Below are positions 1-64,000 of a stretch of 64,000 bases of DNA, piece after piece. The notes under the pieces were generated by a model. That model was given only the letters and a program-made list of their open reading frames with translations, had not been told where the DNA came from and did not search any database. The stretch's first letter is position 1. Every line of letters starts with the position of its first letter. The DNA comes from Subtercola boreus (GTDB lineage: Bacteria > Actinomycetota > Actinomycetes > Actinomycetales > Microbacteriaceae), in contig NZ_VFOO01000001.1 in NCBI RefSeq assembly GCF_006716115.1, positions 3,224,001 to 3,288,000 on the forward strand, read 5' to 3'. The position numbers were made by a program, and so were the translations under genes.

Positions 1-513
1 TGGAACCACCCCGACAGTGAGCGTCTTCGACGCGCCCAGCGGGACGAACTCGACACCCGGTATGGCGCAGACACCGAACCGGGAGTGAAACCGTCCGCCG
101 ACGACATCGCCGTGTTCCTCATGGCACGTGACGAGAACGGTGAGGCGGTCGGGTGCGGCGCGCTCCGGATGCTCGGCCCGTCCGAAGCGGAAGTGAAACG
201 GATGTTCGTGGCGCAGCCGGCCCGGGGCAGCGGTGTCTCCACGGCGATCCTCCGCGCCCTCGAAGCGGAGGCCACCGCGCGCGGAATCACGACGCTCAAA
301 CTCGAGACGGGCCCCGCGCAGCCCGACGCCGTGCGCTTCTACACGCGGGAAGGGTACACACGCATCCCCCTCTTCGGTCACTACGTGCACTCGGAGGGCT
401 CGCTCTGTTTCGCCCGCGACCTCGCCGCCGACTCGGCCGCCGACTCGGCCGCAGACGTGGCCGCCGACTCGGCCGCCGCGGCCGCCGCGGGTTCGGCAAC
501 TCCTCCCGCCTGA
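1..513 (+). CDS. GNAT family N-acetyltransferase (5' end outside window)
   Basis: The reading frame is open from base 1, so the start lies upstream of the window; the first in-frame GTG (85) is internal. The 170 visible residues show the GNAT fold: a beta4 segment, the acetyl-CoA loop in the form VAQPARGSGVSTAIL and a C-terminal GFYTREGYTRIPLFG-like motif (here RFYTREGYTRIPLFG). It would transfer an acetyl group from acetyl-CoA to an amine; the substrate cannot be told. The last 30 residues are a low-complexity Ala/Asp/Ser tail (AADSAADSAADVAADSAA) encoded by short direct repeats at about 423-490, which is not part of the fold. Confidence 0.85.
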   Translation, partial: WNHPDSERLRRAQRDELDTRYGADTEPGVKPSADDIAVFLMARDENGEAVGCGALRMLGPSEAEVKRMFVAQPARGSGVSTAILRALEAEATARGITTLKLETGPAQPDAVRFYTREGYTRIPLFGHYVHSEGSLCFARDLAADSAADSAADVAADSAAAAAAGSATPPA

Positions 514-523
514 TCTGCTGCGT

Positions 524-588
524 CTGACCTGCTAGTACCGATGTGCTGCTCCTGACCTGCTAGTACCGATGTGCTGCTCCTGACCTGC
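524..588. repeat. 28-bp tandem repeat, two full copies plus a partial third
   Basis: A unit starting CTGACCTGCTAGTACCGATG recurs at 524, 552 and (first 9 bases only) 580, with a period of 28 and no mismatches in the complete units. It lies between the GNAT stop and the end of the DUF222/HNH gene, which point toward each other. No coding frame is supported in it. Confidence 0.8.
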
Positions 589-600
589 CGCGTCGTGCGG

Positions 601-619
601 CGTTCGTTCGTTCGTTCGT
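601..619. repeat. CGTT tetranucleotide microsatellite
   Basis: Four and three quarter copies of CGTT follow directly after the 28-bp tandem repeats. The rest of 589-671 holds no gene. Confidence 0.75.
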
Positions 620-671
620 CCGTCGAGCTCTCGTTTCTGCTGGTCGCATCCAAGGTCTGATCCGGAAGCCC

Positions 672-2405
672 TCAGAAGGGTGCTGGTGTGTCGGGTCCGT
701 TGTCGAATCGGACTTGGGGTGGGGCGAGGGGTGTGGGGTCGACGGTGTATTGGTGGCCGGCGGGTGAGGTCCAGGTGATGGTGCCGTCGGGGGTCTGTTC
801 GATTGTCCATTCGGTGTGGTGTTTGACTTTGTGGTGGCTGCTGCAGAGGGGGCTGAGGTTGCGAAGTTCTGTGGTGCCTTCGTTGTTCCAGGGGATGGTG
901 TGGTCGAGGTCTGCGGTCGCTGAAGGTTCGGGGCAGTGGGGGAAGGTGCAGTGGGTGTGGGTGAGGCGGATGAGTTCGTCGAGGTCAGCGGGTGGTTTGT
1001 ATTTCTGTCGTCCGTAGGCGAGGGCGCAGCCGGTGGCGGGGTCGGTGAGCACGCGGGTGAAGCTGGGTGCGTTGCGGGTGAGGTGGAGGGCGGTGAGCTG
1101 GTCGATGGGTCCGTAGCCTTCGAGGTTCGCCCAGCCGTGCCCGCCGGCACCGTTGCGGAGGTCGTCGAGGTCTGCGTCGGTGAGAGCGGTGTCGGTCGCG
1201 CCGGTGTTGGCGGTGTCGCTGCCGCTGCCGGGGCCCGGGGTGGCGTCGCTGCCGGTGCTGGAGTGGGCGTGATCGCGATTCCTACTGCTGCTGTCATTGT
1301 CACGTCCATCGCCACTGTCGCGGCTACTGCTGCTGCCCTCGCTGTTGCTGACCGTCGGTGCGGGGCCTGTTCCGGTGCCGGGGATTGGGGCGCGGCTGCT
1401 CGCCCTGAGGCTGCTGGGGCTGGTGGTGCTGCTCGCCCGGGGGCTGTCGGGGGTGCCGCTGTGGAGGAGGGTGAGGGCGGGGACGGTGACGTGGATTCGG
1501 GCGCGGATGCCGGGGGTGGTGCCGGGGGTGGTGGGTTCGGCGTTGAGGAGGAGGTCGGTGAGGGTGTCGACGCGGAGGTGGGTGATCGTGCGGGGGTCGC
1601 CGGATTGTTTGGTGGAGCGGGCGAGGTCGGTGGCGCGGTTGTGGATCGCGACGGCTTCGACGGCGGGGATGTAGAGGGTGAGGTAGGCCATGCCGTCGGT
1701 GGCGGGGTCAAGGTCCAGGCGTCGCCGGTTGGCGGCGTCGAGGTGGCGTTGCACGGCGGTCGTGGGTTGCGCGGTTTCGGTGGCGGCGCGGGCGAGCGTG
1801 TCGAGGCGTTGCACGGTGACTGTCCGGGCGTGCGGGAGCAGGGCGTGTTCGTACGCCGGGAACGAGGCGACAGGCAACGTGTGGCTGTGGTGCACGATCT
1901 TCTCGGCGTGCCGGTAGGAGATCGCACCGGAGTGGAGGGCTGCCCGGGTGGCGGTGAACGGGCCGGCCAATCCTTCGCTGGTGTGCAGGAGCCGGCGGGT
2001 GTCGTTCTCTGACAGGTGGAGTGCGACGGCGAGTTCGGTGATGATCTGCCGTTCCACGACCATGTCGGAGGACCATTGCGGGCCGCCGGTGAACGAATCG
2101 ACCGTGTGCAGCGCGGTCCCCGCTTGGCGGGCGACTTCGATGAGGTCGGTGAGGAGGGCGTGGGCGGCAGCGACGGCTTTGTGCTGCGTAATGACAGCGG
2201 ACACCGCGGCCGCGAAACGGTCACGCTTCGACGGAACCGCAGATGGAACCGCGGACGGCACCGCAGATGGAACCGCGGACGGCACCGTGGCCGCTACCGC
2301 CGGCACCGCCGCCACCCGCCCCGCCACCGGCGAGGCCGGCACGCGGGCGGCGGGCGGTGGTGCCGCCGCTTCCGGCCGATCAATGATGAGGGATTCTCGT
2401 GTCAT
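672..2405 (-). CDS. DUF222 and HNH endonuclease domain protein (13E12-type family)
   Basis: 577 residues. A DUF222 region (about residues 60-300, with the TGGPQWSSDMVVERQIITEL-type segment) is followed by a Ser/Gly/Asp-rich low-complexity linker (about 320-410) and a C-terminal HNH nuclease motif: CTFPHCP, DLDHTIPW and LCSSHHKVKH, with paired Cys ligands and the catalytic His. This is the multicopy actinobacterial family also seen as 13E12 repeat proteins; the cellular role is not established, and mobile or homing behaviour is only suspected. The N-terminus carries four VPSA repeats encoded by a 12-bp repeat. The ATG at 2405 is used. Composition is typical of the host. Confidence 0.9.
   Translation of the reverse strand: MTRESLIIDRPEAAAPPPAARVPASPVAGRVAAVPAVAATVPSAVPSAVPSAVPSAVPSKRDRFAAAVSAVITQHKAVAAAHALLTDLIEVARQAGTALHTVDSFTGGPQWSSDMVVERQIITELAVALHLSENDTRRLLHTSEGLAGPFTATRAALHSGAISYRHAEKIVHHSHTLPVASFPAYEHALLPHARTVTVQRLDTLARAATETAQPTTAVQRHLDAANRRRLDLDPATDGMAYLTLYIPAVEAVAIHNRATDLARSTKQSGDPRTITHLRVDTLTDLLLNAEPTTPGTTPGIRARIHVTVPALTLLHSGTPDSPRASSTTSPSSLRASSRAPIPGTGTGPAPTVSNSEGSSSSRDSGDGRDNDSSSRNRDHAHSSTGSDATPGPGSGSDTANTGATDTALTDADLDDLRNGAGGHGWANLEGYGPIDQLTALHLTRNAPSFTRVLTDPATGCALAYGRQKYKPPADLDELIRLTHTHCTFPHCPEPSATADLDHTIPWNNEGTTELRNLSPLCSSHHKVKHHTEWTIEQTPDGTITWTSPAGHQYTVDPTPLAPPQVRFDNGPDTPAPF
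2233..2290. repeat. 12-bp tandem repeat inside the DUF222/HNH gene
   Basis: Units GGAACCGCAGAT / GGAACCGCGGAC / GGCACCGCAGAT repeat with a 12-bp period (a 24-bp higher-order unit) and encode (VPSA)n on the minus strand near the N-terminus. Being a multiple of three, copy-number change would not break the frame. Confidence 0.8.
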
Positions 2406-2573
2406 GGGTCAAGCCAACCATGATCCACCGACCGCCGCAGCCGAAAACCAGAACTGGTGGATAAGTCGCGAAACACGCCACCTGTGGAGGAGAAGAGGCT
2501 GCGGCCGAGGGGGTCGAGCGACGCAGGGAGAGAACGAAAACGAGGGATGCGCGACATCCACATCTCCGCTAAT

Positions 2574-2588
2574 GTGTACGATGTTCAC
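2574..2588. promoter_or_regulatory. Candidate TetR-type operator
   Basis: GTGTACGATGTTCAC is a 15-bp dyad with one mismatch per arm. Read on the minus strand it is GTGAACATCGTACAC and shares the core TGAACNNCGTACA with a dyad at 52537-52551, and all but one position of it with 52607-52621; both of those lie upstream of another MFS exporter. It sits 133 bp before the DHA2 transporter start. The remaining 2406-2720 has no gene; a clear promoter was not found. Confidence 0.4.
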
Positions 2589-2720
2589 TTGCTGCGCGCC
2601 GGGCGTGGCGTGGAATAAACGCCGCTCCGTCCGCCTTCTCCCGAGGAGCCTGACGGCTCAGCTTCGACCTCCCGCGTCGAAGTCCGCACTGCACTCCCGC
2701 TTGAACCGACAGGAGCCCTG

Positions 2721-4259
2721 GTGTCCGACAAGACCCTCCCCGATACACGATCTGCGCAGGCACCGCAGGCACCGCAGAAGCCCCAGCGCCCCAGAACCGA
2801 GACCCCGGTCATCCAGAGCGACGAAGAGGCCCGCCTGGCCGCCCGCAACAAACTCGTCATCGGGATCCTGCTCGTCAGCGCGTTCATCGTCATCCTGAAC
2901 GAGACCATCATGAGCGTGGCGCTGCCTCGCCTGATGGAAGACCTCAGCATCCCGGCCGAGTCGGCCCAGTGGCTCACGACGGCGTTCATGCTGACCATGG
3001 CCGTGGTCATCCCGATCACCGGCTTCCTGCTGCAGCGTTTCAACACCCGCCCCGTGTTCATCGCCGCAATGGGGTTCTTCAGCATCGGCACCTTCGTCGC
3101 AGCCATGGCGCCCGGCTTCGAGGTGCTGCTCGTCGCCCGCGTCATCCAGGCCTGCGGCACTGCGATCATGATGCCTCTTCTGATGACGACGGTGATGACA
3201 CTGGTGCCCGCCTCCTCCCGCGGACGCACCATGGGCAACATCTCGATCGTCATCTCGGTCGCGCCGGCCATCGGCCCGACCATCTCCGGCCTCATCCTGA
3301 GCGTGCTCGACTGGCGCTGGATGTTCTGGCTGGTGCTGCCGATCGCCGTCGCCGGGCTCATCCTCGGGGCGCTCCGCATCCCGAACGTCACAACGCCGCG
3401 CAAGGCACCGTTCGACCCGCTGTCGGTCGTGCTCTCGGTGTTCGGTTTCGGCGGCCTGGTCTACGGTCTCACCACCATCGGCGGCGCGAACCAGGTGAGT
3501 TGGATGCCCGCCTGGGGTCCGCTCGTCGTCGGGCTGGTCGCGCTGGCGCTGTTCGTGCTGCGACAGCTGCAGTTGCAGCGCACGGACCGCGCGCTGCTCG
3601 ACCTCCGCACGTTCCTCTCGAAGAACTTCACCCTCTCGATCGTGATGTTCGCGATCAGCATGATGGCGCTGTTCGGCACGCTCATTCTGCTGCCGCTGTA
3701 CCTGCAGAACGTCCTGCGGCTCGACACGCTCTCGACCGGGCTGCTGCTGCTGCCGGGCGGTCTCGTGATGGGTGTGCTCGCGCCGTTCGTGGGCCGCATC
3801 TACGACAGGCGCGGGCCGACGGTGCTGCTCGTTCCCGGTGCGATCATCGTGAGCGCTGTGCTCTGGTCGCTGACCATGGTCACCTCGACGACGCCGGTGC
3901 CGCTCATCCTGACCGCGCACATCGTGCTGAGCGTCGGTCTCGCGCTGATGTTCACCCCGCTGTTCACGGCCAGCCTCGGTTCGCTCAAGCCTGCCCTGTA
4001 CTCGCACGGCAGCGCCGTCGTCGGAACCGTGCAGCAGGTCGCCGGCGCGGCCGGAACCGCGGTGTTCGTGACGCTGATGTCGTCGCGGGCGGCGTCGCTC
4101 GTGGCGACGGGATCCGACCCGATCCTCGCTCAGACCGACGGGATCCGGGCGGCGTTCCTCGTCGGGGCGATCGTCTCGCTGGGAGCCGTCGCGGTGTCGT
4201 TCTTCGTGCGGAAGCCGGTCGACCAGCCGGGGGGCGCCCCGGCCCCGATGGGGCACTGA
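2721..4259 (+). CDS. DHA2-type MFS multidrug exporter
   Basis: 512 residues with about 14 predicted membrane segments, typical for the DHA2 (14-TM) drug:proton antiporters. The soluble N-terminus (about 45 residues, Pro/Gln rich) precedes TM1 (VIGILLVSAFIVILNETIM), which has the family N-E-T-I signature; the DWRWMFW motif after TM6 is also present. The GTG start at 2721 has AGGAG at 2711-2715. It would pump amphiphilic compounds out of the cell using the proton gradient. No regulator is adjacent, but an operator-like dyad lies upstream (2574-2588). Confidence 0.9.
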   Translation: MSDKTLPDTRSAQAPQAPQKPQRPRTETPVIQSDEEARLAARNKLVIGILLVSAFIVILNETIMSVALPRLMEDLSIPAESAQWLTTAFMLTMAVVIPITGFLLQRFNTRPVFIAAMGFFSIGTFVAAMAPGFEVLLVARVIQACGTAIMMPLLMTTVMTLVPASSRGRTMGNISIVISVAPAIGPTISGLILSVLDWRWMFWLVLPIAVAGLILGALRIPNVTTPRKAPFDPLSVVLSVFGFGGLVYGLTTIGGANQVSWMPAWGPLVVGLVALALFVLRQLQLQRTDRALLDLRTFLSKNFTLSIVMFAISMMALFGTLILLPLYLQNVLRLDTLSTGLLLLPGGLVMGVLAPFVGRIYDRRGPTVLLVPGAIIVSAVLWSLTMVTSTTPVPLILTAHIVLSVGLALMFTPLFTASLGSLKPALYSHGSAVVGTVQQVAGAAGTAVFVTLMSSRAASLVATGSDPILAQTDGIRAAFLVGAIVSLGAVAVSFFVRKPVDQPGGAPAPMGH

Positions 4260-4370
4260 GCCCGGTCGCGACATCCGCGACATCCACTGGGCCGGCTGCT
4301 GCCCGGTCAGGTGGCAGCAGCGGCACCGGCCGCCTCGCGGGCGCGCGGATGCCAGAGCGAGACGAACGAA

Positions 4371-4438
4371 CGAATGGACGAGCCTCAGCGAACACGGCTC
4401 AGCATGACGTGCCGTATGGCCCGAGGCTCGCCCGTTCG
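4371..4438. terminator. Imperfect inverted repeat between convergent genes
   Basis: Arms 4371-4388 and 4421-4438 match at 15 of 18 positions (left CGAATGGACGAGCCTCAG) with a 32-nt loop; several mismatches would be G-U pairs in RNA. It lies between the DHA2 exporter and the convergent small membrane protein and is a plausible shared terminator, without a T tract. The rest of 4260-4507 shows nothing else. Confidence 0.4.
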
Positions 4439-4507
4439 TCTGCGATCGGGGCCGTGGTGTCCGCGAAAGCGGCTGGGCGTCGGCCGTCGGCCCGGGGCCC
4501 GCACTAC

Positions 4508-4885
4508 CTACGCGAAGATGCGGAACCCGTTGGCGACGCGGTTCACCGGCACGAACACGGCGAGCAGCGGCACGATGATGCGCAGCATGTAGACGATCAC
4601 CGTGATGTCGGCCAGGTCGAAGATCAGGAACAGCACGAGAGCGACCAGCCCGAAGAGCAGCGTGCGGAGGGCTGTGCGCACCCAGTCCACGAACAGCAGG
4701 CTGAAGCCGACCGCAACCAGCACGAGCCCCGTGTCGACGACGAACGCGCCGAGCAGCGGGTTCTCGACCAGGTGGGCGATGCTGAAAAGCACGATCCCGA
4801 CGGCCCACATGGAGACGAATGCCAACCCGGCGACCGGCTTCGGCAACGCCTTGCCCGGAGACCTGACCACGATGTTGTCGACCAT
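4508..4885 (-). CDS. Small polytopic membrane protein, function unknown
   Basis: 125 residues; four hydrophobic helices spread over the whole chain (for example VAGLAFVSMWAVGIVLFSIA, TGLVLVAVGFSLLFVDW, LLFGLVALVLFLIF). I do not recognise a family. ATG at 4885. It is divergent from the DUF1206 gene at 4990, with about 100 bp between them for promoters. Confidence 0.65.
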   Translation of the reverse strand: MVDNIVVRSPGKALPKPVAGLAFVSMWAVGIVLFSIAHLVENPLLGAFVVDTGLVLVAVGFSLLFVDWVRTALRTLLFGLVALVLFLIFDLADITVIVYMLRIIVPLLAVFVPVNRVANGFRIFA

Positions 4886-4989
4886 TGCGCTGTAACTCCT
4901 CGTTGGGGGGATCGTCGTAAACCTCCCCTGAGCTTATCCTGCAACGGCAACCCCTCTCGGCGATCCTCGCCCGCGGCTACGCTGGATGG

Positions 4990-5802
4990 ATGACCGGCAA
5001 TCCCGCATCCCAAGCCGCACGCCAGGCGGAGAGCAGCCCGGTGTTCCGCGTGCTGGCCCGTCTCGGCTACGCGGTCAACGGCCTCCTCCACGTGCTGATC
5101 GGCGTCATCGCCCTCACCGTTGCGTTCGGTTCCGACGGCGGCGGCTCGGCCGACCAGTCCGGAGCGCTCGGCCAGCTCGCCTCGAACCCCGCCGGCCGGG
5201 CGCTCCTCTGGGTCATCGTCGTCGGCCTCGTCGCGCTCGGTCTCTGGCAGGTCGTCGCCGGGTTCCAGGTGCGGAACAGCGACCCGAAGAAGGCGTGGGG
5301 CAAACGCGTCTCCGAGTTCGGAAAGGCCGTGGCCTACCTCGCGGTCGGAGCAACGGCCCTCACGTTCGCGCTCGGCGGCTCGAAGAGCTCCTCCGAATCG
5401 AGTCAGAGCGCCAGCGCGACCGCTCTCTCGACGCCCGGCGGTGTCTTCGCGATCGTCGCCGTCGGGTTGGTCGTCGCCGGCATCGGCGTCTTCTTCGTCG
5501 TGCGCGGCATCACCCTCCGGTTCACGAAAGACCTCGCTCTCCCGCCGAAGCCTGCCGGCACCCTGGTCGTCGTGCTCGGCGCGGTCGGGTACATCGCCAA
5601 GGGCATCGCACTCGCCGTGGTCGGCGTGCTGTTCGTCGTGGCCGCCGTCACGTTCGATCCGTCGAAGGCGACGGGATTGGATGGCGCCCTGAAGGCGCTC
5701 GCGGCCCTCCCGTTCGGCACGGTCATCCTGACCGCCGTTGGCATCGGCCTCGTCGCGTACGGCGCCTACCTCGGTGCCCGTGCCCGCTGGGGAAAGCTCT
5801 GA
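4990..5802 (+). CDS. DUF1206 family membrane protein
   Basis: 270 residues built from three repeats of a two-helix unit; each unit begins with a short basic segment and a G-Y-x-x-(N/K)-G motif (RLGYAVNGLLHVLIG, FGKAVAYLAVGATAL, VGYIAKGIALAVVG), which is characteristic of DUF1206. The function of the family is unknown. The ATG at 4990 is preferred to 4986, which is out of frame. The stop is five bases before the GTG of the ketopantoate reductase-like gene, so the two are probably co-transcribed. Confidence 0.8.
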   Translation: MTGNPASQAARQAESSPVFRVLARLGYAVNGLLHVLIGVIALTVAFGSDGGGSADQSGALGQLASNPAGRALLWVIVVGLVALGLWQVVAGFQVRNSDPKKAWGKRVSEFGKAVAYLAVGATALTFALGGSKSSSESSQSASATALSTPGGVFAIVAVGLVVAGIGVFFVVRGITLRFTKDLALPPKPAGTLVVVLGAVGYIAKGIALAVVGVLFVVAAVTFDPSKATGLDGALKALAALPFGTVILTAVGIGLVAYGAYLGARARWGKL

Positions 5803-5807
5803 TCGGC

Positions 5808-6749
5808 GTGCGACTACTGGTTGTGGGTGCGGGAGCGGTCGGCGGGTTTTTCGGCGGCCGGCTCGTCGCGGCGGGGCGCGATGTGACCTTCCTCGTGCGA
5901 CCGGCCCGCGCCGCAGTCCTCGCCGCGGACGGACTCGTCGTGCGCACTCTCGAGGGCGACGACCTGCACCTGCCCGACCCGGCGACGGTGACGGCGGACG
6001 GGTTGGCCGGCGCCGGCCCGTTCGATGCGGTGCTGCTGTCGGTGAAGGCGTACGCGCTCGAGCAGGCTCTGGATGACCTGGCCCCCGCCATCGTCGGTAA
6101 CACTTTCATCGTCCCCGCGCTCAACGGCCTGCGTCACATCGACGTTCTGCGCGAGCGCTTCGGCGGTGATCGCGTTGTCGGAGGAGTCTGCGTGGTCGCT
6201 GCCCAGCTCGACCCGGACGGCGGCATCCGCCAGGTCGGAGCGGGCAACAGCCTCACATACGGCGAGTTCGACGGTTCGGTCAGCGAGCGGATGCTCGAAC
6301 TCGACTCCTCGCTCACAGGCGCCGGTTTCGGTACCCGCGTTTCACAGACCATCGAGCTCGACCTCTGGGAGAAGTGGGTGATGCTCGCCTCGGGCGGCGC
6401 TCTCACGACCCTCTTCCGCAGCACCGTCGGCTCGATCGTCGCCGCACCCGGCGGCCCGGGCGTCGCCACGGGACTGGCCGAGGAGTGCTTCGCCGTCGCC
6501 ACTGCCGCCGGCTTCCCTCCTCGGGAGAAGCAGCGCCGGTTCGTGCTCGGCACCCTCACGGCGGAGGGCTCGGCGTTCGGAACGTCGATGTTCCGCGACC
6601 TGATGGCCGGCAACGAAGTGGAGTCGGAGCAGATCGTGGGCGACCTGGTCGCTCGCGCCGCCGTTCTGGGTGTGCCGGTGCCGCTGCTGTCGCTCGCGCA
6701 CACCAACCTGTCGGTCTACCGGGCAGAGCGGGCGGCGCGGCGGGGGTAG
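5808..6749 (+). CDS. Ketopantoate reductase family (ApbA/PanE-type) oxidoreductase
   Basis: 313 residues starting at GTG 5808. The Rossmann motif GAGAVGGFFGGRL is at the very N-terminus, followed by the PanE-type LLSVKAYALEQAL and PALNGLRHIDVLRERFGGDRVVGG segments; the C-terminal helical domain holds EKWVMLASGGALTTLFR and GTSMFRDLMAGNEVESEQIVG. Canonical PanE reduces 2-dehydropantoate with NADPH in pantothenate synthesis; paralogues with other substrates are common, and no pan genes are nearby, so the substrate is left open. Closely spaced behind the DUF1206 gene. Confidence 0.85.
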   Translation: MRLLVVGAGAVGGFFGGRLVAAGRDVTFLVRPARAAVLAADGLVVRTLEGDDLHLPDPATVTADGLAGAGPFDAVLLSVKAYALEQALDDLAPAIVGNTFIVPALNGLRHIDVLRERFGGDRVVGGVCVVAAQLDPDGGIRQVGAGNSLTYGEFDGSVSERMLELDSSLTGAGFGTRVSQTIELDLWEKWVMLASGGALTTLFRSTVGSIVAAPGGPGVATGLAEECFAVATAAGFPPREKQRRFVLGTLTAEGSAFGTSMFRDLMAGNEVESEQIVGDLVARAAVLGVPVPLLSLAHTNLSVYRAERAARRG

Positions 6750-6796
6750 CCCTAGGCTGGATCCGACCGCCCGTGGGGGCAGAGAGGTGGGCTCCA

Positions 6797-6985
6797 GTGG
6801 ACCCGATTTCCGGAGGCCTCGGCCTCATCGGCCTGATCATCTTCATCGTCACCGTCGTGTCGATCGTACGGAACCCCAACCACGGTGCTTTCGGAAAGTT
6901 CCTCTGGATCCTCGCCGCCTTCTTCCTGAACATCATCGGCTCGATCCTCTGGCTGGTCTTCGGCCGCGGCCGCGTGCGCAACTGA
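6797..6985 (+). CDS. Short PLDc_N-type membrane protein
   Basis: 62 residues, GTG start at 6797 with AGAGAGG at 6781-6787. Two hydrophobic segments (LGLIGLIIFIVTVVSIV and FLWILAAFFLNIIGSILWLVFG) joined by a short N-P-x-x-G loop; the second helix ending in FGR is typical of the phospholipase D N-terminal (PLDc_N) membrane hairpin. Stand-alone versions are common in actinobacteria; function unknown. Confidence 0.75.
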   Translation: MDPISGGLGLIGLIIFIVTVVSIVRNPNHGAFGKFLWILAAFFLNIIGSILWLVFGRGRVRN

Positions 6986-6992
6986 CCCACCG

Positions 6993-7358
6993 GTGGAGAG
7001 CGATGAAGCGCGCAACAGCGCTGCCGGGGCGGCTGTGCGGCAGCGGCTGGCATCGGCCGGCGACGAGACGGTGGCGATCAGTTCGCTGGTGAAGCTCGAG
7101 TGCCTCGTCGGGCCGTTGCGGAACGCCGATCTCGCGCTCGCGGACCACTACCAGCGGGCGTTCGAGCGTTTTGCGATCGTGGAACTGTCAGACGCCCAGT
7201 ACCTGCGTGCCGCCGAACTGCGGGCCCGCCATGCGATCGGGACGCCTGAGGCACTTCATCTCGCCGCGGCGCAGGGCGCCGGCTGCAGGGAGCTCTGGAC
7301 GGCTGACTCGCGCCTGGCGGCTCTCTCCCACGGCCTGGCGGTCGACGTACTGGCCTGA
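6993..7358 (+). pseudogene. PIN-domain toxin (VapC-like) lacking its N-terminal strand
   Basis: 121 residues from GTG 6993. The middle and C-terminal PIN motifs are present: AISSLVKLECLVGPLR (Glu of the active site), TPEALHLAAAQGAGCRELWT and ADSRL. What is missing is the first beta strand with the invariant Asp that normally opens a PIN domain at residues 4-6; the N-terminus here is MESDEARNSAAG and upstream DNA belongs to the preceding gene. The usual D of TPDALHLA is E. No antitoxin gene precedes it. I read it as a decayed VapC remnant, probably without RNase activity. Confidence 0.6.
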
Positions 7359-7409
7359 ATCGGGCGACTGGCCTGAGTCCGGCGACTGGCCTGGGCCGTT
7401 CCAGCGATC

Positions 7410-7619
7410 TCAGGGTGTGCGGGAGCGCTTCGCGATCATCCGGGGGGCGATCCAGACGAGGGCGACCGTGCCGACGATGGCCCGCACCGCAGCGAACACG
7501 AGAACCCACCAGCCGAGGCCGTTCGCGCCGAGGAGCAGGCCGATGCCGATGAGCGCCAACGCGACATCCGCGGCGTACGGGACCTTGAGCCAGAACATCA
7601 GTCGCCGGGTCGGATCCAT
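7410..7619 (-). CDS. Small two-helix membrane protein, unknown
   Basis: 69 residues, ATG 7619 with GGGAGG upstream on the minus strand. Two or three hydrophobic helices (VPYAADVALALIGIGLLLG, WWVLVFAAVRAIVGTVALVW). A longer frame from 7760 exists but its extra part is basic and non-hydrophobic and overlaps the LacI gene. Convergent with the PIN remnant, divergent from LacI. Confidence 0.6.
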   Translation of the reverse strand: MDPTRRLMFWLKVPYAADVALALIGIGLLLGANGLGWWVLVFAAVRAIVGTVALVWIAPRMIAKRSRTP

Positions 7620-7735
7620 GGTCCCATTCTGCGCCTCCCGCAGGAGACCCCGGTCACGGGGTGGCCCGGCTTCTTTGTAAGGTGACTGTGGGAACGAGGG
7701 CGCACCGCGGCGGCCCCCGGACCGTTGGAGGGACG

Positions 7736-8764
7736 ATGGCGCGCTCAGGGCGTGGAGCAACGATGCAGGATGTCGCCGCGCTCGCCGGTGTCTCGGTGAA
7801 GACCGTCTCGAACGTGCTCGCGGGCTATGAGCACGTCTCGGAGAAGATGCGCACGCGGGTGATGGATGCCGTCGGGGAGCTCGACTACGAGATCAACGTG
7901 TCGGCGCGGAACCTGCGGGTCGGCAGCACGAAGGTGCTCGGCCTGGCCGTTCCGGAGCTCAGCCAGGCCTACTTCGCCGAACTGGCGGATGCGGTCATCC
8001 GGGCCGCCGGCGCCCGCGGGTACACCGTGCTGATCGAGCAGACGATCGTCGATCGGTCGGCGGAGATCACCGCGGTGTCGGCCATGCGACGGCACTCGAT
8101 CGACGGGCTCATCTACAGTCCGCTGGCAATCGGCGCGGCCGATGTCGCCCAGCTCGACGTCGACTTTCCGCTGGTCGTTCTCGGTGAGCGGGTGGAGGGG
8201 AGCCGGGCCGACCACGTGACGATGTCGAACGTGCAGGCGATGAGAGCCGCCACGACGCATGTGCTGGAGCTCGGACGCCGACGGATCGCGGTGATCGGGG
8301 CACAGCCCGACGGCCCGGTCGGCACCGCGGCATCGCGCCTGCGGGGGTACACGGAGGCGCTGGCGGAGTTCGGGATCGCCGTCGACCCCGAACTGGTTGT
8401 GACGGCGGCGCTCTGGCACCGCACCTACGGTGTCGAGGCGATGGACAGACTGCTGGCGAGCGGAGTCGACTTCGATGCGGTGGTCTGCTTCAACGACGCC
8501 CTGGCCCTCGGGGCGATGAGGTCGTTGCACAAACACGGCAGGCGGATCCCCGCTGACGTGATCGTCGTCGGCTTCGACGACATCGAGGACTCGGCCTATT
8601 CGACTCCCTCGCTCACCACGGTCTCGCCGCAGCGCGACGAGATCGCCCGGCGGGCGGTCGAGATCCTCGTCGACCGCATCGAGGGAGACGCCGTGCGCAC
8701 CGAACCGCAGCACGTCGAGACGGGATATCTGCTGGTGGCCCGCGAATCGTCGAGCGTCGGTTGA
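7736..8764 (+). CDS. LacI family transcriptional regulator of the glycan-uptake cluster
   Basis: 342 residues starting at ATG 7736 (TTGGAGGGA at 7726-7734). N-terminal HTH of LacI type: TMQDVAALAGVSVKTVSNVL, followed by the hinge (RNLRVGSTKVLGL) and a periplasmic-binding-like sugar sensor (AMRRHSIDGLIYSPL, AVVCFNDALALGAMRSL, VGFDDIEDSAYSTPSLTTV). Placed immediately upstream of a sugar importer and two glycosidases, it most likely represses them until an arabinose-containing sugar binds. A perfect palindrome of LacI type lies in the next intergenic region. Confidence 0.93.
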   Translation: MARSGRGATMQDVAALAGVSVKTVSNVLAGYEHVSEKMRTRVMDAVGELDYEINVSARNLRVGSTKVLGLAVPELSQAYFAELADAVIRAAGARGYTVLIEQTIVDRSAEITAVSAMRRHSIDGLIYSPLAIGAADVAQLDVDFPLVVLGERVEGSRADHVTMSNVQAMRAATTHVLELGRRRIAVIGAQPDGPVGTAASRLRGYTEALAEFGIAVDPELVVTAALWHRTYGVEAMDRLLASGVDFDAVVCFNDALALGAMRSLHKHGRRIPADVIVVGFDDIEDSAYSTPSLTTVSPQRDEIARRAVEILVDRIEGDAVRTEPQHVETGYLLVARESSSVG

Positions 8765-8793
8765 GCCGCGCTCCCCGATATCGATCGCGCAGG

Positions 8794-8822
8794 TTGACAG
8801 AGCCGTCCGCGTCGCTTACTGT
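8794..8822 (+). promoter_or_regulatory. Promoter of the sugar ABC operon
   Basis: TTGACA at 8794-8799, a 17-bp spacer, then TACTGT at 8817-8822. The -35 is consensus, the -10 weaker. The LacI-type operator begins three bases downstream, so a bound repressor would block initiation. Confidence 0.6.
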
Positions 8823-8825
8823 CTC

Positions 8826-8843
8826 ATTTACATCGATGTAAAT
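8826..8843. promoter_or_regulatory. LacI-type operator
   Basis: ATTTACATCGATGTAAAT is a perfect 18-bp palindrome with the central CG typical of LacI-family operators. It lies just downstream of the -10 and 62 bp before the binding-protein start. Confidence 0.75.
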
Positions 8844-8905
8844 TTGATGTCCACCACTCGAAACGTTCCCACACACAGGCGTTGGGAACAGTAAGCAGGT
8901 ACTCA

Positions 8906-10174
8906 GTGAAGAAGCTGATCGGAGTCGTCGCGGCAGCCGCTGTCGTGGCCGTGGGACTCTCTGGCTGCGCAGGATCATCCAACGACCAGGCGGCCGGCGG
9001 AAAGGTCGCCCTGACCTTCTGGCACGGCTACACCGAAGCCGACGGAGGCGTGCTCGACGACATCGTCACCGAGTTCAACGCCTCGCAGAGCGACATCACG
9101 ATCTCCACCCAGACCAAGACCTGGGCCGTCATCGACGACACCCTCCTCCCGGCGCTCAGCTCGAAGAACGGTCCCGACATCGTTGCGATGACGTCCGACC
9201 GACTCCCGGTCTACGCCGAGAAGAAGGCCTTGGTCGACCTCGACGACTTCTACGCGCAGCCCACGAGCAACACCGACGCACTGAAGCCGGAGGCGGTCGC
9301 CATGGAGACGGTCGACGGCAAGAAGTACGGCGTGCCGAGCGGGTTCGTACCCCTCTCGGTGATCTACAACAAGACGCTGTTCGCCCAGGCGGGCATCCAG
9401 ACCTTCCCGACCACCTGGGACGAATGGGTCGCCGACGCGAAGAAGCTGACCATCGACGCGAACGGCGACGGCACCCCCGAGCAGTACGGTCTGGCCCTGC
9501 CCGACCACGCGACGGTGGGCAACGGCATCTGGCCGAGCCTGTTCGAGGGCAACGGCGGATCCATCACCAGCGACGACGGAACCGAGTCGACCATCGACTC
9601 GGCTCAGAACGTCGAGACGCTGACGTACTGGTCGAAGGCGATCCAGAACGACAAGATCTCGCCGACCGGCCTCGACGGCATCGCCGCCGACAAACTCTTC
9701 ACCGCCGGCAAGACGGCGATGGAGGTCGGCGGACCCTGGATGGCCGGGGTCGCGACATCCTCGAACATCGACTACGGCATCGCGGCGATCCCCGCCGGCC
9801 CGAAGGCGCAGGCCGCCTCGGCGATCGGAATCTCGCTCGGCGTCACCGCGCAGACGGATGCCGCCAGCCAGAAGGCTGCCGAGACGTTCCTCGCCTACTT
9901 CAACGACAAGACCACCGCGACGAAGTGGTCGCTCGGCTCCGGCTGGCCGCCGCTCCGCACGGATGTCACGGCGGCGGATGTCTCGGCCAACGCGACCGTC
10001 GCGAGCCTCACTGAGATCGCACCGAACACCGTGGCCCTGCTGCCGGGCGTGGTGAACAGCACCGACGTGCTGACGGCGATCGACACGGCCACGCAGAAGG
10101 CCGTGGCCGGTGGCGACCCGAAGGCGTTGCTCTCCGAGGCCTCCACGAGCATCCAGAAAGCACTGAAGAACTGA
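8906..10174 (+). CDS. Sugar ABC transporter substrate-binding lipoprotein
   Basis: The GTG at 8906 (AGCAGG upstream) is chosen because it starts the signal peptide with basic residues: MKKLIGVVAAAAVVAVGLSGC; the lipobox LSGC gives a lipid-anchored mature protein. The rest is a type 1 extracellular solute-binding protein (ALTFWHGYTEADGG, MEVGGPWMAG, FLAYFNDKTTATKWSLGSG), binding a sugar on the outer face of the membrane and delivering it to the two permeases that follow. With GH51 in the same operon an arabino-oligosaccharide is the likely ligand (inference). Confidence 0.9.
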   Translation: MKKLIGVVAAAAVVAVGLSGCAGSSNDQAAGGKVALTFWHGYTEADGGVLDDIVTEFNASQSDITISTQTKTWAVIDDTLLPALSSKNGPDIVAMTSDRLPVYAEKKALVDLDDFYAQPTSNTDALKPEAVAMETVDGKKYGVPSGFVPLSVIYNKTLFAQAGIQTFPTTWDEWVADAKKLTIDANGDGTPEQYGLALPDHATVGNGIWPSLFEGNGGSITSDDGTESTIDSAQNVETLTYWSKAIQNDKISPTGLDGIAADKLFTAGKTAMEVGGPWMAGVATSSNIDYGIAAIPAGPKAQAASAIGISLGVTAQTDAASQKAAETFLAYFNDKTTATKWSLGSGWPPLRTDVTAADVSANATVASLTEIAPNTVALLPGVVNSTDVLTAIDTATQKAVAGGDPKALLSEASTSIQKALKN

Positions 10175-10175
10175 C

Positions 10176-11147
10176 ATGACCACCAAGCACCTCGAGCGGC
10201 CGGGCACGAACCGGGGGGCCCGCCACTACCGGCCCCCCGGCCAGCTCGGCGGCCGGACCCCTCTGAACGGCACCTTCAAGCGGCGCGCCACCATCGTGGG
10301 TTTCCTCGCGCCGGCCCTGATCGTGCTCGCGGCGTTCGTCGGCTGGCCGATGATCTCGGCACTGCAGCTCTCGTTCACCGACGCCAGCGGGTTCGGCACG
10401 CCCGAGTTCGTCGGGCTCGAGAACTACCTGCGGGTGTTCACAGACCCCGATATCGTGCAGTCGATGGGCAACACGGCGCTCTACGCGGTGCTGTTCACGC
10501 CGGTCGCGATCGTCGTGGCCCTGCTGCTCGCGCTGGTGATCAACAGCCCTCGACTGCCGTTCCGGGGGTTCTTCCGCTCGACACTGTTCCTCCCGTTCAT
10601 CGTCTCGTTGGCCGTCGCGGCCTTCGCGTGGTCGTACCTGCTCGACCCGCAGGTCGGCCTGCTGAACTACTGGCTGCAGGCGGTCGGCATCCGCATCGGG
10701 AACGTGCTGCAGGATCCGGTGCTCGCGATGCCGACGGTCGTGCTGGTGGCGGTGTGGAAGAACTTCGGGTTCTACATGGTGATCTTCCTCGCGGGGCTCC
10801 AGGAGATCCCGACAAGCCTCTACGAGGCCGCCCAGCTCGACGGGGCGAACGGGTGGAAGCGGTTCACCAACGTGACGTTCCCGATGCTCAGCAACACGAT
10901 GGCCTTCGTCGTCATCGTCGCGCTGATCGCCGCCCTCCAGGCCTTCGACCAGATCTACATCCTGACCAGCGGCGGCCCGTACCGCAGCACGGAGACGATC
11001 GTCATGCAGATCTACCAGTCCGGGTTCAAAGACCTCGACCTCGGGTTCGCGTCGGCGCTGTCGTACGTGCTGCTCATCGTCACCCTGTTGCTCAGCCTCG
11101 CGCAGTTCCTCTTCTTCGGCCGCCGCGGAAAGGACACCGAATCATGA
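10176..11147 (+). CDS. Sugar ABC transporter permease (MalF/UgpA type)
   Basis: 323 residues, starts one base after the binding-protein stop. A 45-residue basic N-terminus precedes six membrane segments; the EAA loop that contacts the ATPase reads YEAAQLDGANGWKRFTNVTFP. The end overlaps the next permease by ATGA. No ATPase gene is in the cluster; as in many actinobacterial importers a shared MsiK-type ATPase elsewhere probably powers it (inference). Confidence 0.92.
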   Translation: MTTKHLERPGTNRGARHYRPPGQLGGRTPLNGTFKRRATIVGFLAPALIVLAAFVGWPMISALQLSFTDASGFGTPEFVGLENYLRVFTDPDIVQSMGNTALYAVLFTPVAIVVALLLALVINSPRLPFRGFFRSTLFLPFIVSLAVAAFAWSYLLDPQVGLLNYWLQAVGIRIGNVLQDPVLAMPTVVLVAVWKNFGFYMVIFLAGLQEIPTSLYEAAQLDGANGWKRFTNVTFPMLSNTMAFVVIVALIAALQAFDQIYILTSGGPYRSTETIVMQIYQSGFKDLDLGFASALSYVLLIVTLLLSLAQFLFFGRRGKDTES

Positions 11148-12022
11148 CCACGCTCGCCCACCCGCGCGTTCTCACCGCGAGCCGCGCCGCCGTCGGGCGT
11201 CGACGGCGGGACCCGGCCCGGTGGATCTTCTTCGCCGCCTTCCTCCTCGTGACGCTCGCCATCATGCTGCCCGTGATCATCATTGTGCTCACGGCCTTCA
11301 AGCCCGCGTCGGAGGTGAACGCCTATCCGCCGACGCTCTTCCCCCACCAGTGGACGCTCGACAACTTCCAGGCGATCTTCTCCGAGCTCCCGTTCGCCCG
11401 CCTGATCCTGAACAGCTTCGGCTTCGCGGGCGGGGTGACGGTGTTCGCCCTGGTCTTCGATTCGCTGGCCGCCTACGCCCTCGCCCGCCTCGACTTCCGA
11501 GGATCCCGCATCCTGCTGATCGTCATCATCGCCAGCCTGATGATCCCGTTCCAGGCGACGCTCATCCCCATCTACCAGCTCGTGTCGCAGCTCGGCTGGG
11601 TGAACACCTTCGCCGGCCTCATCGCCCCGCGGGCCGCCGATGCGTTCGGCATCTTCTTCCTCCGGCAGTTCTTCGTGTCGCTCCCGCGCGACCTCGACAA
11701 TGCGGCGCGGATCGACGGGGCATCCGAATGGCGCGTCTTCCGGAGCGTGGTGCTGCCGAACGCCGTCCCGGCTCTGCTGACGCTCGGCATCTTCACGTTC
11801 GTCAACAACTGGAACGACCTGCTCTGGCCGCTGGTGTTCACCACCGACCAGGAGATGGGCACGATCACCTCCGGCCTGACCCTGCTGACCGGGCCGGGTG
11901 GCATCATCCCGCAGGGCGTCATGATGGCCGGCGCGCTGATCGCGGTTCTCCCTCTGGCGATCATGTTCCTGCTCGTCCAGCGCCGCTTCATCGAGAGCGT
12001 CGCGAGCACCGGACTCAAATGA
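11144..12022 (+). CDS. Sugar ABC transporter permease (MalG/UgpE type)
   Basis: 292 residues from ATG 11144, overlapping the previous stop by four bases (ATGA), a sign of translational coupling. Six membrane helices, periplasmic P2 region after TM1 (TAFKPASEVNAYPPTLFP) and the EAA loop DNAARIDGASEWRVFRSVVLP. It pairs with the upstream permease to form the channel. Confidence 0.92.
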   Translation: MTTLAHPRVLTASRAAVGRRRRDPARWIFFAAFLLVTLAIMLPVIIIVLTAFKPASEVNAYPPTLFPHQWTLDNFQAIFSELPFARLILNSFGFAGGVTVFALVFDSLAAYALARLDFRGSRILLIVIIASLMIPFQATLIPIYQLVSQLGWVNTFAGLIAPRAADAFGIFFLRQFFVSLPRDLDNAARIDGASEWRVFRSVVLPNAVPALLTLGIFTFVNNWNDLLWPLVFTTDQEMGTITSGLTLLTGPGGIIPQGVMMAGALIAVLPLAIMFLLVQRRFIESVASTGLK

Positions 12023-12084
12023 CAGACGACCGCGACCGCAGGACACACGACCGCAGAACACACGACACCAGGACAGGCGCCCCC

Positions 12085-13368
12085 ATGAAATGGTTCGACG
12101 ACGGCGAGCTGCACTTCGCGCTCGGCATCGAGGACACCTTCGTTCCGCAGAGCCGGGCGGGCGAGCGCCCGATCGACGAATACGAACTGACCGACCACTA
12201 CGCCCAGGTCGAGACCGACCTCGGGCTCGCAAAGGATGTCGGTGCGGAACTCGTGCGCTGGGGCGTGCCCTGGTACCGGGTGGCGCCGGAGGCCGGGCGC
12301 TGGGACTGGTCCTGGGTCGACAGGGCGATGGCCAGCTTCGAGCAGCTGGGCCTCCGCCCCGTGATCGACCTGCTGCACTACGGCACCCCGCTCTGGCTCG
12401 ACGGCCAGTTCGCCAACCCCGACTATCCGCAGCACGTCGCAGAATTCGGCACCCGTTTCGCCGAACGCTACGGCTCGTTCGCCGTGGACTACACCCCGGT
12501 CAACGAACCCATGATCCATGCCCTGTTCTCGGGCGAGTACGCCTACTGGCCCCCGTACCTCTCGGGTCCCGACGGCCTCGCGAGGATCGCCACGTCACTC
12601 GCGAAGGGCTTCGTGCTCACCCAGCAGGGCATCGCCCGGGCTCTCGGCGAACGCGCGACCTTCGTGCATGTCGACGCGGGCATGCGCTACGTCGGTGACG
12701 TCGACGCGCCCGAGCATCGCGAGACGGTCGAGCGGCTCCGCCACCAGTCGTACCTCGTCGAAGACCTCGTGACGGGCGGCGTCGGCCCCGGGCATCCACT
12801 CGCCGGCCAGCTCGCCGCCGGTGGAGTCTCCGACGACGACCTGGCCTGGTTCGCCGCGAACGCGGTGCAGCCCGACGTGATGGGCGTGAACTACTACCCG
12901 CGGCACTCCACAGAGGTCTTCGAGGCCGGAGTGCACCACGGTGGAGGGTTCGCGGACTCACGGCCGTTCTTCGATGCCGGCACCGAGGGTCTCGCCGAGG
13001 TGCTGACGGCGTACGCCGCGCGCTACGGCGCACCCGTCATGCTCACCGAGACCTGCGTCACCGGAACCGTCGCCGAACGGCTCGAATGGATGGGCGACTC
13101 CGTCGCCTCCCTGCAGAAGCTCCGCCGTGCGGGTGTTCCCGTGGTCGGTTACACGTGGTGGCCGCTCTTCGACATGTACGAGTGGACGTACCGGCACAGC
13201 AACGGCCCGCGTGCCGACCACCTGCTCACGATGGGCCTCTTCGACCTGGTGGAGGGGGCCGACGGCCACCTCGGGAGGCGACGGAATCCGCTCGCCGACC
13301 GGTTCCGCCAGCTGGCAACGTCGACGCGTCATCCCTCCCTCCCCGTCTCCACTCCCGCCCCCGCCTGA
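12085..13368 (+). CDS. Family 1-like glycoside hydrolase (clan GH-A)
   Basis: The chosen ATG at 12085 begins the conserved fold (MKWFDDGELHFALGIEDTF); an upstream in-frame ATG at 12019 overlaps the permease stop as ATGA but would add 22 repetitive residues (RRTHDRRTHDTRT). Clan GH-A landmarks: PWYRVAPEAGRWDW, DLLHYGTPLWL, acid/base Glu in VNEPM and nucleophile Glu in LTETCVTG. The enzyme probably removes a beta- or alpha-linked sugar from imported oligosaccharides in the cytoplasm, as no signal peptide is present. Part of the operon with the sugar importer and GH51. Confidence 0.82.
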   Translation: MKWFDDGELHFALGIEDTFVPQSRAGERPIDEYELTDHYAQVETDLGLAKDVGAELVRWGVPWYRVAPEAGRWDWSWVDRAMASFEQLGLRPVIDLLHYGTPLWLDGQFANPDYPQHVAEFGTRFAERYGSFAVDYTPVNEPMIHALFSGEYAYWPPYLSGPDGLARIATSLAKGFVLTQQGIARALGERATFVHVDAGMRYVGDVDAPEHRETVERLRHQSYLVEDLVTGGVGPGHPLAGQLAAGGVSDDDLAWFAANAVQPDVMGVNYYPRHSTEVFEAGVHHGGGFADSRPFFDAGTEGLAEVLTAYAARYGAPVMLTETCVTGTVAERLEWMGDSVASLQKLRRAGVPVVGYTWWPLFDMYEWTYRHSNGPRADHLLTMGLFDLVEGADGHLGRRRNPLADRFRQLATSTRHPSLPVSTPAPA

Positions 13369-13379
13369 AAGCGACCGCC

Positions 13380-14909
13380 ATGCTCCACGCCCGCCTCACC
13401 GTCGACACCCGATCTGCGATCGGCCCCATCAACCGCCGCCTCTTCGGCTCGTTCATCGAACACCTCGGCCGTGCCGTGTACGACGGGATCTACGAGCCCG
13501 GGCATCCGACCGCTGGCCCTGACGGGTTCCGGCGGGACGTGATCGAGCTCGTGACGGAGCTCGGCGTGAGCGCCATCCGCTATCCCGGGGGCAACTTCGT
13601 GTCGGGGTTCCGCTGGGAGGACAGCGTCGGGCCGAGGGAGCTCCGGCCGCGCCGCCTCGACCTGGCCTGGCACTCCACCGAGACCAACGAGGTGGGGCTC
13701 GCCGAGTTCGATGGGTGGCTGAAGCAGGTGGGGAGCGAGCTGATGCTCGCCGTGAACCTCGGCACGCGCGGTGTGCAGGAGGCGCTCGACCTGCTCGAGT
13801 ACGCGAATCTCGGTGGCGGCACCGCGCTCGCGGAGAAACGGATCGCCGACGGGCATCCGGAGCCCTACGACGTGCGGATGTGGTGCCTCGGCAACGAGAT
13901 GGACGGGCCGTGGCAGCTCGGTCACCGCTCGGCCGACGACTACGGCAAGGTCGCCGCGCAGACCGCTCGCGCCCTCCGCTCGTTCGACCCGGGCCTCGAG
14001 CTCGTGGTCTGCGGTTCGTCGAGCGCCTCGATGCCGACCTTCGGGGAGTGGGAGCGCACCGTGCTGTCGCACACGTATGACGAGGTCGACTACATCTCCT
14101 GCCACGCCTACTACGAGGACCGCGGCGACCGGGGCGACTTTCTCGCCTCGGGCGTCGACATGGACCACTTCATCGAGTCGGTCGTCGCGACAGCCGACCA
14201 CGTGCGGGCCGTTCGGGGCAGTTCGAAGAGGATCGACATCTCGTTCGACGAATGGAACATCTGGTACAACGAACGGTTCGAGAAGGTGGACAAGATCCAG
14301 GGCGTGGACAACTGGCCCATCGCGCCGCGCCTGCTGGAGGACAGCTACACGGTGGCCGATGCTGTGGTGTTCGGCAGCCTGCTGATCTCCCTGCTGAAGC
14401 ACGCCGACCGGGTGACGAGTGCGTCGCTGGCACAGCTCGTCAACGTCATCGCGCCGATCATGACGGAGCCCGGCGGGCCGGCCTGGCGGCAGACGACGTT
14501 CTTCCCGTTCGCGGAGACCTCGGCGCACGCGCGCGGTGAGGCGTTGCGCGTCGCGGTGTCGTGCGACACCTATGAGACGGCGACGTACGGTTCCGTTCCG
14601 CTGGTCGACGCGGTCGCGACCCTGGATGCCGCCACCGGTGCCGGCGCGGTGTATCTCGTGAACCGGTCAGAGACCGAGGAGATCGAGGTGCAGCTCGACC
14701 TCGGCGGGATGGGCGATGACAGTTCCCTGGTCGCCCTGACCCTGCACTCCGACGACCCGACGGCTGCCAATACGCTCGCCGACCCCGAGCGTGTCGGGCT
14801 CGAGCCGAACACGTCGCTGCGTCACACGGCCGACGGGTGGTCGGTCGTGCTGCCCGCGGTCTCGTGGACGCAGATCGTCGTCTCCGGGCCTCGGCCCAGC
14901 ATCGACTGA
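13380..14909 (+). CDS. Alpha-N-arabinofuranosidase, GH51
   Basis: 509 residues from ATG 13380. Recognisable as GH51 from NRRLFGSFIEHLGRAVYDGI, IRYPGGNFVSGFRWEDSVGP, acid/base Glu in WCLGNEMDGPWQLGH and nucleophile Glu in DISFDEWNIWY, with the C-terminal beta domain after about residue 370. It releases terminal L-arabinofuranose from arabino-oligosaccharides inside the cell; no signal peptide. Starts 11 bases after the GH1-like stop, same operon. The stop codon lies inside the first unit of a 14-bp tandem repeat. Confidence 0.94.
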   Translation: MLHARLTVDTRSAIGPINRRLFGSFIEHLGRAVYDGIYEPGHPTAGPDGFRRDVIELVTELGVSAIRYPGGNFVSGFRWEDSVGPRELRPRRLDLAWHSTETNEVGLAEFDGWLKQVGSELMLAVNLGTRGVQEALDLLEYANLGGGTALAEKRIADGHPEPYDVRMWCLGNEMDGPWQLGHRSADDYGKVAAQTARALRSFDPGLELVVCGSSSASMPTFGEWERTVLSHTYDEVDYISCHAYYEDRGDRGDFLASGVDMDHFIESVVATADHVRAVRGSSKRIDISFDEWNIWYNERFEKVDKIQGVDNWPIAPRLLEDSYTVADAVVFGSLLISLLKHADRVTSASLAQLVNVIAPIMTEPGGPAWRQTTFFPFAETSAHARGEALRVAVSCDTYETATYGSVPLVDAVATLDAATGAGAVYLVNRSETEEIEVQLDLGGMGDDSSLVALTLHSDDPTAANTLADPERVGLEPNTSLRHTADGWSVVLPAVSWTQIVVSGPRPSID

Positions 14910-14971
14910 CTCAGGTCGACTGACTCAGGTCGACTGACTCAGGTCGACTGACTCAGATCGACTGACTCAGG
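14902..14971. repeat. 14-bp tandem repeat, five copies, overlapping two gene ends
   Basis: TCGACTGACTCAGG recurs at 14902, 14916, 14930, 14944 and 14958 (the fourth copy ends in A). The first copy contains the TGA of the arabinofuranosidase, the last contains the stop of the convergent DUF2256/DUF3253 gene, so both genes end in the array. Confidence 0.9.
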
Positions 14972-15344
14972 GCCGGCGGCGGCGGATGCGGATCGGGCCC
15001 TTCGCCGTCGACGGATCCACGACCCGCCCGCCCTGCGTGATCTCGACCTCGCCGGCCGCGACCAGGCGCCGGGCTGCCCGCCGCACGGGCTCCATCAGCG
15101 CCCGCCACTCGTCTTCGTCGCCGGTCATCGCCCGCACCACGTCGGAGGGGCAGATCGTCGACGTCGCAGGGCGTGCTGCCAGCAGGTTCCGGATGCCCGA
15201 CTCGAGTTCCCGGTCGACGGCTGACACCTTGCGCCGCCGGCACGCGTCGCTGCAGTAGGTGACATCGTCCCAGTTGCGCTCCCACTTCTTCCGCCACTCG
15301 ATGCGGCGCCCGCAGGAGGCGCAGGTCTTGTCGGCGGGAGGCAT
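14967..15344 (-). CDS. DUF2256 plus DUF3253 protein
   Basis: 125 residues, ATG 15344. N-terminal small zinc-binding DUF2256 ([20 protein letters not shown] and [10 protein letters not shown], four Cys ligands), then a DUF3253 winged-helix-like region ([47 protein letters not shown]). The pairing is a known arrangement; function unknown, a nucleic-acid role is plausible from the zinc ribbon and winged helix. Confidence 0.8.
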
Positions 15345-15399
15345 GGATCCATTCTCCGACCCGGTGCGGGGAGCGCGGGAGGGGTTGTGCTGCCGCGGA

Positions 15400-15735
15400 C
15401 TAGTGTTCTGCGGCACGGCGTCGCCGGTCATCCGGAGCCTGCATCGGCTCCTCCACGAGCATGAGGCCCGAGGCGTTGTTCGCCGAATCCAGCATCGCCT
15501 CGACCCAGGCTCTGTTGAGGGGGCCCGTGCGGCCGGCGAAATGGAACCGCAACGGAATCGCCGGGTGCAGCCAGAGCACCGTGTGGCCGGCAGCGCCCCG
15601 ACCCTGGTTCGAGAAGTGGAGCGCAAACGGCTCGCTGCGCTTCAGTTTGTCGACAATCGCGGCCCTCAGGTGGGCGAGTGTCCGATCGTCGAATTCGGCG
15701 ATGGCGTCGGGACCGCCGTACATCATGCTTCCCAC
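15400..15735 (-). CDS. DUF7882 family protein (Microbacteriaceae-type small protein)
   Basis: 111 residues. The GTG at 15735 is chosen because a perfect AGGAGG (minus strand, 15742-15747) lies six bases upstream; this gives the family start MGSMMYGG. Conserved features recalled for this family: [24 protein letters not shown] and [15 protein letters not shown] with [13 protein letters not shown]. Proteins of this type are abundant in Microbacteriaceae and have at times been mislabelled as DNA-ligase related; the function is unknown. Confidence 0.75.
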
Positions 15736-15866
15736 AGTGAACCTCCTCGGCATCGCCGACGATCGGCGCGCCCCATCGGGTGTCAGAAGTATTCGGAGCC
15801 GCCGCGCGCCGCGGATTGCGGCTGCCGCCCCGCGCCCAGCCGGCCCGGCGTTGGTACGCTGCTCGG

Positions 15867-16643
15867 ATGATCACTGCCGGAGTCGACCTCGCGGCTGAAC
15901 CGAAGGGCACGGCGCTCGCCGTGATCGAGTGGGGCGAGGCGCCTCGGGGCGGGGGCGGGGGCGGCCTGGCGCGCGCCACCCTCACCTCGCTCACGCTGGG
16001 TGTTGCCGACGAGCTGATCGCCGACACGGCCGAACGGGTCGACAAGCTCGGCATCGACTGCGCCCTCGGATGGCCCGACGAGTTCGTGCAGTTCGTCGTC
16101 GCGCACCACGGAGGAGAGACGTTCGACCCGGCGGTCGACGGCGGGATCGACTGGCGCCGCACGCTCGCCTACCGCGAGACAGATCGCGTGGTGCAGGAGC
16201 GCACGGGCCGGTGGCCACTCAGCGTCTCGACGGACCGGCTCGGGCTGACCGCCATGCGCGCGGCGGGGCTGCTCGCGCGGATCGCCGAGCGCGGCATCGC
16301 CGTCGATCGGTCGGGCGCCGGCCTCGTGGTCGAGATCTACCCGGTCGCTTCGCTCCGGCTCTGGGGGCTGGTGACCACCGGTTACCGGGCGGATGTCGCG
16401 CGCCGCGCCGAGCTCATCGACGACCTGCTCGCCGCTGCGCCCTGGTTCGACGTGCGGGGCTTCCGTTCGCTGATGCTGGGCTCGACCGACGCCTTCGACG
16501 CTGTCGTCGCGGCGCTGGCCACCCGTTCAGCCGCCATCGGGCTCGCCGACGAACCGGGCGAACGGATGCTCGCGCGGGCCCGGCGCGAAGGGTGGGTCGC
16601 GCTGCCGACCGGGTCGCTGCAGTCGCTCGTCGAGCCGGGCTGA
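15867..16643 (+). CDS. DUF429 domain protein
   Basis: 258 residues from ATG 15867. DUF429 has an RNase H-like fold: GVDLAAEPKGTALAVIEW at the N-terminus, GIDCALGWPDEF, RETDRVVQERTGRWPLSVSTD and near the C-terminus STDAFDAVVAALATR. The function is unknown, a nuclease is suspected from fold. A Gly-run (GGGGGG) interrupts the first beta hairpin. Confidence 0.78.
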   Translation: MITAGVDLAAEPKGTALAVIEWGEAPRGGGGGGLARATLTSLTLGVADELIADTAERVDKLGIDCALGWPDEFVQFVVAHHGGETFDPAVDGGIDWRRTLAYRETDRVVQERTGRWPLSVSTDRLGLTAMRAAGLLARIAERGIAVDRSGAGLVVEIYPVASLRLWGLVTTGYRADVARRAELIDDLLAAAPWFDVRGFRSLMLGSTDAFDAVVAALATRSAAIGLADEPGERMLARARREGWVALPTGSLQSLVEPG

Positions 16644-16675
16644 GGCGCGGCTGGGCTGCTTCTACTGGGCCGCTT

Positions 16676-17038
16676 CTACTGCGCGGCGGGGCGGGCCGCC
16701 ATGCGGCGGGCCGACCGTTCTGCGCGGCGACGCTGCCACCACGAGGTGGCTCTGGCGAGCATCCGGCGCAGGAAGGCGTTGAAGCGCCGGGCCACGGCGA
16801 ACTCGGTTCCGAGAACGGCGAACCCGAGGAAGACGATCAGCCAGCCCGGTCCGGGGAGGGGGATCAGCACGATGCCGACGAGCACGATCGCGATGCCGAC
16901 GACCGCGAGGGCGAGCAGGTAGGCGAACCGCAGGCGCGGGTGCCGCTCGATGTAGGCGCGGCGCCTCGCGAGCCAGAGCCGGAAGGGATGCCGGGGCGAG
17001 CTGCCCTCGGCCGCACTGCGTTCCACGGCGGTCGTCAT
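16676..17038 (-). CDS. PGPGW-motif membrane protein (TIGR02611 family)
   Basis: 120 residues, ATG 17038. Basic N-terminus, then two helices around the diagnostic motif (VLIPLPGPGWLIVFLGFAVLGTEF) and an Arg-rich tail. This is the TIGR02611/PGPGW family of small actinobacterial inner-membrane proteins; function unknown. An upstream ATG at 17074 gives a longer, non-conserved N-terminus. Confidence 0.85.
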   Translation of the reverse strand: MTTAVERSAAEGSSPRHPFRLWLARRRAYIERHPRLRFAYLLALAVVGIAIVLVGIVLIPLPGPGWLIVFLGFAVLGTEFAVARRFNAFLRRMLARATSWWQRRRAERSARRMAARPAAQ

Positions 17039-17114
17039 GGCCCCCACGTTAGGAGTCGTGGCTGGGAAATGCACGACACCGGGGAGGACGCCCAGCGCTT
17101 GCCCAGCCGGGGGG

Positions 17115-18314
17115 CTACGCTTCGGCGGAAGCGGGGGTCGCTTTCTTCCTGCGCCGCCAGAACGGGGGCTTCCGGGGCGGATCCGGCTGCTCGGGGTGGT
17201 TCCACACCTTGACGATGGCCCACGAGACGGCCGCGATCGGCACGGCGAGCACGGCCCCGACGATGCCGCCGAGGATGGTGCCGGCGGTGAGTGCCACGAG
17301 GATCACCAGCGGGTGCAGTTTCAGCGAGTTCGCCATCACCACGGGCTGCAGCAGGTTGCCTTCGAGCTGGTTGACGATGATGACGATGATCACCACGAGG
17401 AGGGCGATGTACGGACCGTTGGCGACCAGCGCGACCAGGGCGGCCAGCACGCCGGCGAGGGTCGCTCCGACGATCGGGATGAACGCGGTGACGAACACGA
17501 TGACCGCGAGCGGCAGCGCCAGCGGCACCCCGAGCACGGCCGCGCCGGCCCCGATGAAGACGGCATCGACGAAAGCGACGATAGCGGTTCCGCGGACGTA
17601 GCCGCCGAACGTCTTCACGGCGGTGCGCCCGATCCGTTCCCCGCGTTCGCGCCGGTAGCCGCGGAACGGGCGGAGGAAGAACGCCCAGATGCGGTCGCCG
17701 TCCTTCAGGAAGAAGAACAGGATCACGATCGCGAGCACGGCGCCGGTGAGCACGGAGCCCGCTGCGGAGACCCCCGCGATGGCTCCGGTTCCGAACTGGC
17801 TGCTCGTCACGAAGCCGACCACGGCGTCGCGCGCGGAGTCGAACTGCTCCTGGCTGATGTTGAAGGGCCCGTTCTGCACGAACTGCTGGAGCTGGTTCAC
17901 GCCTTCGACGGCCGACGACGAGAGCTCGTCCCACTGCCCCTCGACCGCGAACACGATGAGCGTGATGATGCCGCCGAACACCACGATGCCCGCGATGAGC
18001 GTGGCCCAGGAGGCGAGGGCGGCGGAGAGCCCGCGCTTTCGGAGGAACGAGATCACCGGGCTGAGCGCCGACGCGAGGATCAGCGCGATGAGCACCGGGA
18101 TGACGACGAGCTTCAGCTGCACCAGCGCGAACACGATCGCCCCGGCGAGCACGAGCATCACGATGACCTGACCGCTCCGGATGGCGACCTGGCCGAACTT
18201 GTCGGTCAGCAGGTCCCGCAGGGAGGGCCTCGGGGAGCCGGTGGGGTCGGCTGCGCTGTCGGTTCCGGATGCTGCGGGCGGGGCGTCGGGCCGTTCAGCG
18301 CTTGTGGAGGGCAT
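17115..18314 (-). CDS. AI-2E family transporter
   Basis: 399 residues with about eight membrane segments and the family layout: GLSAALASWATLIAGIVVFG, the long soluble stretch at about 150-210, ILFFFLKDGDRIWAFFLRPF, and the conserved TAFIPIVGATLAGVLAALVAL and NQLEGNLLQPVVMANSLKLHP. Family members export small molecules (autoinducer 2 in E. coli TqsA) or sodium ions; substrate unknown here. C-terminal tail is basic. Confidence 0.9.
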   Translation of the reverse strand: MPSTSAERPDAPPAASGTDSAADPTGSPRPSLRDLLTDKFGQVAIRSGQVIVMLVLAGAIVFALVQLKLVVIPVLIALILASALSPVISFLRKRGLSAALASWATLIAGIVVFGGIITLIVFAVEGQWDELSSSAVEGVNQLQQFVQNGPFNISQEQFDSARDAVVGFVTSSQFGTGAIAGVSAAGSVLTGAVLAIVILFFFLKDGDRIWAFFLRPFRGYRRERGERIGRTAVKTFGGYVRGTAIVAFVDAVFIGAGAAVLGVPLALPLAVIVFVTAFIPIVGATLAGVLAALVALVANGPYIALLVVIIVIIVNQLEGNLLQPVVMANSLKLHPLVILVALTAGTILGGIVGAVLAVPIAAVSWAIVKVWNHPEQPDPPRKPPFWRRRKKATPASAEA

Positions 18315-18438
18315 GCGCCAAGCCTAGGGCGGGAGCATCCGGAGCACCGAAGTGGTTGCCGGGACTTGACAGGCGCTCAGCACTCCGAACGCCGCGGCGA
18401 GCCGTGACGACGGGCCGGAAATCACCGATAATCGGGTC

Positions 18439-19269
18439 ATGACCGACTCGTCGAACTCTGCCCGCCTCACCATCCGCGGTGCCGGCCTGGCCTACACCGA
18501 TACGGGAGCCGAGGGGCTGCCGGTCGTCGTCGACGCCCACGGCCTCACGTCGAGCCGGGCGTCGGCCATCGCGACGACGATCGGGGACTACCGGGCCGTG
18601 GGGGAGGCGGGCGCCCGGCGCCTCGTCTCGTACGACGCCCGTGGCCACGGCGAGTCGGATGCCGGCACCGATGCACCCCGCCCCGAGGACTTCGCGTGGG
18701 ACGCCCTCGCCCTCGACCTGCTTGCGGTGGCCGACCGGTTCTCGCCCGATGCACCCGTCTCGGGCATCGGCCTCTCGATGGGTACGGGAACGCTCCTGCA
18801 CGCCGTCGTGCACCTGCCCGGGCGCTTCGACAGGCTCGTGTTGAGTGCGCCGCCGACGGCCTGGCAGACACGTGCGGCGCAGGTGGACATGTACACCACG
18901 ATGGCCGAGACGATCGAACGGTTCGACAGCCCGGAGGAGGCGGCGGCGGCGTTGCAGGCGATGTTCGGAGCCGCCCCCGTCCCTGCCGTGTTCGCGGATG
19001 CCCCGGGCTGGCCGCCCGCGCCGGCGGTGCCGATCGGGCTGCTGCCGACGGTGTTCCGGGGGGCCGGGCTGTCGGATCTGCCCCCGTTCGAGCAGCTCGC
19101 GGAGATCACCCAGCCCACACTGGTGCTGGCGTGGGAGGGCGACCCCGGGCATCCGGTGTCGACGGCGGAGAAGCTCGCCGAACTGCTGCCGAACGCCGAA
19201 CTCGTGGTGGCTTCGACGACGGCGGCGATCCAGGGCTGGGGTGCACGGGCGGCAGCCTTCCTCTCCTGA
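18439..19269 (+). CDS. Alpha/beta hydrolase
   Basis: 276 residues, ATG 18439. Alpha/beta-hydrolase landmarks: oxyanion region VVVDAHGLTSSRASA, YDARGHGESDAG, nucleophile elbow GIGLSMGTGT (Ser), Asp in WEGDPGHPVS with the catalytic His likely in GDPGHP or lost at the C-terminus (WGARAAAF has no His). Substrate unknown. Followed by a MarR gene 71 bp downstream. Confidence 0.82.
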   Translation: MTDSSNSARLTIRGAGLAYTDTGAEGLPVVVDAHGLTSSRASAIATTIGDYRAVGEAGARRLVSYDARGHGESDAGTDAPRPEDFAWDALALDLLAVADRFSPDAPVSGIGLSMGTGTLLHAVVHLPGRFDRLVLSAPPTAWQTRAAQVDMYTTMAETIERFDSPEEAAAALQAMFGAAPVPAVFADAPGWPPAPAVPIGLLPTVFRGAGLSDLPPFEQLAEITQPTLVLAWEGDPGHPVSTAEKLAELLPNAELVVASTTAAIQGWGARAAAFLS

Positions 19270-19301
19270 CGTGCGGTCTTCCGGGTGAAAGAGTCGCCCG
19301 T

Positions 19302-19326
19302 CAACTGTTGTTGCGTCAATCATTGA
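19302..19326. promoter_or_regulatory. Candidate MarR operator, two adjacent palindromes
   Basis: CAACTGTTG (19302-19310) and TCAATCATTGA (19316-19326) are both perfect odd-centred palindromes, 15 bp upstream of the MarR start. Both core motifs recur at 26825-26852 before a transporter-MarR operon, which supports a shared type of operator. Confidence 0.55.
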
Positions 19327-19340
19327 GCTAGGCTGTTTTC

Positions 19341-19835
19341 ATGACAGAACAGCGCTGGCTCTCCGACGAGGAATCCCGCGCGTGGAAGAAGTTCATCGCC
19401 GTCGTGGAGCTTCTGCCGGGGACGCTCGACTCCCAGCTGCAGCGGGACGCCGAACTCACCCACTTCGAGTACTTCACTCTGGCGATGCTCTCAGAGGCCC
19501 CCGAGCACACTCTGCGGATGACCGCGCTCGCGGCGGTGACCAACTCGACCCTGCCGCGGCTGTCGCACGTCGCGAGCCGGCTGGAGCAGCGCGGGTACCT
19601 CCGCCGGAGCCCCTGCGCCGAAGATCGCCGGGCCACCAACGCCTCGCTCACAGACGCGGGTTTCGAGAAAGTTGTGCACACGGCTCCGGGCCATGTGGGC
19701 ACGGTCCTGGCGAACGTGATCGCCCCGCTCGACCCGGCCGACGTGCAGGATCTCGACCGGATCATGGGAAAGATGCTGAAGAAGCTCGATCCCGAGAACA
19801 GATTCAAGGCGCAGGGCGCCGATTCTGCCGCCTAG
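19341..19835 (+). CDS. MarR family transcriptional regulator
   Basis: 164 residues. Winged-helix motifs MLSEAPEHTLRMTALAAVTNSTLPRLSHVASRLEQRGYLRRSPCAEDRRATNASLTDAGFE are spread over residues 50-110 (only the pattern is listed in full order: helix, recognition helix LPRLSHVASRLEQRGY, wing EDRRATNASLT). Likely autoregulated through the palindromes upstream. The target could be the preceding alpha/beta hydrolase or itself. Confidence 0.87.
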   Translation: MTEQRWLSDEESRAWKKFIAVVELLPGTLDSQLQRDAELTHFEYFTLAMLSEAPEHTLRMTALAAVTNSTLPRLSHVASRLEQRGYLRRSPCAEDRRATNASLTDAGFEKVVHTAPGHVGTVLANVIAPLDPADVQDLDRIMGKMLKKLDPENRFKAQGADSAA

Positions 19836-19909
19836 CGCTGCCCGCCCCGCCCCGTCAAGCGCCGCGATGGGCGAAGTGCCATCCCAGCCGTGAGTGCTAG
19901 ACATGGACC

Positions 19910-20140
19910 ATGAAGAACAAAGTCGCTTTCGTATTCGTCGCCCTCGTCGCGTTCCTTGCCTACACGCTCGGCGCGAAGGCTGGTAAGGCCCGCTACAAGG
20001 AGATCAGCTCGGCCGTCAGCAGCTTCTGGAACGACCCGAAGGTGAAGAAGGCCCGCAAGCGTGCGCTCAGCGACGCGAAGAAGGCCACCGAGTCGGCCGC
20101 GAAGAAGGCCGAGAAGGCCGCCAAGAAGCGCTTCGCCTGA
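19910..20140 (+). CDS. Small membrane-anchored Lys/Ala-rich protein
   Basis: 76 residues: one N-terminal helix (VAFVFVALVAFLAYTLGAKAG) followed by a charged, probably helical tail of Lys/Ala repeats (AKKATESAAKKAEKAAKKRF). It resembles YtxH-like or histone-tail-like small proteins in layout only; function unknown. Stop is 21 bases from the convergent methyltransferase end. Confidence 0.7.
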   Translation: MKNKVAFVFVALVAFLAYTLGAKAGKARYKEISSAVSSFWNDPKVKKARKRALSDAKKATESAAKKAEKAAKKRFA

Positions 20141-20161
20141 TCTCTGGATGGCCTCTGCCGC

Positions 20162-20914
20162 TCAGGTGGCGCGGGCCAGTGTGACCCGGGTCACATAGGG
20201 CATCGTGTACGAGTCGTGCCCGGAGAGATCCGGATGTTCGTCCAGCAACTGCTCGACCGCACGCACGACCTCGGCCCGGGCATCCGGCGCCAACGCGATG
20301 ATGTAGCTGCGTGACGTCACCATCGCAAGGAGTTGTTCGCGTCTGAGCGGGTTGTCCCAGAAGAAGTCAGCGTGGGAGACCGTCGTCAGGGGCTTCGAGA
20401 CCGGGGGCGTGACGCTGTCGTACTGCTCGGCGGCGGAGGGTTCGATGATCCCGGTGAGGCGCGAGACCCAGTCGACGCTCTCGTCGCGGATGTTCCAGAC
20501 GAGCGCCAGCGTGCCGCCCGGTTTCAGCACGCGGGCGGCCTCCGCCGAGGCGGCCGGGACGTCGACCCAGTGCCAGGCCTGCGCGAACGTCACGAGGTCG
20601 GCGGAATCATCCTCGAGAGGCAGGCGCTCGGCCGTTCCCCCGAACGTCTCGACGGCGGGGAACTTCTCGCCGAGCGTGCCTCGCATCGTTTCATCGGGCT
20701 CGACGGCGACCACCCTCGCGCCGTGCCCGAGCAGTGATGCCGTGAACTTGCCGGTGCCCGCACCCACGTCGACGAAGGTACGGGCATCCGGGTCCGCCGG
20801 GGCGAGCTCCGCGAGGATCCAGTCGATCGCCTCAGCGGGGTAGCTCGGGCGGCCGAGTTCGTAGGCGCCGACGGCTCTGCCGAACGAGAGGGCGTGCTCT
20901 GTGTCTCGTGTCAT
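20162..20914 (-). CDS. Class I SAM-dependent methyltransferase
   Basis: 250 residues, ATG 20914. Motif I VDVGAGTGKFTASLL, motif II VVAVEPDETMR, post-I/III LPLEDDSADLVTFAQAWHWVD and ARVLKPGGTLALVWN; this is a UbiE/Methyltransf_11-type fold. Substrate unknown. Starts 41 bases from the divergent SRPBCC gene. Confidence 0.9.
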   Translation of the reverse strand: MTRDTEHALSFGRAVGAYELGRPSYPAEAIDWILAELAPADPDARTFVDVGAGTGKFTASLLGHGARVVAVEPDETMRGTLGEKFPAVETFGGTAERLPLEDDSADLVTFAQAWHWVDVPAASAEAARVLKPGGTLALVWNIRDESVDWVSRLTGIIEPSAAEQYDSVTPPVSKPLTTVSHADFFWDNPLRREQLLAMVTSRSYIIALAPDARAEVVRAVEQLLDEHPDLSGHDSYTMPYVTRVTLARAT

Positions 20915-20954
20915 GGTGCTTCCAGTCTAGGAATCACGAGAGCAGAATGGGGCG

Positions 20955-21350
20955 ATGGCAGTCGAGACCCGTCACCTCAGCATCGGCATCCAACGCCCCG
21001 CGGGCGAGGTGTACGCCTTCGTGCGGGAACCGTCGAATCTGCCCCAGTGGGCTTCCGGGCTCAGTGCCGGCATCCGGCAGGTCGACGGCCGGTGGGTCGC
21101 CGACTCCCCGATGGGCGAGGTCGAGGTGCGCTTCGCCCCGCCGAACGACTTCGGGGTCGTCGACCATCTGGTCACCCTGCCGGGCGGCGAGACGTTCGAC
21201 AACCCCATGCGCGTGCTCGCAGTGGGTAGCGCCGCCGAGGTCGTCTTCACGCTGCTCCGGATGCCCGGGGTGACCGACGCGGACTTCGAGCGCGACGCGG
21301 CGACCATCCTCTCCGACCTCGCGGTGTTGAAGCGCGTGCTCGAGGGGTAG
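20955..21350 (+). CDS. SRPBCC family protein (polyketide cyclase-like)
   Basis: 131 residues with the START/SRPBCC beginning TRHLSIGIQRPAGEVYAFVREPSNLPQWASG and C-terminal helix FERDAATILSDLAVLKRVLEG. The family binds hydrophobic ligands in a deep cavity; a specific role is not visible. Confidence 0.82.
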   Translation: MAVETRHLSIGIQRPAGEVYAFVREPSNLPQWASGLSAGIRQVDGRWVADSPMGEVEVRFAPPNDFGVVDHLVTLPGGETFDNPMRVLAVGSAAEVVFTLLRMPGVTDADFERDAATILSDLAVLKRVLEG

Positions 21351-21402
21351 CCGCCGCGCCGTGCCGCGCCCTGTTCGGCCCGACTCCGGCCCGCCTCCGA
21401 TG

Positions 21403-22260
21403 TCAGGCCGCGAGGGTGCGGAGGGTGTCGGCGGCCGGCGTCGTCGGGTGGCCGATCAGGGACGAGAGGTCGTCGGACGACTTGTCGAGCGCACCGGTGG
21501 CGATGTTCGCATCGAGGCCCGCCACGAAGCCTGCGGTTCCCTCGTCGAGGCCGGCGGCCAGGAGAGCGGCGGTGTGGGCATCCGTCGACAGCGATTCGAA
21601 GCGCACGTCGCGGCCGAGCACGTCGCTGAGGATCGCGGCGAAATCGGTGCCCGTCCAGGCGGTGTCGCCCGAGAGTTCGTAGACCGCGCCTTCGTGCCCG
21701 TCGGTGGTCAGCACGACCGCGGCCGCTTCGGCGTAGTCGCTCCGCGAGGCGCTCGCGACGCGGCCCTCACCCGTGCTCGCGGCATAGACGCCGGTCTCGG
21801 CGACCTGGCTGAGGGTCGAGGCGTAGTTCTCGGTGTACCAGTTGTTGCGGAGGATCGTGAACGGAACCCCGGAAGCCCGCAGGTACTCCTCGGTCGCCTT
21901 GTGCTCGGGAGCCAGGATCAGGTCGGTGCTGTCCGCACGGGGGGCGCTCGTGTAGACGATCCGCGAGACGCCGGCGGCCTTGGCCGCGTCGATGGCGTTC
22001 CGGTGCTGCTGCAGGCGTCCACCGACGTCGCTGCCGGAGACGAGCAGGAGAGTGTCTCCGCCCTCGAACGCGCTCGCGAGCGTCGCGGGGTCGGAGAAGT
22101 CGATGACGGCGGTGCGCACGCCGAGGCTCTTCAGGGCATCCACCTTTTCGGCGTTGCGTCCGGCGGCGACGATGTCGGCCGGCGCGATGCCGCGGGAGAG
22201 GAGGTGGGTGAGGGTGAGGCGGCCGAACTGGCCGGTTGCTCCGGTGACGACAATGGACAT
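21403..22260 (-). CDS. NmrA/QorB-like NAD(P)H-binding quinone reductase
   Basis: 285 residues, ATG 22260 with AAGGAG upstream. N-terminal GATGQFGRLTLTHLLSRG dinucleotide motif, then the QOR2-like segments LLLVSGSDVGGRLQQHRNAI, IVYTSAPRAD, FTILRNNWYTENY, and YELSGDTAWTGTDFAAIL. Close relatives reduce quinones with NADPH and are induced by electrophiles. It is divergent from an HxlR regulator, the usual partner of such genes, so control by that regulator is likely. Confidence 0.9.
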   Translation of the reverse strand: MSIVVTGATGQFGRLTLTHLLSRGIAPADIVAAGRNAEKVDALKSLGVRTAVIDFSDPATLASAFEGGDTLLLVSGSDVGGRLQQHRNAIDAAKAAGVSRIVYTSAPRADSTDLILAPEHKATEEYLRASGVPFTILRNNWYTENYASTLSQVAETGVYAASTGEGRVASASRSDYAEAAAVVLTTDGHEGAVYELSGDTAWTGTDFAAILSDVLGRDVRFESLSTDAHTAALLAAGLDEGTAGFVAGLDANIATGALDKSSDDLSSLIGHPTTPAADTLRTLAA

Positions 22261-22373
22261 GAGTGCTCCTTGGGACGGTTCTGGTGTTCGGCCGGCGCGG
22301 GCCGACTGTGGCTGACGAAGGGTGCAACGAGCAGGATGCCCGACTACTTCCCACAGGGAGGTACCCACTTTTT

Positions 22374-22388
22374 GGTAAGTTACTAACC
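22374..22388. promoter_or_regulatory. Candidate HxlR operator
   Basis: GGTAAGTTACTAACC contains the perfect odd palindrome GTAAGTTAC (22375-22383) and a half repeat TTACTAACC. It directly abuts the HxlR ATG, in the shared region with the quinone reductase gene. Confidence 0.5.
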
Positions 22389-22799
22389 ATGTCCATTGTT
22401 GCGGAACCCGCCTCGGCCGCCGCGGTGCGCGCCGCCATCCTCCCCGTCGACCCGTTCCAGGCGAACTGCCCGAGCCGGGTCGTGCTCGACCATGTCACGA
22501 GCAAGTGGGGCGTGCTGGTGATCGTGGCGCTCGCCGACCAGTCGCAGCGCTGGGGGGAACTGCGGCGGAGCATCCAGGGCATCAGCGAGAAGATGCTCGC
22601 GCAGACCCTCCGCACCCTCGAAGCCGACGGGCTCGTCGTGCGGACGGTGCAGGGCACGGTACCGCCGCGGGTCGACTACGAGCTCAGCCCGCTCGGCCAC
22701 GATCTCGCCGGCCGCCTGCTGCCGCTCGTCGCGTGGGTCGGCGAGCACGCGGCCGACATCGTCGCCGCCCCCACTCCTACTCCCGCCCCCGCGGTGTGA
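22389..22799 (+). CDS. HxlR family transcriptional regulator
   Basis: 136 residues, ATG 22389. HxlR signature: NCPSRVVLDHVTSKWGVLVIVAL, RWGELRRSIQGISEKMLAQTLRTLEADGL in pieces (recognition helix SEKMLAQTLRTLEADGLVVR) and PRVDYELSPLGHDLA. The Cys in NCPSR at about residue 21 is the position used for electrophile sensing in several family members. No ribosome-binding site is next to the start; a GGAGG lies 27 bases upstream, so the transcript may be leaderless. Probably represses the divergent quinone reductase. Confidence 0.9.
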   Translation: MSIVAEPASAAAVRAAILPVDPFQANCPSRVVLDHVTSKWGVLVIVALADQSQRWGELRRSIQGISEKMLAQTLRTLEADGLVVRTVQGTVPPRVDYELSPLGHDLAGRLLPLVAWVGEHAADIVAAPTPTPAPAV

Positions 22800-22800
22800 T

Positions 22801-22857
22801 CGAAACCCCGAAAGTTGTCGCTCTGGGCGACGGATACCGACAATTTTCGGGGTTTCG
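22801..22857. terminator. Long hairpin between convergent genes
   Basis: Arms 22801-22820 (CGAAACCCCGAAAGTTGTCG) and 22838-22857 match at 19 of 20 positions, the exception being a G-U pair, with a 17-nt loop. It starts one base after the HxlR stop and ends six bases before the end of the opposing gene; a bidirectional terminator is the simplest reading. Confidence 0.65.
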
Positions 22858-22863
22858 ACGGCG

Positions 22864-23325
22864 CTAGGGGGAGGGGGTGGTGGGGCGCGCGGCTGTGGCG
22901 GCGCGGGATGCCTCGAGGTACTCCATCGCGTCGGCGAGGCGGAAGCGGCGGTGCGTGCCGCGGTATTCCACCGGGATCGTGCCCTCGTTGGCGAGCCGCA
23001 GGAGGTAGGTCGCGGAGATGCCGATCAGCTCGGCTGCCTGCGAGGTGGTGAGCAGGGCATCCGTCGACCCGACCACCACGGACTGCCCCTCGGCGAACCG
23101 CTGCAGCAGATCGCGCACAGCGTCGCGCACGGCAGGCGGCACGGAGAGCTCCACCCCGTCGATGCTCATCGAGGCGTCGCGGGCGGTGCGCGAGCGGGAG
23201 CTGGGTGAAGCAGACGACTTCGGCGCGGATTCGCCGGGCGAAGGGATGCTCGAAAGCGCGGCCCCGATCCGCTTCGCCGCTGCGGGCTCGACGGCCTCGG
23301 TCGCGCGTTCCCTGAGCAGTGGCAT
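22864..23325 (-). CDS. Excisionase-type helix-turn-helix protein (antitoxin-like)
   Basis: 153 residues, ATG 23325 with GAGGAG six bases upstream. The C-terminal half is an HTH_17/excisionase domain: TTSQAAELIGISATYLLRLANEGTIPVEYRG and HRRFRLADAMEYLEA; before it comes VPPAVRDAVRDLLQRFAEGQSVVV, a segment typical of the DNA-binding antitoxins found next to PIN-domain toxins. No toxin gene is adjacent, so it is an orphan. The N-terminal 45 residues are low-complexity; an internal ATG (MSIDGVELS) could be the true start. Confidence 0.78.
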   Translation of the reverse strand: MPLLRERATEAVEPAAAKRIGAALSSIPSPGESAPKSSASPSSRSRTARDASMSIDGVELSVPPAVRDAVRDLLQRFAEGQSVVVGSTDALLTTSQAAELIGISATYLLRLANEGTIPVEYRGTHRRFRLADAMEYLEASRAATAARPTTPSP

Positions 23326-23394
23326 CCGGTCTCCTCGCGTCGCGGTCGCGCCCGCCCGGCGCGCCTCCATCGTACGGGCCCTACACTCGGGGCT

Positions 23395-24108
23395 GTGACC
23401 CCGAAGCCAGCCGCCCGGAAGCCCGCCGCCACCCGCAGAGCACCCGCCGCGAAGGCCGTGCCCACACCGCTCGTCGACTTCGAATCGCTGCCGCCCGAGC
23501 AGCTGAACGCTGCACCGGTCGACGGGCTGTTCTCGGGCGACAGCCGCGAGCGTGAGCACTACGATGGCGGAGACGCGGGTGAGGTCGACCTCACCGGATG
23601 CTCGTTCCTCGAGTGCCGTTTCACCGGGGTCACGCTCACCGACGCCGATCTCCGCGCCAGCCGGTTCATCGAGACGGTGCTCGAGGCGCCGTTCGCCCAC
23701 ACGCTGAAGGCCGCGCGCACCACCTGGCGTGACGTGCGGATCCACAACCCCCGCTGGGGGTCTGCCGAGTTCTTCGACGCCGAACTCGACTCCGTGCACC
23801 TCGTGGGCGGCAAGATCGACTACCTGAACCTCCGCGGGTCGCGGCTGAACAACGTGATCCTCGAGGAGTGCACCATCACCGACCTCGACCTCGGGGATGC
23901 GCGGGCCGGCCGCGTCGCGCTGGTGAATTGCCGCATCGGAACGCTCGACGTCACCCGGGCATCCTGCAGCAGCGTCGACCTCCGCACGAGCGAGTTCCAG
24001 GCCGTGCACGGTGTCGAGGGTCTCGCCGGCACCATCGTCGACGGGCTGCAGCTGTCGCAGTTCGCACCGCTGTTCGCCGAGCATCTCGGGGTGCGGGTGG
24101 AGGGGTGA
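23395..24108 (+). CDS. Pentapeptide repeat protein
   Basis: 237 residues, GTG 23395. A basic Ala/Pro/Lys tail of 30 residues is followed by a right-handed quadrilateral helix of A(D/N)LXX-type repeats: CSFLECRFTGVTLTDADLRASRF, NLRGSRLNNVILEECTITDLDLGDARAG (read as successive pentapeptides). Family members mimic DNA or protect targets such as gyrase; role here unknown. Divergent from the HTH gene, 69 bp between starts. Confidence 0.85.
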   Translation: MTPKPAARKPAATRRAPAAKAVPTPLVDFESLPPEQLNAAPVDGLFSGDSREREHYDGGDAGEVDLTGCSFLECRFTGVTLTDADLRASRFIETVLEAPFAHTLKAARTTWRDVRIHNPRWGSAEFFDAELDSVHLVGGKIDYLNLRGSRLNNVILEECTITDLDLGDARAGRVALVNCRIGTLDVTRASCSSVDLRTSEFQAVHGVEGLAGTIVDGLQLSQFAPLFAEHLGVRVEG

Positions 24109-24134
24109 AGGCGCGAGTTCGTTAGAGTTGGAGC

Positions 24135-24152
24135 CGAACCGGCACCGGTTCG
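24135..24152. promoter_or_regulatory. Perfect palindrome in the glyS leader
   Basis: CGAACCGGCACCGGTTCG has perfect 8-bp arms around CA, 47 bp before the glyS start and just after a TAGAGT (24123-24128) that could be a -10. It may be an operator or, in RNA, a tight hairpin. Confidence 0.45.
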
Positions 24153-24198
24153 AAACCGCGCACTCCGTCACCTGTATACCTGTAGGGAACACCCCACC

Positions 24199-25599
24199 AT
24201 GGCCCAAGAGCCCCGCGAACAGTCTCGCCTCGACGCCGTCATCGCCCTCGCCCAGCACCGGGGGTTCGTCTTCCCGTCGGGCGACATCTACGGCGGCACC
24301 CGGTCGGCGTGGGACTACGGGCCCCTCGGTGTGGAGCTGAAGGAGAACATCAAGCGCCAGTGGTGGAACACGTTCGTGCGCGGGCGCCGGGACATGGTCG
24401 GGCTCGACTCGGCCATCATCCTGCCCACCGCGGTGTGGGAGGCGTCCGGCCACGTCAAGGTGTTCAGCGACCCGCTCACCGAGTCGCTCGTGACGCACAA
24501 GCGGTACCGTGCCGACCACCTGTTCGAGCAGTACGAGGCCGAGCACGGTCATCCGCCCGTCAACGGGCTCGACGACATCCCCGATCCTGAGCACCCGAAG
24601 AAGATCGGGCAGTGGTCGCCGATCCGCCAGATGAGCGGGATGATGAAGACCTACCTGGGCGTCGTCGACGACGAGACCGGGCTGCACTACCTGCGGCCCG
24701 AGACTGCGCAGGGTATCTTCACCGACTTCGCGGCGGTGCTGCAGACGTCACGGAAGAAGCCGCCGTTCGGAATCGGCCAGATCGGCAAGGCGTTCCGCAA
24801 CGAGATCACGCCCGGAAACTTCATCTTCCGCACGCGCGAGTTCGAGCAGATGGAGATCGAGTTCTTCGTCAAGCCCGGCGACGACGAGGAGTGGCAGCAG
24901 ACCTGGATGGACCTCTGCTGGGCGTGGTTCACCGATCTCGGCATCGACCCCGAGAACATCCGCTTCTTCGAGCACCCGAAAGAGAAGCTGTCGCACTACT
25001 CCAAGCGCACCGTCGACATCGAGTACAAGTTCGAGTTCACGGGCAGCGAGTGGGGCGAGCTGATGGGCGTCGCGAACCGCACCGACTACGACCTGAAGAC
25101 GCACTCGGAGACCAGCGGCAAAGACCTGTCGTACTTCGACCAGACGACGGGTGAGCGGTACATCCCGTACGTCATCGAACCGTCGTTCGGTCTGACGCGC
25201 GCGCTGATGGCCTTCCTGGTGGACGCCTACGACGAAGAGGAGGTTCCGAACGCCAAGGGCGGAACCGACAAGCGCGTCGTGCTGCACCTCGACCCGCGCC
25301 TCGCGCCGGTGACGGTCGCCGTGCTGCCGCTGTCGCGGAACGAAGCCCTCTCGCCGCTCGCCCGGCAGGTGGCGGATGATCTGGCCGGCGAGTGGAACAT
25401 CGAGTTCGATGACGCCCAGGCCATCGGCCGTCGCTACCGCCGGTTCGACGAGATCGGCACGCCGTTCTGTGTCACCGTGGACTTCGACTCGCTCGAAGAT
25501 GCGGCTGTCACCGTGCGCGACCGCGACACGATGAAGCAGGAGCGCGTGCCGATCGCCGAGCTCCACGCGCACCTCGCGGGTCGGCTCCGCCGCGCCTGA
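24199..25599 (+). CDS. glyS: Glycyl-tRNA synthetase (single-chain, alpha2 type)
   Basis: 466 residues. Class II aminoacyl-tRNA synthetase of the archaeal/eukaryotic-like dimeric type: N-terminal [27 protein letters not shown] (in pieces, [13 protein letters not shown] diagnostic), motif 2 [30 protein letters not shown] and motif 3 [14 protein letters not shown], followed by the anticodon-binding domain ([21 protein letters not shown]). It charges tRNA-Gly with glycine in the cytoplasm and is essential. Confidence 0.98.
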
Positions 25600-25615
25600 C
25601 CCCCGCTTCCCCCCC

Positions 25616-25677
25616 CATCGAGTGGGCAGTTTGGGCCCCAAAGCCGCAATTTTGGGGCCCAAATCGCCCACTCGATG
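25616..25677. terminator. Long hairpin between convergent genes
   Basis: Left arm 25616-25642 (begins CATCGAGTGGGCAGTTTGGG) and right arm ending 25677 pair over about 27 bp; the only interior defect is AG (25628-25629) opposite TC (25664-25665), and the loop is about seven bases. It sits between glyS and the convergent DUF2000 gene. A run of seven C precedes it. Confidence 0.65.
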
Positions 25678-25680
25678 AGA

Positions 25681-26238
25681 TCAGAGGAGGGCGAGGCGCT
25701 TGGTGAGGCGGTCGACCTTCTTGCGGGGGCCGACGATACTCAGCACGCCTGATCGCAGGTCCGCTGCCGAGGTCGCGGCGAGTTCGGTGAGGTAGCTGTC
25801 GTAGACGCGGTTGGTCTGCGCCGACTGCGGCATGTCGGTGAGATGGACGGTGCCGGGGGCGGTGGCGGCGTCTGCGGTGAGCGAGGTGGTGGCCGAGGTG
25901 GTGGCCGCGGTGGGATCCGAGGCCGCCGCGTTCAGCTCCAGTACTGCGGCGCGCACCGCGAGCAACTCCTCTGGCGTCGCAGCGAGGATCGAGCATCCGG
26001 CCCACGGCAGCCCGGGATGCTCGGCGCCGTCGGCATCGAGGCCGCTCGGCCCGAGCATCCCGCCCACCGACGCGCCCACCGACGCAGCGACGCACGCCGC
26101 CGCGTTCACAGCGAGCCCGGCGGGCAGGTCGCGGTCGACGATGATGACCCATTTGAGGCGGGCCGAACGCGTCGACTCACTCGTGGTTATCTCGTGCGAC
26201 TCGAAGGCGGGGGCGGATGTCGCGGCGGGGGTGCTCAT
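25681..26238 (-). CDS. DUF2000 family protein
   Basis: 185 residues, ATG 26238. DUF2000 begins with the pattern seen here: KWVIIVDRDLPAGLAVNAAACVAASVG, and ends ADLRSGVLSIVGPRKKVDRLTKRL; the fold is peptidyl-tRNA-hydrolase-like. A Thr/Ala-rich insert (SDPTAATTSATTSLTADAAT) extends the middle. Divergent from the Lrp regulator, a frequent pairing, suggesting the regulator controls it. Function unknown. Confidence 0.82.
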   Translation of the reverse strand: MSTPAATSAPAFESHEITTSESTRSARLKWVIIVDRDLPAGLAVNAAACVAASVGASVGGMLGPSGLDADGAEHPGLPWAGCSILAATPEELLAVRAAVLELNAAASDPTAATTSATTSLTADAATAPGTVHLTDMPQSAQTNRVYDSYLTELAATSAADLRSGVLSIVGPRKKVDRLTKRLALL

Positions 26239-26305
26239 GGATGACCTCTGTTCGTGCGGACTGGTGCGCCCATGCTAGGCAGGCATACGATCGAGGGGCA
26301 ACTCA

Positions 26306-26322
26306 TCCGTACGACATACGGA
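26306..26322. promoter_or_regulatory. Candidate Lrp/AsnC operator
   Basis: TCCGTACGACATACGGA has perfect 6-bp arms around CGACA and lies 13 bases before the Lrp start, between it and the divergent DUF2000 gene. Confidence 0.5.
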
Positions 26323-26334
26323 AAGGACCTTCAC

Positions 26335-26796
26335 ATGCCGACCTTGGACGAACTTGATCAGGCGATCGTGCGCGAACTGCAGCAGGATGCACGGCGCACC
26401 AATCGCGACATCGCCGCCGCCGTCGGGGTGTCGCCGACAACCGCGCTCGACCGCACGCGCAGCCTGCGTGACCGCGGTGTGATCACCGGCGCCGCCCTCG
26501 AGCTCGACCTCGCCGCCATCGGACGGCCCGTGCAGGCGATGATCGCGGTGCGTATCCGGCCGCCTTCGAGGCGTCACATCGAAGGGTTCCGCAATTGGGC
26601 GCGCGGCCTGCCCGAGGTACTCGGGGTCTTCGTGACCAGCGGCACGGAGGATTTCCTGCTGCACCTGGCGGTCGCCGACAACGACAGCCTCTACGCCTTC
26701 GTCATCGACCGGCTCACCGAGCGCCCCGAGGTCGCCGACGTGCGGACATCCGTCGTTTATGAGCACTTGCGGAACACCGCTATCGAACCGCTCTGA
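26335..26796 (+). CDS. Lrp/AsnC family transcriptional regulator
   Basis: 153 residues, ATG 26335 with AAAGGA upstream. N-terminal HTH: LDELDQAIVRELQQDARRTNRDIAAAVGVSP (standard Lrp start), then the RAM ligand-binding domain (VQAMIAVRIRP, LPEVLGVFVTSGTEDFLLHLAVADND, VADVRTSVVYEHLRNT). Probably senses an amino acid; DUF2000 is the likely target. Confidence 0.92.
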   Translation: MPTLDELDQAIVRELQQDARRTNRDIAAAVGVSPTTALDRTRSLRDRGVITGAALELDLAAIGRPVQAMIAVRIRPPSRRHIEGFRNWARGLPEVLGVFVTSGTEDFLLHLAVADNDSLYAFVIDRLTERPEVADVRTSVVYEHLRNTAIEPL

Positions 26797-26801
26797 CCCG
26801 C

Positions 26802-26830
26802 TTGACATAAGAAGCTTGTAAGCGCACAAT
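26802..26830 (+). promoter_or_regulatory. Promoter of the DHA2-MarR operon
   Basis: TTGACA (26802-26807), 17-bp spacer, CACAAT (26825-26830). The predicted start of transcription falls at about 26837, i.e. on the first GTG of the transporter. Confidence 0.6.
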
Positions 26831-26852
26831 AATTGTGTGTTTACAACTGTTG
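26825..26852. promoter_or_regulatory. Candidate MarR operator, two palindromes over the -10
   Basis: CACAATAATTGTG (26825-26837) and CAACTGTTG (26844-26852) are perfect palindromes overlapping the -10 and initial transcribed region. The same two cores, CAAT(A/C)ATTG and CAACTGTTG, occur in opposite order at 19302-19326. Confidence 0.6.
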
Positions 26853-28399
26853 AACCCCCTGCCCGCGGAGCCCGCCCCCGGATGATCGTCAACCGTGAAC
26901 TGCGCACGGGCAAGGCATCGCCCAAGGGCCTGGTGCTCGCGATCTGCTGCCTGAGCCTGTTCATCGTGTCGATGGACGTGACGATCGTGAATGTGGCGCT
27001 GCCCTCCATCCGCGTCGACTTCGGGGCGTCGGTCTCCGACCTCCAGTGGGTGATCGACGGCTACACCCTGACGATTGCGAGCTTCCTGCTGCTCTCCGGC
27101 TCGATGGCCGACCGGTTCGGGCGTCGCCGGGTGTTCCAGATCGGCCTGGTCGTCTTCAGCCTCGGCTCACTGCTCTGCAGCATCGCGCCGAGCATCGGCT
27201 TCCTGATCTTCGCGCGCGTGCTGCAGGCCCTCGGCGGCTCGATGCTGAACCCCGTGGCGATGTCGATCATCACCAACACCTTCACGGGTGCCAAGGAGCG
27301 GGCGCGCGCGGTCGGCGTCTGGGGCGCGATCGTGGGCGTCAGCATGGCGTTCGGCCCGCTGATCGGTGGCGCGCTCACCGAGAGCATCGGCTGGCGGTCG
27401 GTGTTCTGGGTGAACGTTCCGGTCGGCATCGCCGCGATCATCCTGTGCGCCGTGTTCGTACCAGAGTCGCGTGCCGCGGTCGCCCGCCGGCTCGACCCGC
27501 TCGGCCAGCTCTTCGTGGTCGTGGCGCTCGTCTCGCTCGTCTTCGGCCTGATCGAAGGGCCGAGGCAGGGCTGGTCGAATCCTCTGATCATCGGCCTGTT
27601 CCTGCTCGCGGCGGTCGCCGTCGCCCTGCTCATCCGGCACGAGGGTCGTACGCGTGAACCCTTCGTCGACCTGCGGTTCTTCCGCAGCATCCCGTTCAGC
27701 TCGGCGACGATCACCGCGGTGAGCGGGTTCGCGGCCTACGGGGCGTTCCTCTTCGTCAACGCGCTCTACCTGCAGGATGTGCGGGGGCTCTCGGCCTTCC
27801 ACACCGGCCTCTACATGCTGCCGCTCGCCGTCGCGACGCTTGTCTGCTCACTCATCTCAGGTCGCCTCGTCGCCCGGTTCGGCACCCGTCCCTCGCTCGT
27901 GCTGGCCGGTTCGCTGATCGCGGCCAGCGCCCTGGTGCTGACCACGCTGACCATCGACACCCCGAACGTGGTGCTGCTCGGCGCGTACGTGCTCTTCGGG
28001 CTGGGATTTGGGATGATCAACGCACCGATCACGACGACAGCGGTCTCCGGCATGCCCCGCTCCCAGGCGGGCGTGGCCGCCGGTCTCGCCTCGACCAGCC
28101 GGCAGACGGGCGCCTCCATCGGTGTGGCGCTCGCCGGAACCGTGACGGCGGCGGGCGCGGCTGGCGTGATCGGGGCACCGTTCGCCGTGGCGACTCATCC
28201 GCTCTGGTGGATCGTGATCGGCTGCGGGGCGGTCATCGTGATCCTCGGCATCGTGTCGTCGTCGGCGTGGGCGCGCCGCAGCACCGAGCGCATCGCGCAC
28301 CTGCTCGCCGACGAACCCGCCGCAGAGACGACGCCGCCGCAGGCGGAGTCCGTCGGCACAGCGAAGAGTGTCCAGACGCAGGGGAGCGTTCATGACTGA
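26837..28399 (+). CDS. DHA2-type MFS exporter (EmrB/QacA-like)
   Basis: 520 residues, about 14 helices. Motifs: LSLFIVSMDVTIVNVALPSI (TM1), motif A GSMADRFGRRRVFQ, motif C WGAIVGVSMAFGPLIGG and WRSVFWVNVPVG. GTG 26837 lies at the predicted transcription start, so translation would be leaderless; ATG 26882, in frame and 45 bases later with GCGGAG upstream, is an equally good start and keeps all helices. The stop overlaps the MarR start by eight bases. Likely drug or metabolite efflux, controlled by that MarR. Confidence 0.9.
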   Translation: MFTTVEPPARGARPRMIVNRELRTGKASPKGLVLAICCLSLFIVSMDVTIVNVALPSIRVDFGASVSDLQWVIDGYTLTIASFLLLSGSMADRFGRRRVFQIGLVVFSLGSLLCSIAPSIGFLIFARVLQALGGSMLNPVAMSIITNTFTGAKERARAVGVWGAIVGVSMAFGPLIGGALTESIGWRSVFWVNVPVGIAAIILCAVFVPESRAAVARRLDPLGQLFVVVALVSLVFGLIEGPRQGWSNPLIIGLFLLAAVAVALLIRHEGRTREPFVDLRFFRSIPFSSATITAVSGFAAYGAFLFVNALYLQDVRGLSAFHTGLYMLPLAVATLVCSLISGRLVARFGTRPSLVLAGSLIAASALVLTTLTIDTPNVVLLGAYVLFGLGFGMINAPITTTAVSGMPRSQAGVAAGLASTSRQTGASIGVALAGTVTAAGAAGVIGAPFAVATHPLWWIVIGCGAVIVILGIVSSSAWARRSTERIAHLLADEPAAETTPPQAESVGTAKSVQTQGSVHD

Positions 28400-28823
28400 C
28401 CGGACAGATGAGGTGTGGGCGTCGATGCTCGACATCGTGACGCACAACCTCGAGGACTGGCGGAGCGTTGTCTCCGAAGCGGTCGGGCTGCCGTTCAGTC
28501 GCGTCCGTGTGATCCGGCGGCTGTCCGCCGCGCCGCTGACGATGGGCGGCCTGGCCGACGCGGCGGGAATGGATGCTCCCGCTGCCAGCGTCGCCGTGAA
28601 TGACCTCGAGCGGCGGGGCCTCGTGGTTCGCGCGACGGATCCGTCGAACCGGCGGGTGCGGATGGTCGCGCTGACGGCCGAGGGGCGCGAGATGCTCGAT
28701 CGTGTGCATGCTGTGCGCCCGGTCGCGCCGCCCGAGTTCACCGTGCTCGGCTCCGCAGAGCTCGAGGTGCTGGCGGGCATCCTGAGCCGCGTCGAGGACG
28801 CCGCGGAGCTGACTCGCGCCTGA
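28392..28823 (+). CDS. MarR family regulator of the exporter
   Basis: 143 residues from ATG 28392, overlapping the exporter stop (GGGGAG upstream). Winged-helix pattern RLSAAPLTMGGLADAAGMDAPAASVAVNDLERRGLVVRATDPSNRRVRMVALTAEG is present in order (recognition helix APAASVAVNDLERRGLV, wing DPSNRRVRMVALT). Translationally coupled to the transporter, hence probably its ligand-responsive repressor. Confidence 0.9.
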   Translation: MTDRTDEVWASMLDIVTHNLEDWRSVVSEAVGLPFSRVRVIRRLSAAPLTMGGLADAAGMDAPAASVAVNDLERRGLVVRATDPSNRRVRMVALTAEGREMLDRVHAVRPVAPPEFTVLGSAELEVLAGILSRVEDAAELTRA

Positions 28824-28912
28824 GCCCGCGCGTCCGAGCCGCGTCCCGACCGTGCCGGGGGCGTAATCTCGACCTCGACGATGGTGTGTGGAACGAGCAG
28901 TGGGAGGCTTCG

Positions 28913-29830
28913 ATGAGAGCGATCCGGTACGACACGTATGGCGGGCCCGAGGTGCTGCAGCAGGTCGAGGTCGAGGTTCCGACCCCGAAGCCGGATGAGG
29001 TGCTGGTGGCCGTGCGCTTCGCCGCCGTGAACCCGTTCGACCTGAAGCTCCGCTCCGGGGCTATGGAGGGCATGGTGAAGGTCGCCTTCCCGGTGACGCC
29101 CGGCAGTGAGATCGCGGGGGTGGTCACCGCCCTCGGCGCGGAGGTCGCCGACAGCGCAGAGCTCGCCGTCGGCGACGAGGTCTTCGGCTGGGCGACGAGC
29201 GGCGGATACGCCGAGTTCGCGACGGCCGCGGTCGTCGCCCGCCGCCCGCAGGGGCTCCGGGAGGAGATCGCAGCCGCGCTTCCGGTGGCCGGTGAAGCGG
29301 CTCTCCGCGGCCTCCGCCTGCTCGGGCTGTCGGCGGGCGAGACGCTCCTGGTGCACGGGGCGGCCGGCGCGGTCGGATCCCTCGCGGTGCAGCTCGCGGT
29401 CGCCCGGGGCGTGACCGTCATCGGCACCTGCAGCGAGAAGGACGCGGAGGCCGTGCGCGAACTCGGTGCCCATCCCGTGCGCTACGGCGACGGGGTCTTC
29501 GAGCGTGTGCGCGAACTCGCGCCCGAGGGCGTCGACGCGGTGCTCGACGCGGCCGGGGCGGGGGACCTGCCCGGCTCGATCGACCTGGTGGGCGGCACGG
29601 AACGCGTCATCACCCTGGCGGATCCGGCGGCGTACGGCCTCGGCGTGACCTTCTCGTCGGGCGGACGCAGAGACCAGACTCCGGATGCCCTGCGGCAGCT
29701 CGCCGACGCGGCCCTGTCAGGGGCTCTCGTTCTGCCGCCGGCGCGGCATCTGCCCCTCGCGGAGGCTGCCGAGGCGCATCGCCTGGTCGCGGCGGGAGGC
29801 CAGCGGGGCAAGGTACTGCTCGACACCTGA
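28913..29830 (+). CDS. NADP-dependent oxidoreductase, quinone oxidoreductase (MDR) type
   Basis: 305 residues, ATG 28913 with GGGAGG upstream. GroES-like start MRAIRYDTYGGPEVLQ, AAVNPFDLKLRSG, PGSEIAGVV, and nucleotide motif HGAAGAVGSLAVQLAVARG. Zinc-binding Cys/His of alcohol dehydrogenases are absent, as in zeta-crystallin-type quinone reductases. Convergent with the MocR gene. Confidence 0.9.
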   Translation: MRAIRYDTYGGPEVLQQVEVEVPTPKPDEVLVAVRFAAVNPFDLKLRSGAMEGMVKVAFPVTPGSEIAGVVTALGAEVADSAELAVGDEVFGWATSGGYAEFATAAVVARRPQGLREEIAAALPVAGEAALRGLRLLGLSAGETLLVHGAAGAVGSLAVQLAVARGVTVIGTCSEKDAEAVRELGAHPVRYGDGVFERVRELAPEGVDAVLDAAGAGDLPGSIDLVGGTERVITLADPAAYGLGVTFSSGGRRDQTPDALRQLADAALSGALVLPPARHLPLAEAAEAHRLVAAGGQRGKVLLDT

Positions 29831-29850
29831 GCGGAGTCGGAGGCGCCCGG

Positions 29851-31431
29851 TCAGACCATGTCGGCGAATTCGGGCAGCTGGCTGCCGATCGATCGGGCTT
29901 CGATCTCCCGCCATGACGTCTGGAGGGCATCCACCGCCCGCTGCGTCTCCCTGGGGGAGTAGTTGATCGGCAGGCGGAGGAACCGCTCGAAGGCTCCGCC
30001 GATGCCGAAACGGGGGCCGGCGGTGAAGAGCACGCCGTGGCTGCGGGCCGTGAGAACCAGTTGTGAGCTGACCGGCCGGCCGATGTTGACCCATGCGCAG
30101 AGGCCGCCGTGCACAGCCGGGAGGCTCCAGCCGGGCAGGCTCCGGCCGAGGGCGGCGTAGAGTTCGTCGCGACCGCTTTCGAGCTGGCGGATGCGAGCCG
30201 GCAGCAGTTCGGCCGTCCGCCGCACCAGTGTGGCCGTCACCAGCTGTTCGAACAGGGCCGTTCCGATGTCGACGGAGGCGCGCACCGCCAGGAGGCGGCG
30301 GACCATCGACGTGTCGGCCCGGAGCCAGCCGATCCGGAGCCCGCCCCAGAAGGTCTTGCTGGCGGATCCAAGCAGGATCGCGTCACCGTATGCCGCGAGG
30401 GGCATATAGGGTTCGCCATCTGCTGCGGCGGGCCGGTCGATGTCGAGTTCTGCTGTTGTCTCGTCGGCGACCAGCACCGTGGCGGAGGCGGCAGCGGCGG
30501 CCACCAGCCGGCGACGGAAGGACGGACTCATCGACTCGCCGGTCGGATTGTGGAAGTCGGGCATGACGTAGGCAATGGTCGGCGCGGACTGGGCGAGAGT
30601 GTCGAGCAGGGCATCCTCGTCCCAACCGGAGCCTCCGGTGACCGTCACGGGGAGCAGCCTCGCCCCGGCGGCCACGAGAGTGTCGGCGGCGTGCGGGTAG
30701 GTGGGTGTCTCGACGATCACCCGGTCGCCCCGGGAGAGAAGCGCGCGGGCGATGAGGCCGAGAGCATTCAGGGCGCCGGACGTCACCATGATCTGGTCGG
30801 GTTCGGTCGGCAGGCCGCGCTCGGTGTACCGGTCGGCGATGGCCTCCCGGAGTGCCGGCAGGCCGTGTGCCTCGTAGCCGAGGGTGCCGAGCAGGGGGAC
30901 GATGTCTGCGGCGGCCTGCTGCATGGCCTCAGCCACGCCCGCCGAAGCCGGCAGGGCGGCCTGGCTGAAGTTCAGGGGGGCGAGGTCGACGCCGCGTGGC
31001 TCCGCCCACGACGCGGTGGGGGCCAGACGCGGCCGAGGGCGTGGCGCTCCCGCGGAGACAGACGTGACGGCGCCGCCGGCACGCCCGCCCGGCTCGACGA
31101 GCCGCAGGGCCGGAGGCTGCACGGAGCGGGGCACCGGGTGGATCGAGGCTCTGTCGTCTCCCGGCAGCCGGGTCACACTCCCCGACCCGCGCACACTGCT
31201 GAGGTACCCGGCCTCCCTCAGCTCGCGATAGGCGGCCGCGACGGTGCTGCGGCTCAGCCCGAGCCGCGTCGAGAGCTCGCGTTCTGCGGGGAGCCTGCTG
31301 CCCACGAGGACGCGACCGTCGAGCACGAGCAGGCGGATCCTGTCGGCGAGGGCGCGGTAGGCGGGGCCGTCGCCCGTCCAGTCCCCCAGCAGAACGGTGA
31401 GGGAGCGTGCGGTCACATGGAGAGTCGCCAT
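29851..31431 (-). CDS. MocR-type regulator (GntR HTH fused to aminotransferase)
   Basis: 526 residues. GntR HTH (RLPAERELSTRLGLSRSTVAAAYRELREAGYL) at residues 45-80, linker of about 80 residues, then a fold-type I aminotransferase domain with YVMPDFHNPTGESMS and the PLP lysine in LLGSASKTFWGGLRIGWL. MocR proteins use bound PLP or an aldimine as signal. Divergent from the small membrane/PhzF pair, which it may control; two ATTGGC direct repeats lie between. Confidence 0.92.
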   Translation of the reverse strand: MATLHVTARSLTVLLGDWTGDGPAYRALADRIRLLVLDGRVLVGSRLPAERELSTRLGLSRSTVAAAYRELREAGYLSSVRGSGSVTRLPGDDRASIHPVPRSVQPPALRLVEPGGRAGGAVTSVSAGAPRPRPRLAPTASWAEPRGVDLAPLNFSQAALPASAGVAEAMQQAAADIVPLLGTLGYEAHGLPALREAIADRYTERGLPTEPDQIMVTSGALNALGLIARALLSRGDRVIVETPTYPHAADTLVAAGARLLPVTVTGGSGWDEDALLDTLAQSAPTIAYVMPDFHNPTGESMSPSFRRRLVAAAAASATVLVADETTAELDIDRPAAADGEPYMPLAAYGDAILLGSASKTFWGGLRIGWLRADTSMVRRLLAVRASVDIGTALFEQLVTATLVRRTAELLPARIRQLESGRDELYAALGRSLPGWSLPAVHGGLCAWVNIGRPVSSQLVLTARSHGVLFTAGPRFGIGGAFERFLRLPINYSPRETQRAVDALQTSWREIEARSIGSQLPEFADMV

Positions 31432-31444
31432 GAGTCCACTTTAC

Positions 31445-31478
31445 CCAAATTGGCCTGTTGTCACCAGCCACTATTGGC
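31445..31478. promoter_or_regulatory. Candidate MocR operator (direct repeats)
   Basis: ATTGGC occurs at 31449-31454 and 31473-31478, 24 bp apart, and the first is part of the palindrome CCAAATTGG (31445-31453). Direct repeats about two helical turns apart are the usual MocR site. It lies between the MocR start (31431) and the divergent genes. Confidence 0.5.
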
Positions 31479-31534
31479 TCTTTACTGAGAACAGCGGCAT
31501 CCAATCCCTGCTTTCACGCCGTGTAATTTCAGAA

Positions 31535-31672
31535 GTGGAGTGGTTGATCGTGTTCTTTCTCGCCATACTGGGTCTCATTGGCCTGATTGCAATCGCCTGC
31601 ACGGTGTACGCCGTGCAGACCGACGGCTACGGTTCCCGCAGAACCATTTCGTATGACGGCGGTGAAGTCTGA
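31535..31672 (+). CDS. Small single-pass membrane protein
   Basis: 45 residues from GTG 31535: one helix (WLIVFFLAILGLIGLIAIAC) and a short polar tail ending YDGGEV. The stop shares one base with the PhzF start (TGATG), so the two are coupled. Unknown function; too short for family recognition. Confidence 0.5.
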   Translation: MEWLIVFFLAILGLIGLIAIACTVYAVQTDGYGSRRTISYDGGEV

Positions 31673-32529
31673 TGCGCGCCAGGCCGTTCCGCCAGGTCGA
31701 CGTCTTCTCGGGCGTCCCGTACCGCGGCAACCCGCTGGCCGTGGTGCTCGACGGCGAGGGGATCGAGGATGCCGCGCTCGCGGCCTTCGCGAACTGGACG
31801 AACCTCTCGGAGACCACCTTCGTGCTCCCGCCGACTCCCGAGGGTCGAGCCGGCGGCGCCGACTACCGCGTGCGGATCTTCACCCCGGCCCGCGAGTTGC
31901 CCTTCGCCGGGCATCCGACCCTCGGAACCGCGCACGCCTGGCTCGAGGCGGGCAACACGCCTCGCGACCCGGGCACGGTCGTTCAGGAGTGCGGTGTGGG
32001 GCTGGTCGAGGTTCGCCGGCACGACGACCGGCTCGCCTTCGCCGCTCCCGCGCTGAGGCGATCCGGGCCGGTCGAACCGACCGACCTGGCCGTCTTCGCC
32101 GATCTGCTCGACATCGACCCCGCCCGGATCGCCGACTCCAACTGGATCGACAACGGCCCCGGCTGGGTCGGCCTGCTGCTCGAATCCGCCGCCGACGTGC
32201 TCGAGCTCGAACCCCGCCTCGCGGAGCTCAACGGCAGGAGCATCGGCGTGGTCGGTCCCTACCCCGGAACCGGTGAGCACGAGCACCCGCAGTTCGAGGT
32301 GCGCGCCTTCGCCGGCAGCGCGGGCGTGGGCGAAGACCCGGTCACCGGCAGTCTCAACGCGGGCCTGGCCCAGTGGATGATCGGGGCGGGCCACGCGCCG
32401 GAGCACTACCTCGCGGGCCAGGGCGGCCGGCTCGGGCGGAACGGCCTCGTTCACCTCGACCGCATCGACGGGCAGGTGTGGGTGGGCGGCAGAAGCACCA
32501 CGTGCATCACGGGCACGGTCATCCTGTAG
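31672..32529 (+). CDS. PhzF family phenazine-biosynthesis-like isomerase
   Basis: 285 residues. Diagnostic PhzF start RPFRQVDVFSGVPYRGNPLAVVLDGEG, with catalytic Glu in LSETTFVLPP, FTPARELPFAGHPTLGTAHAWL and C-terminal GVGEDPVTGSLNAGLAQWMI. The family are epimerase/isomerases; outside phenazine clusters the substrate is unknown. It follows the small membrane gene and is divergent from the MocR regulator. Confidence 0.92.
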   Translation: MRARPFRQVDVFSGVPYRGNPLAVVLDGEGIEDAALAAFANWTNLSETTFVLPPTPEGRAGGADYRVRIFTPARELPFAGHPTLGTAHAWLEAGNTPRDPGTVVQECGVGLVEVRRHDDRLAFAAPALRRSGPVEPTDLAVFADLLDIDPARIADSNWIDNGPGWVGLLLESAADVLELEPRLAELNGRSIGVVGPYPGTGEHEHPQFEVRAFAGSAGVGEDPVTGSLNAGLAQWMIGAGHAPEHYLAGQGGRLGRNGLVHLDRIDGQVWVGGRSTTCITGTVIL

Positions 32530-32566
32530 CGAGGAGCCGGGCGCACCCCGCGTGGGAAGATGAGAT

Positions 32567-33751
32567 GTGACCGCCACCCGCCCCGCCCGCCTGCACCCCC
32601 GGCGGTGGCGGTGGCTGATCGTCGTGGTCGCGGCCCTGCTGGTGCTGACCCTCGCGGCCGTCATCACGGCCGCCGTGCTGGTCAAGCGGGCACCGACCGT
32701 GGCGGCTCTCGCCGACGCGCAACCGGGTGCCTGGTCGAGCGTCTCGCTCGGCGACCCGGCCCGGAACGCCGACGGCTCGGCGTACAACCTCTTCGTGCGG
32801 CCCGGTTCCAGCCAGAACCTCATCGTCTTCTTCGGCGACGGCGGCCTGAACTGGAACGCGGGGACGACCCTCGAGCCCATCACCCCGCAGTCCAGCCTGT
32901 TCGGTGGTGGCGGCAACTTCTACACGAACAACGTGCCGTTCTACGAGCTGAACACCTTCGGCGGGCTGCTCCGCACCGACGCTGACGCGCCCTTCGCCTC
33001 CTCGACGATCGTGTACGTGCCGACGACCACCGGCGACCTGGGTGTCGGCGACGCGCAGAACGTCACGATGACCACCGTCGACGGTCCGACGGCCACGGCC
33101 GACTTCAACGGCTACAACAACACGACCGCCGCCCTCGACTGGGTCTACGCGAACGTCGCCGACCCGGCGAGCGTGCTGGTCGCGGGAGCCGGTACGGGCG
33201 GACTGAACGCCGCGTTCTGGCTGGGCCCGATCGGCGACCACTACGGCACCGCGCCGCTCGTCGAGTACTCCGACAGCTCCTTCATCACCGCGACGTCGCT
33301 CGACTACACGATCGAAGGTCTCTGGGGCTCGCAGTTCGAGAAGCGTTTCGGCTTCGCGCCGGGTGCCGATCCGCTCGGCGCGGCCGTGGCCCACAACCAG
33401 TCCCGGTTCGGCAGCCGCCTCACCTCGCTGGTGTCCCAGACCGTGCTCGACAAGACCCTCGCCGGTTTCTCGGCAGGCCTCGACGACGGCTACTACACGC
33501 CTCAGGCGGGCGCGGACTGGAACTACGCGATGAAGTCCGCGTTCCGCACGCTCAGCGGATCCGCCGTCGGGGCGTACGTCTACGTGACCGACACCGGCGC
33601 AGACGGGAACGGTGAGACGCGGCACGTGCTCTCGACGGTCGACACCTTCCAGACCGACCGGCAGAACGGCATCACCGTCGAGGAGTGGCTGGCCGCGGCC
33701 GTGCTGCAGGGGCATCCGGAGTCCGTCGGCGCAGAGCTGCTGCGCCGGTAG
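32567..33751 (+). CDS. Pectin acetylesterase/Notum-like protein, degenerate active site
   Basis: 394 residues from GTG 32567; a basic N-terminus and one helix (WLIVVVAALLVLTLAAVITAAV) anchor it with the bulk outside the cell. The ectodomain resembles the pectinacetylesterase/Notum family: NLIVFFGDGGLNWN, IVYVPTTTGDLGVGD, NGYNNTTAALDWVYANVADP, then VLVAGAGTGGLNAAFW. In active members this elbow is G-x-S-A-G-G; here it reads AGAGTGG, so the nucleophile serine is replaced. The Asp (YSDSS) and a His (ETRHVL) remain. Probably a binding or scaffold protein, if homologous (inference). Confidence 0.65.
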   Translation: MTATRPARLHPRRWRWLIVVVAALLVLTLAAVITAAVLVKRAPTVAALADAQPGAWSSVSLGDPARNADGSAYNLFVRPGSSQNLIVFFGDGGLNWNAGTTLEPITPQSSLFGGGGNFYTNNVPFYELNTFGGLLRTDADAPFASSTIVYVPTTTGDLGVGDAQNVTMTTVDGPTATADFNGYNNTTAALDWVYANVADPASVLVAGAGTGGLNAAFWLGPIGDHYGTAPLVEYSDSSFITATSLDYTIEGLWGSQFEKRFGFAPGADPLGAAVAHNQSRFGSRLTSLVSQTVLDKTLAGFSAGLDDGYYTPQAGADWNYAMKSAFRTLSGSAVGAYVYVTDTGADGNGETRHVLSTVDTFQTDRQNGITVEEWLAAAVLQGHPESVGAELLRR

Positions 33752-33793
33752 CGTGCTGGCCCGTGCCGCCCGAACAGGTGGTTGACTGGACGA

Positions 33794-35113
33794 ATGGATG
33801 CCGCACCAGACCCCTCCGCCTACATCGACGACTTCGCCCGGTTCATCAGCGCTTCGCCGTCGTCGTACCACGCGGCGGCTGAGGCGGGCCGGCAGCTCGA
33901 GCAGGCCGGATTCACCCGGCTGGTCGAGACCGAGCAGTGGTTCGGGGCGGGCGGTGGCCCGGCCGGGCGGTTCTTCGTCATCCGCGACGGCGCGATCGTG
34001 GCCTGGGTCACGCCGGAGGGCGCCGGCCCGACGAGCCCGTTCCGCATCGTCGGGGCGCACACCGACTCGCCCGGCTTCAAGCTGAAGCCGAAGCCGACCA
34101 TCGCCTCGAACGGCTGGCTGCAGGCCGGGGTCGAGGTCTACGGCGGGCCCTTGCTGAACTCCTGGCTCGACCGCGAACTCGAGCTCGCCGGGCGGCTGGT
34201 GACGCGGGACGGCCGGGAGCACCTCGTGCGCACCGGTCCGTTCCTGCGGATCCCGCAGCTCGCCATCCACCTCGACCGCGACGCGAACGCCGGGCTGACC
34301 CTCGACCGCCAGCGCCACACCGCCCCGGTCTTCGGCGTCGGGGACCTCGGCACGGCCGACCTCGTCGGGCACCTCGCCGGGCTCGCGGATGCCGCACTCA
34401 CCGGTGCCGACGTGCTCGGCTACGACATCCTGACGGCCGACACCGCGGCGCCTGCCCGGTTCGGCCAGGGCGGCATGCTCTTCGCGGCGGGGCGGATGGA
34501 CAACCTGAGCTCGGTCTACGCGGGGCTCCGCGCGCTTCTGGATGTCGCGGCCGACGGCCACGCGGACGGAACAGCACCCCACACCAGCGTGCTCGCCGCC
34601 TTCGACCACGAAGAGCTCGGCTCGGAGTCGCGGTCGGGTGCGAGCGGACCGCTGCTCGACGACATCCTCAGCCGCATCGTGGCGGCGCTCGGTGCGACCG
34701 TCGAGCAGCGGATGCGGGCCTACGCCGGCTCGTGGTGCGTCTCGGCCGATGCCGGGCACTCCGTGCATCCGAACTACCCGGAGAAGCACGACCCCGTGAA
34801 CCGGCCCGTCGCGGGCGGGGGACCGCTGCTGAAGATCAACGGCAACCAGCGGTATGCGACGGATGCGCACGGTGCGGCGCTCTGGGCGATCGCCTGCCGG
34901 GAGGCCGGTGTGGCGTACCAGGAGTTCGTGTCGAACAACACGGTGCCGTGCGGGTCGACGATCGGCCCGCTCACGGCCACCCGCCTCGGTATCCGGGTGG
35001 TGGATGTCGGCGTGCCCCTGCTCTCGATGCACTCGGCCCGCGAGCTCGCCCACGTCAACGACCTCGCGGCCCTCCGCCTGGCCCTCGCCGCCTTCCTGGC
35101 CCCGGCCGCCTGA
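33794..35113 (+). CDS. apeB: M18 family aminopeptidase
   Basis: 439 residues, ATG 33794. Zinc aminopeptidase of family M18: IVGAHTDSPGFKLKPKP (first metal His/Asp), GGPLLNSWLDRELELAGRL, AAGRMDNLSSVYAGL (bridging Asp), AAFDHEELGSESRSGASG (catalytic Glu pair), SADAGHSVHPNYPEKHDP and the final metal His in GVPLLSMHSARELAH. It removes N-terminal, often acidic, residues from peptides in the cytosol. Confidence 0.95.
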   Translation: MDAAPDPSAYIDDFARFISASPSSYHAAAEAGRQLEQAGFTRLVETEQWFGAGGGPAGRFFVIRDGAIVAWVTPEGAGPTSPFRIVGAHTDSPGFKLKPKPTIASNGWLQAGVEVYGGPLLNSWLDRELELAGRLVTRDGREHLVRTGPFLRIPQLAIHLDRDANAGLTLDRQRHTAPVFGVGDLGTADLVGHLAGLADAALTGADVLGYDILTADTAAPARFGQGGMLFAAGRMDNLSSVYAGLRALLDVAADGHADGTAPHTSVLAAFDHEELGSESRSGASGPLLDDILSRIVAALGATVEQRMRAYAGSWCVSADAGHSVHPNYPEKHDPVNRPVAGGGPLLKINGNQRYATDAHGAALWAIACREAGVAYQEFVSNNTVPCGSTIGPLTATRLGIRVVDVGVPLLSMHSARELAHVNDLAALRLALAAFLAPAA

Positions 35114-35154
35114 CCCCCGCCGCCCGACCCTGCCCCCCCCCCGCCAAAGCCGTC

Positions 35155-35208
35155 GGGGAGTCAGAAAGTGCCCCAAAACCGGAGTTCTGGGGCACTTTTC
35201 GACTCCCC
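35155..35208. terminator. Long hairpin between convergent genes
   Basis: Left arm from 35155 (GGGGAGTCAGAAAGTGCCCC) pairs with the right arm ending 35208; the only interior defect is AG (35163-35164) opposite TC, the same defect as in the hairpin at 25616. It lies between the M18 aminopeptidase and the convergent CsbD gene. A C10 run (35133-35142) lies before it and a G22 run after it. Confidence 0.65.
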
Positions 35209-35231
35209 ATGCGCGGAGCGCGCAGGGGAGC

Positions 35232-35253
35232 GGGGGGGGGGGGGGGGGGGGGG
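35232..35253. repeat. 22-base poly-G run
   Basis: An uninterrupted run of 22 G, 12 bases from the end of the convergent CsbD gene. Such a tract is prone to slippage and is also a place where assemblies go wrong. Confidence 0.85.
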
Positions 35254-35264
35254 AGACGGGCGGG

Positions 35265-35438
35265 TCAGCCCTTGAAGACGTCCTTGACGTTCTCGCCGGC
35301 CTTCTTGGCGCTGGCCGAAGCCTGGTCGGCCTTGCCCTCGGCGACCTTGGAGTCGTCGTTGGTGATGTTGCCGACGGCTTCCTTCGCCTTGCCGGCGAGG
35401 TCCTGGGCGGCGTTCTGGATCTTGTCTGATGCACTCAT
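35265..35438 (-). CDS. CsbD family stress-response protein
   Basis: 57 residues: SDKIQNAAQDLAGKAKEAVG and DDSKVAEGKADQASASAKKAGENVKDVFKG read as the CsbD pattern (KGKAKEAVGKxTND...AEGKADQ). ATG 35438 is used; AAAGGA sits at the right distance, whereas ATG 35447 is too close to it. CsbD proteins are general-stress induced and of unknown mechanism. It precedes the Asp23-type locus on the same strand. Confidence 0.9.
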   Translation of the reverse strand: MSASDKIQNAAQDLAGKAKEAVGNITNDDSKVAEGKADQASASAKKAGENVKDVFKG

Positions 35439-35489
35439 GGGAGTCATCCTTTCTGTTGGTGATCTGTGGGTGGTGTGGCCAGGGGAGGC

Positions 35490-36095
35490 TCAGGCGAGCC
35501 GGGTCGCCCCGGCCGTTCGGGTGCGGAAGCCGCCGCTGACCTGGATCAGCGCCGGAATGCTGGTGCCGAGCAGCTCGTCGAGGGCGAGAAGCTGCGCCTC
35601 GACGAGGTCTTTCGCGTCGGCGGGTGAGACCCCGCGCCGGCAGGAGACCGACACCTTCAGCACCGACGTGCCCTTCACGGCGTACGTCGAGACGTGCGAG
35701 CCGACGAGTTCGGGCCGGGAACTGAGCGAGTCCTGAAGGAGGTGCTCAGCCACCGAGGAGTCGACGATGGTGCGGCCGTGCTCGGTGGGCGCGTCTGCAA
35801 GCAGTTCACGGGTGTGCCCGCGCCCCTGCCGCACGATGAAGACCACGAAGAGCACGATGAACAGCACGGCGATGGCGGCGGCAGCGATCCAGAGCCAGCT
35901 GTGGCCGGTGCCGGCCAATGGTGTCGCCTTCAGCCAGTCGGTCACCGTGTTCTCTGCGCCGGGTGCCTGGTCGGCGAAACCGGTCTGCACCGACGGAAGG
36001 GCCCCGACGGCGAGGGCGCCGAGCCCGACGACGAGCAGGACAAGCCCGGCAAGCAGGATGACCGCGCGGTTCGCGCCGCGATTGGTGCTGTTCAT
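35490..36095 (-). CDS. Two-helix membrane protein of the Asp23 locus (AmaP-like)
   Basis: 201 residues. Two helices near the N-terminus (AVILLAGLVLLVVGLGALAVGAL, WLWIAAAAIAVLFIVLFVVFIV) followed by an Asp23-like cytoplasmic domain (GRTIVDSSVAEHLLQDSLSSRP, VSTYAVKGTSVLKVSVSCRRGVSPADAKDL). This is the layout of AmaP-type anchors for Asp23. Start overlaps the previous gene by ATGA; last gene of a five-gene operon. Confidence 0.75.
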   Translation of the reverse strand: MNSTNRGANRAVILLAGLVLLVVGLGALAVGALPSVQTGFADQAPGAENTVTDWLKATPLAGTGHSWLWIAAAAIAVLFIVLFVVFIVRQGRGHTRELLADAPTEHGRTIVDSSVAEHLLQDSLSSRPELVGSHVSTYAVKGTSVLKVSVSCRRGVSPADAKDLVEAQLLALDELLGTSIPALIQVSGGFRTRTAGATRLA

Positions 36096-36670
36096 GCTCC
36101 GACCTTTCCGTTCGAGCTGATGACGATGCGCGACCGGATGCCCGGCTTCAGTGCGTACGCCGCGAGCTGTTCATCCACCGCGCTGGCCACTGCGGCCTTG
36201 TCGACCGAGCTGCCCGACGCGGGGGTGACGTGCACCACCGCGGTGCGGTGCGTGACCGTGACGCTGGTGTTGTCGGGGCTGATGTTGGCGGCGCGGGCGG
36301 CGTGCCGTGCCAGTGCCGACGCGATCACCTCGTTGTCGATGACGGTCGCGGACCGCTCCGACGTGAGGGTGTGGCGTGCCCGGCGGGCACCCGAGAAGGC
36401 GGTGATCACGAAGACCAGGCCGACCAGCGCGACGACGATGCCGCCGGCGATCAGCGTCCAGGACGGGTAGCTGGGCGCATCCGTGACCCCCTGCGCCAGG
36501 GTGGCCGGAGCCGCGAGGAGCGGTGCGGCACCCAGCACGCGGAGCACGGACTCGACACCCAGGTAGGCGAGCACCAGGATGGCGATCACCGCGAGCACGA
36601 TGGCGAGACCCGAGAGGGGCGAGTGCGTCTCGCGCCGGTTCAGCCGGCGATAGAGCGAGGTGGTGCTCAT
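36092..36670 (-). CDS. DUF6286-type membrane protein of the Asp23 locus
   Basis: 192 residues with two helices (LAIVLAVIAILVLAYLGVESVL, WTLIAGGIVVALVGLVFVI) and a soluble Asp23-like C-terminus (ATVIDNEVIASALARHAARAANI, TSVTVTHRTAVVHVTPAS). Overlaps both neighbours by four bases, so it belongs to one coupled operon. Likely anchors Asp23-type proteins at the membrane. Confidence 0.75.
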   Translation of the reverse strand: MSTTSLYRRLNRRETHSPLSGLAIVLAVIAILVLAYLGVESVLRVLGAAPLLAAPATLAQGVTDAPSYPSWTLIAGGIVVALVGLVFVITAFSGARRARHTLTSERSATVIDNEVIASALARHAARAANISPDNTSVTVTHRTAVVHVTPASGSSVDKAAVASAVDEQLAAYALKPGIRSRIVISSNGKVGA

Positions 36671-37023
36671 GAGACGCGCCCTTCTCTCTGGAGGTCGATG
36701 CCCGTGAGCCGCACGGTGACGGTGGAGATGTCGGAACCGCTCAACTCCGTACCGCGAATCCGGATCTGCTTTTGGGCGGAGGCCGCTCGTTCGAGGAGGG
36801 AACCGCCCGTGCGGGCGACGATCCCCGGCTCAGCCGTGACCCGGGTGAGCGGTACCACGCCGAGCGGCGAGCGAACCGTCACTGCGAGCCGGCCGGAGGA
36901 GTCCGCCAGATCGATGCTGACGGTGCGCGCGTCGACGCCCAGAGCATCTGCCGCGACGGCCGCGATGAGCCGGTCGAGGGCCCTCGCGGTGACGCGGGTG
37001 TGCCCCAGGGTGGCCGGACTCAT
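36667..37023 (-). CDS. Small soluble protein of the Asp23 locus
   Basis: 118 residues, no membrane segment. VTARALDRLIAAVAADALGVDARTVSIDLADSSGRLAVTV has the alternating pattern of an Asp23-like domain; family not certain. Overlaps both neighbours by four bases. Confidence 0.65.
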   Translation of the reverse strand: MSPATLGHTRVTARALDRLIAAVAADALGVDARTVSIDLADSSGRLAVTVRSPLGVVPLTRVTAEPGIVARTGGSLLERAASAQKQIRIRGTELSGSDISTVTVRLTGIDLQREGRVS

Positions 37024-37217
37024 GACGACGAACGCTTCCCTCTGAACGCGCCGACCACCGCGGAGAGGTCGAGCTTGCCTTCGATGACACGGCCGACGAT
37101 CGCGCCGATCGCCATGGCGAACGCGACGAAGACGAAGGCCCAGAACCCGAAGGCGACCCAGGTCAACGCGAGGACGGCACCGATCGCGATGCCGGCGCGG
37201 GTTGCTGTGGAGGACAT
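37020..37217 (-). CDS. DUF2273 small membrane protein
   Basis: 65 residues, two helices with the pattern GIAIGAVLALTWVAFGFWAFVFVAFAMAIGAIVGRVIEGKLD; the G-x-x-x-G-R near the second helix end and acidic/basic tail are typical of DUF2273, which is regularly found beside Asp23. ATGA overlap with the next gene. Confidence 0.8.
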   Translation of the reverse strand: MSSTATRAGIAIGAVLALTWVAFGFWAFVFVAFAMAIGAIVGRVIEGKLDLSAVVGAFRGKRSSS

Positions 37218-37219
37218 GA

Positions 37220-37678
37220 CTACTGGACCCGGGCTTCGGCCTCAGGGGCGTTGTCGTCGGCCGACGGGATGAACACGTCGTCGACCGTCACGTTGACCTC
37301 GGTGACTTCGAGGCCCACGAGGTTCTCGATGGCGTCGATGATCGACGAGCGCACGTCGTTCGCGACATCCTGGAGGGCGACCGGGTACTCGGCCACGATG
37401 ATGACGTCGACGGCGACCTGGGTCTCGCCCACCTCGACGCTGATGCCCTGCGAGAGGTCGGTGTTGTTGATCGCGTTGCGGATCGACCCGATCACGCGGG
37501 CAGCTCCGCCGCCCAGGGCGTGCACTCCGCTGACCTCACGGGCGGCGATGCCGGCGACCTTCGCAACGACGCTGTCGTTGATGGTGGTCTTGCCGATCGC
37601 GGTCTCGGCGATGGGGGTGGTCGTGGCCGGGGTGGTGGCGATCGTGGCCGGCGTTACGGGGGTCGTGGTGTTTGCCAT
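37220..37678 (-). CDS. Asp23/Gls24 family envelope stress protein
   Basis: 152 residues, ATG 37678 with GGAG upstream. A Thr/Pro/Ala-rich N-terminus is followed by the Asp23 fold: GKTTINDSVVAKVAGIAAREVSGVHALGGG, VEVGETQVAVDVIIVAEYPVALQDVANDVRSSIIDAIENLVGLEVTEVNVTVDDVF (split over residues 30-140). Asp23 forms a membrane-tethered layer in staphylococci and is induced by envelope stress. First gene of the minus-strand operon and divergent from a sigma factor gene. Confidence 0.9.
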   Translation of the reverse strand: MANTTTPVTPATIATTPATTTPIAETAIGKTTINDSVVAKVAGIAAREVSGVHALGGGAARVIGSIRNAINNTDLSQGISVEVGETQVAVDVIIVAEYPVALQDVANDVRSSIIDAIENLVGLEVTEVNVTVDDVFIPSADDNAPEAEARVQ

Positions 37679-37844
37679 GAGATGCTCCAGTTGTGTGTGC
37701 ACGTCCCCGGGGTTCCGGGGGTGATGTGCGATAGTCACTAGTAAGACGGTGGCAGTGCCAGAATCGTCACGCCACCTCTTGAACTTTTTTTCCGATCCGT
37801 GCAAGTGGTCGGCTGGTGGATGTTCGGAGTGGAGGCGCAATCGG

Positions 37845-38408
37845 ATGGATGGAGCATCCACGCCCTCACTCGTCGACGCCGACGACCGCACCCTCGCGGG
37901 CCGTGCCGCCGATGGCGACGTGCGCGCCTTCGAGGTACTGGTGCGGCGGTACAGCCCCCTGATGCGCGCCTACGCGACACGGGTGCTCGGTTCGAACGAC
38001 GAGACCGACGACGTGGTGCAGGAGGCCTTCATCACCGCGTGGCAGCAGCTGTCGACGCTCGCCGACCCGAGTGTGGTGAAGAGTTGGCTGATGCGCATCG
38101 TGAGCCGGAAGAGCATCGACCGCATCCGTGCCCGGAAGCTCCACGTCGACATCGACGACCACGAGCAGGAGGCGCCGCCGTCGAGCACGCCCCCGCAGGT
38201 CGCCGAGGCCCACTCGCGCGAGGCGGCACTCGGCCAGGCCCTCAACGCCATGCCGGCCGAGCAGCGCCAGTGCTGGATTCTCAAGGAGATCGCCGACTAC
38301 AGTTACGACGACATCGCCCAGGAGCTCGACCTGCCCGTTTCCACCGTCCGCGGGCTGCTCGCCAGGGCCCGCAAGAACCTGATCCGTGAGATGGAGGCGT
38401 GGCGATGA
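37845..38408 (+). CDS. Sigma-70 family (ECF-type) RNA polymerase sigma factor
   Basis: 187 residues, ATG 37845. Region 2: DDRTLAGRAADGDVRAFEVLVRRYSPLM and DETDDVVQEAFITAWQQLSTL; region 4: LNAMPAEQRQCWILKEIADYSYDDIAQELDLPVSTVRGLLARARKNL. It is divergent from the Asp23 operon and overlaps the following gene by ATGA, so it very likely directs this envelope-stress locus, perhaps including itself (inference). Confidence 0.93.
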   Translation: MDGASTPSLVDADDRTLAGRAADGDVRAFEVLVRRYSPLMRAYATRVLGSNDETDDVVQEAFITAWQQLSTLADPSVVKSWLMRIVSRKSIDRIRARKLHVDIDDHEQEAPPSSTPPQVAEAHSREAALGQALNAMPAEQRQCWILKEIADYSYDDIAQELDLPVSTVRGLLARARKNLIREMEAWR

Positions 38409-39025
38409 CCGGAGACGCAGAACTCGAAGGCTTCGAGCCGGCCGACCTCGACGGCCACACCATCGACGAGCTGAGCGACTACCTCGCGGCGGGCCGCCAG
38501 CCGCTCGATCCCAGCATCGAGTCCTCGCCGGGCTGCCAGATCGCACTCGACGCCATGCTCCGGCTGAAGGGGCTGTCGCTGTCGCTGCTGGAATCGGATG
38601 TCGCGGAGCAACCGGCCACCGACGAGAGCTTCATCGCGGGCATCCTGAACAGCATCGGCTTCGAAGCGCAGTCCGGGCGGAACATCCCGGTGCAGCATCC
38701 GTCGGCGCACGCGTCGCTCACCCTCACGGAGGGTGCTGTGCGGGGGCTCATCCGTGCGGCCGGGGACACGGTGTCCGGAGTGCTGATCGGCCGGTGCGTG
38801 CTGCAGGGCGAGGTGAGCATCCCCGGCGAACCGATCTCGGTGCTCGTCGACGCGAGCGTGTTCTGGGGCGAGTCGATTCCGCTGGCCGCTGCGCGCATCC
38901 GCGAGGCCATCTACGCCGAGCTGCTGAAACACACCGAACTGAACATCGTCGCGATCGACGTGACCATCCACGATGTGCACCTGTCGCGGAGTCTCGGCGA
39001 GCAGTCCGTCGAGGAGATCGAATGA
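38405..39025 (+). CDS. Anti-sigma-like/Asp23-like two-part protein
   Basis: 206 residues from ATG 38405 (overlaps sigma stop; a GTG at 38399 is an alternative). The N-terminal 60 residues (GHTIDELSDYLAAGRQP, DPSIESSPGCQIALDAMLRL) have the helical, acidic look of an anti-sigma domain; the C-terminal half (GEVSIPGEPISVLVDASVFWGESIPLAAARIREAIYAEL) resembles Asp23. No membrane segment. A soluble anti-sigma or co-regulator is plausible from position and coupling; not proven. Confidence 0.65.
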   Translation: MTGDAELEGFEPADLDGHTIDELSDYLAAGRQPLDPSIESSPGCQIALDAMLRLKGLSLSLLESDVAEQPATDESFIAGILNSIGFEAQSGRNIPVQHPSAHASLTLTEGAVRGLIRAAGDTVSGVLIGRCVLQGEVSIPGEPISVLVDASVFWGESIPLAAARIREAIYAELLKHTELNIVAIDVTIHDVHLSRSLGEQSVEEIE

Positions 39026-39390
39026 GAGGCCCCGGGATGAACGACAGGCCCCAGCAGGATGATCGAACCGCTGTGAGCCTTGCGCTCACCGAGACCGTGC
39101 GCAAGGTGCACGGCGTGAGCGAGGTGTACTCGTCTGCGCCCGTCGTCGTAGCGACGGTCTCGAAGGTGACCCAGCTCGTCACCCGGGGCGCCGTGTCCCC
39201 CGACGTGGTCGCGGTGTCGGAGGTCGACGGTGAACTGGTGGTGGCTGTGACCATCGGCGTGAGCGAAGGGGTGTCCGCCACCCAGGTGTGCCGTGACGTC
39301 TACGACGCCATCGCTGAACAGCTCGGCGCGGCCCTCTCCGATCCGCTCCGGCCGCTGAGCATCGCGGTCAAGGTGGCGCGGATCGGCTGA
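39022..39390 (+). CDS. Small Asp23-like protein of the sigma operon
   Basis: 122 residues from ATG 39022 (ATGA overlap; ATG 39037 also possible). Alternating strands and helices like Asp23: LALTETVRKVHGVSEVYSSAP, VSEVDGELVVAVTIGVSEGVSATQVCRDVYDAIAEQL. Third gene of the sigma operon. Confidence 0.65.
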   Translation: MRGPGMNDRPQQDDRTAVSLALTETVRKVHGVSEVYSSAPVVVATVSKVTQLVTRGAVSPDVVAVSEVDGELVVAVTIGVSEGVSATQVCRDVYDAIAEQLGAALSDPLRPLSIAVKVARIG

Positions 39391-39405
39391 GGTCCGAGGC
39401 TGCCG

Positions 39406-40500
39406 TCAGGAGACTGTCACGGCCACTCGTACCGGCGACGCGGTCGGCACCACCGCTGCTGGCGGCGCCACCACCGCTGACGGCACTGCCGTCGGTGCCA
39501 GCATCGAGGTCGCCGAGGCCGACCGGAACTCGCGCGGAGTCATGCCGTGGCGGGTCCGCAGCGCGAACCGCATCTCCTTGGTGCTCGAGAAGCCGCTCGC
39601 GGCAGCGACTCCGCCGAGCGGAAGCCCAACGTTGCTGCCCGTGTCCGCCAGAAGGGCTGCCGCCGACTCCGCGCGTCGGTCGCGGATCGCATCGCTGATC
39701 GTCGACCGGTTCTGCGCAAAAGCGCGCTGCAACTGGCGGAGCGAGATGTGCAGTCGCACGGCCAGGGACGCAGGGTCGAGCAGCGGGTCGCGGAACTCCC
39801 GGTCGATCAGGGCGAGCGCGGCAGCCCAGAGGCCGGCAGCGGGCAGGGCCCGGGCTTCGACACGGCCGCTCTGCTCGCGGAACAGTGCCGAGACCAGCTG
39901 GCTCAGTGCCCTGACCGCCGGATGCCCGTTGCCGACATCCCCGTCGGTGCCCCCGTCGACGCCGAAGCCCGGCTCATCGGCGCGGCCCATCAGCCCGAGC
40001 ACGAAGGCGAGCGTCGGTGCCGTGAGCATCAGTGCCTCGTCGAACCGTCCCAACGACCGGTGACCTTGTTCGGCGCCCCCGAGCGACTCGCGCGGAACGG
40101 CGACGCGAACCACCCGAGAGGTCTGCACGCTGGTGCCGGAGACCTGTCTCCGGACTGAAAGCCAGCCCGCTCTGCCTTTTCCGAGGGAGAGCTCCCGGTC
40201 GGCATCGACGATGTCGTACCCGCCGGAGAGGACGAAGATCGCGCTGACGCGGTCCCGGTCATCCACCCCACCGGTCTCGACAGACGAGACCGTGCACGCC
40301 GTGTGGATCGTGTCTGAGACGATCACGTCGCCGAACGTCCACCGTGTGCCACGCGAACGGAAGGCATGCGGGTCGGCGCAGTCGATGCGCACGGGTGCCC
40401 GGTCGATTCCGTCCTGGCCGGCGAGGGACCACTGCACCCGGCTGGTGTCTCGAGTCTGTCCCACCCCTTCATCTTGGCTCATTCGGGTGATGAGCTCCAT
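39406..40500 (-). CDS. AraC family transcriptional regulator
   Basis: 364 residues. The C-terminal AraC HTH pair is clear: LDPASLAVRLHISLRQLQRAF and LGGVAAASGFSSTKEMRFALRTRHGMTPREFR. The N-terminal domain (about 210 residues) is an AraC-binding-like sensor (VSAIFVLSGGYDIVDADRELSLGKGRAGWLSV). A Pro/Ala/Val-rich tail follows the HTH. Start could be ATG 40500 or 40482. Target not evident. Confidence 0.88.
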   Translation of the reverse strand: MELITRMSQDEGVGQTRDTSRVQWSLAGQDGIDRAPVRIDCADPHAFRSRGTRWTFGDVIVSDTIHTACTVSSVETGGVDDRDRVSAIFVLSGGYDIVDADRELSLGKGRAGWLSVRRQVSGTSVQTSRVVRVAVPRESLGGAEQGHRSLGRFDEALMLTAPTLAFVLGLMGRADEPGFGVDGGTDGDVGNGHPAVRALSQLVSALFREQSGRVEARALPAAGLWAAALALIDREFRDPLLDPASLAVRLHISLRQLQRAFAQNRSTISDAIRDRRAESAAALLADTGSNVGLPLGGVAAASGFSSTKEMRFALRTRHGMTPREFRSASATSMLAPTAVPSAVVAPPAAVVPTASPVRVAVTVS

Positions 40501-40512
40501 CCCCCGAATGAA

Positions 40513-40797
40513 TCACTCCTGCGGCTTCACTCCCGAGGTTTCTCTCGTGAGGTCGGGGCTCGTGGGGCAGTACAGCTGCGTACGCTCGCCGGAGCGGTCG
40601 ATCTCATGGTCGGACATCATTCTGCCGCAGAGCGGACACGATCCCGCCTGCGCCCTGGCGGCCTTCGATTCTGCGGACTCGGTGTCGATCGGGCCGAGGG
40701 GCGGCGGGCCGAGGTAGGGGAAGAGGCGCGCGTTCAGCCAGTTGCCGAGCCCTCCGGCCTCTTTCAGAGTCGGTTTGTGCACACCGTTCGTTCCCAT
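40513..40797 (-). CDS. Small zinc-ribbon protein, unknown
   Basis: 94 residues, ATG 40797. The C-terminal half has a possible metal site: CPLCGRMM, D-H-E and YCP; N-terminus KPTLKEAGGLGNWLNARLFPYLGPPPLG is conserved-looking. Divergent from the OhrR-type MarR gene with a palindrome between, so probably controlled by it. Confidence 0.65.
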   Translation of the reverse strand: MGTNGVHKPTLKEAGGLGNWLNARLFPYLGPPPLGPIDTESAESKAARAQAGSCPLCGRMMSDHEIDRSGERTQLYCPTSPDLTRETSGVKPQE

Positions 40798-40801
40798 ATC
40801 A

Positions 40802-40813
40802 TTAGTGTACTAA
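40802..40813. promoter_or_regulatory. Candidate MarR/OhrR operator
   Basis: TTAGTGTACTAA has perfect 5-bp arms around GT and lies between the zinc-ribbon gene start and the MarR start, overlapping the likely -10 region. Confidence 0.5.
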
Positions 40814-40836
40814 CTAAAAGCGTGAGGAGCGCACCT

Positions 40837-41337
40837 GTGCCCGAATCGTTCGACGACCCGCTCGCCCTGGAGAACCAGGTCTGTTACGCACTGGCGGTCG
40901 CGGCGCGTACCGTGACCGGTCTCTACCGGCCGATCCTCGAACCCCTCGGGCTGACGCACCCCCAGTACCTCGTGATGCTCGCGCTCTGGGAACAGAATCC
41001 GCGCTCGCTCCGCGGCCTCGCGGCGGCGCTCAGCCTCGAACCCGCGACACTGTCGCCGCTCCTCAGGCGCCTCGAATCGGCCGGCCACGTTCGGCGCGAG
41101 AGGAACGCGGCAGACGAACGGATGCTCGACATCACCCTCACGGAGAGCGGGCTCGCGCTCCGCGCCGCTGCGCTCAGCATTCCTCCGCGGGTCGCCCAGG
41201 CCCTGGACATGTCGGTCGCGGAGCTCGAGCAGCTCCGCGCGGTGCTGCACCGGGTGATCGGGGCCGCGAGCACGACGACCCCGGTTCCGGAGCCGGCTGT
41301 TCCGGAGCAGGCGGTGCGGGAGCAGGCGGTGCGGTAG
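40837..41337 (+). CDS. MarR family regulator, OhrR-like
   Basis: 166 residues. GTG 40837 is preferred because AGGAG lies seven bases upstream. The N-terminus LENQVCYALAVAARTVTGLYRPILEPLGLTHPQYLVMLALWE closely follows the OhrR pattern, including the redox Cys (here residue 16). HTH LRGLAAALSLEPATLSPLLRRLESAGHVRRER. OhrR senses organic peroxides by oxidation of that Cys; no ohr gene is adjacent, so the target may be the divergent zinc-ribbon gene. Confidence 0.87.
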   Translation: MPESFDDPLALENQVCYALAVAARTVTGLYRPILEPLGLTHPQYLVMLALWEQNPRSLRGLAAALSLEPATLSPLLRRLESAGHVRRERNAADERMLDITLTESGLALRAAALSIPPRVAQALDMSVAELEQLRAVLHRVIGAASTTTPVPEPAVPEQAVREQAVR

Positions 41338-41346
41338 CTTCGGGAT

Positions 41347-43263
41347 GTGATCTGGCTGCCTCGGTTTCGCGCCGCGATGATTCCCGCGGGCATCCTGCTC
41401 CTCTACATGGTGGCCGCATTCAGCACCCTGTACAGCTGGCAGAACGCCGGCTTCACCCTCACCGGCGACGAACCGCACTACCTGGTGATCGCCCGGGGCA
41501 TCATCGTCGACCACACCCTCGAGCAGACCGTTCCGTACCGTGAGGCCTTCGAGCAGGGGCTCTTCTTCGGGGGGACGATCGCCGAACCGCCGTCGCCCGC
41601 CAACACCCACGCGTACCTCGGCCCGCACGGTCTCTTCAACATCCACAATTTCGGGCTCCCCCTTCTCATCGCTGTGCCCTACGCACTCCAGGGGGTGCTC
41701 GGCGTCAAGGTCTTCCTGGTTCTGGTGGGAGGCCTCGCGCTGGTGCTGATGTGGAAGATCAGCGGCGTCTTCATCCCCTCGACGACGGTCCGTGCGGTCT
41801 CGGTCGGGGCCGCCGGGCTCGGGATGCCCCTGCTGCCGGGTGCGAACCAGATCTTTCCCGACATCACGGCCGGCGTTCTCTGCCTGGTCGGCCTGTACTG
41901 GCTGCTGACGGTGCGTCACAGCCGGCCGGTCTGGCGGGAGGTGGTGATGGGGGTCGCAGTGGGGTACCTGCCGCTGTTGCAGATCAAGTTCGCGCTGCCC
42001 GCGGTGATCCTCGCCGCCGCGCTCGCCGTGGCGATAGCGCAGCGTGACGCGCCGACCCGCGCTCGCCGCTGGGGCCGTGCAGCCGTCATCGTGGTGCCGG
42101 TCGGCGTGCTGCTCGGCACTGTCTTCGCCCTCAACCTGTACGCGTTCTCGAACCTGACCGGCCCCTACGAGCCGGGGGCCTTCGATGTGGGGCCCGCCGC
42201 GCTGATGTCGTTCGTCGGGCTGCTGATCGACCAGAACCAGGGCCTGCTCTTCCAGAACCCGATCGCGTTCGCCGGGCTCGTCGGAATCGGGCTGCTGTTC
42301 GCCTGGCGGCGGGGCTTCGCGTTCGTGTGGGCTCTGGTGTTCCTCGCCCTCATCGTGCCGAACGCTCTTCTCGCGAACGAGTACGGAGGGTATTCGCTGA
42401 ACGGACGGTTCCAGTACGCGGGAGCGCTGGTGTTCGGCATCGCCACCCTCTTCGCCCTCGGCCGGCTCGCCGAACGCCGCCGGGTGCTGTGGATGATCGT
42501 CTGCACCGTCGGCGTCGGCCTCTCTGCGGCGTTCTGGGCTGTGCTGACCTTCTCACCGACGTTCCTCGAATACGGAGGGCGACTCCTCTACCGGCAGGAC
42601 CCCCTGCCCTGGCTGCTGAACTACAGCGTGTTCTTCTTTCCGCTGCAGAACGCCCTGCCGGCCCTCTACGACGAGGCGTGGGCGTCGACCTTCTGGCCGA
42701 ACTACGCCTGGGCGGCCGTCGTGCTGGTGCTGCTCGTCTTCGGGTTCGCGGTGGGTGTCGGGGGCTTTCCGCGCCGTACAGTCGGAATGCCGGTCCTCGC
42801 CGGTCTCACTGTCACGGTGCTCGCTGGCGCTCTGATCGTTGCGGGCCTCACCGCAGTCACCCCCACACCTCCTCGGCACTACGCGGCCTCCGAGCTCATT
42901 GTGCTCCAGGGCACCCCCGTGCCCGAGGGAGTCTCGGCCTCGGCGGCCACCGGCCAGACGGCTGGACCGGTCACCGAGGGCCCGATCACCCTGCTGCGGC
43001 AGGGCAGCTACACGCTCTCGCTCACCTACTCGAGCTCGGCCCCGACGTCGGTCGTCGTCGGCAGTTGGCAGCCTGATCCGGCCCACGCCACGGCTCCCCC
43101 CGAGCGGGCGCTGACCGGCACCGCAGGGGCCGAGGTGACGGTGAGCCAGACCGTCGAGCTGGCGAACATCGTGCCGGCCACTCTGCAGCTGCGCACGATC
43201 TGGAACGGAACCGGCCAGCTCACGGTGCTGGGCGCGACCTACAGCCTCTCCGCAGGCCGATAG
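41347..43263 (+). CDS. Large polytopic membrane protein, GT-C glycosyltransferase-like layout
   Basis: 638 residues, GTG 41347. A first helix is followed by an external loop with the acidic motif TLTGDEPHYLVIARGI, then about ten more helices and a C-terminal beta-rich ectodomain of about 130 residues (ELIVLQGTPVPEGVSAS, SYTLSLTYSSSAPTSVVVGSW). An acidic motif in the first loop plus many helices is the layout of GT-C glycosyltransferases using lipid-linked sugars; this is inference and no family is claimed. Confidence 0.65.
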   Translation: MIWLPRFRAAMIPAGILLLYMVAAFSTLYSWQNAGFTLTGDEPHYLVIARGIIVDHTLEQTVPYREAFEQGLFFGGTIAEPPSPANTHAYLGPHGLFNIHNFGLPLLIAVPYALQGVLGVKVFLVLVGGLALVLMWKISGVFIPSTTVRAVSVGAAGLGMPLLPGANQIFPDITAGVLCLVGLYWLLTVRHSRPVWREVVMGVAVGYLPLLQIKFALPAVILAAALAVAIAQRDAPTRARRWGRAAVIVVPVGVLLGTVFALNLYAFSNLTGPYEPGAFDVGPAALMSFVGLLIDQNQGLLFQNPIAFAGLVGIGLLFAWRRGFAFVWALVFLALIVPNALLANEYGGYSLNGRFQYAGALVFGIATLFALGRLAERRRVLWMIVCTVGVGLSAAFWAVLTFSPTFLEYGGRLLYRQDPLPWLLNYSVFFFPLQNALPALYDEAWASTFWPNYAWAAVVLVLLVFGFAVGVGGFPRRTVGMPVLAGLTVTVLAGALIVAGLTAVTPTPPRHYAASELIVLQGTPVPEGVSASAATGQTAGPVTEGPITLLRQGSYTLSLTYSSSAPTSVVVGSWQPDPAHATAPPERALTGTAGAEVTVSQTVELANIVPATLQLRTIWNGTGQLTVLGATYSLSAGR

Positions 43264-43289
43264 TCGCCCTGACGGCCAGGCGGGCGGCC

Positions 43290-43344
43290 GGACGGGAGGG
43301 CGGCCGGGCGGGCGGGCGGACGGGAGGGCGGCCGGGCGGGCGGG
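43290..43344. repeat. GC-only 28-bp tandem repeat, two copies
   Basis: A G-rich unit beginning GGACGGGAGGGCGGCCGGGC repeats at 43290 and 43318 between two convergent genes. Many GGG tracts on the plus strand could form quadruplex structure. Confidence 0.7.
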
Positions 43345-43408
43345 ACGCTGGGCGGGCGGCCGCACCGTTGCGGCGCGGGGCGGGGCGGGGCCATGGTACG
43401 CGGGGGAG

Positions 43409-43852
43409 TCAGACCAACCGCGCGCAGGTGATGCAGAGCGCGGCCGAGGGGAGGGCATCCAGACGCTCGAAACCGATCGGCTGACCGCACCGGATGCATG
43501 CCCCGTAGGTACCGGCCGCGAGACGTTCGAGCGCGGCGTCGACCTCGGCAGAGGACCGCGCGAGTCCGTCCGTCACGCCCGCGATCCGCGACCACTCCGA
43601 CGAGAGCGTCGGGCCCTCGGGGTCGTGCTCGTCGTCGGCCGAGGCGTCGCTCCGGGCCTCCCGCACGTCGGCGAGCGACCCCGTCATGCGCCGGAGCTCA
43701 GCGTCGAGGCTTTCGCGCTGCCGCCGGAGGGCGGCTTCGAGGTGGGCGAGCTGGGCATCCGTCAGCGGTATCGCGTCAGGCATCGCGGGCGGCACCGCGG
43801 CCCCCTCGCCCTGCCCGCTCACCGGCTCGTCGCTCACCGGCTCGTCACCCAC
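43409..43852 (-). CDS. DksA/TraR-type C4 zinc-finger protein
   Basis: 147 residues. C-terminal C4 finger GTYGACIRCGQPIGFERLDALPSAALCITCARL, preceded by a long helix (AQLAHLEAALRRQRESLDAELRRM) as in TraR/DksA proteins that bind RNA polymerase secondary channel. Start GTG 43852 is seven bases after the previous stop; ATG 43783 removes a DEPVSDEPVS repeat and may be the real one. Confidence 0.85.
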   Translation of the reverse strand: MGDEPVSDEPVSGQGEGAAVPPAMPDAIPLTDAQLAHLEAALRRQRESLDAELRRMTGSLADVREARSDASADDEHDPEGPTLSSEWSRIAGVTDGLARSSAEVDAALERLAAGTYGACIRCGQPIGFERLDALPSAALCITCARLV

Positions 43853-43859
43853 CGGCCCG

Positions 43860-44639
43860 TCACTCGGCGGACTTCGCCGCCCGCAGCTCGGGGATGAGCT
43901 TCTCGAGATAGGCGGCCGTGTCGTGCCAGCCCTCGACCGCCACGCACTCGACGCCCAGCACCTTCACCGGGTAGTCGTTGCCGTTCTCGTCGAGACGGTC
44001 GCCCACGAAGAGCATGTCGTCGAGGGGGATGCCCGTCAGGTCGGCGAGTTTCGTCATTCCGTAGGCCTTGTCGATGCCCTGGCGGGTGATGTCGACGCTC
44101 GTCGATCCACCGGCCCGCACTTCGAGGTCGGGGAGCTCGGCCTGTGCCGCCTCGCGGAGGCTGTTCTTCTTCTCACCCGTCGGGTCCCAGGCCGTCTTCA
44201 CGGCAACAGGCGCGGCCTGGCCGAGGGCCGAGAACGTGATCTGCGAACCCCGGTCCTCGAGGATCGGGCCCCAGGTCTCGGTCTCCCAGTAGCCGAGCTT
44301 CTTCGCGATGCGCTCGACGACCTCGAGGGCGCGAGCCTTCTCGTCGTCGGTCAGGTTCTGGGCGTAGATCTGGTTCCACGCGCCGTTCTGGTGCAGGTAG
44401 TACTGCGTGCCGCACGTCGGCATCAGGTGCAGGTGTTCGAGCTGCGCATCGCTGGCGGTGGTCAGGTTGTCGATGACCTGCATCTGGAACTGCGAGATCT
44501 GGCCGCCCGAGATGATGCACACCTCGGTGACGTCGAGCAGCTCGATGAGCAGCGAAGCCATCGCCGGATCGAGCGGCGATTTCGAGGGGGCGAGAGTGTC
44601 GTCGAGGTCGAATGCCACCAGCCGGGGGGTTGTCGTCAC
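43860..44639 (-). CDS. HAD-IIB family phosphatase (phosphomannomutase-like fold)
   Basis: 259 residues from GTG 44639 (AAGGAA six bases upstream). HAD motif I FDLDDTLAPSKSPLDP, motif II ISGGQISQF, Lys/motif III region and motif IV LFVGDRLDENGNDYP. Cap insertion is of IIB type, close to sugar phosphatases and eukaryotic phosphomannomutases. Seven bases upstream of the zinc-finger start, probably co-transcribed. Confidence 0.85.
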   Translation of the reverse strand: MTTTPRLVAFDLDDTLAPSKSPLDPAMASLLIELLDVTEVCIISGGQISQFQMQVIDNLTTASDAQLEHLHLMPTCGTQYYLHQNGAWNQIYAQNLTDDEKARALEVVERIAKKLGYWETETWGPILEDRGSQITFSALGQAAPVAVKTAWDPTGEKKNSLREAAQAELPDLEVRAGGSTSVDITRQGIDKAYGMTKLADLTGIPLDDMLFVGDRLDENGNDYPVKVLGVECVAVEGWHDTAAYLEKLIPELRAAKSAE

Positions 44640-44869
44640 GGGTGTTTCCTTCACGTTGTGGGGGCGCGTTGCCGTACGGGTGCGCCGCTCAATGGTACGG
44701 GTTCCCCGCTGCATCCTCCTCCGAGCCCTCGCGGGAGGCCCGGATTCCGTTTGGATCGATCGAGAGGACGCTATCTGCGGCTTCGGGCGATCTGTGGAGC
44801 AGTTGGCGTCCTTTCGAGGCGGGTGCGGGTGGGGTGCGGGTGCGGGACGGGTGCGGCAGAGTGGGGTGC

Positions 44870-45553
44870 ATGGACGAGAAAGAGACACTCCACAGCTACC
44901 TCCGCATCCGCCGGGCCGACCTGCTCGGCAAGCTCGACGGGCTCAGCGAATACGATGCCCGCCGCCCGCTCACGCCCACCGGAACCAACCTGCTCGGCCT
45001 CGTGAAGCACGTGGCGAGCGTGCAGCTCGGCTACTTCGGCGAGGTCTTCGGGCGGCCGGCGACGCATCCCGTGGCGGAGCAGATCACGGCCCTGGATGCC
45101 GCTGGCGCGGTCGCGGCCGCCGCCTCCCCGGTCGCCGCCGGCGCGGTCGCCGCCGATGCCGATGCCGAGGCCGATGCCTTCGAGGATGCCGACCTCTGGG
45201 TGCCCGCCACCCAGTCCCGCGCCGAGATCCTCGACTTCCACCACTTCTCGGCGGCCCATGCCGATGCCACCATCGCCGGTCTCGCCCTCGACGCTCCCGG
45301 CGAGGTGCCGTGGTGGCAGCCGGAGCGGCGTGCGGTCACGCTCCACCAGATCCTCGTGCACATGATCGCCGAGACCGCCCGGCACGCCGGCCACGCGGAC
45401 ATCGTGCGCGAGTCGATCGACGGACAGCTCGGCAACGGGCCGGCCGACCCCAACGTGCCCGCCCGCAGCGCCGCCTCGTGGGCGGCCTACCGCGCCCGCA
45501 TCGAGGAGGCCGCCGTGCATTCGGGAGGAGCTCAGCCGATCCGAGCCGAATAG
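44870..45553 (+). CDS. DinB family protein (DUF664-like)
   Basis: 227 residues. Four-helix DinB start KETLHSYLRIRRADLLGKLDGLSEYDARRPLTPTGTNLLGLVKHVASVQLGYFG in order, and metal His in LHQILVHMIAETARHAGHADIVRE. An Ala/Asp-rich insert (AVAADADAEADAFEDADLW) extends helix 2-3. Members are metal-binding, often thiol-dependent transferases. The 230 bases before it contain only G-rich short repeats (GGGTGCGGGT). Confidence 0.87.
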   Translation: MDEKETLHSYLRIRRADLLGKLDGLSEYDARRPLTPTGTNLLGLVKHVASVQLGYFGEVFGRPATHPVAEQITALDAAGAVAAAASPVAAGAVAADADAEADAFEDADLWVPATQSRAEILDFHHFSAAHADATIAGLALDAPGEVPWWQPERRAVTLHQILVHMIAETARHAGHADIVRESIDGQLGNGPADPNVPARSAASWAAYRARIEEAAVHSGGAQPIRAE

Positions 45554-45587
45554 CGCGTCGCGTTCGCTCCGCTCCTCCCGGGTGGGG

Positions 45588-46688
45588 TCAGACGGTGAGC
45601 TCGAACTCCGCACGGCCCGACGCGACGCCGTTCACCTGCACCTCGATCGCATGGGTGCCCGGGTGGTAGCGGCGCGTCGTGATCAGCTTGAAGGAGTGCC
45701 GCCGCTCGTAGGTCACCGACTGACCGGCGGCCAGCGTCACGGTGGCGAGCTTGAACACTTTCGTGGTCTGCCCGCCGTTCGCTTTGAAGTGGTGCACCAC
45801 ATAGTCGACGACGAGCCGCTGCTCCTCGCCGGTCTCGTTGGTGAGGATCACGCTGAACGGCAGCTCGCCGCCGACGGCGACAGAGTCCGCGGCCAGCACC
45901 GGCCCCTCGACCTCCACCCCGTGCTGCGGGTCGAACCCGAACAGCGCCAACGTGGCCGGGTGACCCTTCTTCACGAGGGAGCGGAGGCCGTGCTTCACGA
46001 CCCGCTGCGTGTTCCCGTCGGCGGCGAGCATCCATTCGCTCGCCACGCGCGCCGCCAGATCGGGATGCTGCCGGCTCAGGTCGTTCAGGTGGTTCGCGAC
46101 CGACCGCCGCACGTACTCGCTCTCGTCGCGGTAGAGCGCCGTGATGACCGGCAGAGTGCTCTCGGGGGCGGCGCTGAGCGCGGGCACCCGGATCGCCCAC
46201 GGCAGGAACGCCCGCGTGCCCTCGCTCGCGAGCCGCCGCACGTGCTCGTCGTCGCTCCGCGTCCAGCTCTGGATGATCGGCAGAGCCCGCGCCAGGTTCG
46301 CCTGCAGCAGCCCGCGGATCGCGAACTCGCTCGTGAGCCGCCCGGTCAGGTCGGCCAGCAGTGCCATCGCGGAGTCGAAGCTCGCGTCGCCACCCTGTTC
46401 GAGCGCGCGGGCGGTCACCGCCTCGGTGACGGGCCAGATCATCCAGCCCGTGAAGCGCGGATCGCCCATCGCGTCGCGGAACACCGCCTCGAGCTCGTCG
46501 AACCCGCCCGGTAGCTCGTGTCGCAGCGCGGTCGCGACCAGGTCGGTGCGCTGTCGGAGGCCGAGCGGGGCGAACGCTCCGGCGGCTTCCCGCACGGCGT
46601 CGAATGGATGCCCGGGGCGCACGCCCGCGAGCACATCGGCCAGACGCGTGGCGACGCCCGGCCCCAGGAGTTCATCGGCGAAGGGCAT
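45588..46688 (-). CDS. DNA alkylation repair protein (AlkC/AlkD-like)
   Basis: 366 residues, ATG 46688. HEAT-like repeats of the alkylation-repair superfamily: MGDPRFTGWMIWPVTEAV, FAIRGLLQANLARALPIIQSWT, HVRRLASEGTRAFLPWA, YVRRSVANHLNDLSRQHPDLAA, VVKHGLRSLVKKGHPATLALFGF, with an extra C-terminal beta domain (LPFSVILTNETGEEQRLVVDY) characteristic of the AlkC branch. It would excise alkylated bases. Confidence 0.85.
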   Translation of the reverse strand: MPFADELLGPGVATRLADVLAGVRPGHPFDAVREAAGAFAPLGLRQRTDLVATALRHELPGGFDELEAVFRDAMGDPRFTGWMIWPVTEAVTARALEQGGDASFDSAMALLADLTGRLTSEFAIRGLLQANLARALPIIQSWTRSDDEHVRRLASEGTRAFLPWAIRVPALSAAPESTLPVITALYRDESEYVRRSVANHLNDLSRQHPDLAARVASEWMLAADGNTQRVVKHGLRSLVKKGHPATLALFGFDPQHGVEVEGPVLAADSVAVGGELPFSVILTNETGEEQRLVVDYVVHHFKANGGQTTKVFKLATVTLAAGQSVTYERRHSFKLITTRRYHPGTHAIEVQVNGVASGRAEFELTV

Positions 46689-46720
46689 GCCCCCCATTGT
46701 GTCGGCTGCCGCCGACACCG

Positions 46721-47470
46721 TCACCCGCGTTCGGAAGACGCTTCAGGAGAGCCGGGCCGCTCCGGCGTGGCGGCTTCGAGGCCCCTGATGAGGGTCTGCA
46801 GCATGAACTCGAAACTGCCCTGCATCGGCATGACCTTTGCCGAGCTCCAGCGGAGCATGAAGGCACGATTTGCGACGAGGGGCAGCAGTTCACCCAGGGT
46901 CGGCAGGTCGTCGCCGCCCAGTCGGAGCTGCTGCTCGAAGCGCTCACGCCACTCGAAATCGGTCTCGTCGGGGTCGATGGCGTACTCCGCTGCGATCCAG
47001 CCGAAGACGGTCCCCATGATGGTGTTGTAGACCATCAGCAGCTGCTCCCCTTCGAAACCGCCGTTCTTCAGCACGGTCAGGGTGCGCTCGGCGAGGGTGA
47101 GGCTCACGATGCTCACCTGCAGCTGTGACGTGATGTAGGCGGCGAGGTTCGGGTGGTGGGAGAGACTCCGCCGCGTGGCACGCGCCATCTGCGTGACCCA
47201 GTCCTGCCACGGAATGGTGACGTCGGGCAAATCGACGGTCTCGAGCACCCGCTGGCAGACGAGCGCCAACAGCTGGGCACGGTTGCCCGCATGCCAGTAC
47301 AGCGACGCCGGATAGGCGTTCAGCCGCGTGCCGAGCGACCGCATGGTCAGCGAGTCGAACCCCTGGGCGTCGATGATGGCGAGGGCGCCGTCGACGACCT
47401 CGTCGCGCGAGAGGGGGCCCCGGGAGTTCTTCTTCTTCGGGCCCTCCAGCGCGGGCGGCGAATCAGGCAT
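46721..47470 (-). CDS. TetR family regulator with TetR_C domain
   Basis: 249 residues, ATG 47470, three bases after the phosphotriesterase-family stop, so last gene of the six-gene operon. HTH: LSRDEVVDGALAIIDAQGFDSLTMRSLGTRLNAYPASLYWHAGNR in sequence; the C-terminal domain is of tetracycline-repressor type (long helices, QLLMVYNTIMGTVFGWIAAE). Likely controls this operon and the divergent exporter through TTGAAC-N3-GTnCAA-like sites. Confidence 0.9.
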   Translation of the reverse strand: MPDSPPALEGPKKKNSRGPLSRDEVVDGALAIIDAQGFDSLTMRSLGTRLNAYPASLYWHAGNRAQLLALVCQRVLETVDLPDVTIPWQDWVTQMARATRRSLSHHPNLAAYITSQLQVSIVSLTLAERTLTVLKNGGFEGEQLLMVYNTIMGTVFGWIAAEYAIDPDETDFEWRERFEQQLRLGGDDLPTLGELLPLVANRAFMLRWSSAKVMPMQGSFEFMLQTLIRGLEAATPERPGSPEASSERG

Positions 47471-47473
47471 GCC

Positions 47474-48448
47474 TCAACCTAACAGCCTGGCCGGGTTCGC
47501 CCGGATCATGGTGTCGAACTCCTCGGCCGAGATCCCTGCTTCGAGCAGGGCGTGCCGGAACCCCTCGAGCACGAAGCCGAAACCGTTGCCGCCGTACGCG
47601 CGCAGGTGCGAGACGACGCACACGTCGTGCGAGAGCAGGATGCGCTCGAGGTACCCGGCCCGCACGAGCTCGAGAACCTGGGCGACCCGGGGCGCGACGG
47701 CCGCGGGGTTCTTCGAATTGATGGTGTCGAGGCCGATGTAGACCCCGGTGGAGGCCAGCTCGACGGCGAACCCGGGAGTCGGCACCGTGTCGACGTGGCC
47801 GACGACGATCTTCGCCGGGTCCACGCCTTCGTGCCGGAGCAGAGCGACCTGGTCGAGGCCCACATGCCAGCGCGCGGCGTGGGTGTAGACCGGCACCCCG
47901 GTTGCGACACTGGCCCTCGCCGCCCCGCGGAACGACCGCTCCTCCGTCGCAGAGACGAACCACTTGTCGGCCCCGATCTCGCCGATGATGCCCGCCTTCA
48001 CCCCGGTGCCGGGGATGCCTTCGGTGAGGTCGCGGATGATCTCCTCAGCGATTCCGTCGACTCCGAGCCGGTCGATGAGGTCACGGCTCATGAACGGGTC
48101 GCGGTAGCGCCCGGCGCCGAGCACCACGTTCACCCCGGTGGCGCGGGAGACGCGCTGGATCGCCGCCACGTTCTCGGGATCCCTCGTCTCGCCGGCGGCC
48201 GTGGCGGTGAAGGTCGGTTTCGACGCCGTCGTGGAGCCGGGCGTCAGCTCCGCCGTCGTCAGATCGAAGATCGTGCCACCGCCCTGGTCGGCGAAGACCT
48301 GCAGTTCGTCGACGACCAGCTGCTCTTCGTGCACGAGCCCGTCGCCCCTGCGCTCGAGCATGAGGTTGATGAAGAGGTGCTCGTGCGACAGGGTGGGGCC
48401 GAGGTCTGCGGTGTCGACGGCACCGAGAGCGGTCTCGACCGTGCTCAT
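47474..48448 (-). CDS. Phosphotriesterase-family metal hydrolase
   Basis: 324 residues. Binuclear TIM-barrel signatures: HxH in LSHEHLFINLM, bridging residue in VKAGIIGEIGADKWF, His in PVYTHAARWHVG and VVGHVDTVPTP, and Asp in LLSHDVCVV. Family members include lactonases, organophosphatases and N-acyl amine hydrolases. It starts inside the aminotransferase stop (ATGA), so it is translated with it; hydrolysis of an N-acylated amine before transamination is a reasonable guess. Confidence 0.9.
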   Translation of the reverse strand: MSTVETALGAVDTADLGPTLSHEHLFINLMLERRGDGLVHEEQLVVDELQVFADQGGGTIFDLTTAELTPGSTTASKPTFTATAAGETRDPENVAAIQRVSRATGVNVVLGAGRYRDPFMSRDLIDRLGVDGIAEEIIRDLTEGIPGTGVKAGIIGEIGADKWFVSATEERSFRGAARASVATGVPVYTHAARWHVGLDQVALLRHEGVDPAKIVVGHVDTVPTPGFAVELASTGVYIGLDTINSKNPAAVAPRVAQVLELVRAGYLERILLSHDVCVVSHLRAYGGNGFGFVLEGFRHALLEAGISAEEFDTMIRANPARLLG

Positions 48449-49791
48449 GCGCCGACCCCCGCGACGAGCGCGAGAGCGCCCTCGTCGAGCAGCTGGGACT
48501 CGACCTCCGACAGGGCGAGATCGAGCCCCGCCACCAGGTAGTCGATCTCCTCAGTGCTGATGGTGAGTGGCGGCGAGACGGCGGCGGCCTCGTTGAACCC
48601 GCCGGTGGCGACGTAGATGATCACGCCGTGCCGGAGGGCGGCCGCAGCCACACGCCTGCCGAGCTGGCCCTGCGGGAGCGTCACCTCTCTCGTCTCACGG
48701 TTCTGCACGAATTCGAGGGCGAGCAGCATCCCGACCCCCCGCACGTCGCCGATGACCGGATGCGACGCGGCCAGGTTCTCGAGCTGCTCGCGCAGGTAGA
48801 CGGCCATTCGGGCACCGCGGGCGACGAGGTCTTCGGAGACGAGCACCTCGATCACTGCTGACGCGATCGCGATCGACAGCGGATTCCCCGCGTAGGTGTG
48901 GCCGCCCTGGATGCGGCCGGAGCCCTGCTCGATCGCCGAGATCACACGCTCGGAGACCAGGGTCGCCGCGATGGGCGTGTACCCCGCGCCGAGGCCCTTA
49001 CCGGTGGCGACGAGGTCGGGCTTGATGCCCCAGTGGTCGGAGGCGAGCATCCGCCCGGCGCGACCGAGGCCCGTCATCACCTCGTCGGCGATGAACAGCA
49101 CACCGAACTCCTCGCAGAGGCTCTTCAGTCCCACAAGGTAGTGCGCGGGGGGAACGGTCGCCGAGAGAGTGGCCCCACCGACGGGCTCGATCACGATGCC
49201 CGCCAGGTGATGGGCGTGCTCGACGAACTGTTCACGCGCAAGCACGAGCAGGGCATCCGCGTAGTCGCTCTCGCTGAGGCCGGCGCTGTCCCGGTAGGTG
49301 TACGGGGTGGGCAGCGTGTGGAACGCGTGCGCCAGCTCGCCCGCGACACTCCGCCGGGCGTGGCCGGAGAGGGAGAGTCCGCCGAGGGTGTTCCCGTGGT
49401 AGCTCTGCGACGACGAGAGGAACCACTGCCGTTCGGGCTGCCCGATCTCGCGGAAGTACTGCAGGGCGAACTGGAGGGCGGCCTCGACGGCCTCCGATCC
49501 GGAGCTCACGAACCAGACCCCGGCGTACCCGGTCAGCGCGGCGAGACGGTCGGCGAGCTGTTCCGTCTGCACGCTCGTGAAGGCGCCGCGGTGGGTGAAG
49601 GTGACGTGTTGCGCCTGCTCTGCCATCGCCGCGATGACGGCCGGGTTGCCGTGGCCGATCGTCGTCACCACAGCGCCGGAGCAGGCGTCGAGGTACCGCT
49701 TGCCACGGGTGTCGGTGAGCCAGACCCCCTGGGCGCTCTCGATCGCGGGGAGGTCAGCCGAGAGGTTGTTCTGGATGAGAGATGATTTCAT
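48445..49791 (-). CDS. Class III PLP-dependent aminotransferase
   Basis: 448 residues. AT class III hallmarks: [60 protein letters not shown] (Asp for the PLP ring), and the PLP lysine in [16 protein letters not shown]. It transfers an amino group from an omega-amino compound to a keto acid. Overlaps the ATPase end by four bases; part of the transport operon. Confidence 0.93.
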
Positions 49792-50567
49792 GATGTGACC
49801 GCCTGGAGGAATTCTCGGGTTCTGGAGTGTTGGGGATTGAGGATGACCTGCTCGGGCGGGCCCTGCTCGACGACGTGGCCGTCGGCCATGAAGACGACAC
49901 GGTTGGCCACCTGGCGGGCGAAGTTCATCTCGTGCGTGACGACGACCATGGTCATCCCGTCGCGCGCGAGGTCGCGCATGACCGACAGCACTTCTCCGAC
50001 GAGCTCGGGGTCGAGTGCACTGGTCGGCTCGTCGAAGAGCATGATGCGGGGGTTCATCGCCAGGGCGCGGGCGATGGCGACGCGCTGCTTCTGGCCGCCC
50101 GACAGCTGTGCGGGATACGCCGAGCCCTTCTCGCCGAGGCCCACCCGCTCGAGGAGGCGCTCGGCGTTCGCGGTGGCCTCCTTGCGCGACTGCCCGCCCA
50201 CGCCGATGGGCGCCTCGACGATGTTCTGCAGCACCGTCAGGTGTGGGAAGAGGTTGAAGTGCTGGAAGACCATGCCGATGCGCCGGCGGCGCACGGCCAC
50301 TTCGCGTTCCGGCAGTTCGTAGAGCTTCTCGCCGTCCTGCCGGTAGCCGACCAGGTCGCCGTCGATGAGGATGATCCCGTCGTCCACGGTTTCGAGGTGG
50401 TTGAGGGTTCGGAGAAGGGTGGTCTTGCCGGATCCGCTCGGACCGATGAGGCAGACCACCTCGCCCTGCTGCACCGTCAGGTCGACGCCCTTCAGTACCT
50501 GGTTGGAGCCGTAGGCCTTGTGCACGGCCCGGGCATCGACGATCGGAGTCTCCGTTCGGTCGTTCAT
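49788..50567 (-). CDS. Amino-acid type ABC transporter ATPase
   Basis: 259 residues from ATG 50567, chosen for AGGGAG at the right distance; an in-frame ATG at 50600 overlapping the permease stop is also possible. Walker [11 protein letters not shown]-loop [17 protein letters not shown], signature [16 protein letters not shown], Walker [16 protein letters not shown]-loop VVVTHEM. The polar amino acid uptake (GlnQ/HisP) subfamily. Confidence 0.95.
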
Positions 50568-50599
50568 CAGTTGCTCCCTGGTTGTGAGTCCGGTCGACA

Positions 50600-51460
50600 T
50601 CAGTGGGCGCCTTTCGCCAGTCGTCGTTCGAGGAAGGACTGACCGATGGACGCCACGGCGACCAGGATCAGGTACCAGAAGGTGGCGACGGCGAGCATCT
50701 CGATGACCCGGTAGTTGCTGGCCGAGATGTTCAGCGCCTCGGTGAGCACGTCGCCGCCCGCGATGACGGAGACGAGGCTCGTGCCCTTGATGAGGTTGAT
50801 GAACTGGTTGCCGAGCGGCGGCACGATGACCCGCATCGCCTGCGGCAACACGATTCGTCGCATGGTGTAGCCGGGGGGCATGCCGAGGGCGCTCGACGCC
50901 TCGAACTGGCCGCGGTCGATCGAAGCGACGCCACCGCGCACGATCTCGGCCACGAACGCCGCTTCGAGGAGCGCCAGCCCGATGACCGCTGCCGTGAAGG
51001 GTGCGATGAGCGAGTTGGTGGTGACCGAGAAGAACTGCACATCGGTGAACGGGATGCCCATGCTGATGTTGCGCACCACGAGGCCGATGTTGCCCCAGAG
51101 CAGCAGCTGCAGCAGGGCGGGTACCGACCGGAAGATCATGATGTAGACGCTGGCGATCGTGCGGAGCATCCGGTTCTTCGACATGCGCAGCAGGCCGACG
51201 ACCACGCCGAGGGCGGAACCGAACAGCATGGCGAGCACCGAGAGCTGGATCGTGATCCAGACGCCGCGGAGGATGCGCTCGCTGAAGAGGTACTGCAGGG
51301 TGGTCGCCCAGTTCAGGGCCGGGTTCGTGGCCAGGGCGCCGATCACTCCGACGACGATCACGAGCAGGACCGCCGCGAGGATCCACGGGAAGACGGAGCG
51401 TCGGGGAACGACCCGGTAGACCGGCCGGGTGGCGGGCGGGCGCGTCTGGGTGGTTGTCAC
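50600..51460 (-). CDS. Amino-acid type ABC transporter permease
   Basis: 286 residues from GTG 51460. The HisM/GlnP-type domain: [75 protein letters not shown] and [30 protein letters not shown] single permease, so it probably acts as homodimer. Two bases after the binding-protein stop. Confidence 0.94.
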
Positions 51461-51462
51461 GA

Positions 51463-52404
51463 TCAGTCGATCGGGAAGGCGGAGGTGCCGCCGCCGTTGA
51501 TGACGACCTGGTCTTCGGTGAGCTCGATGTCTGCTGCACCGTGCTTCTCCATGATCTCGTGGTACGTGCCGTCGGCGACGAGGATCTTCAGCGCACCGAG
51601 GATCGCCGCGGCGAAGTCCTTGCGGTCGAGGGCGACACCCATGGCGAAGGGGTTGTCGGGGTACCGGGCGTCGGTGAGCGCGAAGGTGCTGCCATCGCCG
51701 CTCGTCTTCACCGTGTTGGCGAGGATCAGCGCCGGTGCGACGAATCCGGATGCCCGGCCGGACTGCACCGCAGTGGTGGCGTCCGCGGCAGAGGTGAAGG
51801 GGTTGATCGTGATCGGCTTGGCCGCGCACTCGGCGTCGCTGATTGTCTTCGCGCGGATCTCCTGCTGGCTGCCGGAGACGACGGCGAGCGTCATCCCGCA
51901 CATGGAGGCGATGTCGGTGACCTTGTCGGCGTTCTCCTTCGGCACGAGGATGGCCGACTGGTTCTGCATCTGGTCGATCATCGTCAGCACCTGCTGGCGG
52001 GCAGGCGTGTCGGAGAGGAACCCGATGGAGATGTCGATCGCGCCGGACTGGATCGCCGGGATCGGCTCCTTCACGTCGCGCCAGACGAAGTCGACTCCGA
52101 GGATGTCACCGAACGCGGCGGCGAGATCGGGCGAGATGCCGACAGGCTCGGCGCCGTCACCGATCCCCACCGAGGGCGGGAGCACGTACGGAGCACCGAC
52201 GTTGACGACACCCGCGTCGAGCACCTCCTTCGGCAGGAGCGCACGAAGGCTCTCGTCGACCGAGTGGGCGACGGTCGTCCCGGTCGTGTCGGCCGCTGCA
52301 GCCTCTGTGCCCGCAGAGGTCGAGGAGCAACCGGAAGCGAGGAGGGCGATGGCACTGGCGGTGGCGATGGTCGCCGTGATTCTGGTGAAGACGGTGGCTG
52401 TCAT
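51463..52404 (-). CDS. Polar amino-acid type substrate-binding lipoprotein
   Basis: 313 residues, ATG 52404. Lipoprotein signal ending LASGC, then an SBP_bac_3 fold: [81 protein letters not shown]. First gene of the operon. Ligand not known; the neighbouring aminotransferase and hydrolase point to an amine-bearing compound. Confidence 0.92.
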
Positions 52405-52449
52405 GGATCGCTTTCGGTTCAGGGCCGTGGCCGCAGGCGGTGAGCGCTC

Positions 52450-52464
52450 TTGAACAATGTTCTA
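52450..52464. promoter_or_regulatory. Candidate TetR operator, site 1 (ABC operon side)
   Basis: TTGAACAATGTTCTA, part of a longer dyad 52447-52467 whose arms differ only at one position each side of the centre. It lies 46 bp before the binding-protein start on the other strand. Confidence 0.5.
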
Positions 52465-52536
52465 GAGATCGAGTGCTGCAACCATAAGTCCGCTGTTGTT
52501 TCCGGCAAGTGTCGCCATGTGACGGGCATGTAAACA

Positions 52537-52551
52537 TTGAACGCCGTACAA
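52537..52551. promoter_or_regulatory. Candidate TetR operator, site 2
   Basis: TTGAACGCCGTACAA within a 20-bp direct repeat (52533-52552) that recurs 70 bp downstream with one change; the half sites TTGnACG and CGTnCAA are mirror images. Confidence 0.6.
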
Positions 52552-52606
52552 GAAAATCCTCGTGATGTTTACCGCTCCGAAACATGGCGTACCTATGCTC
52601 GCAACA

Positions 52607-52621
52607 TTGAACGCTGTACAA
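52607..52621. promoter_or_regulatory. Candidate TetR operator, site 3 (MFS side)
   Basis: TTGAACGCTGTACAA, second copy of the 20-bp repeat (52603-52622). It ends on the first base of the AGGAG of the MFS gene, so binding would also hide the ribosome-binding region's template. Confidence 0.6.
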
Positions 52622-52629
52622 GGAGCCGG

Positions 52630-53817
52630 ATGTCCCACCTCGATCACCGCGCGCGACGAATCACCGTCGCAGCCGCCGCCACGTTCGTGCTGCTTCTCGG
52701 GTCGAACATGCCCACACCCCTCTATGCAGTTTTCGCGCAGCAACTCGACTTCGGGGTCTTCACGCTGACCGCGATCTACGCGGCCTACTTTCTCGCCCTC
52801 GTGCCCACCCTGCTCGGTTTCGGCAGCCTCTCCGACCGCTTCGGGAGGCGCCCGGTGGTGCGCGCCGGACTCGCCGTGGCCCTGGTCGCAGCACTCGTCT
52901 TCGCTTCCGCCGACTCCCTCACCGCTCTGTTCGTCGCGCGGGTGCTGCAGGGTGTCGCGGTCGGCCTTCTCTCCGGCGCTCTCTCCGCCACCCTCGTCGA
53001 CGCCTCCCCCCGCCGGGGCGCCACCGTCAGTACCGTGTCGATCCTCGCCGGCGGCGCCCTCGGCCCGCTCGTCGGAGGGCTGCTCGCGCGCGCCGTGCCG
53101 GGCTCGCCCGGAGCTGCGTTCTGGATCGTCGTCGCGTCATCCGCCGTTGTGCTCGCCCTCACGCACACCCTCCCCCGCGAGCGCCGGCCCACCGCCGACC
53201 GTTCGACGAGACGCGCCGCCCTCCCGACCGCCGTCTGGTGGGGCGCAGCGATCGCCGGCCTCGGCTGGGCGACGGCGGGTCTGTCGCTCGGGCTCCTGCC
53301 CACTGCGCTCGGGGTCACCCTCCCCAACACCTCGACTTTCACCGCAACCCTCCTGGTCACCGTCATGATGGGCGCCAGCGCGGTGACCCAACTCACCCTC
53401 GGCGCGACACGGCTGCCGCTCGGTACGGCGGGACTGGTGGCCGTGCCGCTGGCTGCCGTCACCCTCACTCTCGGCCTCGCGCTAGCGTCCCTCCCGGTCG
53501 TCGCCATCGGGAGTGTGCTCTCGGGTGTGGGCCTCGGATGCGCGTTCCTCGGCGGCATGCGCATCGCCGCGGCGGCCGCAGCACCACCGGATCGCGCCCG
53601 CGCGCTATCGATCTTCTTCGCCGTGGCCTACCTCGCAACGGGCGTGCCCACGCTGGCGGTCGGCGCGCTCAGCGCGGTGACCGGCCTGCTGCCCGCGATC
53701 GTCGGGTTCGCGTGTGCGGTGGTGGTGGTGGCCGTCTGCCTGGGGCTACGCGCTCCCGCTGCTCCTCCGCAGCAACGCAACGGGACCAGAACACACCCTC
53801 ATCGTGCACATATGTGA
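52630..53817 (+). CDS. MFS transporter (12-helix)
   Basis: 395 residues, ATG 52630 with AGGAG four bases upstream. Motif A-like GFGSLSDRFGRRPVVRAGL between TM2 and TM3, ARVLQGVAVGLLSGALSATLVD in TM4 and GGALGPLVGGLLA (motif C-like) in TM5. Divergent from the six-gene operon and preceded by two TetR-type sites; probably exports the same compound or a toxic intermediate. Confidence 0.88.
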   Translation: MSHLDHRARRITVAAAATFVLLLGSNMPTPLYAVFAQQLDFGVFTLTAIYAAYFLALVPTLLGFGSLSDRFGRRPVVRAGLAVALVAALVFASADSLTALFVARVLQGVAVGLLSGALSATLVDASPRRGATVSTVSILAGGALGPLVGGLLARAVPGSPGAAFWIVVASSAVVLALTHTLPRERRPTADRSTRRAALPTAVWWGAAIAGLGWATAGLSLGLLPTALGVTLPNTSTFTATLLVTVMMGASAVTQLTLGATRLPLGTAGLVAVPLAAVTLTLGLALASLPVVAIGSVLSGVGLGCAFLGGMRIAAAAAAPPDRARALSIFFAVAYLATGVPTLAVGALSAVTGLLPAIVGFACAVVVVAVCLGLRAPAAPPQQRNGTRTHPHRAHM

Positions 53818-53889
53818 AGAAGTATCAACGTATAAGAAAATCCCAGCACGGTTTTGGGGCCCTTCCTGCAGGCCGCCCTCACACCATCG

Positions 53890-54447
53890 CTAGACGCCTA
53901 AGAGCGCGAGCGGGATGACGGCGATACCGTCTGCCCGCCAGTACGCGACCTTTCCCGTGGTGATGACTGCGGCGTCGGGAAGGTCGGTGCCGAGCTGGAT
54001 TCGTAGCCAGCGGAGGTGCTGCACGTCTTTGTCTGTGACCGCGCTGGCCAACTTCACCTCGAAGGCAACGACCTTTCCGTCGGCACGTTCGACGATCAGA
54101 TCGATTTCGTGGTCACCATTGTGAGTTCGCACGTGGCTGACGGCAGCTCCAGCGCTCTGCGCGTAGACGCGAACAGAAAGCGTCACCAGCGACTCGAAGA
54201 GACCCCCGAGCATCGGCCCGTCTCGCAGCTCCGCCGGGCCGATATCGGATCGTGTGATTAGCGACTGCGCTGATACGCCCAACAACCGTGCGGCGAGCGC
54301 CGGATCGGCGAGTTGGTGTTTGGGGCTCTGGCCGAGCCGGTTGAAGTGATTTCGGCTGGGCACCCACCCTGGCACCTCGTCGAGCAGCCACAACCGCTTG
54401 AGAACCTCGCGGTAATCCTGCGCAGTTCCTCTCGCCGGCGGGGCCAA
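53890..54447 (-). pseudogene. DUF4143 C-terminal fragment of an ATP-binding protein
   Basis: About 185 residues (first possible start TTG 54447). The conserved DUF4143 run is clear: YREVLKRLWLLDEVPGWVP, RLGQSPKHQLADPALAARLLGV, GGLFESLVTLSVRVYAQSA, HNGDHEIDLIVERADGKVVAFEVKLA. Complete members are about 400 residues with an N-terminal AAA ATPase domain; that part (Walker A and B) is missing. The break coincides with a 23-bp tandem repeat at 54441-54486, pointing to a rearrangement. Confidence 0.75.
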
Positions 54448-54486
54448 ACGCTACCGTTTCGCAGGGCCAAACTCTACCGTTTCGCA
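54441..54486. repeat. 23-bp tandem direct repeat at the broken end of the DUF4143 gene
   Basis: GGGCCAAACGCTACCGTTTC... repeats at 54441 and 54464 with a single change. The 12-mer CTCTACCGTTTC from the second copy occurs again at 58252-58263. Beyond it, 54487-54852 holds only weak overlapping frames and no gene I can support. Confidence 0.7.
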
Positions 54487-54852
54487 GACTGTCGCCACTG
54501 TGGCCGAGGGTAGGGAAGGCTGCGCGTCTCTCTGTAATCGGTGTCGGTGTTCCGGATCAGCTGGATGGCTTGCGAGCCGAGCCTGCAATCGCCGGGTTTG
54601 CCTCGGCCTCTTCCGTCGCGGTGGGCTCGATCGCCGTTTCGCGCGCTCGGCGCCAGCAGCGGTGCCCCTGGGCGGCGCGTACAGCGAAATCCCAGCAACT
54701 CGCCTGAAGCCCGCAATTTCAATGATCGAGAGGCGTCCGACGAAATACTTGAGGTTTGCTTGGTTTGACGAGTTGGCGAAGTGGGCGTAGACCGAAACCA
54801 AGGTCAGCGGGGGAATCTGGGCCTGAGAACATATCGAGCATTGGAGCACGAA

Positions 54853-55398
54853 GTGTTTAGAAGCAGGAATTTCCTCCACGGCAGTACCAAAAAATTCGGG
54901 ATCCGAACGATGGCCGTCGCCCTCGCGACAGGAACGATGCTCACGATCGGAATGGCGCCGGCTTCGGCGAACGTAGAATCAGCGCCGACATCCGAAAGTG
55001 GCATCTCTTACGAACTGAGCGTAGGCGGCGAAAGCACCACGCTGGCTGAGGGTCAGTCTGTCGTCTACCCCATGGTGCCCATCGATCCAGACGCCGGCGT
55101 CGTCTATCCGTGTGACTACGGCACAATCACAGTCACGGCTGCGGGCGGGGTCTACCACTACGACATCGAAATGTCCGTTCCTGTCACGAACTTCATTGGT
55201 GCCTTCAGCATCATGGATCTCACCAGCGGTTTGAGTGGTGGCTCGGTCACCGAACTGATCTTCTCGGGAGATGTCCCGACCAGTAGTCTGCGCAACCATA
55301 CGTATTCCGGCACGATCGCGGGAGAGGCGTTTTTTGCAGGCATTTCCGTTGCTCACACCGCACCGAACAATACGTCGTACACCTACAACGACTTTTGA
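54853..55398 (+). CDS. Secreted beta-rich protein, unknown
   Basis: 181 residues from GTG 54853 (GGAG six bases upstream). This start gives a signal peptide with a basic n-region (FRSRNFLHGSTKKFGIR), core MAVALATGTMLTIGMAPASA and cleavage before NVES. The mature part is polar and strand-rich (GTITVTAAGGVYHYDIEMSVP, HTYSGTIAGEAFFAGISVAHT) with one Cys. ATG 54910 would leave no charged n-region. No family recognised. Lower GC than the core genome. Confidence 0.65.
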   Translation: MFRSRNFLHGSTKKFGIRTMAVALATGTMLTIGMAPASANVESAPTSESGISYELSVGGESTTLAEGQSVVYPMVPIDPDAGVVYPCDYGTITVTAAGGVYHYDIEMSVPVTNFIGAFSIMDLTSGLSGGSVTELIFSGDVPTSSLRNHTYSGTIAGEAFFAGISVAHTAPNNTSYTYNDF

Positions 55399-55436
55399 GA
55401 AATCCAGATCGCAACTTCAGACATCGGAGACCCAGC

Positions 55437-55874
55437 ATGAATCCCGCAGACGAGCTAAGAATTCTCATTGGCGATGGCGGCATCACAGAAGACGCGGTGC
55501 GGAGCATCACGGGCATCACCACCGAAAAGCTGAGGTCGTTCCTGAACCAGGCACAATCGGGGATGGTGGTCGCTGATCCGGAGAAGATGGAGGTGCTCTC
55601 GACTGACGAGAGTATGAGGCTGTCCATCCTGGTTGCGCAGCTGACCGCGGGGTTCCAAATCGACGACGACGAACGTCTCACTGCGATCCTCGAGTCACTC
55701 ACCCTCGAGTGCGGCCTCACGGTACCGAACATCGCGCGACTGACAGGCCTCGAAATCGAGGATCTGGAGAGCGGTCTGCACGATCCCGCATCGGTACCGA
55801 TCGAAAAGAAATACGCGCTTGCTCTTAGAAGTTCCTATGTCATAAATGCCGTGGGGCTAGCACGAACTCGATGA
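55437..55874 (+). CDS. Small helical protein, HTH-like
   Basis: 145 residues, ATG 55437 with GGAGA upstream. Three helix-rich units; EDAVRSITGITTEKLRSFLNQ and TVPNIARLTGLEIEDLESGL both read like degenerate helix-turn-helix segments. No family recognised. It follows the secreted protein by 38 bases and may be co-transcribed. Confidence 0.6.
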   Translation: MNPADELRILIGDGGITEDAVRSITGITTEKLRSFLNQAQSGMVVADPEKMEVLSTDESMRLSILVAQLTAGFQIDDDERLTAILESLTLECGLTVPNIARLTGLEIEDLESGLHDPASVPIEKKYALALRSSYVINAVGLARTR

Positions 55875-55900
55875 GCTGATCGGGCGTTGACCGCGATGCC

Positions 55901-56728
55901 CTAGTTCCTGTTGTGCCCCAGCGATCTGGAGCGTAGGACTTCTTTCCAATAACCCTCGCGATCGATCACGTGCTGGTCATCGGTCCGCATCGACCAAAAC
56001 TCAAGCAGAGCGAATCGCATCGTCAAACGAAAATAGTCCTCGCCCTTCGCCGCAAGGTGAGCTTTCAGTCCGACGTTATCCCCGTGAAGCGTGAGGGCGT
56101 ACTGGGACCAGCGTTGCCAGATTCCAGTGTCTCCATACGCCGAGCCGACGTAAGGCTCGCCCGTTACCTGATCATGAATGACGTAGACGCCCTTCATATG
56201 CTCCAACGCAACACGCCAGTCGGGTCGCCCCTGCTTCACAATCGCCTGAATCTCGGCAAGTGAGTGATTGATACGGTCATGTCCCGGAAACGGGTCACCG
56301 TCGAACGGTTGCTCGGCAATCATTGCCACAGACATGTCGTTCAGGCACGCCTCCATGTTCCGACGGCGGTTGCGACCGGCGAGTGCCAACCGAACGTAGA
56401 GCCTCTTGATGAACGGACCCATCAGATCCTCTCGAAGAACGACGTCGTACGAGTGTTGCCGCGGTTCAGGACGGCGGCCTAAAACTTCCCAGATCCCCCC
56501 AAACAGCCACAGCGTCGGATCGCTTTGATCCTGCGCGAGCGAGAAAATAAACTTCCGGTTGAAGTCGTCATTGACGTTGCGCCATGAGTTCCAACGTTGC
56601 CAAGTATCGGGGTCACTGCCGAGCACGTCGATAGGAAATGCTTCGCCGTTGAAAACGGCGCAGTGAAGCTTGTACTCCTTCGGATCGAAGTCCGACGGCA
56701 GCAAGGTCGCGAGCGAGATCAGATCCAT
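55901..56728 (-). CDS. GIY-YIG nuclease domain protein
   Basis: 275 residues, ATG 56728. The C-terminal 100 residues carry GIY-YIG landmarks: GVYVIHDQVTGEPYVGSAYG, catalytic-type Arg in IWQRWSQYA, and the metal Glu in VIDREGYWKEVLRSR followed by Asn (LGHNRN). The N-terminal 165 residues are an unnamed domain (DFDPKEYKLHCAVFNG, FNRKFIFSLAQDQ). Stand-alone proteins of this layout occur in accessory regions; a defence or mobile-element nuclease is possible, target unknown. Confidence 0.75.
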   Translation of the reverse strand: MDLISLATLLPSDFDPKEYKLHCAVFNGEAFPIDVLGSDPDTWQRWNSWRNVNDDFNRKFIFSLAQDQSDPTLWLFGGIWEVLGRRPEPRQHSYDVVLREDLMGPFIKRLYVRLALAGRNRRRNMEACLNDMSVAMIAEQPFDGDPFPGHDRINHSLAEIQAIVKQGRPDWRVALEHMKGVYVIHDQVTGEPYVGSAYGDTGIWQRWSQYALTLHGDNVGLKAHLAAKGEDYFRLTMRFALLEFWSMRTDDQHVIDREGYWKEVLRSRSLGHNRN

Positions 56729-56865
56729 GGTGAAAGGTTAACGCCGAGCAGCGCGAAGCCGGCTGCCAACTGACGCCCAGCCAAGCAAGCTCCCGCCAGC
56801 GCTCTGCCCGCATTGGAACCTCAGAGTCAGCTACAAGCGCCGCGGGTGCGGCAGTAGCACCTCGC

Positions 56866-57695
56866 TCATTTACGTCTGCCCAGATCGCTCGCGCCGGCCG
56901 CTGTCGCAGTATCCGGCACCGGATGCCCGACCACCGCCACCCCGAAGTTCCCACGCGCTCCCAGGGCGATCTCGCCCCACCCAGGCTCACCATCAGACTC
57001 GCGAGCGCTCGGGTTCGCCGCAGCCTCCGCCGTCTTGACGATGAACACCTCGGACATCCGCGACCCCGTCGCGCGACCCGCAGATCCACCCCCGGCAGCA
57101 ATCCGGAAATACATCGACTCCGCGCCATCCACGCCCGGAACCGGCAACACCCCGAGCGGCCAGGTCTCGGTCGGCCACTCCCCCGGCCCGACCTGCGTCC
57201 CGGACAGCACATCCGATGCGTCGCAGAGAACTCCAACGGCGACGCGGCGGCCACGGGAGCCCACATCCCCTCCGCACCAGAGGGCAGCTCCAGATCAAGC
57301 GGAACCCACGACCCGCCGCTCTGCACCCGAACGGGAAGCGTGTACAACTCAGACGTCAACGATTCGTTCGACTGCCCCAACAGCTGCGCCGTCGGCGACT
57401 CTGCGAGTCATCGACCGCGCAGGCCCGTACGGCTTCGCGATCAGCCCGCCATCGCGGTACCCCGCGCCCGCTGTATATCCGCAACCGGCGCACTCGCTAA
57501 TGGGGCACCGCCCTGAACTTCGGCCTCGTAGGGCGCTGCCGACGGGTCAGCAAAAGCCGTATTCGCGAGAACATCGCTCAGTGGCGCAAGTCGCATCCAT
57601 TGATCCTCTGCGGCAAGACTCATCGAGGATGGCACTTCATGCTCCGGATACTCGCAGATGGCGGCGATCGCAAGGACGACCCTCTCACGAAGCAC
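56866..57695 (-). pseudogene. Frame-shifted remains of a secreted/RHS-type protein
   Basis: Three consecutive minus-strand frames look like pieces of one gene: LRERVVLAIAAICEYPEHEV (57695 down), NESLTSELYTLPVRVQSGGSWVPLDLELPSG (about 57370-57280) and WPLGVLPVPGVDGAESMYFRIAAGG (about 57170-57090). The middle piece resembles the start of large RHS/DNRLRE secreted proteins (PVRV...GGSWVPVDL). Stops and frame changes between them mean no intact product. Low certainty on identity. 56729-56865 holds nothing else. Confidence 0.45.
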
Positions 57696-57746
57696 TCAAC
57701 ACCTCATCGCGTTTGCCGGCCGCCGAGGCACAATCGGCCGATTAGA

Positions 57747-57959
57747 TCATTCTTTCGGCAGCCGGTTGATCGCTAGCGACAGGCCGCGCGGGCTGAGCCC
57801 GGTCACGTGTTGAATCTGAACCCAGGTCGCTCCGCCTTTCAGCGCAGCGCGAATCAGCTCATCACGCCGACCAATCAGTCTTTCGCGCTGCTCAGTCACG
57901 CCACGCAACGCCGCTACGGCCTTCCCGAGTTCGTCAAAAATTTCGGCCACAAACGCCAC
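57747..57959 (-). CDS. Small HTH protein
   Basis: 70 residues, GTG 57959. A helical N-terminus (VAEIFDELGKAVAALRGVTEQRERLIGRRDELIRAAL) and a short HTH (GGATWVQIQHVTGLSPRGLSLAINR), as in small actinobacterial DNA-binding proteins. No clear ribosome-binding site. Confidence 0.5.
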   Translation of the reverse strand: MAFVAEIFDELGKAVAALRGVTEQRERLIGRRDELIRAALKGGATWVQIQHVTGLSPRGLSLAINRLPKE

Positions 57960-58020
57960 TCTATCAACCGAGGTTTTGTCACGTTACTGGGTAAAGTCCC
58001 GATCGAAAGCAGGTAACTTA

Positions 58021-58224
58021 ATGAACCTCGAATCGCGCGACGAGAAAATCGTCTCGCCAAATAGCTCAATCGCGCCTCTCCTGAAATCGCTACGCGAAGA
58101 TCTCTTCGATCTCGTAGATGGCCTACTCCCTACGCATATCGTCGATCACGTCGCCCATTCCATCCTGGTGCTCGAGTCTCTGAGCGAACCGCCGGTCCAG
58201 GGAGATGCGCGTCACCTCAGCTAA
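58021..58224 (+). CDS. Hypothetical small protein
   Basis: 67 residues from ATG 58021 (AGCAGG upstream). Amphipathic: PLLKSLREDLFDLVDGLLPTHIVDHVAHSILVL. No family recognised; could be a fragment. Confidence 0.35.
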   Translation: MNLESRDEKIVSPNSSIAPLLKSLREDLFDLVDGLLPTHIVDHVAHSILVLESLSEPPVQGDARHLS

Positions 58225-58400
58225 GCAACCTTTCCCCCGGATCCGGTAGCGCTCTACCGTTTCATATGCCCACCTGGAGCCATGTCGTCCGAGCCACAAC
58301 CACAACGGCCGTCCGTGGCTGTCGGGAAACCAGTCCTTCAGGCGACCAACAACACTTCACTCGCTTACCGCGGGACTGTACCCGAAAGTCCTAAATGTGC

Positions 58401-58440
58401 TTGCGAGACACGGAAGACGCCGAGATGAGTTTGGGAGACA
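58401..58440. repeat. Pair of TTG(C/G)GAGACA repeats, IS-end-like
   Basis: TTGCGAGACA at 58401-58410 and TTGGGAGACA at 58431-58440 are exactly 30 bp apart. Spaced short repeats of this kind are typical of transposase-binding ends of some IS families; no transposase remains nearby. Confidence 0.3.
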
Positions 58441-58453
58441 GAACGCAGCAGCG

Positions 58454-58524
58454 AGATCACGGGGATTCCGGTCGACCGTGATCTAGTAGGTGGCTGCCTC
58501 AACAACCTTTACTTTTTTGAGGCA
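58454..58524. other. Two consecutive hairpins in a gene-free stretch
   Basis: AGATCACGG (58454-58462) pairs perfectly with 58476-58484, and TGCCTCAA (58495-58502) pairs perfectly with 58517-58524; the second loop contains T6. The surrounding 58225-58710 holds no gene I can support. Could be terminators, IS-end structure or a small RNA. Confidence 0.4.
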
Positions 58525-58710
58525 AGCCTGCAGCTATCTCAAGGGTCCTTAACAATCGCTGGCAAGGTGGCCGACTTGGGCTCACCTCAATGTGCATTAG
58601 TTGGGCGTGAAAAACCGGCGTCCCAGGGTTGCAACCTATAGAGCAGAGAGACCCCTACCAAGCCCCAAATTCCGAGGCCTGGTAGGGATTAGGTGTTCGC
58701 GCTGCCGCGG

Positions 58711-58887
58711 CTATTCCTCTTTGCTCTCGAAGGTCTCTCCTTCTTGGACCGTGAAATGCTCGCCTTTTTCCGGATCGGATCCGAAGAAGCTGTCGTGCTC
58801 TCCAGGCGCCGACGGTACGACGCCTTTGTAGATGACATCGTTCAGGTCGTCGTTGTTTGAGTCGTCTTCCGAATCGTTCTCTCCCAT
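58711..58887 (-). CDS. Small acidic protein
   Basis: 58 residues, ATG 58887 with AGGGGG five bases upstream that overlaps the stop of the preceding membrane gene, so the two are coupled. Very acidic: MGENDSEDDSNNDDLNDVIY at the start and GEHFTVQEGETFESKEE at the end. No family; by position it could bind or neutralise the membrane protein. Confidence 0.55.
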   Translation of the reverse strand: MGENDSEDDSNNDDLNDVIYKGVVPSAPGEHDSFFGSDPEKGEHFTVQEGETFESKEE

Positions 58888-58890
58888 GTT

Positions 58891-59361
58891 TCACCCCCTC
58901 GCGTTGATGATAGGGATGAGGGCGGTGATGCCACTAACAAGTAGCAGCATCACCGTGCCTGCCAAGAACCATTTCATTGCCGTCCTAGTGTGACCGACAA
59001 TGTTTTTGAGGTCACTCTCGGCCCGGTCATATTCTTTACGAAGTTGACCGATGAGGCTCACGCGAGCATCGTATTTGTTGGCATTGGCCACGCTGCTGAG
59101 CACGCCGACGGGGTGCATCACACGGGTTCCAGTTACCGTCATGGACTTCACGGCGTAGACCGTCGCGAGCACGAAACAAATAATGGCCAGGGTGTAACCC
59201 GAATTCGCTAACGCTGAGACTAGCGAGGCCGCGATGCCTGAGGCACCAAGGACGCCGGCTGACCGGCCCCGGATGCTTGAAATGCGCCCTATCTGTCGTT
59301 CACGAAGCCGCAGTATCTCCTCGTGCGCGAGAATTAAAACGTCTTCCCGCATTTTCGACAT
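58891..59361 (-). CDS. SLATT-like membrane protein
   Basis: 156 residues, ATG 59361 with AAGGAAAG upstream. N-terminal helix (ILAHEEILRLRERQIGRISS), a hydrophobic hairpin (VLGASGIAASLVSALANSGY, LAIICFVLATVYAVKSM), a charged helix (RVSLIGQLRKEYDRAESDLKNIVGH) and a last membrane segment (KWFLAGTVMLLLVSGITALI). The two-helix hairpin followed by a long cytoplasmic helix is reminiscent of SLATT defence effectors, but this is only layout similarity. Confidence 0.55.
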   Translation of the reverse strand: MSKMREDVLILAHEEILRLRERQIGRISSIRGRSAGVLGASGIAASLVSALANSGYTLAIICFVLATVYAVKSMTVTGTRVMHPVGVLSSVANANKYDARVSLIGQLRKEYDRAESDLKNIVGHTRTAMKWFLAGTVMLLLVSGITALIPIINARG

Positions 59362-59525
59362 CTTCTTTCCTTCCAGACTGGTCTCAGCAGAAAGACCCGC
59401 CCCGAGTCTTCGCTGCTAAAGATACTCAGCTGGTTCGGGGGAGCGCGAGCGAAGCGACGGCCTCAGAAGTTTGCCGGCCGATCGCGCGGTACATAGTGTC
59501 TGCGCCCTGCCGGGTCTGTTGGGTC

Positions 59526-59642
59526 CTAGATCGAACCACCCAGATTAATTTTTACGCGGCGGCGGGTGAGATCCTCGTCAATATCTCGCGCATCAGGTAG
59601 GGGCCGTGCCAGTCGGTCTAGTTTGATCACCATTGGGGTGTC
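59526..59642 (-). pseudogene. Serine recombinase (resolvase/invertase) fragment
   Basis: The frame reads KLDRLARPLPDARDIDEDL followed by TRRRVKINLGGSI and a stop. This is the strongly conserved core of resolvases, where the sequence continues GGSVYDPTDPVGR; here a stop replaces the Tyr and the next bases still read G-P-N-R-P-G-R. The catalytic N-terminal Ser region and the HTH are gone. A clear relic of a mobile element. Confidence 0.75.
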
Positions 59643-59672
59643 CCTAGCCCGGTTCTGCGCGACACAAGCTTC

Positions 59673-59954
59673 ATGCCCATAACACTCCCTCGCACAGCGG
59701 TAAGTCTCAAAGAACTGCAGGAAGATGACCTCATCGTCGCCTATAGAGATGATGATGATTTTCGGAACGGTGAAGCAGCTCTCGGTGGCGCGATTCTTCT
59801 TCGCCATGCCAACGCTCGTCCGGGCTCATGGGACGTGACCTATCGCGACAATCGGAGGGAAGCAGACGGACTCATCAACTTGAGCGACTTTGCGCACAGC
59901 TTCAAGATTTCGGCCGGACCCCGCAGTATCGGCGACCATGGGCCCTGGCGATGA
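59673..59954 (+). CDS. Hypothetical protein
   Basis: 93 residues from ATG 59673: VSLKELQEDDLIVAYRDDDD, GGAILLRHANARPGSWDVTYRDN and GPRSIGDHGPWR. Balanced composition, but no ribosome-binding site and no family; it starts next to the recombinase relic and may itself be a fragment. Confidence 0.35.
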   Translation: MPITLPRTAVSLKELQEDDLIVAYRDDDDFRNGEAALGGAILLRHANARPGSWDVTYRDNRREADGLINLSDFAHSFKISAGPRSIGDHGPWR

Positions 59955-60097
59955 GCCCTTCTATACGAGCGTTTGACCTGCAGCGGCGGCGACCAGTAGC
60001 GCCATGAGAACGCGGCCGCTGAGCGCTATGGTTCAGTGTTCGAGCCGACCACTGGGGTCCGGGGGGCTCAGAAACTTTCGGGCTTCGATGCAGAAGA

Positions 60098-60112
60098 TGG
60101 CCGTAAAGGCCA
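60098..60112 (+). terminator. Short hairpin followed by CTTTTC
   Basis: TGGCCGTAAAGGCCA has a perfect 5-bp stem and is followed by CTTTTC, a weak intrinsic-terminator look, in the gene-free 59955-60191. Confidence 0.3.
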
Positions 60113-60191
60113 CTTTTCGTCTTCGTACCCTCGCCTCGCCAAGAACCCCTAAGCCGCCGCAGGCGCCGTCTAGGGTTCGATCCACACGGAT

Positions 60192-61010
60192 ATGGTTAGC
60201 AACATGGCCACAATCCGTCGAAGCATCTACTGGACCGTCCTCACGAGTGCCGGAGACCCGACCGCCCTGATCACGAAAGCGGTCTCGACAACCGACTTCA
60301 CCGTCACCTCTTCAACTCCCACGTCGATTGTTATCGAGGTGCCCCGCGCGATGATCAAAAACCGCTGGGCCGCGACCATCCAAGGCACGCTCTCGCCCGG
60401 CGATTTGGGTACAGACATCGAATGGGTCGTCGAAGGCCTCGGCAACAAACACTTCGAGCACATGGTGACCATCGGGGAAGGAATGCCCGAAGGGTCACTA
60501 TATGATCACGGAATCCCTGCCGCAGTCGCCAAAATCGCAATGAAATTCTTCGGACGTAAAGAGATCCGGCACCTTGCCAACGTGCTCGACCGCGGCGAGT
60601 TCGTGCACGCAATCGGGGTAGGTAACCTGGGCGGCAAGATGGGCATCGTAGCTCTGACCGACAACCGACTGCTCTTCCTCGAAAAGAGTATCGGCAGCGA
60701 GAACCTCGTCGAATTCGCTCTGGGTTCGATCGGCGCCCTCTCCTTGGGGAAGAAGATGGGCGGGGAGACATTGACCGTGACCCACTCGGGAACGAACGTC
60801 ACAATCACGACGCTGCAGCACGGCCAGGGAGACGCCATCGCACGCAAGTTCCGGGAGCTCTCGGAGAAACCGGCAGCGGTGACAGGAGCCGTCACGCCAG
60901 CAGCTGATCCCATTGCACAAATCGAACGGCTCGCAGGCCTCCGCGACAAAGGCATCCTGACGGAAGCTGAATTCCAAACTCAGAAGACGCAACTCCTCCT
61001 CAACCTGTAA
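60192..61010 (+). CDS. PH-like (YokE-type) and SHOCT domain protein
   Basis: 272 residues from ATG 60192 (ATG 60204 is also possible). N-terminal 85 residues are strand-rich (FTVTSSTPTSIVIEVPRAMIKNRW); then a bacterial PH/YokE-like domain (KEIRHLANVLDRGEFVHAIGVG, GIVALTDNRLLFLEKS, ENLVEFALGSIGALSLGKKMGGETLTV) and a C-terminal SHOCT motif (DPIAQIERLAGLRDKGILTEAEFQTQK). SHOCT and PH-like domains often mark membrane-associated or phage-related regulators; role unknown. Confidence 0.8.
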   Translation: MVSNMATIRRSIYWTVLTSAGDPTALITKAVSTTDFTVTSSTPTSIVIEVPRAMIKNRWAATIQGTLSPGDLGTDIEWVVEGLGNKHFEHMVTIGEGMPEGSLYDHGIPAAVAKIAMKFFGRKEIRHLANVLDRGEFVHAIGVGNLGGKMGIVALTDNRLLFLEKSIGSENLVEFALGSIGALSLGKKMGGETLTVTHSGTNVTITTLQHGQGDAIARKFRELSEKPAAVTGAVTPAADPIAQIERLAGLRDKGILTEAEFQTQKTQLLLNL

Positions 61011-61029
61011 CAAGCCGGCCGAGAGCCAT

Positions 61030-61318
61030 CTACGCATCGTCGACACAAGGCGAGCTGACATAGTTGCTCAATGGGGAAGGGGCCATGTTCTCCGTCAACT
61101 CGTCTACTCGCTCGTTGGCTTGTCTTGCAAAATAAGCAGATTCGTAGCCGGCGGCGCAGCCGATGACGGCGACTCTCGCTTTTAGCTCCGCGTCTGAGAC
61201 CCGGACCAATACGATCGGTGAGATGAACGCGACCGTCGTGTAATTGAGGGGGAGTCTTTGCCAAATGAGTTGAAGGTATGAACGCGGCGTACAGGCGATT
61301 TTTACGATTCAGACCGAG
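61030..61318 (-). pseudogene. Start-less coding remnant
   Basis: A minus-strand frame without start codon reads RSYLQLIWQRLPLNYTTVAF, ISPIVLVRVSDAELKARVAV and IGCAAGYESAYFARQANERV to a TAG at 61030. Composition is protein-like but no family is recognised; probably the tail of a lost gene. Confidence 0.3.
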
Positions 61319-61635
61319 ATACTCCCGAAATCAAGGTAACCCTAGAGAAATCACAGTCAGGTATTAGCATCACCGTGGCTTGGTCGAGCCCGGAGGTTCC
61401 GTACGCATCCTGGTTCATGACGAGCGCCACCACCTTGCCGGGCCTTCAGGTAGAGCCCAAACCCGTGCCGAAACGGGTGCTGTTTGAAGATTCTCATGGG
61501 ACTGTGCTTCTCATCCGTTGTTTGGCTCGAGGCTTCCACGCAGATTCTGGGGGACCTGGGAGTGGCACGTTATGGTCTCGCGCAGCAATTATGGACGTTC
61601 GCGAGGACAAGGAATATGACCGCCCACACGGCTAG
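61286..61635 (+). pseudogene. Internal fragment resembling an ApeA-type N-terminal domain
   Basis: The frame opens after a TGA without a start codon: FYDSDRDTPEIKVTLEKSQS, VLFEDSHGTVLLIRCLARGF, HADSGGPGSGTLWSRAAIMD, then REDKEYDRPHG and a stop. The pattern of a strand with F-x-D-x-H-G-x-(V/L)-x-L followed by a glycine-rich G-x-G turn reminds me of the N-terminal domain of ApeA-type defence proteins; identity is uncertain. Both ends are missing. Confidence 0.35.
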
Positions 61636-61683
61636 CAGACGGAGATATCTGGGCTGTCTGGTCGGTTCTGGCGGGGCGCGTTC

Positions 61684-61744
61684 GCCGGCCCTCCCGGGGC
61701 CGGCGGCGAGGGCTCTGCCCTCACGCACCCGCCCGCTGAGCGGG
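61684..61744. other. Cluster of three perfect hairpins
   Basis: GCCGGCCC/GGGCCGGC (61684-61704, 5-nt loop), GAGGGC/GCCCTC (61708-61722, loop TCT) and CCCGC/GCGGG (61732-61744, loop TGA) follow each other within 61 bases, right after the fragment ending at 61635. Strong structure in an otherwise A/T-richer stretch; terminator array, recombination site or structured RNA cannot be told apart. The rest of 61011-61893 has no intact gene. Confidence 0.5.
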
Positions 61745-61893
61745 AATGGATGCATTAAGGCAGCACGAGTGGAGACAAAGGCAATGGCCTACCCAGGGCT
61801 ACGGCATTCAGCATCCGACACATGTTTGCGTAGTCGCACCCCTTTACGGGCAGTGTTCCTCGCATGCAAACCTAGTGCGAGGTGTCATTTTGG

Positions 61894-62295
61894 TCAGCCC
61901 ACTCGGCGCCAGAGCCGCCTCCACCAAGACGGCCGGTTTGGCAAAGGCGCTGTTCGTACTCGGTAATTGGTGAGCGCGCGGCGGTCGGACGCCTGCGCCT
62001 TCACTGCGTCCGCGGCGTCCAACGGGTCTTGCCAGTCAACTTCACCTCGGGTTATGAAGTAATGGGAGTTGCATGGAAGGCCTGTTGCGCCGACTGACGG
62101 TTTGAGGGACACCTCGCCGTCGAAGACGACCCGCCAGCGGGCCGGAGACAACTTCGTTACCACTTCGCGCCCGCAGCCACTTGGACAGATATGCCCCGCG
62201 GTCGAGTAGTTCGTGGAAACGTACAGTACGCCTGGCTCCATTGGTGCTGGGAACGACTCCACGAAGCTTGCAACGTAGTGATCAATCTCGGTCAT
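61894..62295 (-). CDS. DUF6527 protein of the ubiquitin-like conjugation operon
   Basis: 133 residues; ATG 62295 overlaps the E1 stop as ATGA. DUF6527 landmarks: H35-I-C-P-S-G-C-G (Cys37, Cys41), WRVVFDGEVSLKPSVG, and LPCNSHYFI (Cys75, Ser77, His78); the His/Cys set looks like a structural metal site next to a conserved Ser-His. In the known association of multi-ubiquitin, ThiF and DUF6527 genes it is thought to be the processing/deconjugating peptidase; that role is from memory of the family and not shown here. C-terminus is Trp/Arg-rich. Confidence 0.85.
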   Translation of the reverse strand: MTEIDHYVASFVESFPAPMEPGVLYVSTNYSTAGHICPSGCGREVVTKLSPARWRVVFDGEVSLKPSVGATGLPCNSHYFITRGEVDWQDPLDAADAVKAQASDRRALTNYRVRTAPLPNRPSWWRRLWRRVG

Positions 62296-63452
62296 TCAAG
62301 GTCGCCGTTTCGGATCTCGTTCGAGAAGAGCTTGTAGATGGTGAGGTTTGAAGGTGCGTGGGTTGCATGGAATCCGAGGTACCGTTTCCACCGAATGACG
62401 GCGAAAATCGCGTTTAGGGCGTTCAGTTCTGCCAGCTGGATGTTGCTGCTGTAGTCGTCTTCGCCCGGCGGAACGGCCGGAGCGGTCGGTAGGGGCGAGT
62501 CCTCCCCGGGTAGGTAGGCCGAGACCTTCGCTATGCCGGTGAGACCGTGCTCGCCTTCCCTGAAACTCATGCCGACATCGATGAATGGCACACCGCGGTC
62601 GCGAAGCCACCGCATGATCGCGGGTCGGGCCTCCGCGTCGGCGGCCGCCAGAAACACGAACGTTGCTCCTTCTAGAAGATGCAGGTTCTCCTCCGTGAGG
62701 GCGACGGGGTGCGCGGTAATACCGATGTGCATGCGTCCGTACTCGGCGGCAAAGTACTCGGCCTTATTTGGCTGTGCGGCTAAGACCTCGATGGCCACGG
62801 CCCCAGGGGCGCGGTAGGCGTTGTGAGTTTCTAGCGTGTCGCCGTCGATGAGGATGATCCGGTCGACCCAGGTCTTGGCGACTTGATCGAGGATGTAGCT
62901 GCCCGTACCGCCGACGCCGACGATCGCGATGGTGTGGCCCCTAAAAAGGTTGTTGAGCGTAATCAGTCCGGCACGGGTTGTGTTCGTGTCCGGGTAAACG
63001 AGCGGGAGGTCATCCGGCACGACCTGGTAGGAACCGTCCGTGATGTCGGCGACGGTTGGGTCGACCTGCCAGGCGGGGTTCCGCAGGATGTGTGCGTACT
63101 GCCGGATCTTGTCATGCAAACCCGCATAGGCGCCGCTCGGCGGCTTGAAGGACATCATGAACTCGGCGCGTTCCCCAACACCAAAATCATGTGGGTCCGG
63201 GGTCGCAAGTGGTCCGCCGTTTTCGTCGCGAGGCTCCTCGCCATCGAACCAGATCCGGTGATCGGTCGCGTCGGTAAGGACGTCTTCGAGAATGGTCACC
63301 GGCAGTACCAGCTGGCCGTCACGGCGTAGCCCAGACGGCGCCAGGTAGGGGAGGCGGCGGATGATGAGGTGCCCACTTCGGAGCACCAGGTCGTAACCGT
63401 CAGCGACGAGCCGGGCGATCGAACTGTCAGGACCGGTTGGCAGGTTCGACAT
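62292..63452 (-). CDS. E1-like enzyme, DUF6791 plus ThiF adenylyltransferase domain
   Basis: 386 residues, ATG 63452, overlapping the ubiquitin-like gene by 26 bases. Residues 1-155 match DUF6791 (LVADGYDLVLRSGHLIIRRLPY, DHRIWFDGEEP, HDKIRQYAHIL). Residues about 165-340 are a ThiF/E1 adenylation domain: GVGGTGSYILDQ (179-190), Asp203/Asp205 in IILIDGD, HN (210-211), Arg214 and Lys230. It should activate the Ubl C-terminus with ATP. The whole protein contains no cysteine, so a classic E1 thioester cannot form on it. Confidence 0.92.
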   Translation of the reverse strand: MSNLPTGPDSSIARLVADGYDLVLRSGHLIIRRLPYLAPSGLRRDGQLVLPVTILEDVLTDATDHRIWFDGEEPRDENGGPLATPDPHDFGVGERAEFMMSFKPPSGAYAGLHDKIRQYAHILRNPAWQVDPTVADITDGSYQVVPDDLPLVYPDTNTTRAGLITLNNLFRGHTIAIVGVGGTGSYILDQVAKTWVDRIILIDGDTLETHNAYRAPGAVAIEVLAAQPNKAEYFAAEYGRMHIGITAHPVALTEENLHLLEGATFVFLAAADAEARPAIMRWLRDRGVPFIDVGMSFREGEHGLTGIAKVSAYLPGEDSPLPTAPAVPPGEDDYSSNIQLAELNALNAIFAVIRWKRYLGFHATHAPSNLTIYKLFSNEIRNGDLE

Positions 63453-63684
63453 CGAAGACCATCCCGTCCTTCACTTCGACGTTCTTGCCCGGACGCAGAG
63501 CGTGGTCGGAGCCGTGTCCGCGACTGTACTCGACCGTCGTGCCGGCCGGATCGTAAGGCTGCCCCGGGAAAGCGAGCTCGACGACCTGCTCGAATGTGAT
63601 CTTCTTCTCGGACCAATGCTGCGCCCGAGTGTTGACGATTATCGTCGCTGTCTTGGTTTTTTCTCCAAGTGCTTCAACGGTCAT
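63427..63684 (-). CDS. Ubiquitin-like protein (multi-ubiquitin domain family, single domain)
   Basis: 85 residues, ATG 63684 with AAAGG upstream; ATG 63711 would add nine residues and lacks a site. A beta-grasp fold of the multi-ubiquitin (PF14452-like) family: TIIVNTRAQHWSEKKITFEQVVELAF, TVEYSRGHGSDHALRPGKNV, EVKDGMVFDVEPANRS. Only one domain is present. The C-terminus is ANRS and not Gly-Gly, so either another residue is conjugated or the end is trimmed first. First gene of the operon. Confidence 0.9.
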   Translation of the reverse strand: MTVEALGEKTKTATIIVNTRAQHWSEKKITFEQVVELAFPGQPYDPAGTTVEYSRGHGSDHALRPGKNVEVKDGMVFDVEPANRS

Positions 63685-63740
63685 GGTGTTGCCTTTCTGT
63701 GGGAAGTGCACGATCCGATTGAAGGTGCGCCGTGGCCATC

Positions 63741-63771
63741 ACTGTATCAGCAAAGCGGCACTGGTGTTCAA
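63741..63771 (-). promoter_or_regulatory. Possible promoter of the ubiquitin-like operon
   Basis: On the minus strand TTGAAC (63771-63766) and TACAGT (63746-63741) are separated by 19 bases, 57 bases before the Ubl start. The spacer is long, so this is tentative. Confidence 0.3.
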
Positions 63772-63868
63772 GTGATTTGACGTGTCGTGTCACTCGTGCT
63801 TCATTTGGGCGTTATTCTCGAAACATGCAACGGATCCCTCATTCGTCAGCGACGTCACCGAGGACGGC

Positions 63869-64000
63869 GTGACCGGCTCCTCAGGCGCCTCGGGCGCAGA
63901 ACAGATCGACCTCGCCCAGTTGGGCACCATGCTCCGAGAGCGACGCGGAACTTTATCGCTCCGACAGGCAGCCGCTGAGGTGGGTGTCAGCTTCAGCACG
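63869..64000 (+). CDS. XRE family HTH protein (3' end outside window)
   Basis: 44 codons from GTG 63869 (GAGGA just upstream) to the window end: a short Gly/Ser N-terminus, then DLAQLGTMLRERRGTLSLRQAAAEVGVSFST, the start of an XRE/Cro HTH. Divergent from the ubiquitin-like operon with a 184-bp shared region, so it may regulate it or be the first gene of a partner unit. Confidence 0.6.
   Translation, partial: MTGSSGASGAEQIDLAQLGTMLRERRGTLSLRQAAAEVGVSFST

Follow-up and report, generated by a model that had tools for sequence, protein, structure and literature searches.

A compact operon encoding a serine-ended ubiquitin-like protein, a cysteine-free E1-like enzyme and a DUF6527 protein in Subtercola boreus

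Results

The operon and its relatives

The window analysed here, a 64,000-nucleotide stretch of a Subtercola boreus contig (NZ_VFOO01000001.1, positions 3,224,001 to 3,288,000, assembly GCF_006716115.1), carries close to its right edge three minus-strand open reading frames that together span 61894-63684 and that we verified to be intact. They run in the order Ubl, E1, DUF6527: a gene at 63427-63684 for an 85-residue ubiquitin-like protein (Ubl) with one Multi_ubiq domain (Pfam PF14452, E 9.2e-13), an E1-like gene at 62292-63452 whose cysteine-free product of 386 residues combines DUF6791 with a ThiF domain, and a gene at 61894-62295 for a 133-residue DUF6527 protein (PF20137, E 1.6e-20). The Ubl and E1 genes overlap by 26 nt and the E1 and DUF6527 genes by 4 nt. 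Multi_ubiq, DUF6791, ThiF and DUF6527 all score above their Pfam gathering cut-offs, and this profile search of the three proteins bears out the family assignments made in a first-pass annotation of this DNA.

Our genome search gave at least 269 confirmed loci, and the best 80 of the 269 were used. The DUF6791-type set consists of 93 loci, 92 of them with a readable Ubl; L020, whose E1 start is broken or rearranged and whose Ubl is unreadable, was excluded from the Ubl counts, and L076 was counted by eye rather than by script. The E1 alignment (A2) holds 78 of the 93 loci and leaves out those from other sources, two later additions (L117 and L118) and three that are not in register (L020, L029 and L076); 71 of its 78 loci make up alignment A4, and the DUF6527 (A6) and Ubl (A7) alignments have 63 and 37 rows, respectively. 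Among the genome loci listed, dozens of genomes spanning many phyla keep the identical trio in the identical order, which puts it far beyond chance, and the reading frames, their overlaps and this conservation agree with the earlier proposals that the three genes form an operon and that the trio recurs in bacteria. At L037 and L043 no DUF6527 was detected within 600 nt, the former locus stopping at a contig end. The distribution of the trio is patchy and accessory: within the host phylum, 2 of the 395 further genomes sampled carry it.

Divergent regulators and selection on the cassette

On the plus strand, a helix-turn-helix (HTH) gene (HTH_31, E 1.7e-7; HTH_3, E 1.2e-6; Pfam) begins at 63782 and occupies 63782-64000 of the window, its frame extending past the window edge to 64366. 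Outside the window lies an ImmA/IrrE (Peptidase_M78) gene at 64363-64911 (M78, E 1e-16), in whose translation the HExxH motif reads HELAH. The pair is divergent from the trio and makes up with it a five-gene cassette, with genes on both strands, that runs from 61723 to the window edge at 64000 and on to a right end outside the window at about 65030. The cassette (3310 bp) is 93.8% identical to that of a congener (G006), and the flanks are unrelated in the stretches compared. Peptidase_M78 (34/102 ORFs) and HTH_3 (33/102) were also the commonest families upstream of 63 loci, as counted over the 102 of 140 ORFs listed. Judged solely by domain families and divergent layout, the pair is CapH/CapP-like, since CapH and CapP, in the excerpts available of PMC13373217 and PMC10904395, are likewise HTH and Peptidase_M78 genes placed divergently from their operon.

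Across 54-64 kb the G+C content drops from about 0.69 to 0.57-0.62, and the cassette adjoins a low-GC stretch poor in long ORFs. When the DNA upstream of the Ubl gene was searched for repeats, a single imperfect inverted repeat turned up along with two direct ones, both short; scans for Rfam families (53500-64000), tRNAs and promoters yielded nothing of use.

The three operon genes are under purifying selection, with dN/dS values between the two congeners of 0.15 for the Ubl (from just 4 synonymous and 2 other changes), 0.13 for the E1 and 0.42 for DUF6527, the fastest-evolving of the five cassette genes. It is highly improbable that we are dealing with a decaying remnant that has no present function: the neighbouring low-GC stretch with its few long ORFs would fit such decay, but none of the five genes is interrupted, their dN/dS against the congener lies between 0.05 and 0.42, and that of the E1 is 0.12-0.21 against three more distant relatives.

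A fixed serine end and a fixed overlap

The Ubl ends in ...FDVEPANRS directly before its stop, and the last codon (63430-63432, minus strand) encodes Ser in every one of the 92 loci whose Ubl could be read, the host locus among them; in the 37 aligned Ubls this residue is one of two invariant columns. The overlap between the Ubl 3' end and the E1 start (63427-63452, minus strand) is similarly constant, with the E1 start codon falling precisely 26 nt within the Ubl gene in 91 of the 92 DUF6791-type loci listed, again including the host. Because all four TCN codons occur at the terminal Ser (36 TCG, 26 TCT, 15 TCA and 9 TCC; n=86) and the E1 residue encoded across this codon varies, we conclude that it is the residue that is held and not the DNA. 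At L029 the overlap is lost and the terminal Ser is retained.

The Ubl family profile matches, over nearly its whole length, the solved multi-ubiquitin protein ZDHYS365 (PDB 9cd2, E 1e-23). This protein has 222 residues, with the match confined to its last Ubl domain at 144-222, and is thus longer than the single-domain host Ubl; its chain ends in ..TDKS and, by its sequence, it looks like a Ubl of the same sub-form. For the JAB-type group we retrieved 13 loci with the Citrobacter E1 piece, of which L113 (Thermus), having no Ubl gene, was dropped to leave 12. Here the solved BubA construct differs from the Ser-ended host Ubl in stopping at residue 229, a Gly in a close homologue, and the stop directly follows a Gly in 2/12 sampled operons. 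Two further Ubls of the 12 (L100 and L101) end in Ser, so that a Ser end is not wholly exclusive to the DUF6791 type. Neither the Ser end nor the 26-nt overlap was met in the literature searched, which did not cover the primary Bub papers, and both are absent from section 14 of Iyer et al. 2006 (PMC1779556) in the portion available.

An E1-like enzyme without an invariant cysteine

The AlphaFold2 model of the E1 (pLDDT 88.2) has as its best Foldseek match the Citrobacter BubCD (9eae, E 7.4e-14), after which the nearest solved folds include MccB, PaaA and UBA5. The matched stretch of its ThiF adenylation domain lies at 62562-62933 (minus strand; PF00899, E 8.8e-12) and contains the nucleotide loop GVGGTGS at residues 179-185, and in 78 sequences G179, G181, G182, G184, D203, D205, R214 and K230 are invariant. 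An Asp present in 69/78 E1s is Ala271 in the host, with an Asp one position later, an arrangement shared with L018, L019, L022, L005 and L006. The first-pass annotation had staked its assignment on an ATP-binding geometry in the ThiF domain and a beta-grasp fold in the Ubl; the model and the listed PDB matches, which are E1-like enzymes, are in line with the former, with the Ala271 replacement as a caution, and the latter is judged here by the family profile match to 9cd2.

No cysteine is invariant in the 78 aligned E1s. This would suit a scheme like that of MccB and PaaA, enzymes of the kind whose product is a modified short peptide: the E1 would adenylate the C-terminal end of the Ubl and so modify the Ubl itself, giving it a tail with a nucleotide or another modification, and the Ubl would serve as a carrier or signal, with no other protein conjugated. 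In MccA the terminal Asn is fixed, which the fixed non-Gly end of the Ubl resembles, and neither Prok-E2_E nor Prok-JAB was found (see below). However, the adenylation fold is common to E1-like enzymes, so that the structural matches to MccB and PaaA do not discriminate, and Bub operons use the same Ubl family and the same DUF6527 partner; we regard the scheme as possible though unlikely. A sulfur-carrier or small-molecule role of the ThiS/MoaD kind, with the E1 making a thiocarboxylate, would also agree with the missing invariant cysteine and with a fold common to ThiF and MoeB. We consider it very unlikely, given a Ubl that ends in Ser and not Gly-Gly, the patchy accessory distribution described above, and eight plasmid loci whose annotation shows no rhodanese, thiamine or molybdopterin gene next to the trio.

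The DUF6791 domain takes up residues 12-156 (62985-63419, minus strand; PF20590, E 1.4e-25), with H65, S101, K115, Y119 and Y153 invariant in the 78 aligned E1s. Its isolated model had no Foldseek match in the PDB at E<=0.001, its profile had three PDB matches only (E 0.63-0.95, taken as chance), and hhalign against five Prok-E2_E sequences gave a probability of 0.1%; a hidden E2 inside DUF6791 is thus unsupported by hhalign and by Foldseek at that threshold. DUF6791, PRK06153 and BubCD had no mention among the matches listed in our literature search.

Searches for E2, JAB and defence signatures

Prok-JAB was absent from the E1 and from the host genome in a search that was positive in 8/14 control genomes. 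Prok-E2_E was absent from the trio and the host genome, with 0 controls and 3/296 genomes of the same search positive; a JAB or E2_E elsewhere in the host genome was thereby sought and neither was found. Prok-E2_B and UQ_con gave none in the host genome and no positive control either, a weak result. In the annotation of the eight DUF6791-type plasmid loci no E2 gene adjoins the trio, and the missing E2, earlier thought unusual, is accordingly shared by these relatives. Nor can the system be called complete, as had been suggested, since both E2 and JAB are missing and so is any cysteine invariant among the E1s.

Conjugation could instead borrow transfer and removal enzymes from the host, or DUF6791 could be a strongly diverged E2 (UBC-like) domain. 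In line with this, 4/50 listed Foldseek matches of the isolated DUF6791 model come from entries on E2 or UEV proteins, namely Atg10, UBE2H, TSG101-UEV and UBE2R1 (chains judged by their titles), and a His-Cys pair is frequent in the family (His at 65 in 78/78, Cys at the R75 position in 65/78). We nevertheless find this reading doubtful: the four matches are weak (E 0.52-2.3, TM-scores 0.18-0.32), the hhalign comparison is negative, the paired Cys is Arg in the host, and the genome has no detected Prok-E2_E.

Of 26 PADLOC models, the 25 listed belong without exception to 'E1-E2', with matches to the E1 that fall inside residues 142-291, and the Ubl and DUF6527 had no match; a CBASS- or Bil-type antiphage system was rejected, as the matches are limited to the E1 adenylation part. 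Carriage by phages was likewise rejected, the E1 having no match in 50,697 phage records, as was viral carriage, where 6 pattern matches in viral contigs left 0 confirmed.

The DUF6527 protein

DUF6527 has a probable zinc site, C37-x3-C41 ... C75-x2-H78, whose four residues are invariant in 63 aligned sequences; the Cys/His motif is found in 81/82 relatives. A profile search gave no PDB relative at E<=1, and DUF6527 was not found in the literature searched.

Discussion

Our analysis places this operon in the 'type 6e' polyUbl kind described in 2006 by Iyer, Burroughs and Aravind (PMC1779556), who predicted Ubl conjugation for it; it is the sub-form in which another domain replaces JAB. In the portion of that paper available, row 6e or section 14 already lists an E1 whose JAB is replaced by another domain, a Ubl standing alone and an actinobacterial host, and the single-domain Ubl and actinobacterial host that had been singled out as unusual therefore have precedents. 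As described there, type 6e shares with our host a Ubl built from one, two or three Multi_ubiq-type beta-grasp domains, an uncharacterised E1 N-terminal domain (in the host, DUF6791 before ThiF) and a separate metal-site protein with a four-residue Cys/His signature, given as C-x3-C-x(35-38)-H-x2-C, whereas the host has C-x3-C-x33-C-x2-H. Domain X of that paper is presumably DUF6791.

The operon is also related to the Bub pathway, though it is not Bub in the strict sense. Citrobacter Bub (BubA/BubB/BubCD; PDB 9ea4, 9ea5, 9ea8, 9eae and 9eav) shares the Multi_ubiq Ubl, the ThiF E1 and a DUF6527 gene in last place, and the link to Bub-type systems drawn in the first-pass annotation holds. Bub differs in having an E2 (BubB, Prok-E2_E), not found in the host trio or genome, and a JAB peptidase on its E1 (BubCD), not found in the host E1 or genome. 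In the excerpts available of PMC13373217, CapP cleaves CapH upon activation by ssDNA, and CapW or CapH+CapP is carried by 219/544 Bub operons. The earlier annotation had missed the constant Ser terminus, the unvarying 26-nt overlap, the lack of cysteine in the E1 and, at the window edge, the divergent pair of HTH and ImmA/IrrE genes.

We propose as the likeliest explanation, with roughly equal measures of confidence and doubt, that the cassette encodes a DNA-damage-inducible, pared-down Ubl-modification system of the polyUbl (6e) kind. By analogy with the published CapH/CapP, ssDNA would activate the ImmA/IrrE-type peptidase, which would cut the HTH repressor and release the operon. The Ubl would then be translated at its final length with its fixed Ser end and, being so made, would need no JAB for maturation, while the constant 26-nt overlap of the E1 start with the Ubl gene may tie the two products together. 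In a third step the ThiF domain, whose fold and motif we observe, is predicted to adenylate the terminal Ser carboxylate. In the fourth and weakest step the activated Ubl might pass to its target directly or by way of an oxygen ester with one of the DUF6791 side chains, for which S101, picked by its invariance alone, is the best candidate, and DUF6527 with its Cys/His site may hold the target or act in an E3-like manner. The hhalign and PDB fold comparisons above link DUF6791 to no E2 or JAB known, and this last step is accordingly without structural support.

Several observations weigh against this explanation, namely the ThiF Asp replaced by Ala271, the dN/dS of DUF6527, the Ser ends of L100 and L101, and a CapH/CapP likeness drawn from domain families and divergent layout. 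Its most specific form, a conjugation that dispenses with cysteine, E2 and JAB, in which a Ser-ending Ubl is adenylated and passed on directly or via an S101 ester with DUF6527 as target holder, strikes us as a tentative and rather improbable proposal. If true, it would to our knowledge be the shortest E1-to-target route.

The operon kind, the solo Ubl, the missing JAB and the actinobacterial host were already known; the literature searched, to which the primary Bub papers did not belong, gave no mention of the Ser end, the 26-nt overlap, the E1 without an invariant cysteine in a genome with no Prok-JAB or Prok-E2_E found, or the five-gene cassette with HTH and ImmA/IrrE. The 3.3-kb cassette is so small that it could be reconstituted in vitro with three purified proteins. 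Its constant Ser end allows a test on one residue, and its regulators point to an inducing signal that is simple. A cysteine-free, E2-free conjugation of Ubl by an E1 would bear on the origin of ubiquitin-type chemistry. Should the system modify only its own Ubl, the Multi_ubiq/ThiF/DUF6527 set would serve more than conjugation.

Operon architecture and distribution

The three genes follow one another end to end on the minus strand with successive overlaps, the Ubl gene at 63427-63684 (85 aa; Pfam Multi_ubiq, E 9.2e-13), the E1 gene at 62292-63452 (386 aa; DUF6791, E 1.4e-25, and ThiF, E 8.8e-12) and the DUF6527 gene at 61894-62295 (133 aa; DUF6527, E 1.6e-20). These ORF coordinates bear out the overlapping trio of the first-pass annotation, and the HMM search returned Pfam matches for all three proteins in agreement with its family assignments. 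The 4.21 Mb host genome holds a single copy of each, a second E1 match (E 0.037) being a 47-residue stretch in another frame. This kind of operon has been known since 2006, when it was described by Iyer et al. (PMC1779556, section 14 and table row 6e), and the 6e variants set out there include operons whose E1 carries a domain other than JAB, Ubls that stand alone, a protein with a Cys/His site and an actinobacterial example. The actinobacterial host is therefore not unusual, as had been claimed, and neither is the single-domain Ubl: such proteins are common, because in 31 of 86 loci the Ubl-bearing frame is of 125 codons or fewer and has no room for two such domains. The statement in the same section that a JAB gene is always adjacent where it is not fused (PMC1779556) fails at the window locus.

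The operon is an accessory trait, since DUF6791 was found in 3 of 12 genomes of the genus, the window's own included, and in 2 of 395 other genomes drawn from the phylum. By tblastn the E1 matched 118 plasmid records, whose hosts range from Acinetobacter and rhizobia to Streptomyces, with no match in phage records and none in the viral contigs searched. At least 269 E1 loci were confirmed in genome contigs (best 80 of 269 used), and among the matches listed they fall, by record title, in Actinomycetota, Pseudomonadota, Bacteroidota, Verrucomicrobiota, Cyanobacteriota, Spirochaetota, Acidobacteriota, Bacillota and others, the closest genome-contig match listed being 81% identical, in a Glaciihabitans MAG. 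Clustering of the 78 aligned E1s gave 61 groups at 70% identity and 25 at 50%, and in 87/89 loci a same-strand DUF6527 gene is found no more than 600 nt from the E1 stop. Upstream of the Ubl gene and in the same direction, an ORF of about 3.4-3.7 kb is present at twelve relatives' loci (L010, L013, L039-L041, L055, L060, L061, L063, L067, L080 and L085); in the two annotated cases, L010 and L013, it encodes a UvrD-type helicase.

The Ubl serine end

We inspected 93 DUF6791-type loci for the Ubl, namely 89 (the window, 8 plasmid and 80 genome loci), two from the genus (L003 and L005, the latter operon a near-copy of the window's) and two from the independent phylum draw. One, L020, had no readable Ubl and another, L076, was read by eye, and in the 92 counted every Ubl ends in Ser (92/92). 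In 91 of these 92 loci an E1-frame start codon (89 ATG, one TTG, one GTG) opens an overlap of exactly 26 nt that runs to the last base of the Ubl stop codon; the sole exception, L029, retains the Ubl end ..TTRS. The residue eight from the Ubl end is dictated by this E1 start codon, since the codon there is NAT (Asn, Asp, His or Tyr) in 84/86. As for the terminal codon, because all four TCN codons occur (36, 26, 15 and 9 of 86) and the overlapping E1 residue varies (P, H, R, L), the sequences argue that the serine itself is conserved. Only N18 (Asn) and the final Ser are invariant columns among 37 aligned Ubls, and the solved multi-ubiquitin protein 9cd2 likewise has a chain ending in Ser (..TDKS).

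Bub-like operons of the JAB type differ. Our sample of these comprised 13 loci found with a Citrobacter E1 piece, of which L113, having no Ubl gene, was dropped, leaving twelve (L098-L103, L110-L112 and L114-L116). Six of the 12 Ubls are fused to E2-like sequence, the junction being marked by NNGE or TTEG, and two others stop immediately after ..TTEG. Of the remaining four, L100 (..GQES) and L101 (..DDNS) finish in Ser, one finishes in Cys and one in His. The Citrobacter BubA construct of known structure has 229 as its last residue, Gly in a close homologue. With Pfam, Prok-E2_E was found in all three E2 candidates scanned (L098, L099, L103); of three E1s scanned, those of L098 and L099 carry Prok-JAB and that of L101 does not. 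Between DUF6791-type and JAB-type loci, loss of JAB and E2 thus coincides with a Ser-ending Ubl made at its final length, and the tie between the two may be causal. Two of the Bub-type operons carry further genes: in Bradyrhizobium (L103, 5752-7356) a phosphotransferase gene lies between the E1 and DUF6527 genes, and in Rhizobium the gene after DUF6527 (L110, 4758-5366) encodes a Clp protease proteolytic subunit, a possible link between Ubl tagging and proteolysis.

The E1, its DUF6791 domain and the DUF6527 protein

The E1 model built from the 78-sequence alignment (mean pLDDT 88.2, pTM 0.85) matched Citrobacter BubCD first by Foldseek (E 7.4e-14), followed by MccB, UBA5, PaaA, MoeB and ThiF entries, and the GxGGxG loop, D203, D205, R214 and K230 are invariant in 78/78 E1s. 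Since none of the cysteine columns is fully conserved (at best Cys in 65/78, with Arg in the window E1) and the window E1, like 3/85 others counted, has zero cysteines, thioester formation on a cysteine of the E1 is not a general step in DUF6791-type systems. The Bub pathway proceeds through oxygen-ester intermediates. Column 271, which may correspond to the magnesium-binding Asp of MoeB, is Asp in 69/78 and Ala in the window E1, with Asp at 272, near relatives being alike; Ala271 would count against full competence of the window enzyme. Modelled alone (pLDDT 85.9), DUF6791 found no PDB chain at E<=0.001 by Foldseek (best E 0.17), and 4 of the 50 rows shown were entries on E2 or UEV proteins, with TM-scores of at most 0.32, which amounts to no more than a hint; comparison with five Prok-E2_E-type sequences by hhalign gave nothing. 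All 78 sequences share H65, S101, K115, Y119, Y153 and R160, and some of these residues could form an active site.

All 63 aligned DUF6527 sequences have C37, C41, C75 and H78, the Cys/His motif occurs in 81/82 relatives, and a profile search of the PDB found no relative. For the Cys/His protein of 6e operons, section 14 of Iyer et al. predicts a zinc finger, perhaps a treble clef, that might recognise targets (PMC1779556).

A probably mobile cassette with a putative regulator pair

The cassette reaches beyond the trio first annotated. Divergent from the trio lie an HTH gene, directly upstream at 63782 to 64366 and mostly beyond the window, and a gene for an ImmA/IrrE-type peptidase at 64363 to 64911, outside the window. 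The same five genes recur in a congener genome (G006) at 93.8% identity over 3310 bp (61723 to about 65030), with unrelated flanks on both sides within the stretches compared, and G006 has both an IS110-type transposase gene and one for a group II intron reverse transcriptase no more than 5 kb from the cassette. The module thus seems to have been transferred whole. The dN/dS values between the two species (Ubl 0.15, E1 0.13, DUF6527 0.42, HTH 0.14, peptidase 0.05) point to purifying selection on all five genes, on change counts that are small, the Ubl having the fewest (4 synonymous and 2 other).

Beside the cassette lies a bPH_3 and SHOCT protein of 272 aa (60192-61010, plus). The neighbouring low-GC stretch encodes an HTH_60 protein (55395-55874, plus), a protein with a GIY-YIG-like C-terminal domain (55901-56728, minus; E 1.7e-4, just under the Pfam cut-off) and, at its edge, a DUF4143-type protein of 185 aa (53890-54447, minus), perhaps truncated, its profile match starting at position 44. 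A 156-aa protein (58891-59361, minus) looks likely, by eye, to contain membrane stretches and matches SLATT_1 below threshold (E 0.056); SLATT domains are defence-associated.

Among 102 upstream ORFs at 63 loci the two commonest families are Peptidase_M78 (34) and HTH_3 (33), with DUF4325 and HATPase_c (2 each, as in CapS/CapK) and WYL (1) rarer; by the HExxH motif as proxy, an upstream peptidase is present in 35/63 loci. The layout of the window's pair fits that of CapH and CapP, in which ssDNA activates CapP to cleave CapH (PMC13373217 and PMC10904395), and the former counts CapW or CapH+CapP in 219 of 544 Bub operons (PMC13373217). In the literature covered, with Gong 2025 and Ye 2026 (Bub) outside it, we found no description of the family-wide traits of the operon. 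The points of chief interest are the serine with which the Ubl obligatorily ends, the lack of both a cysteine and an E2, and the pair of putative regulators.
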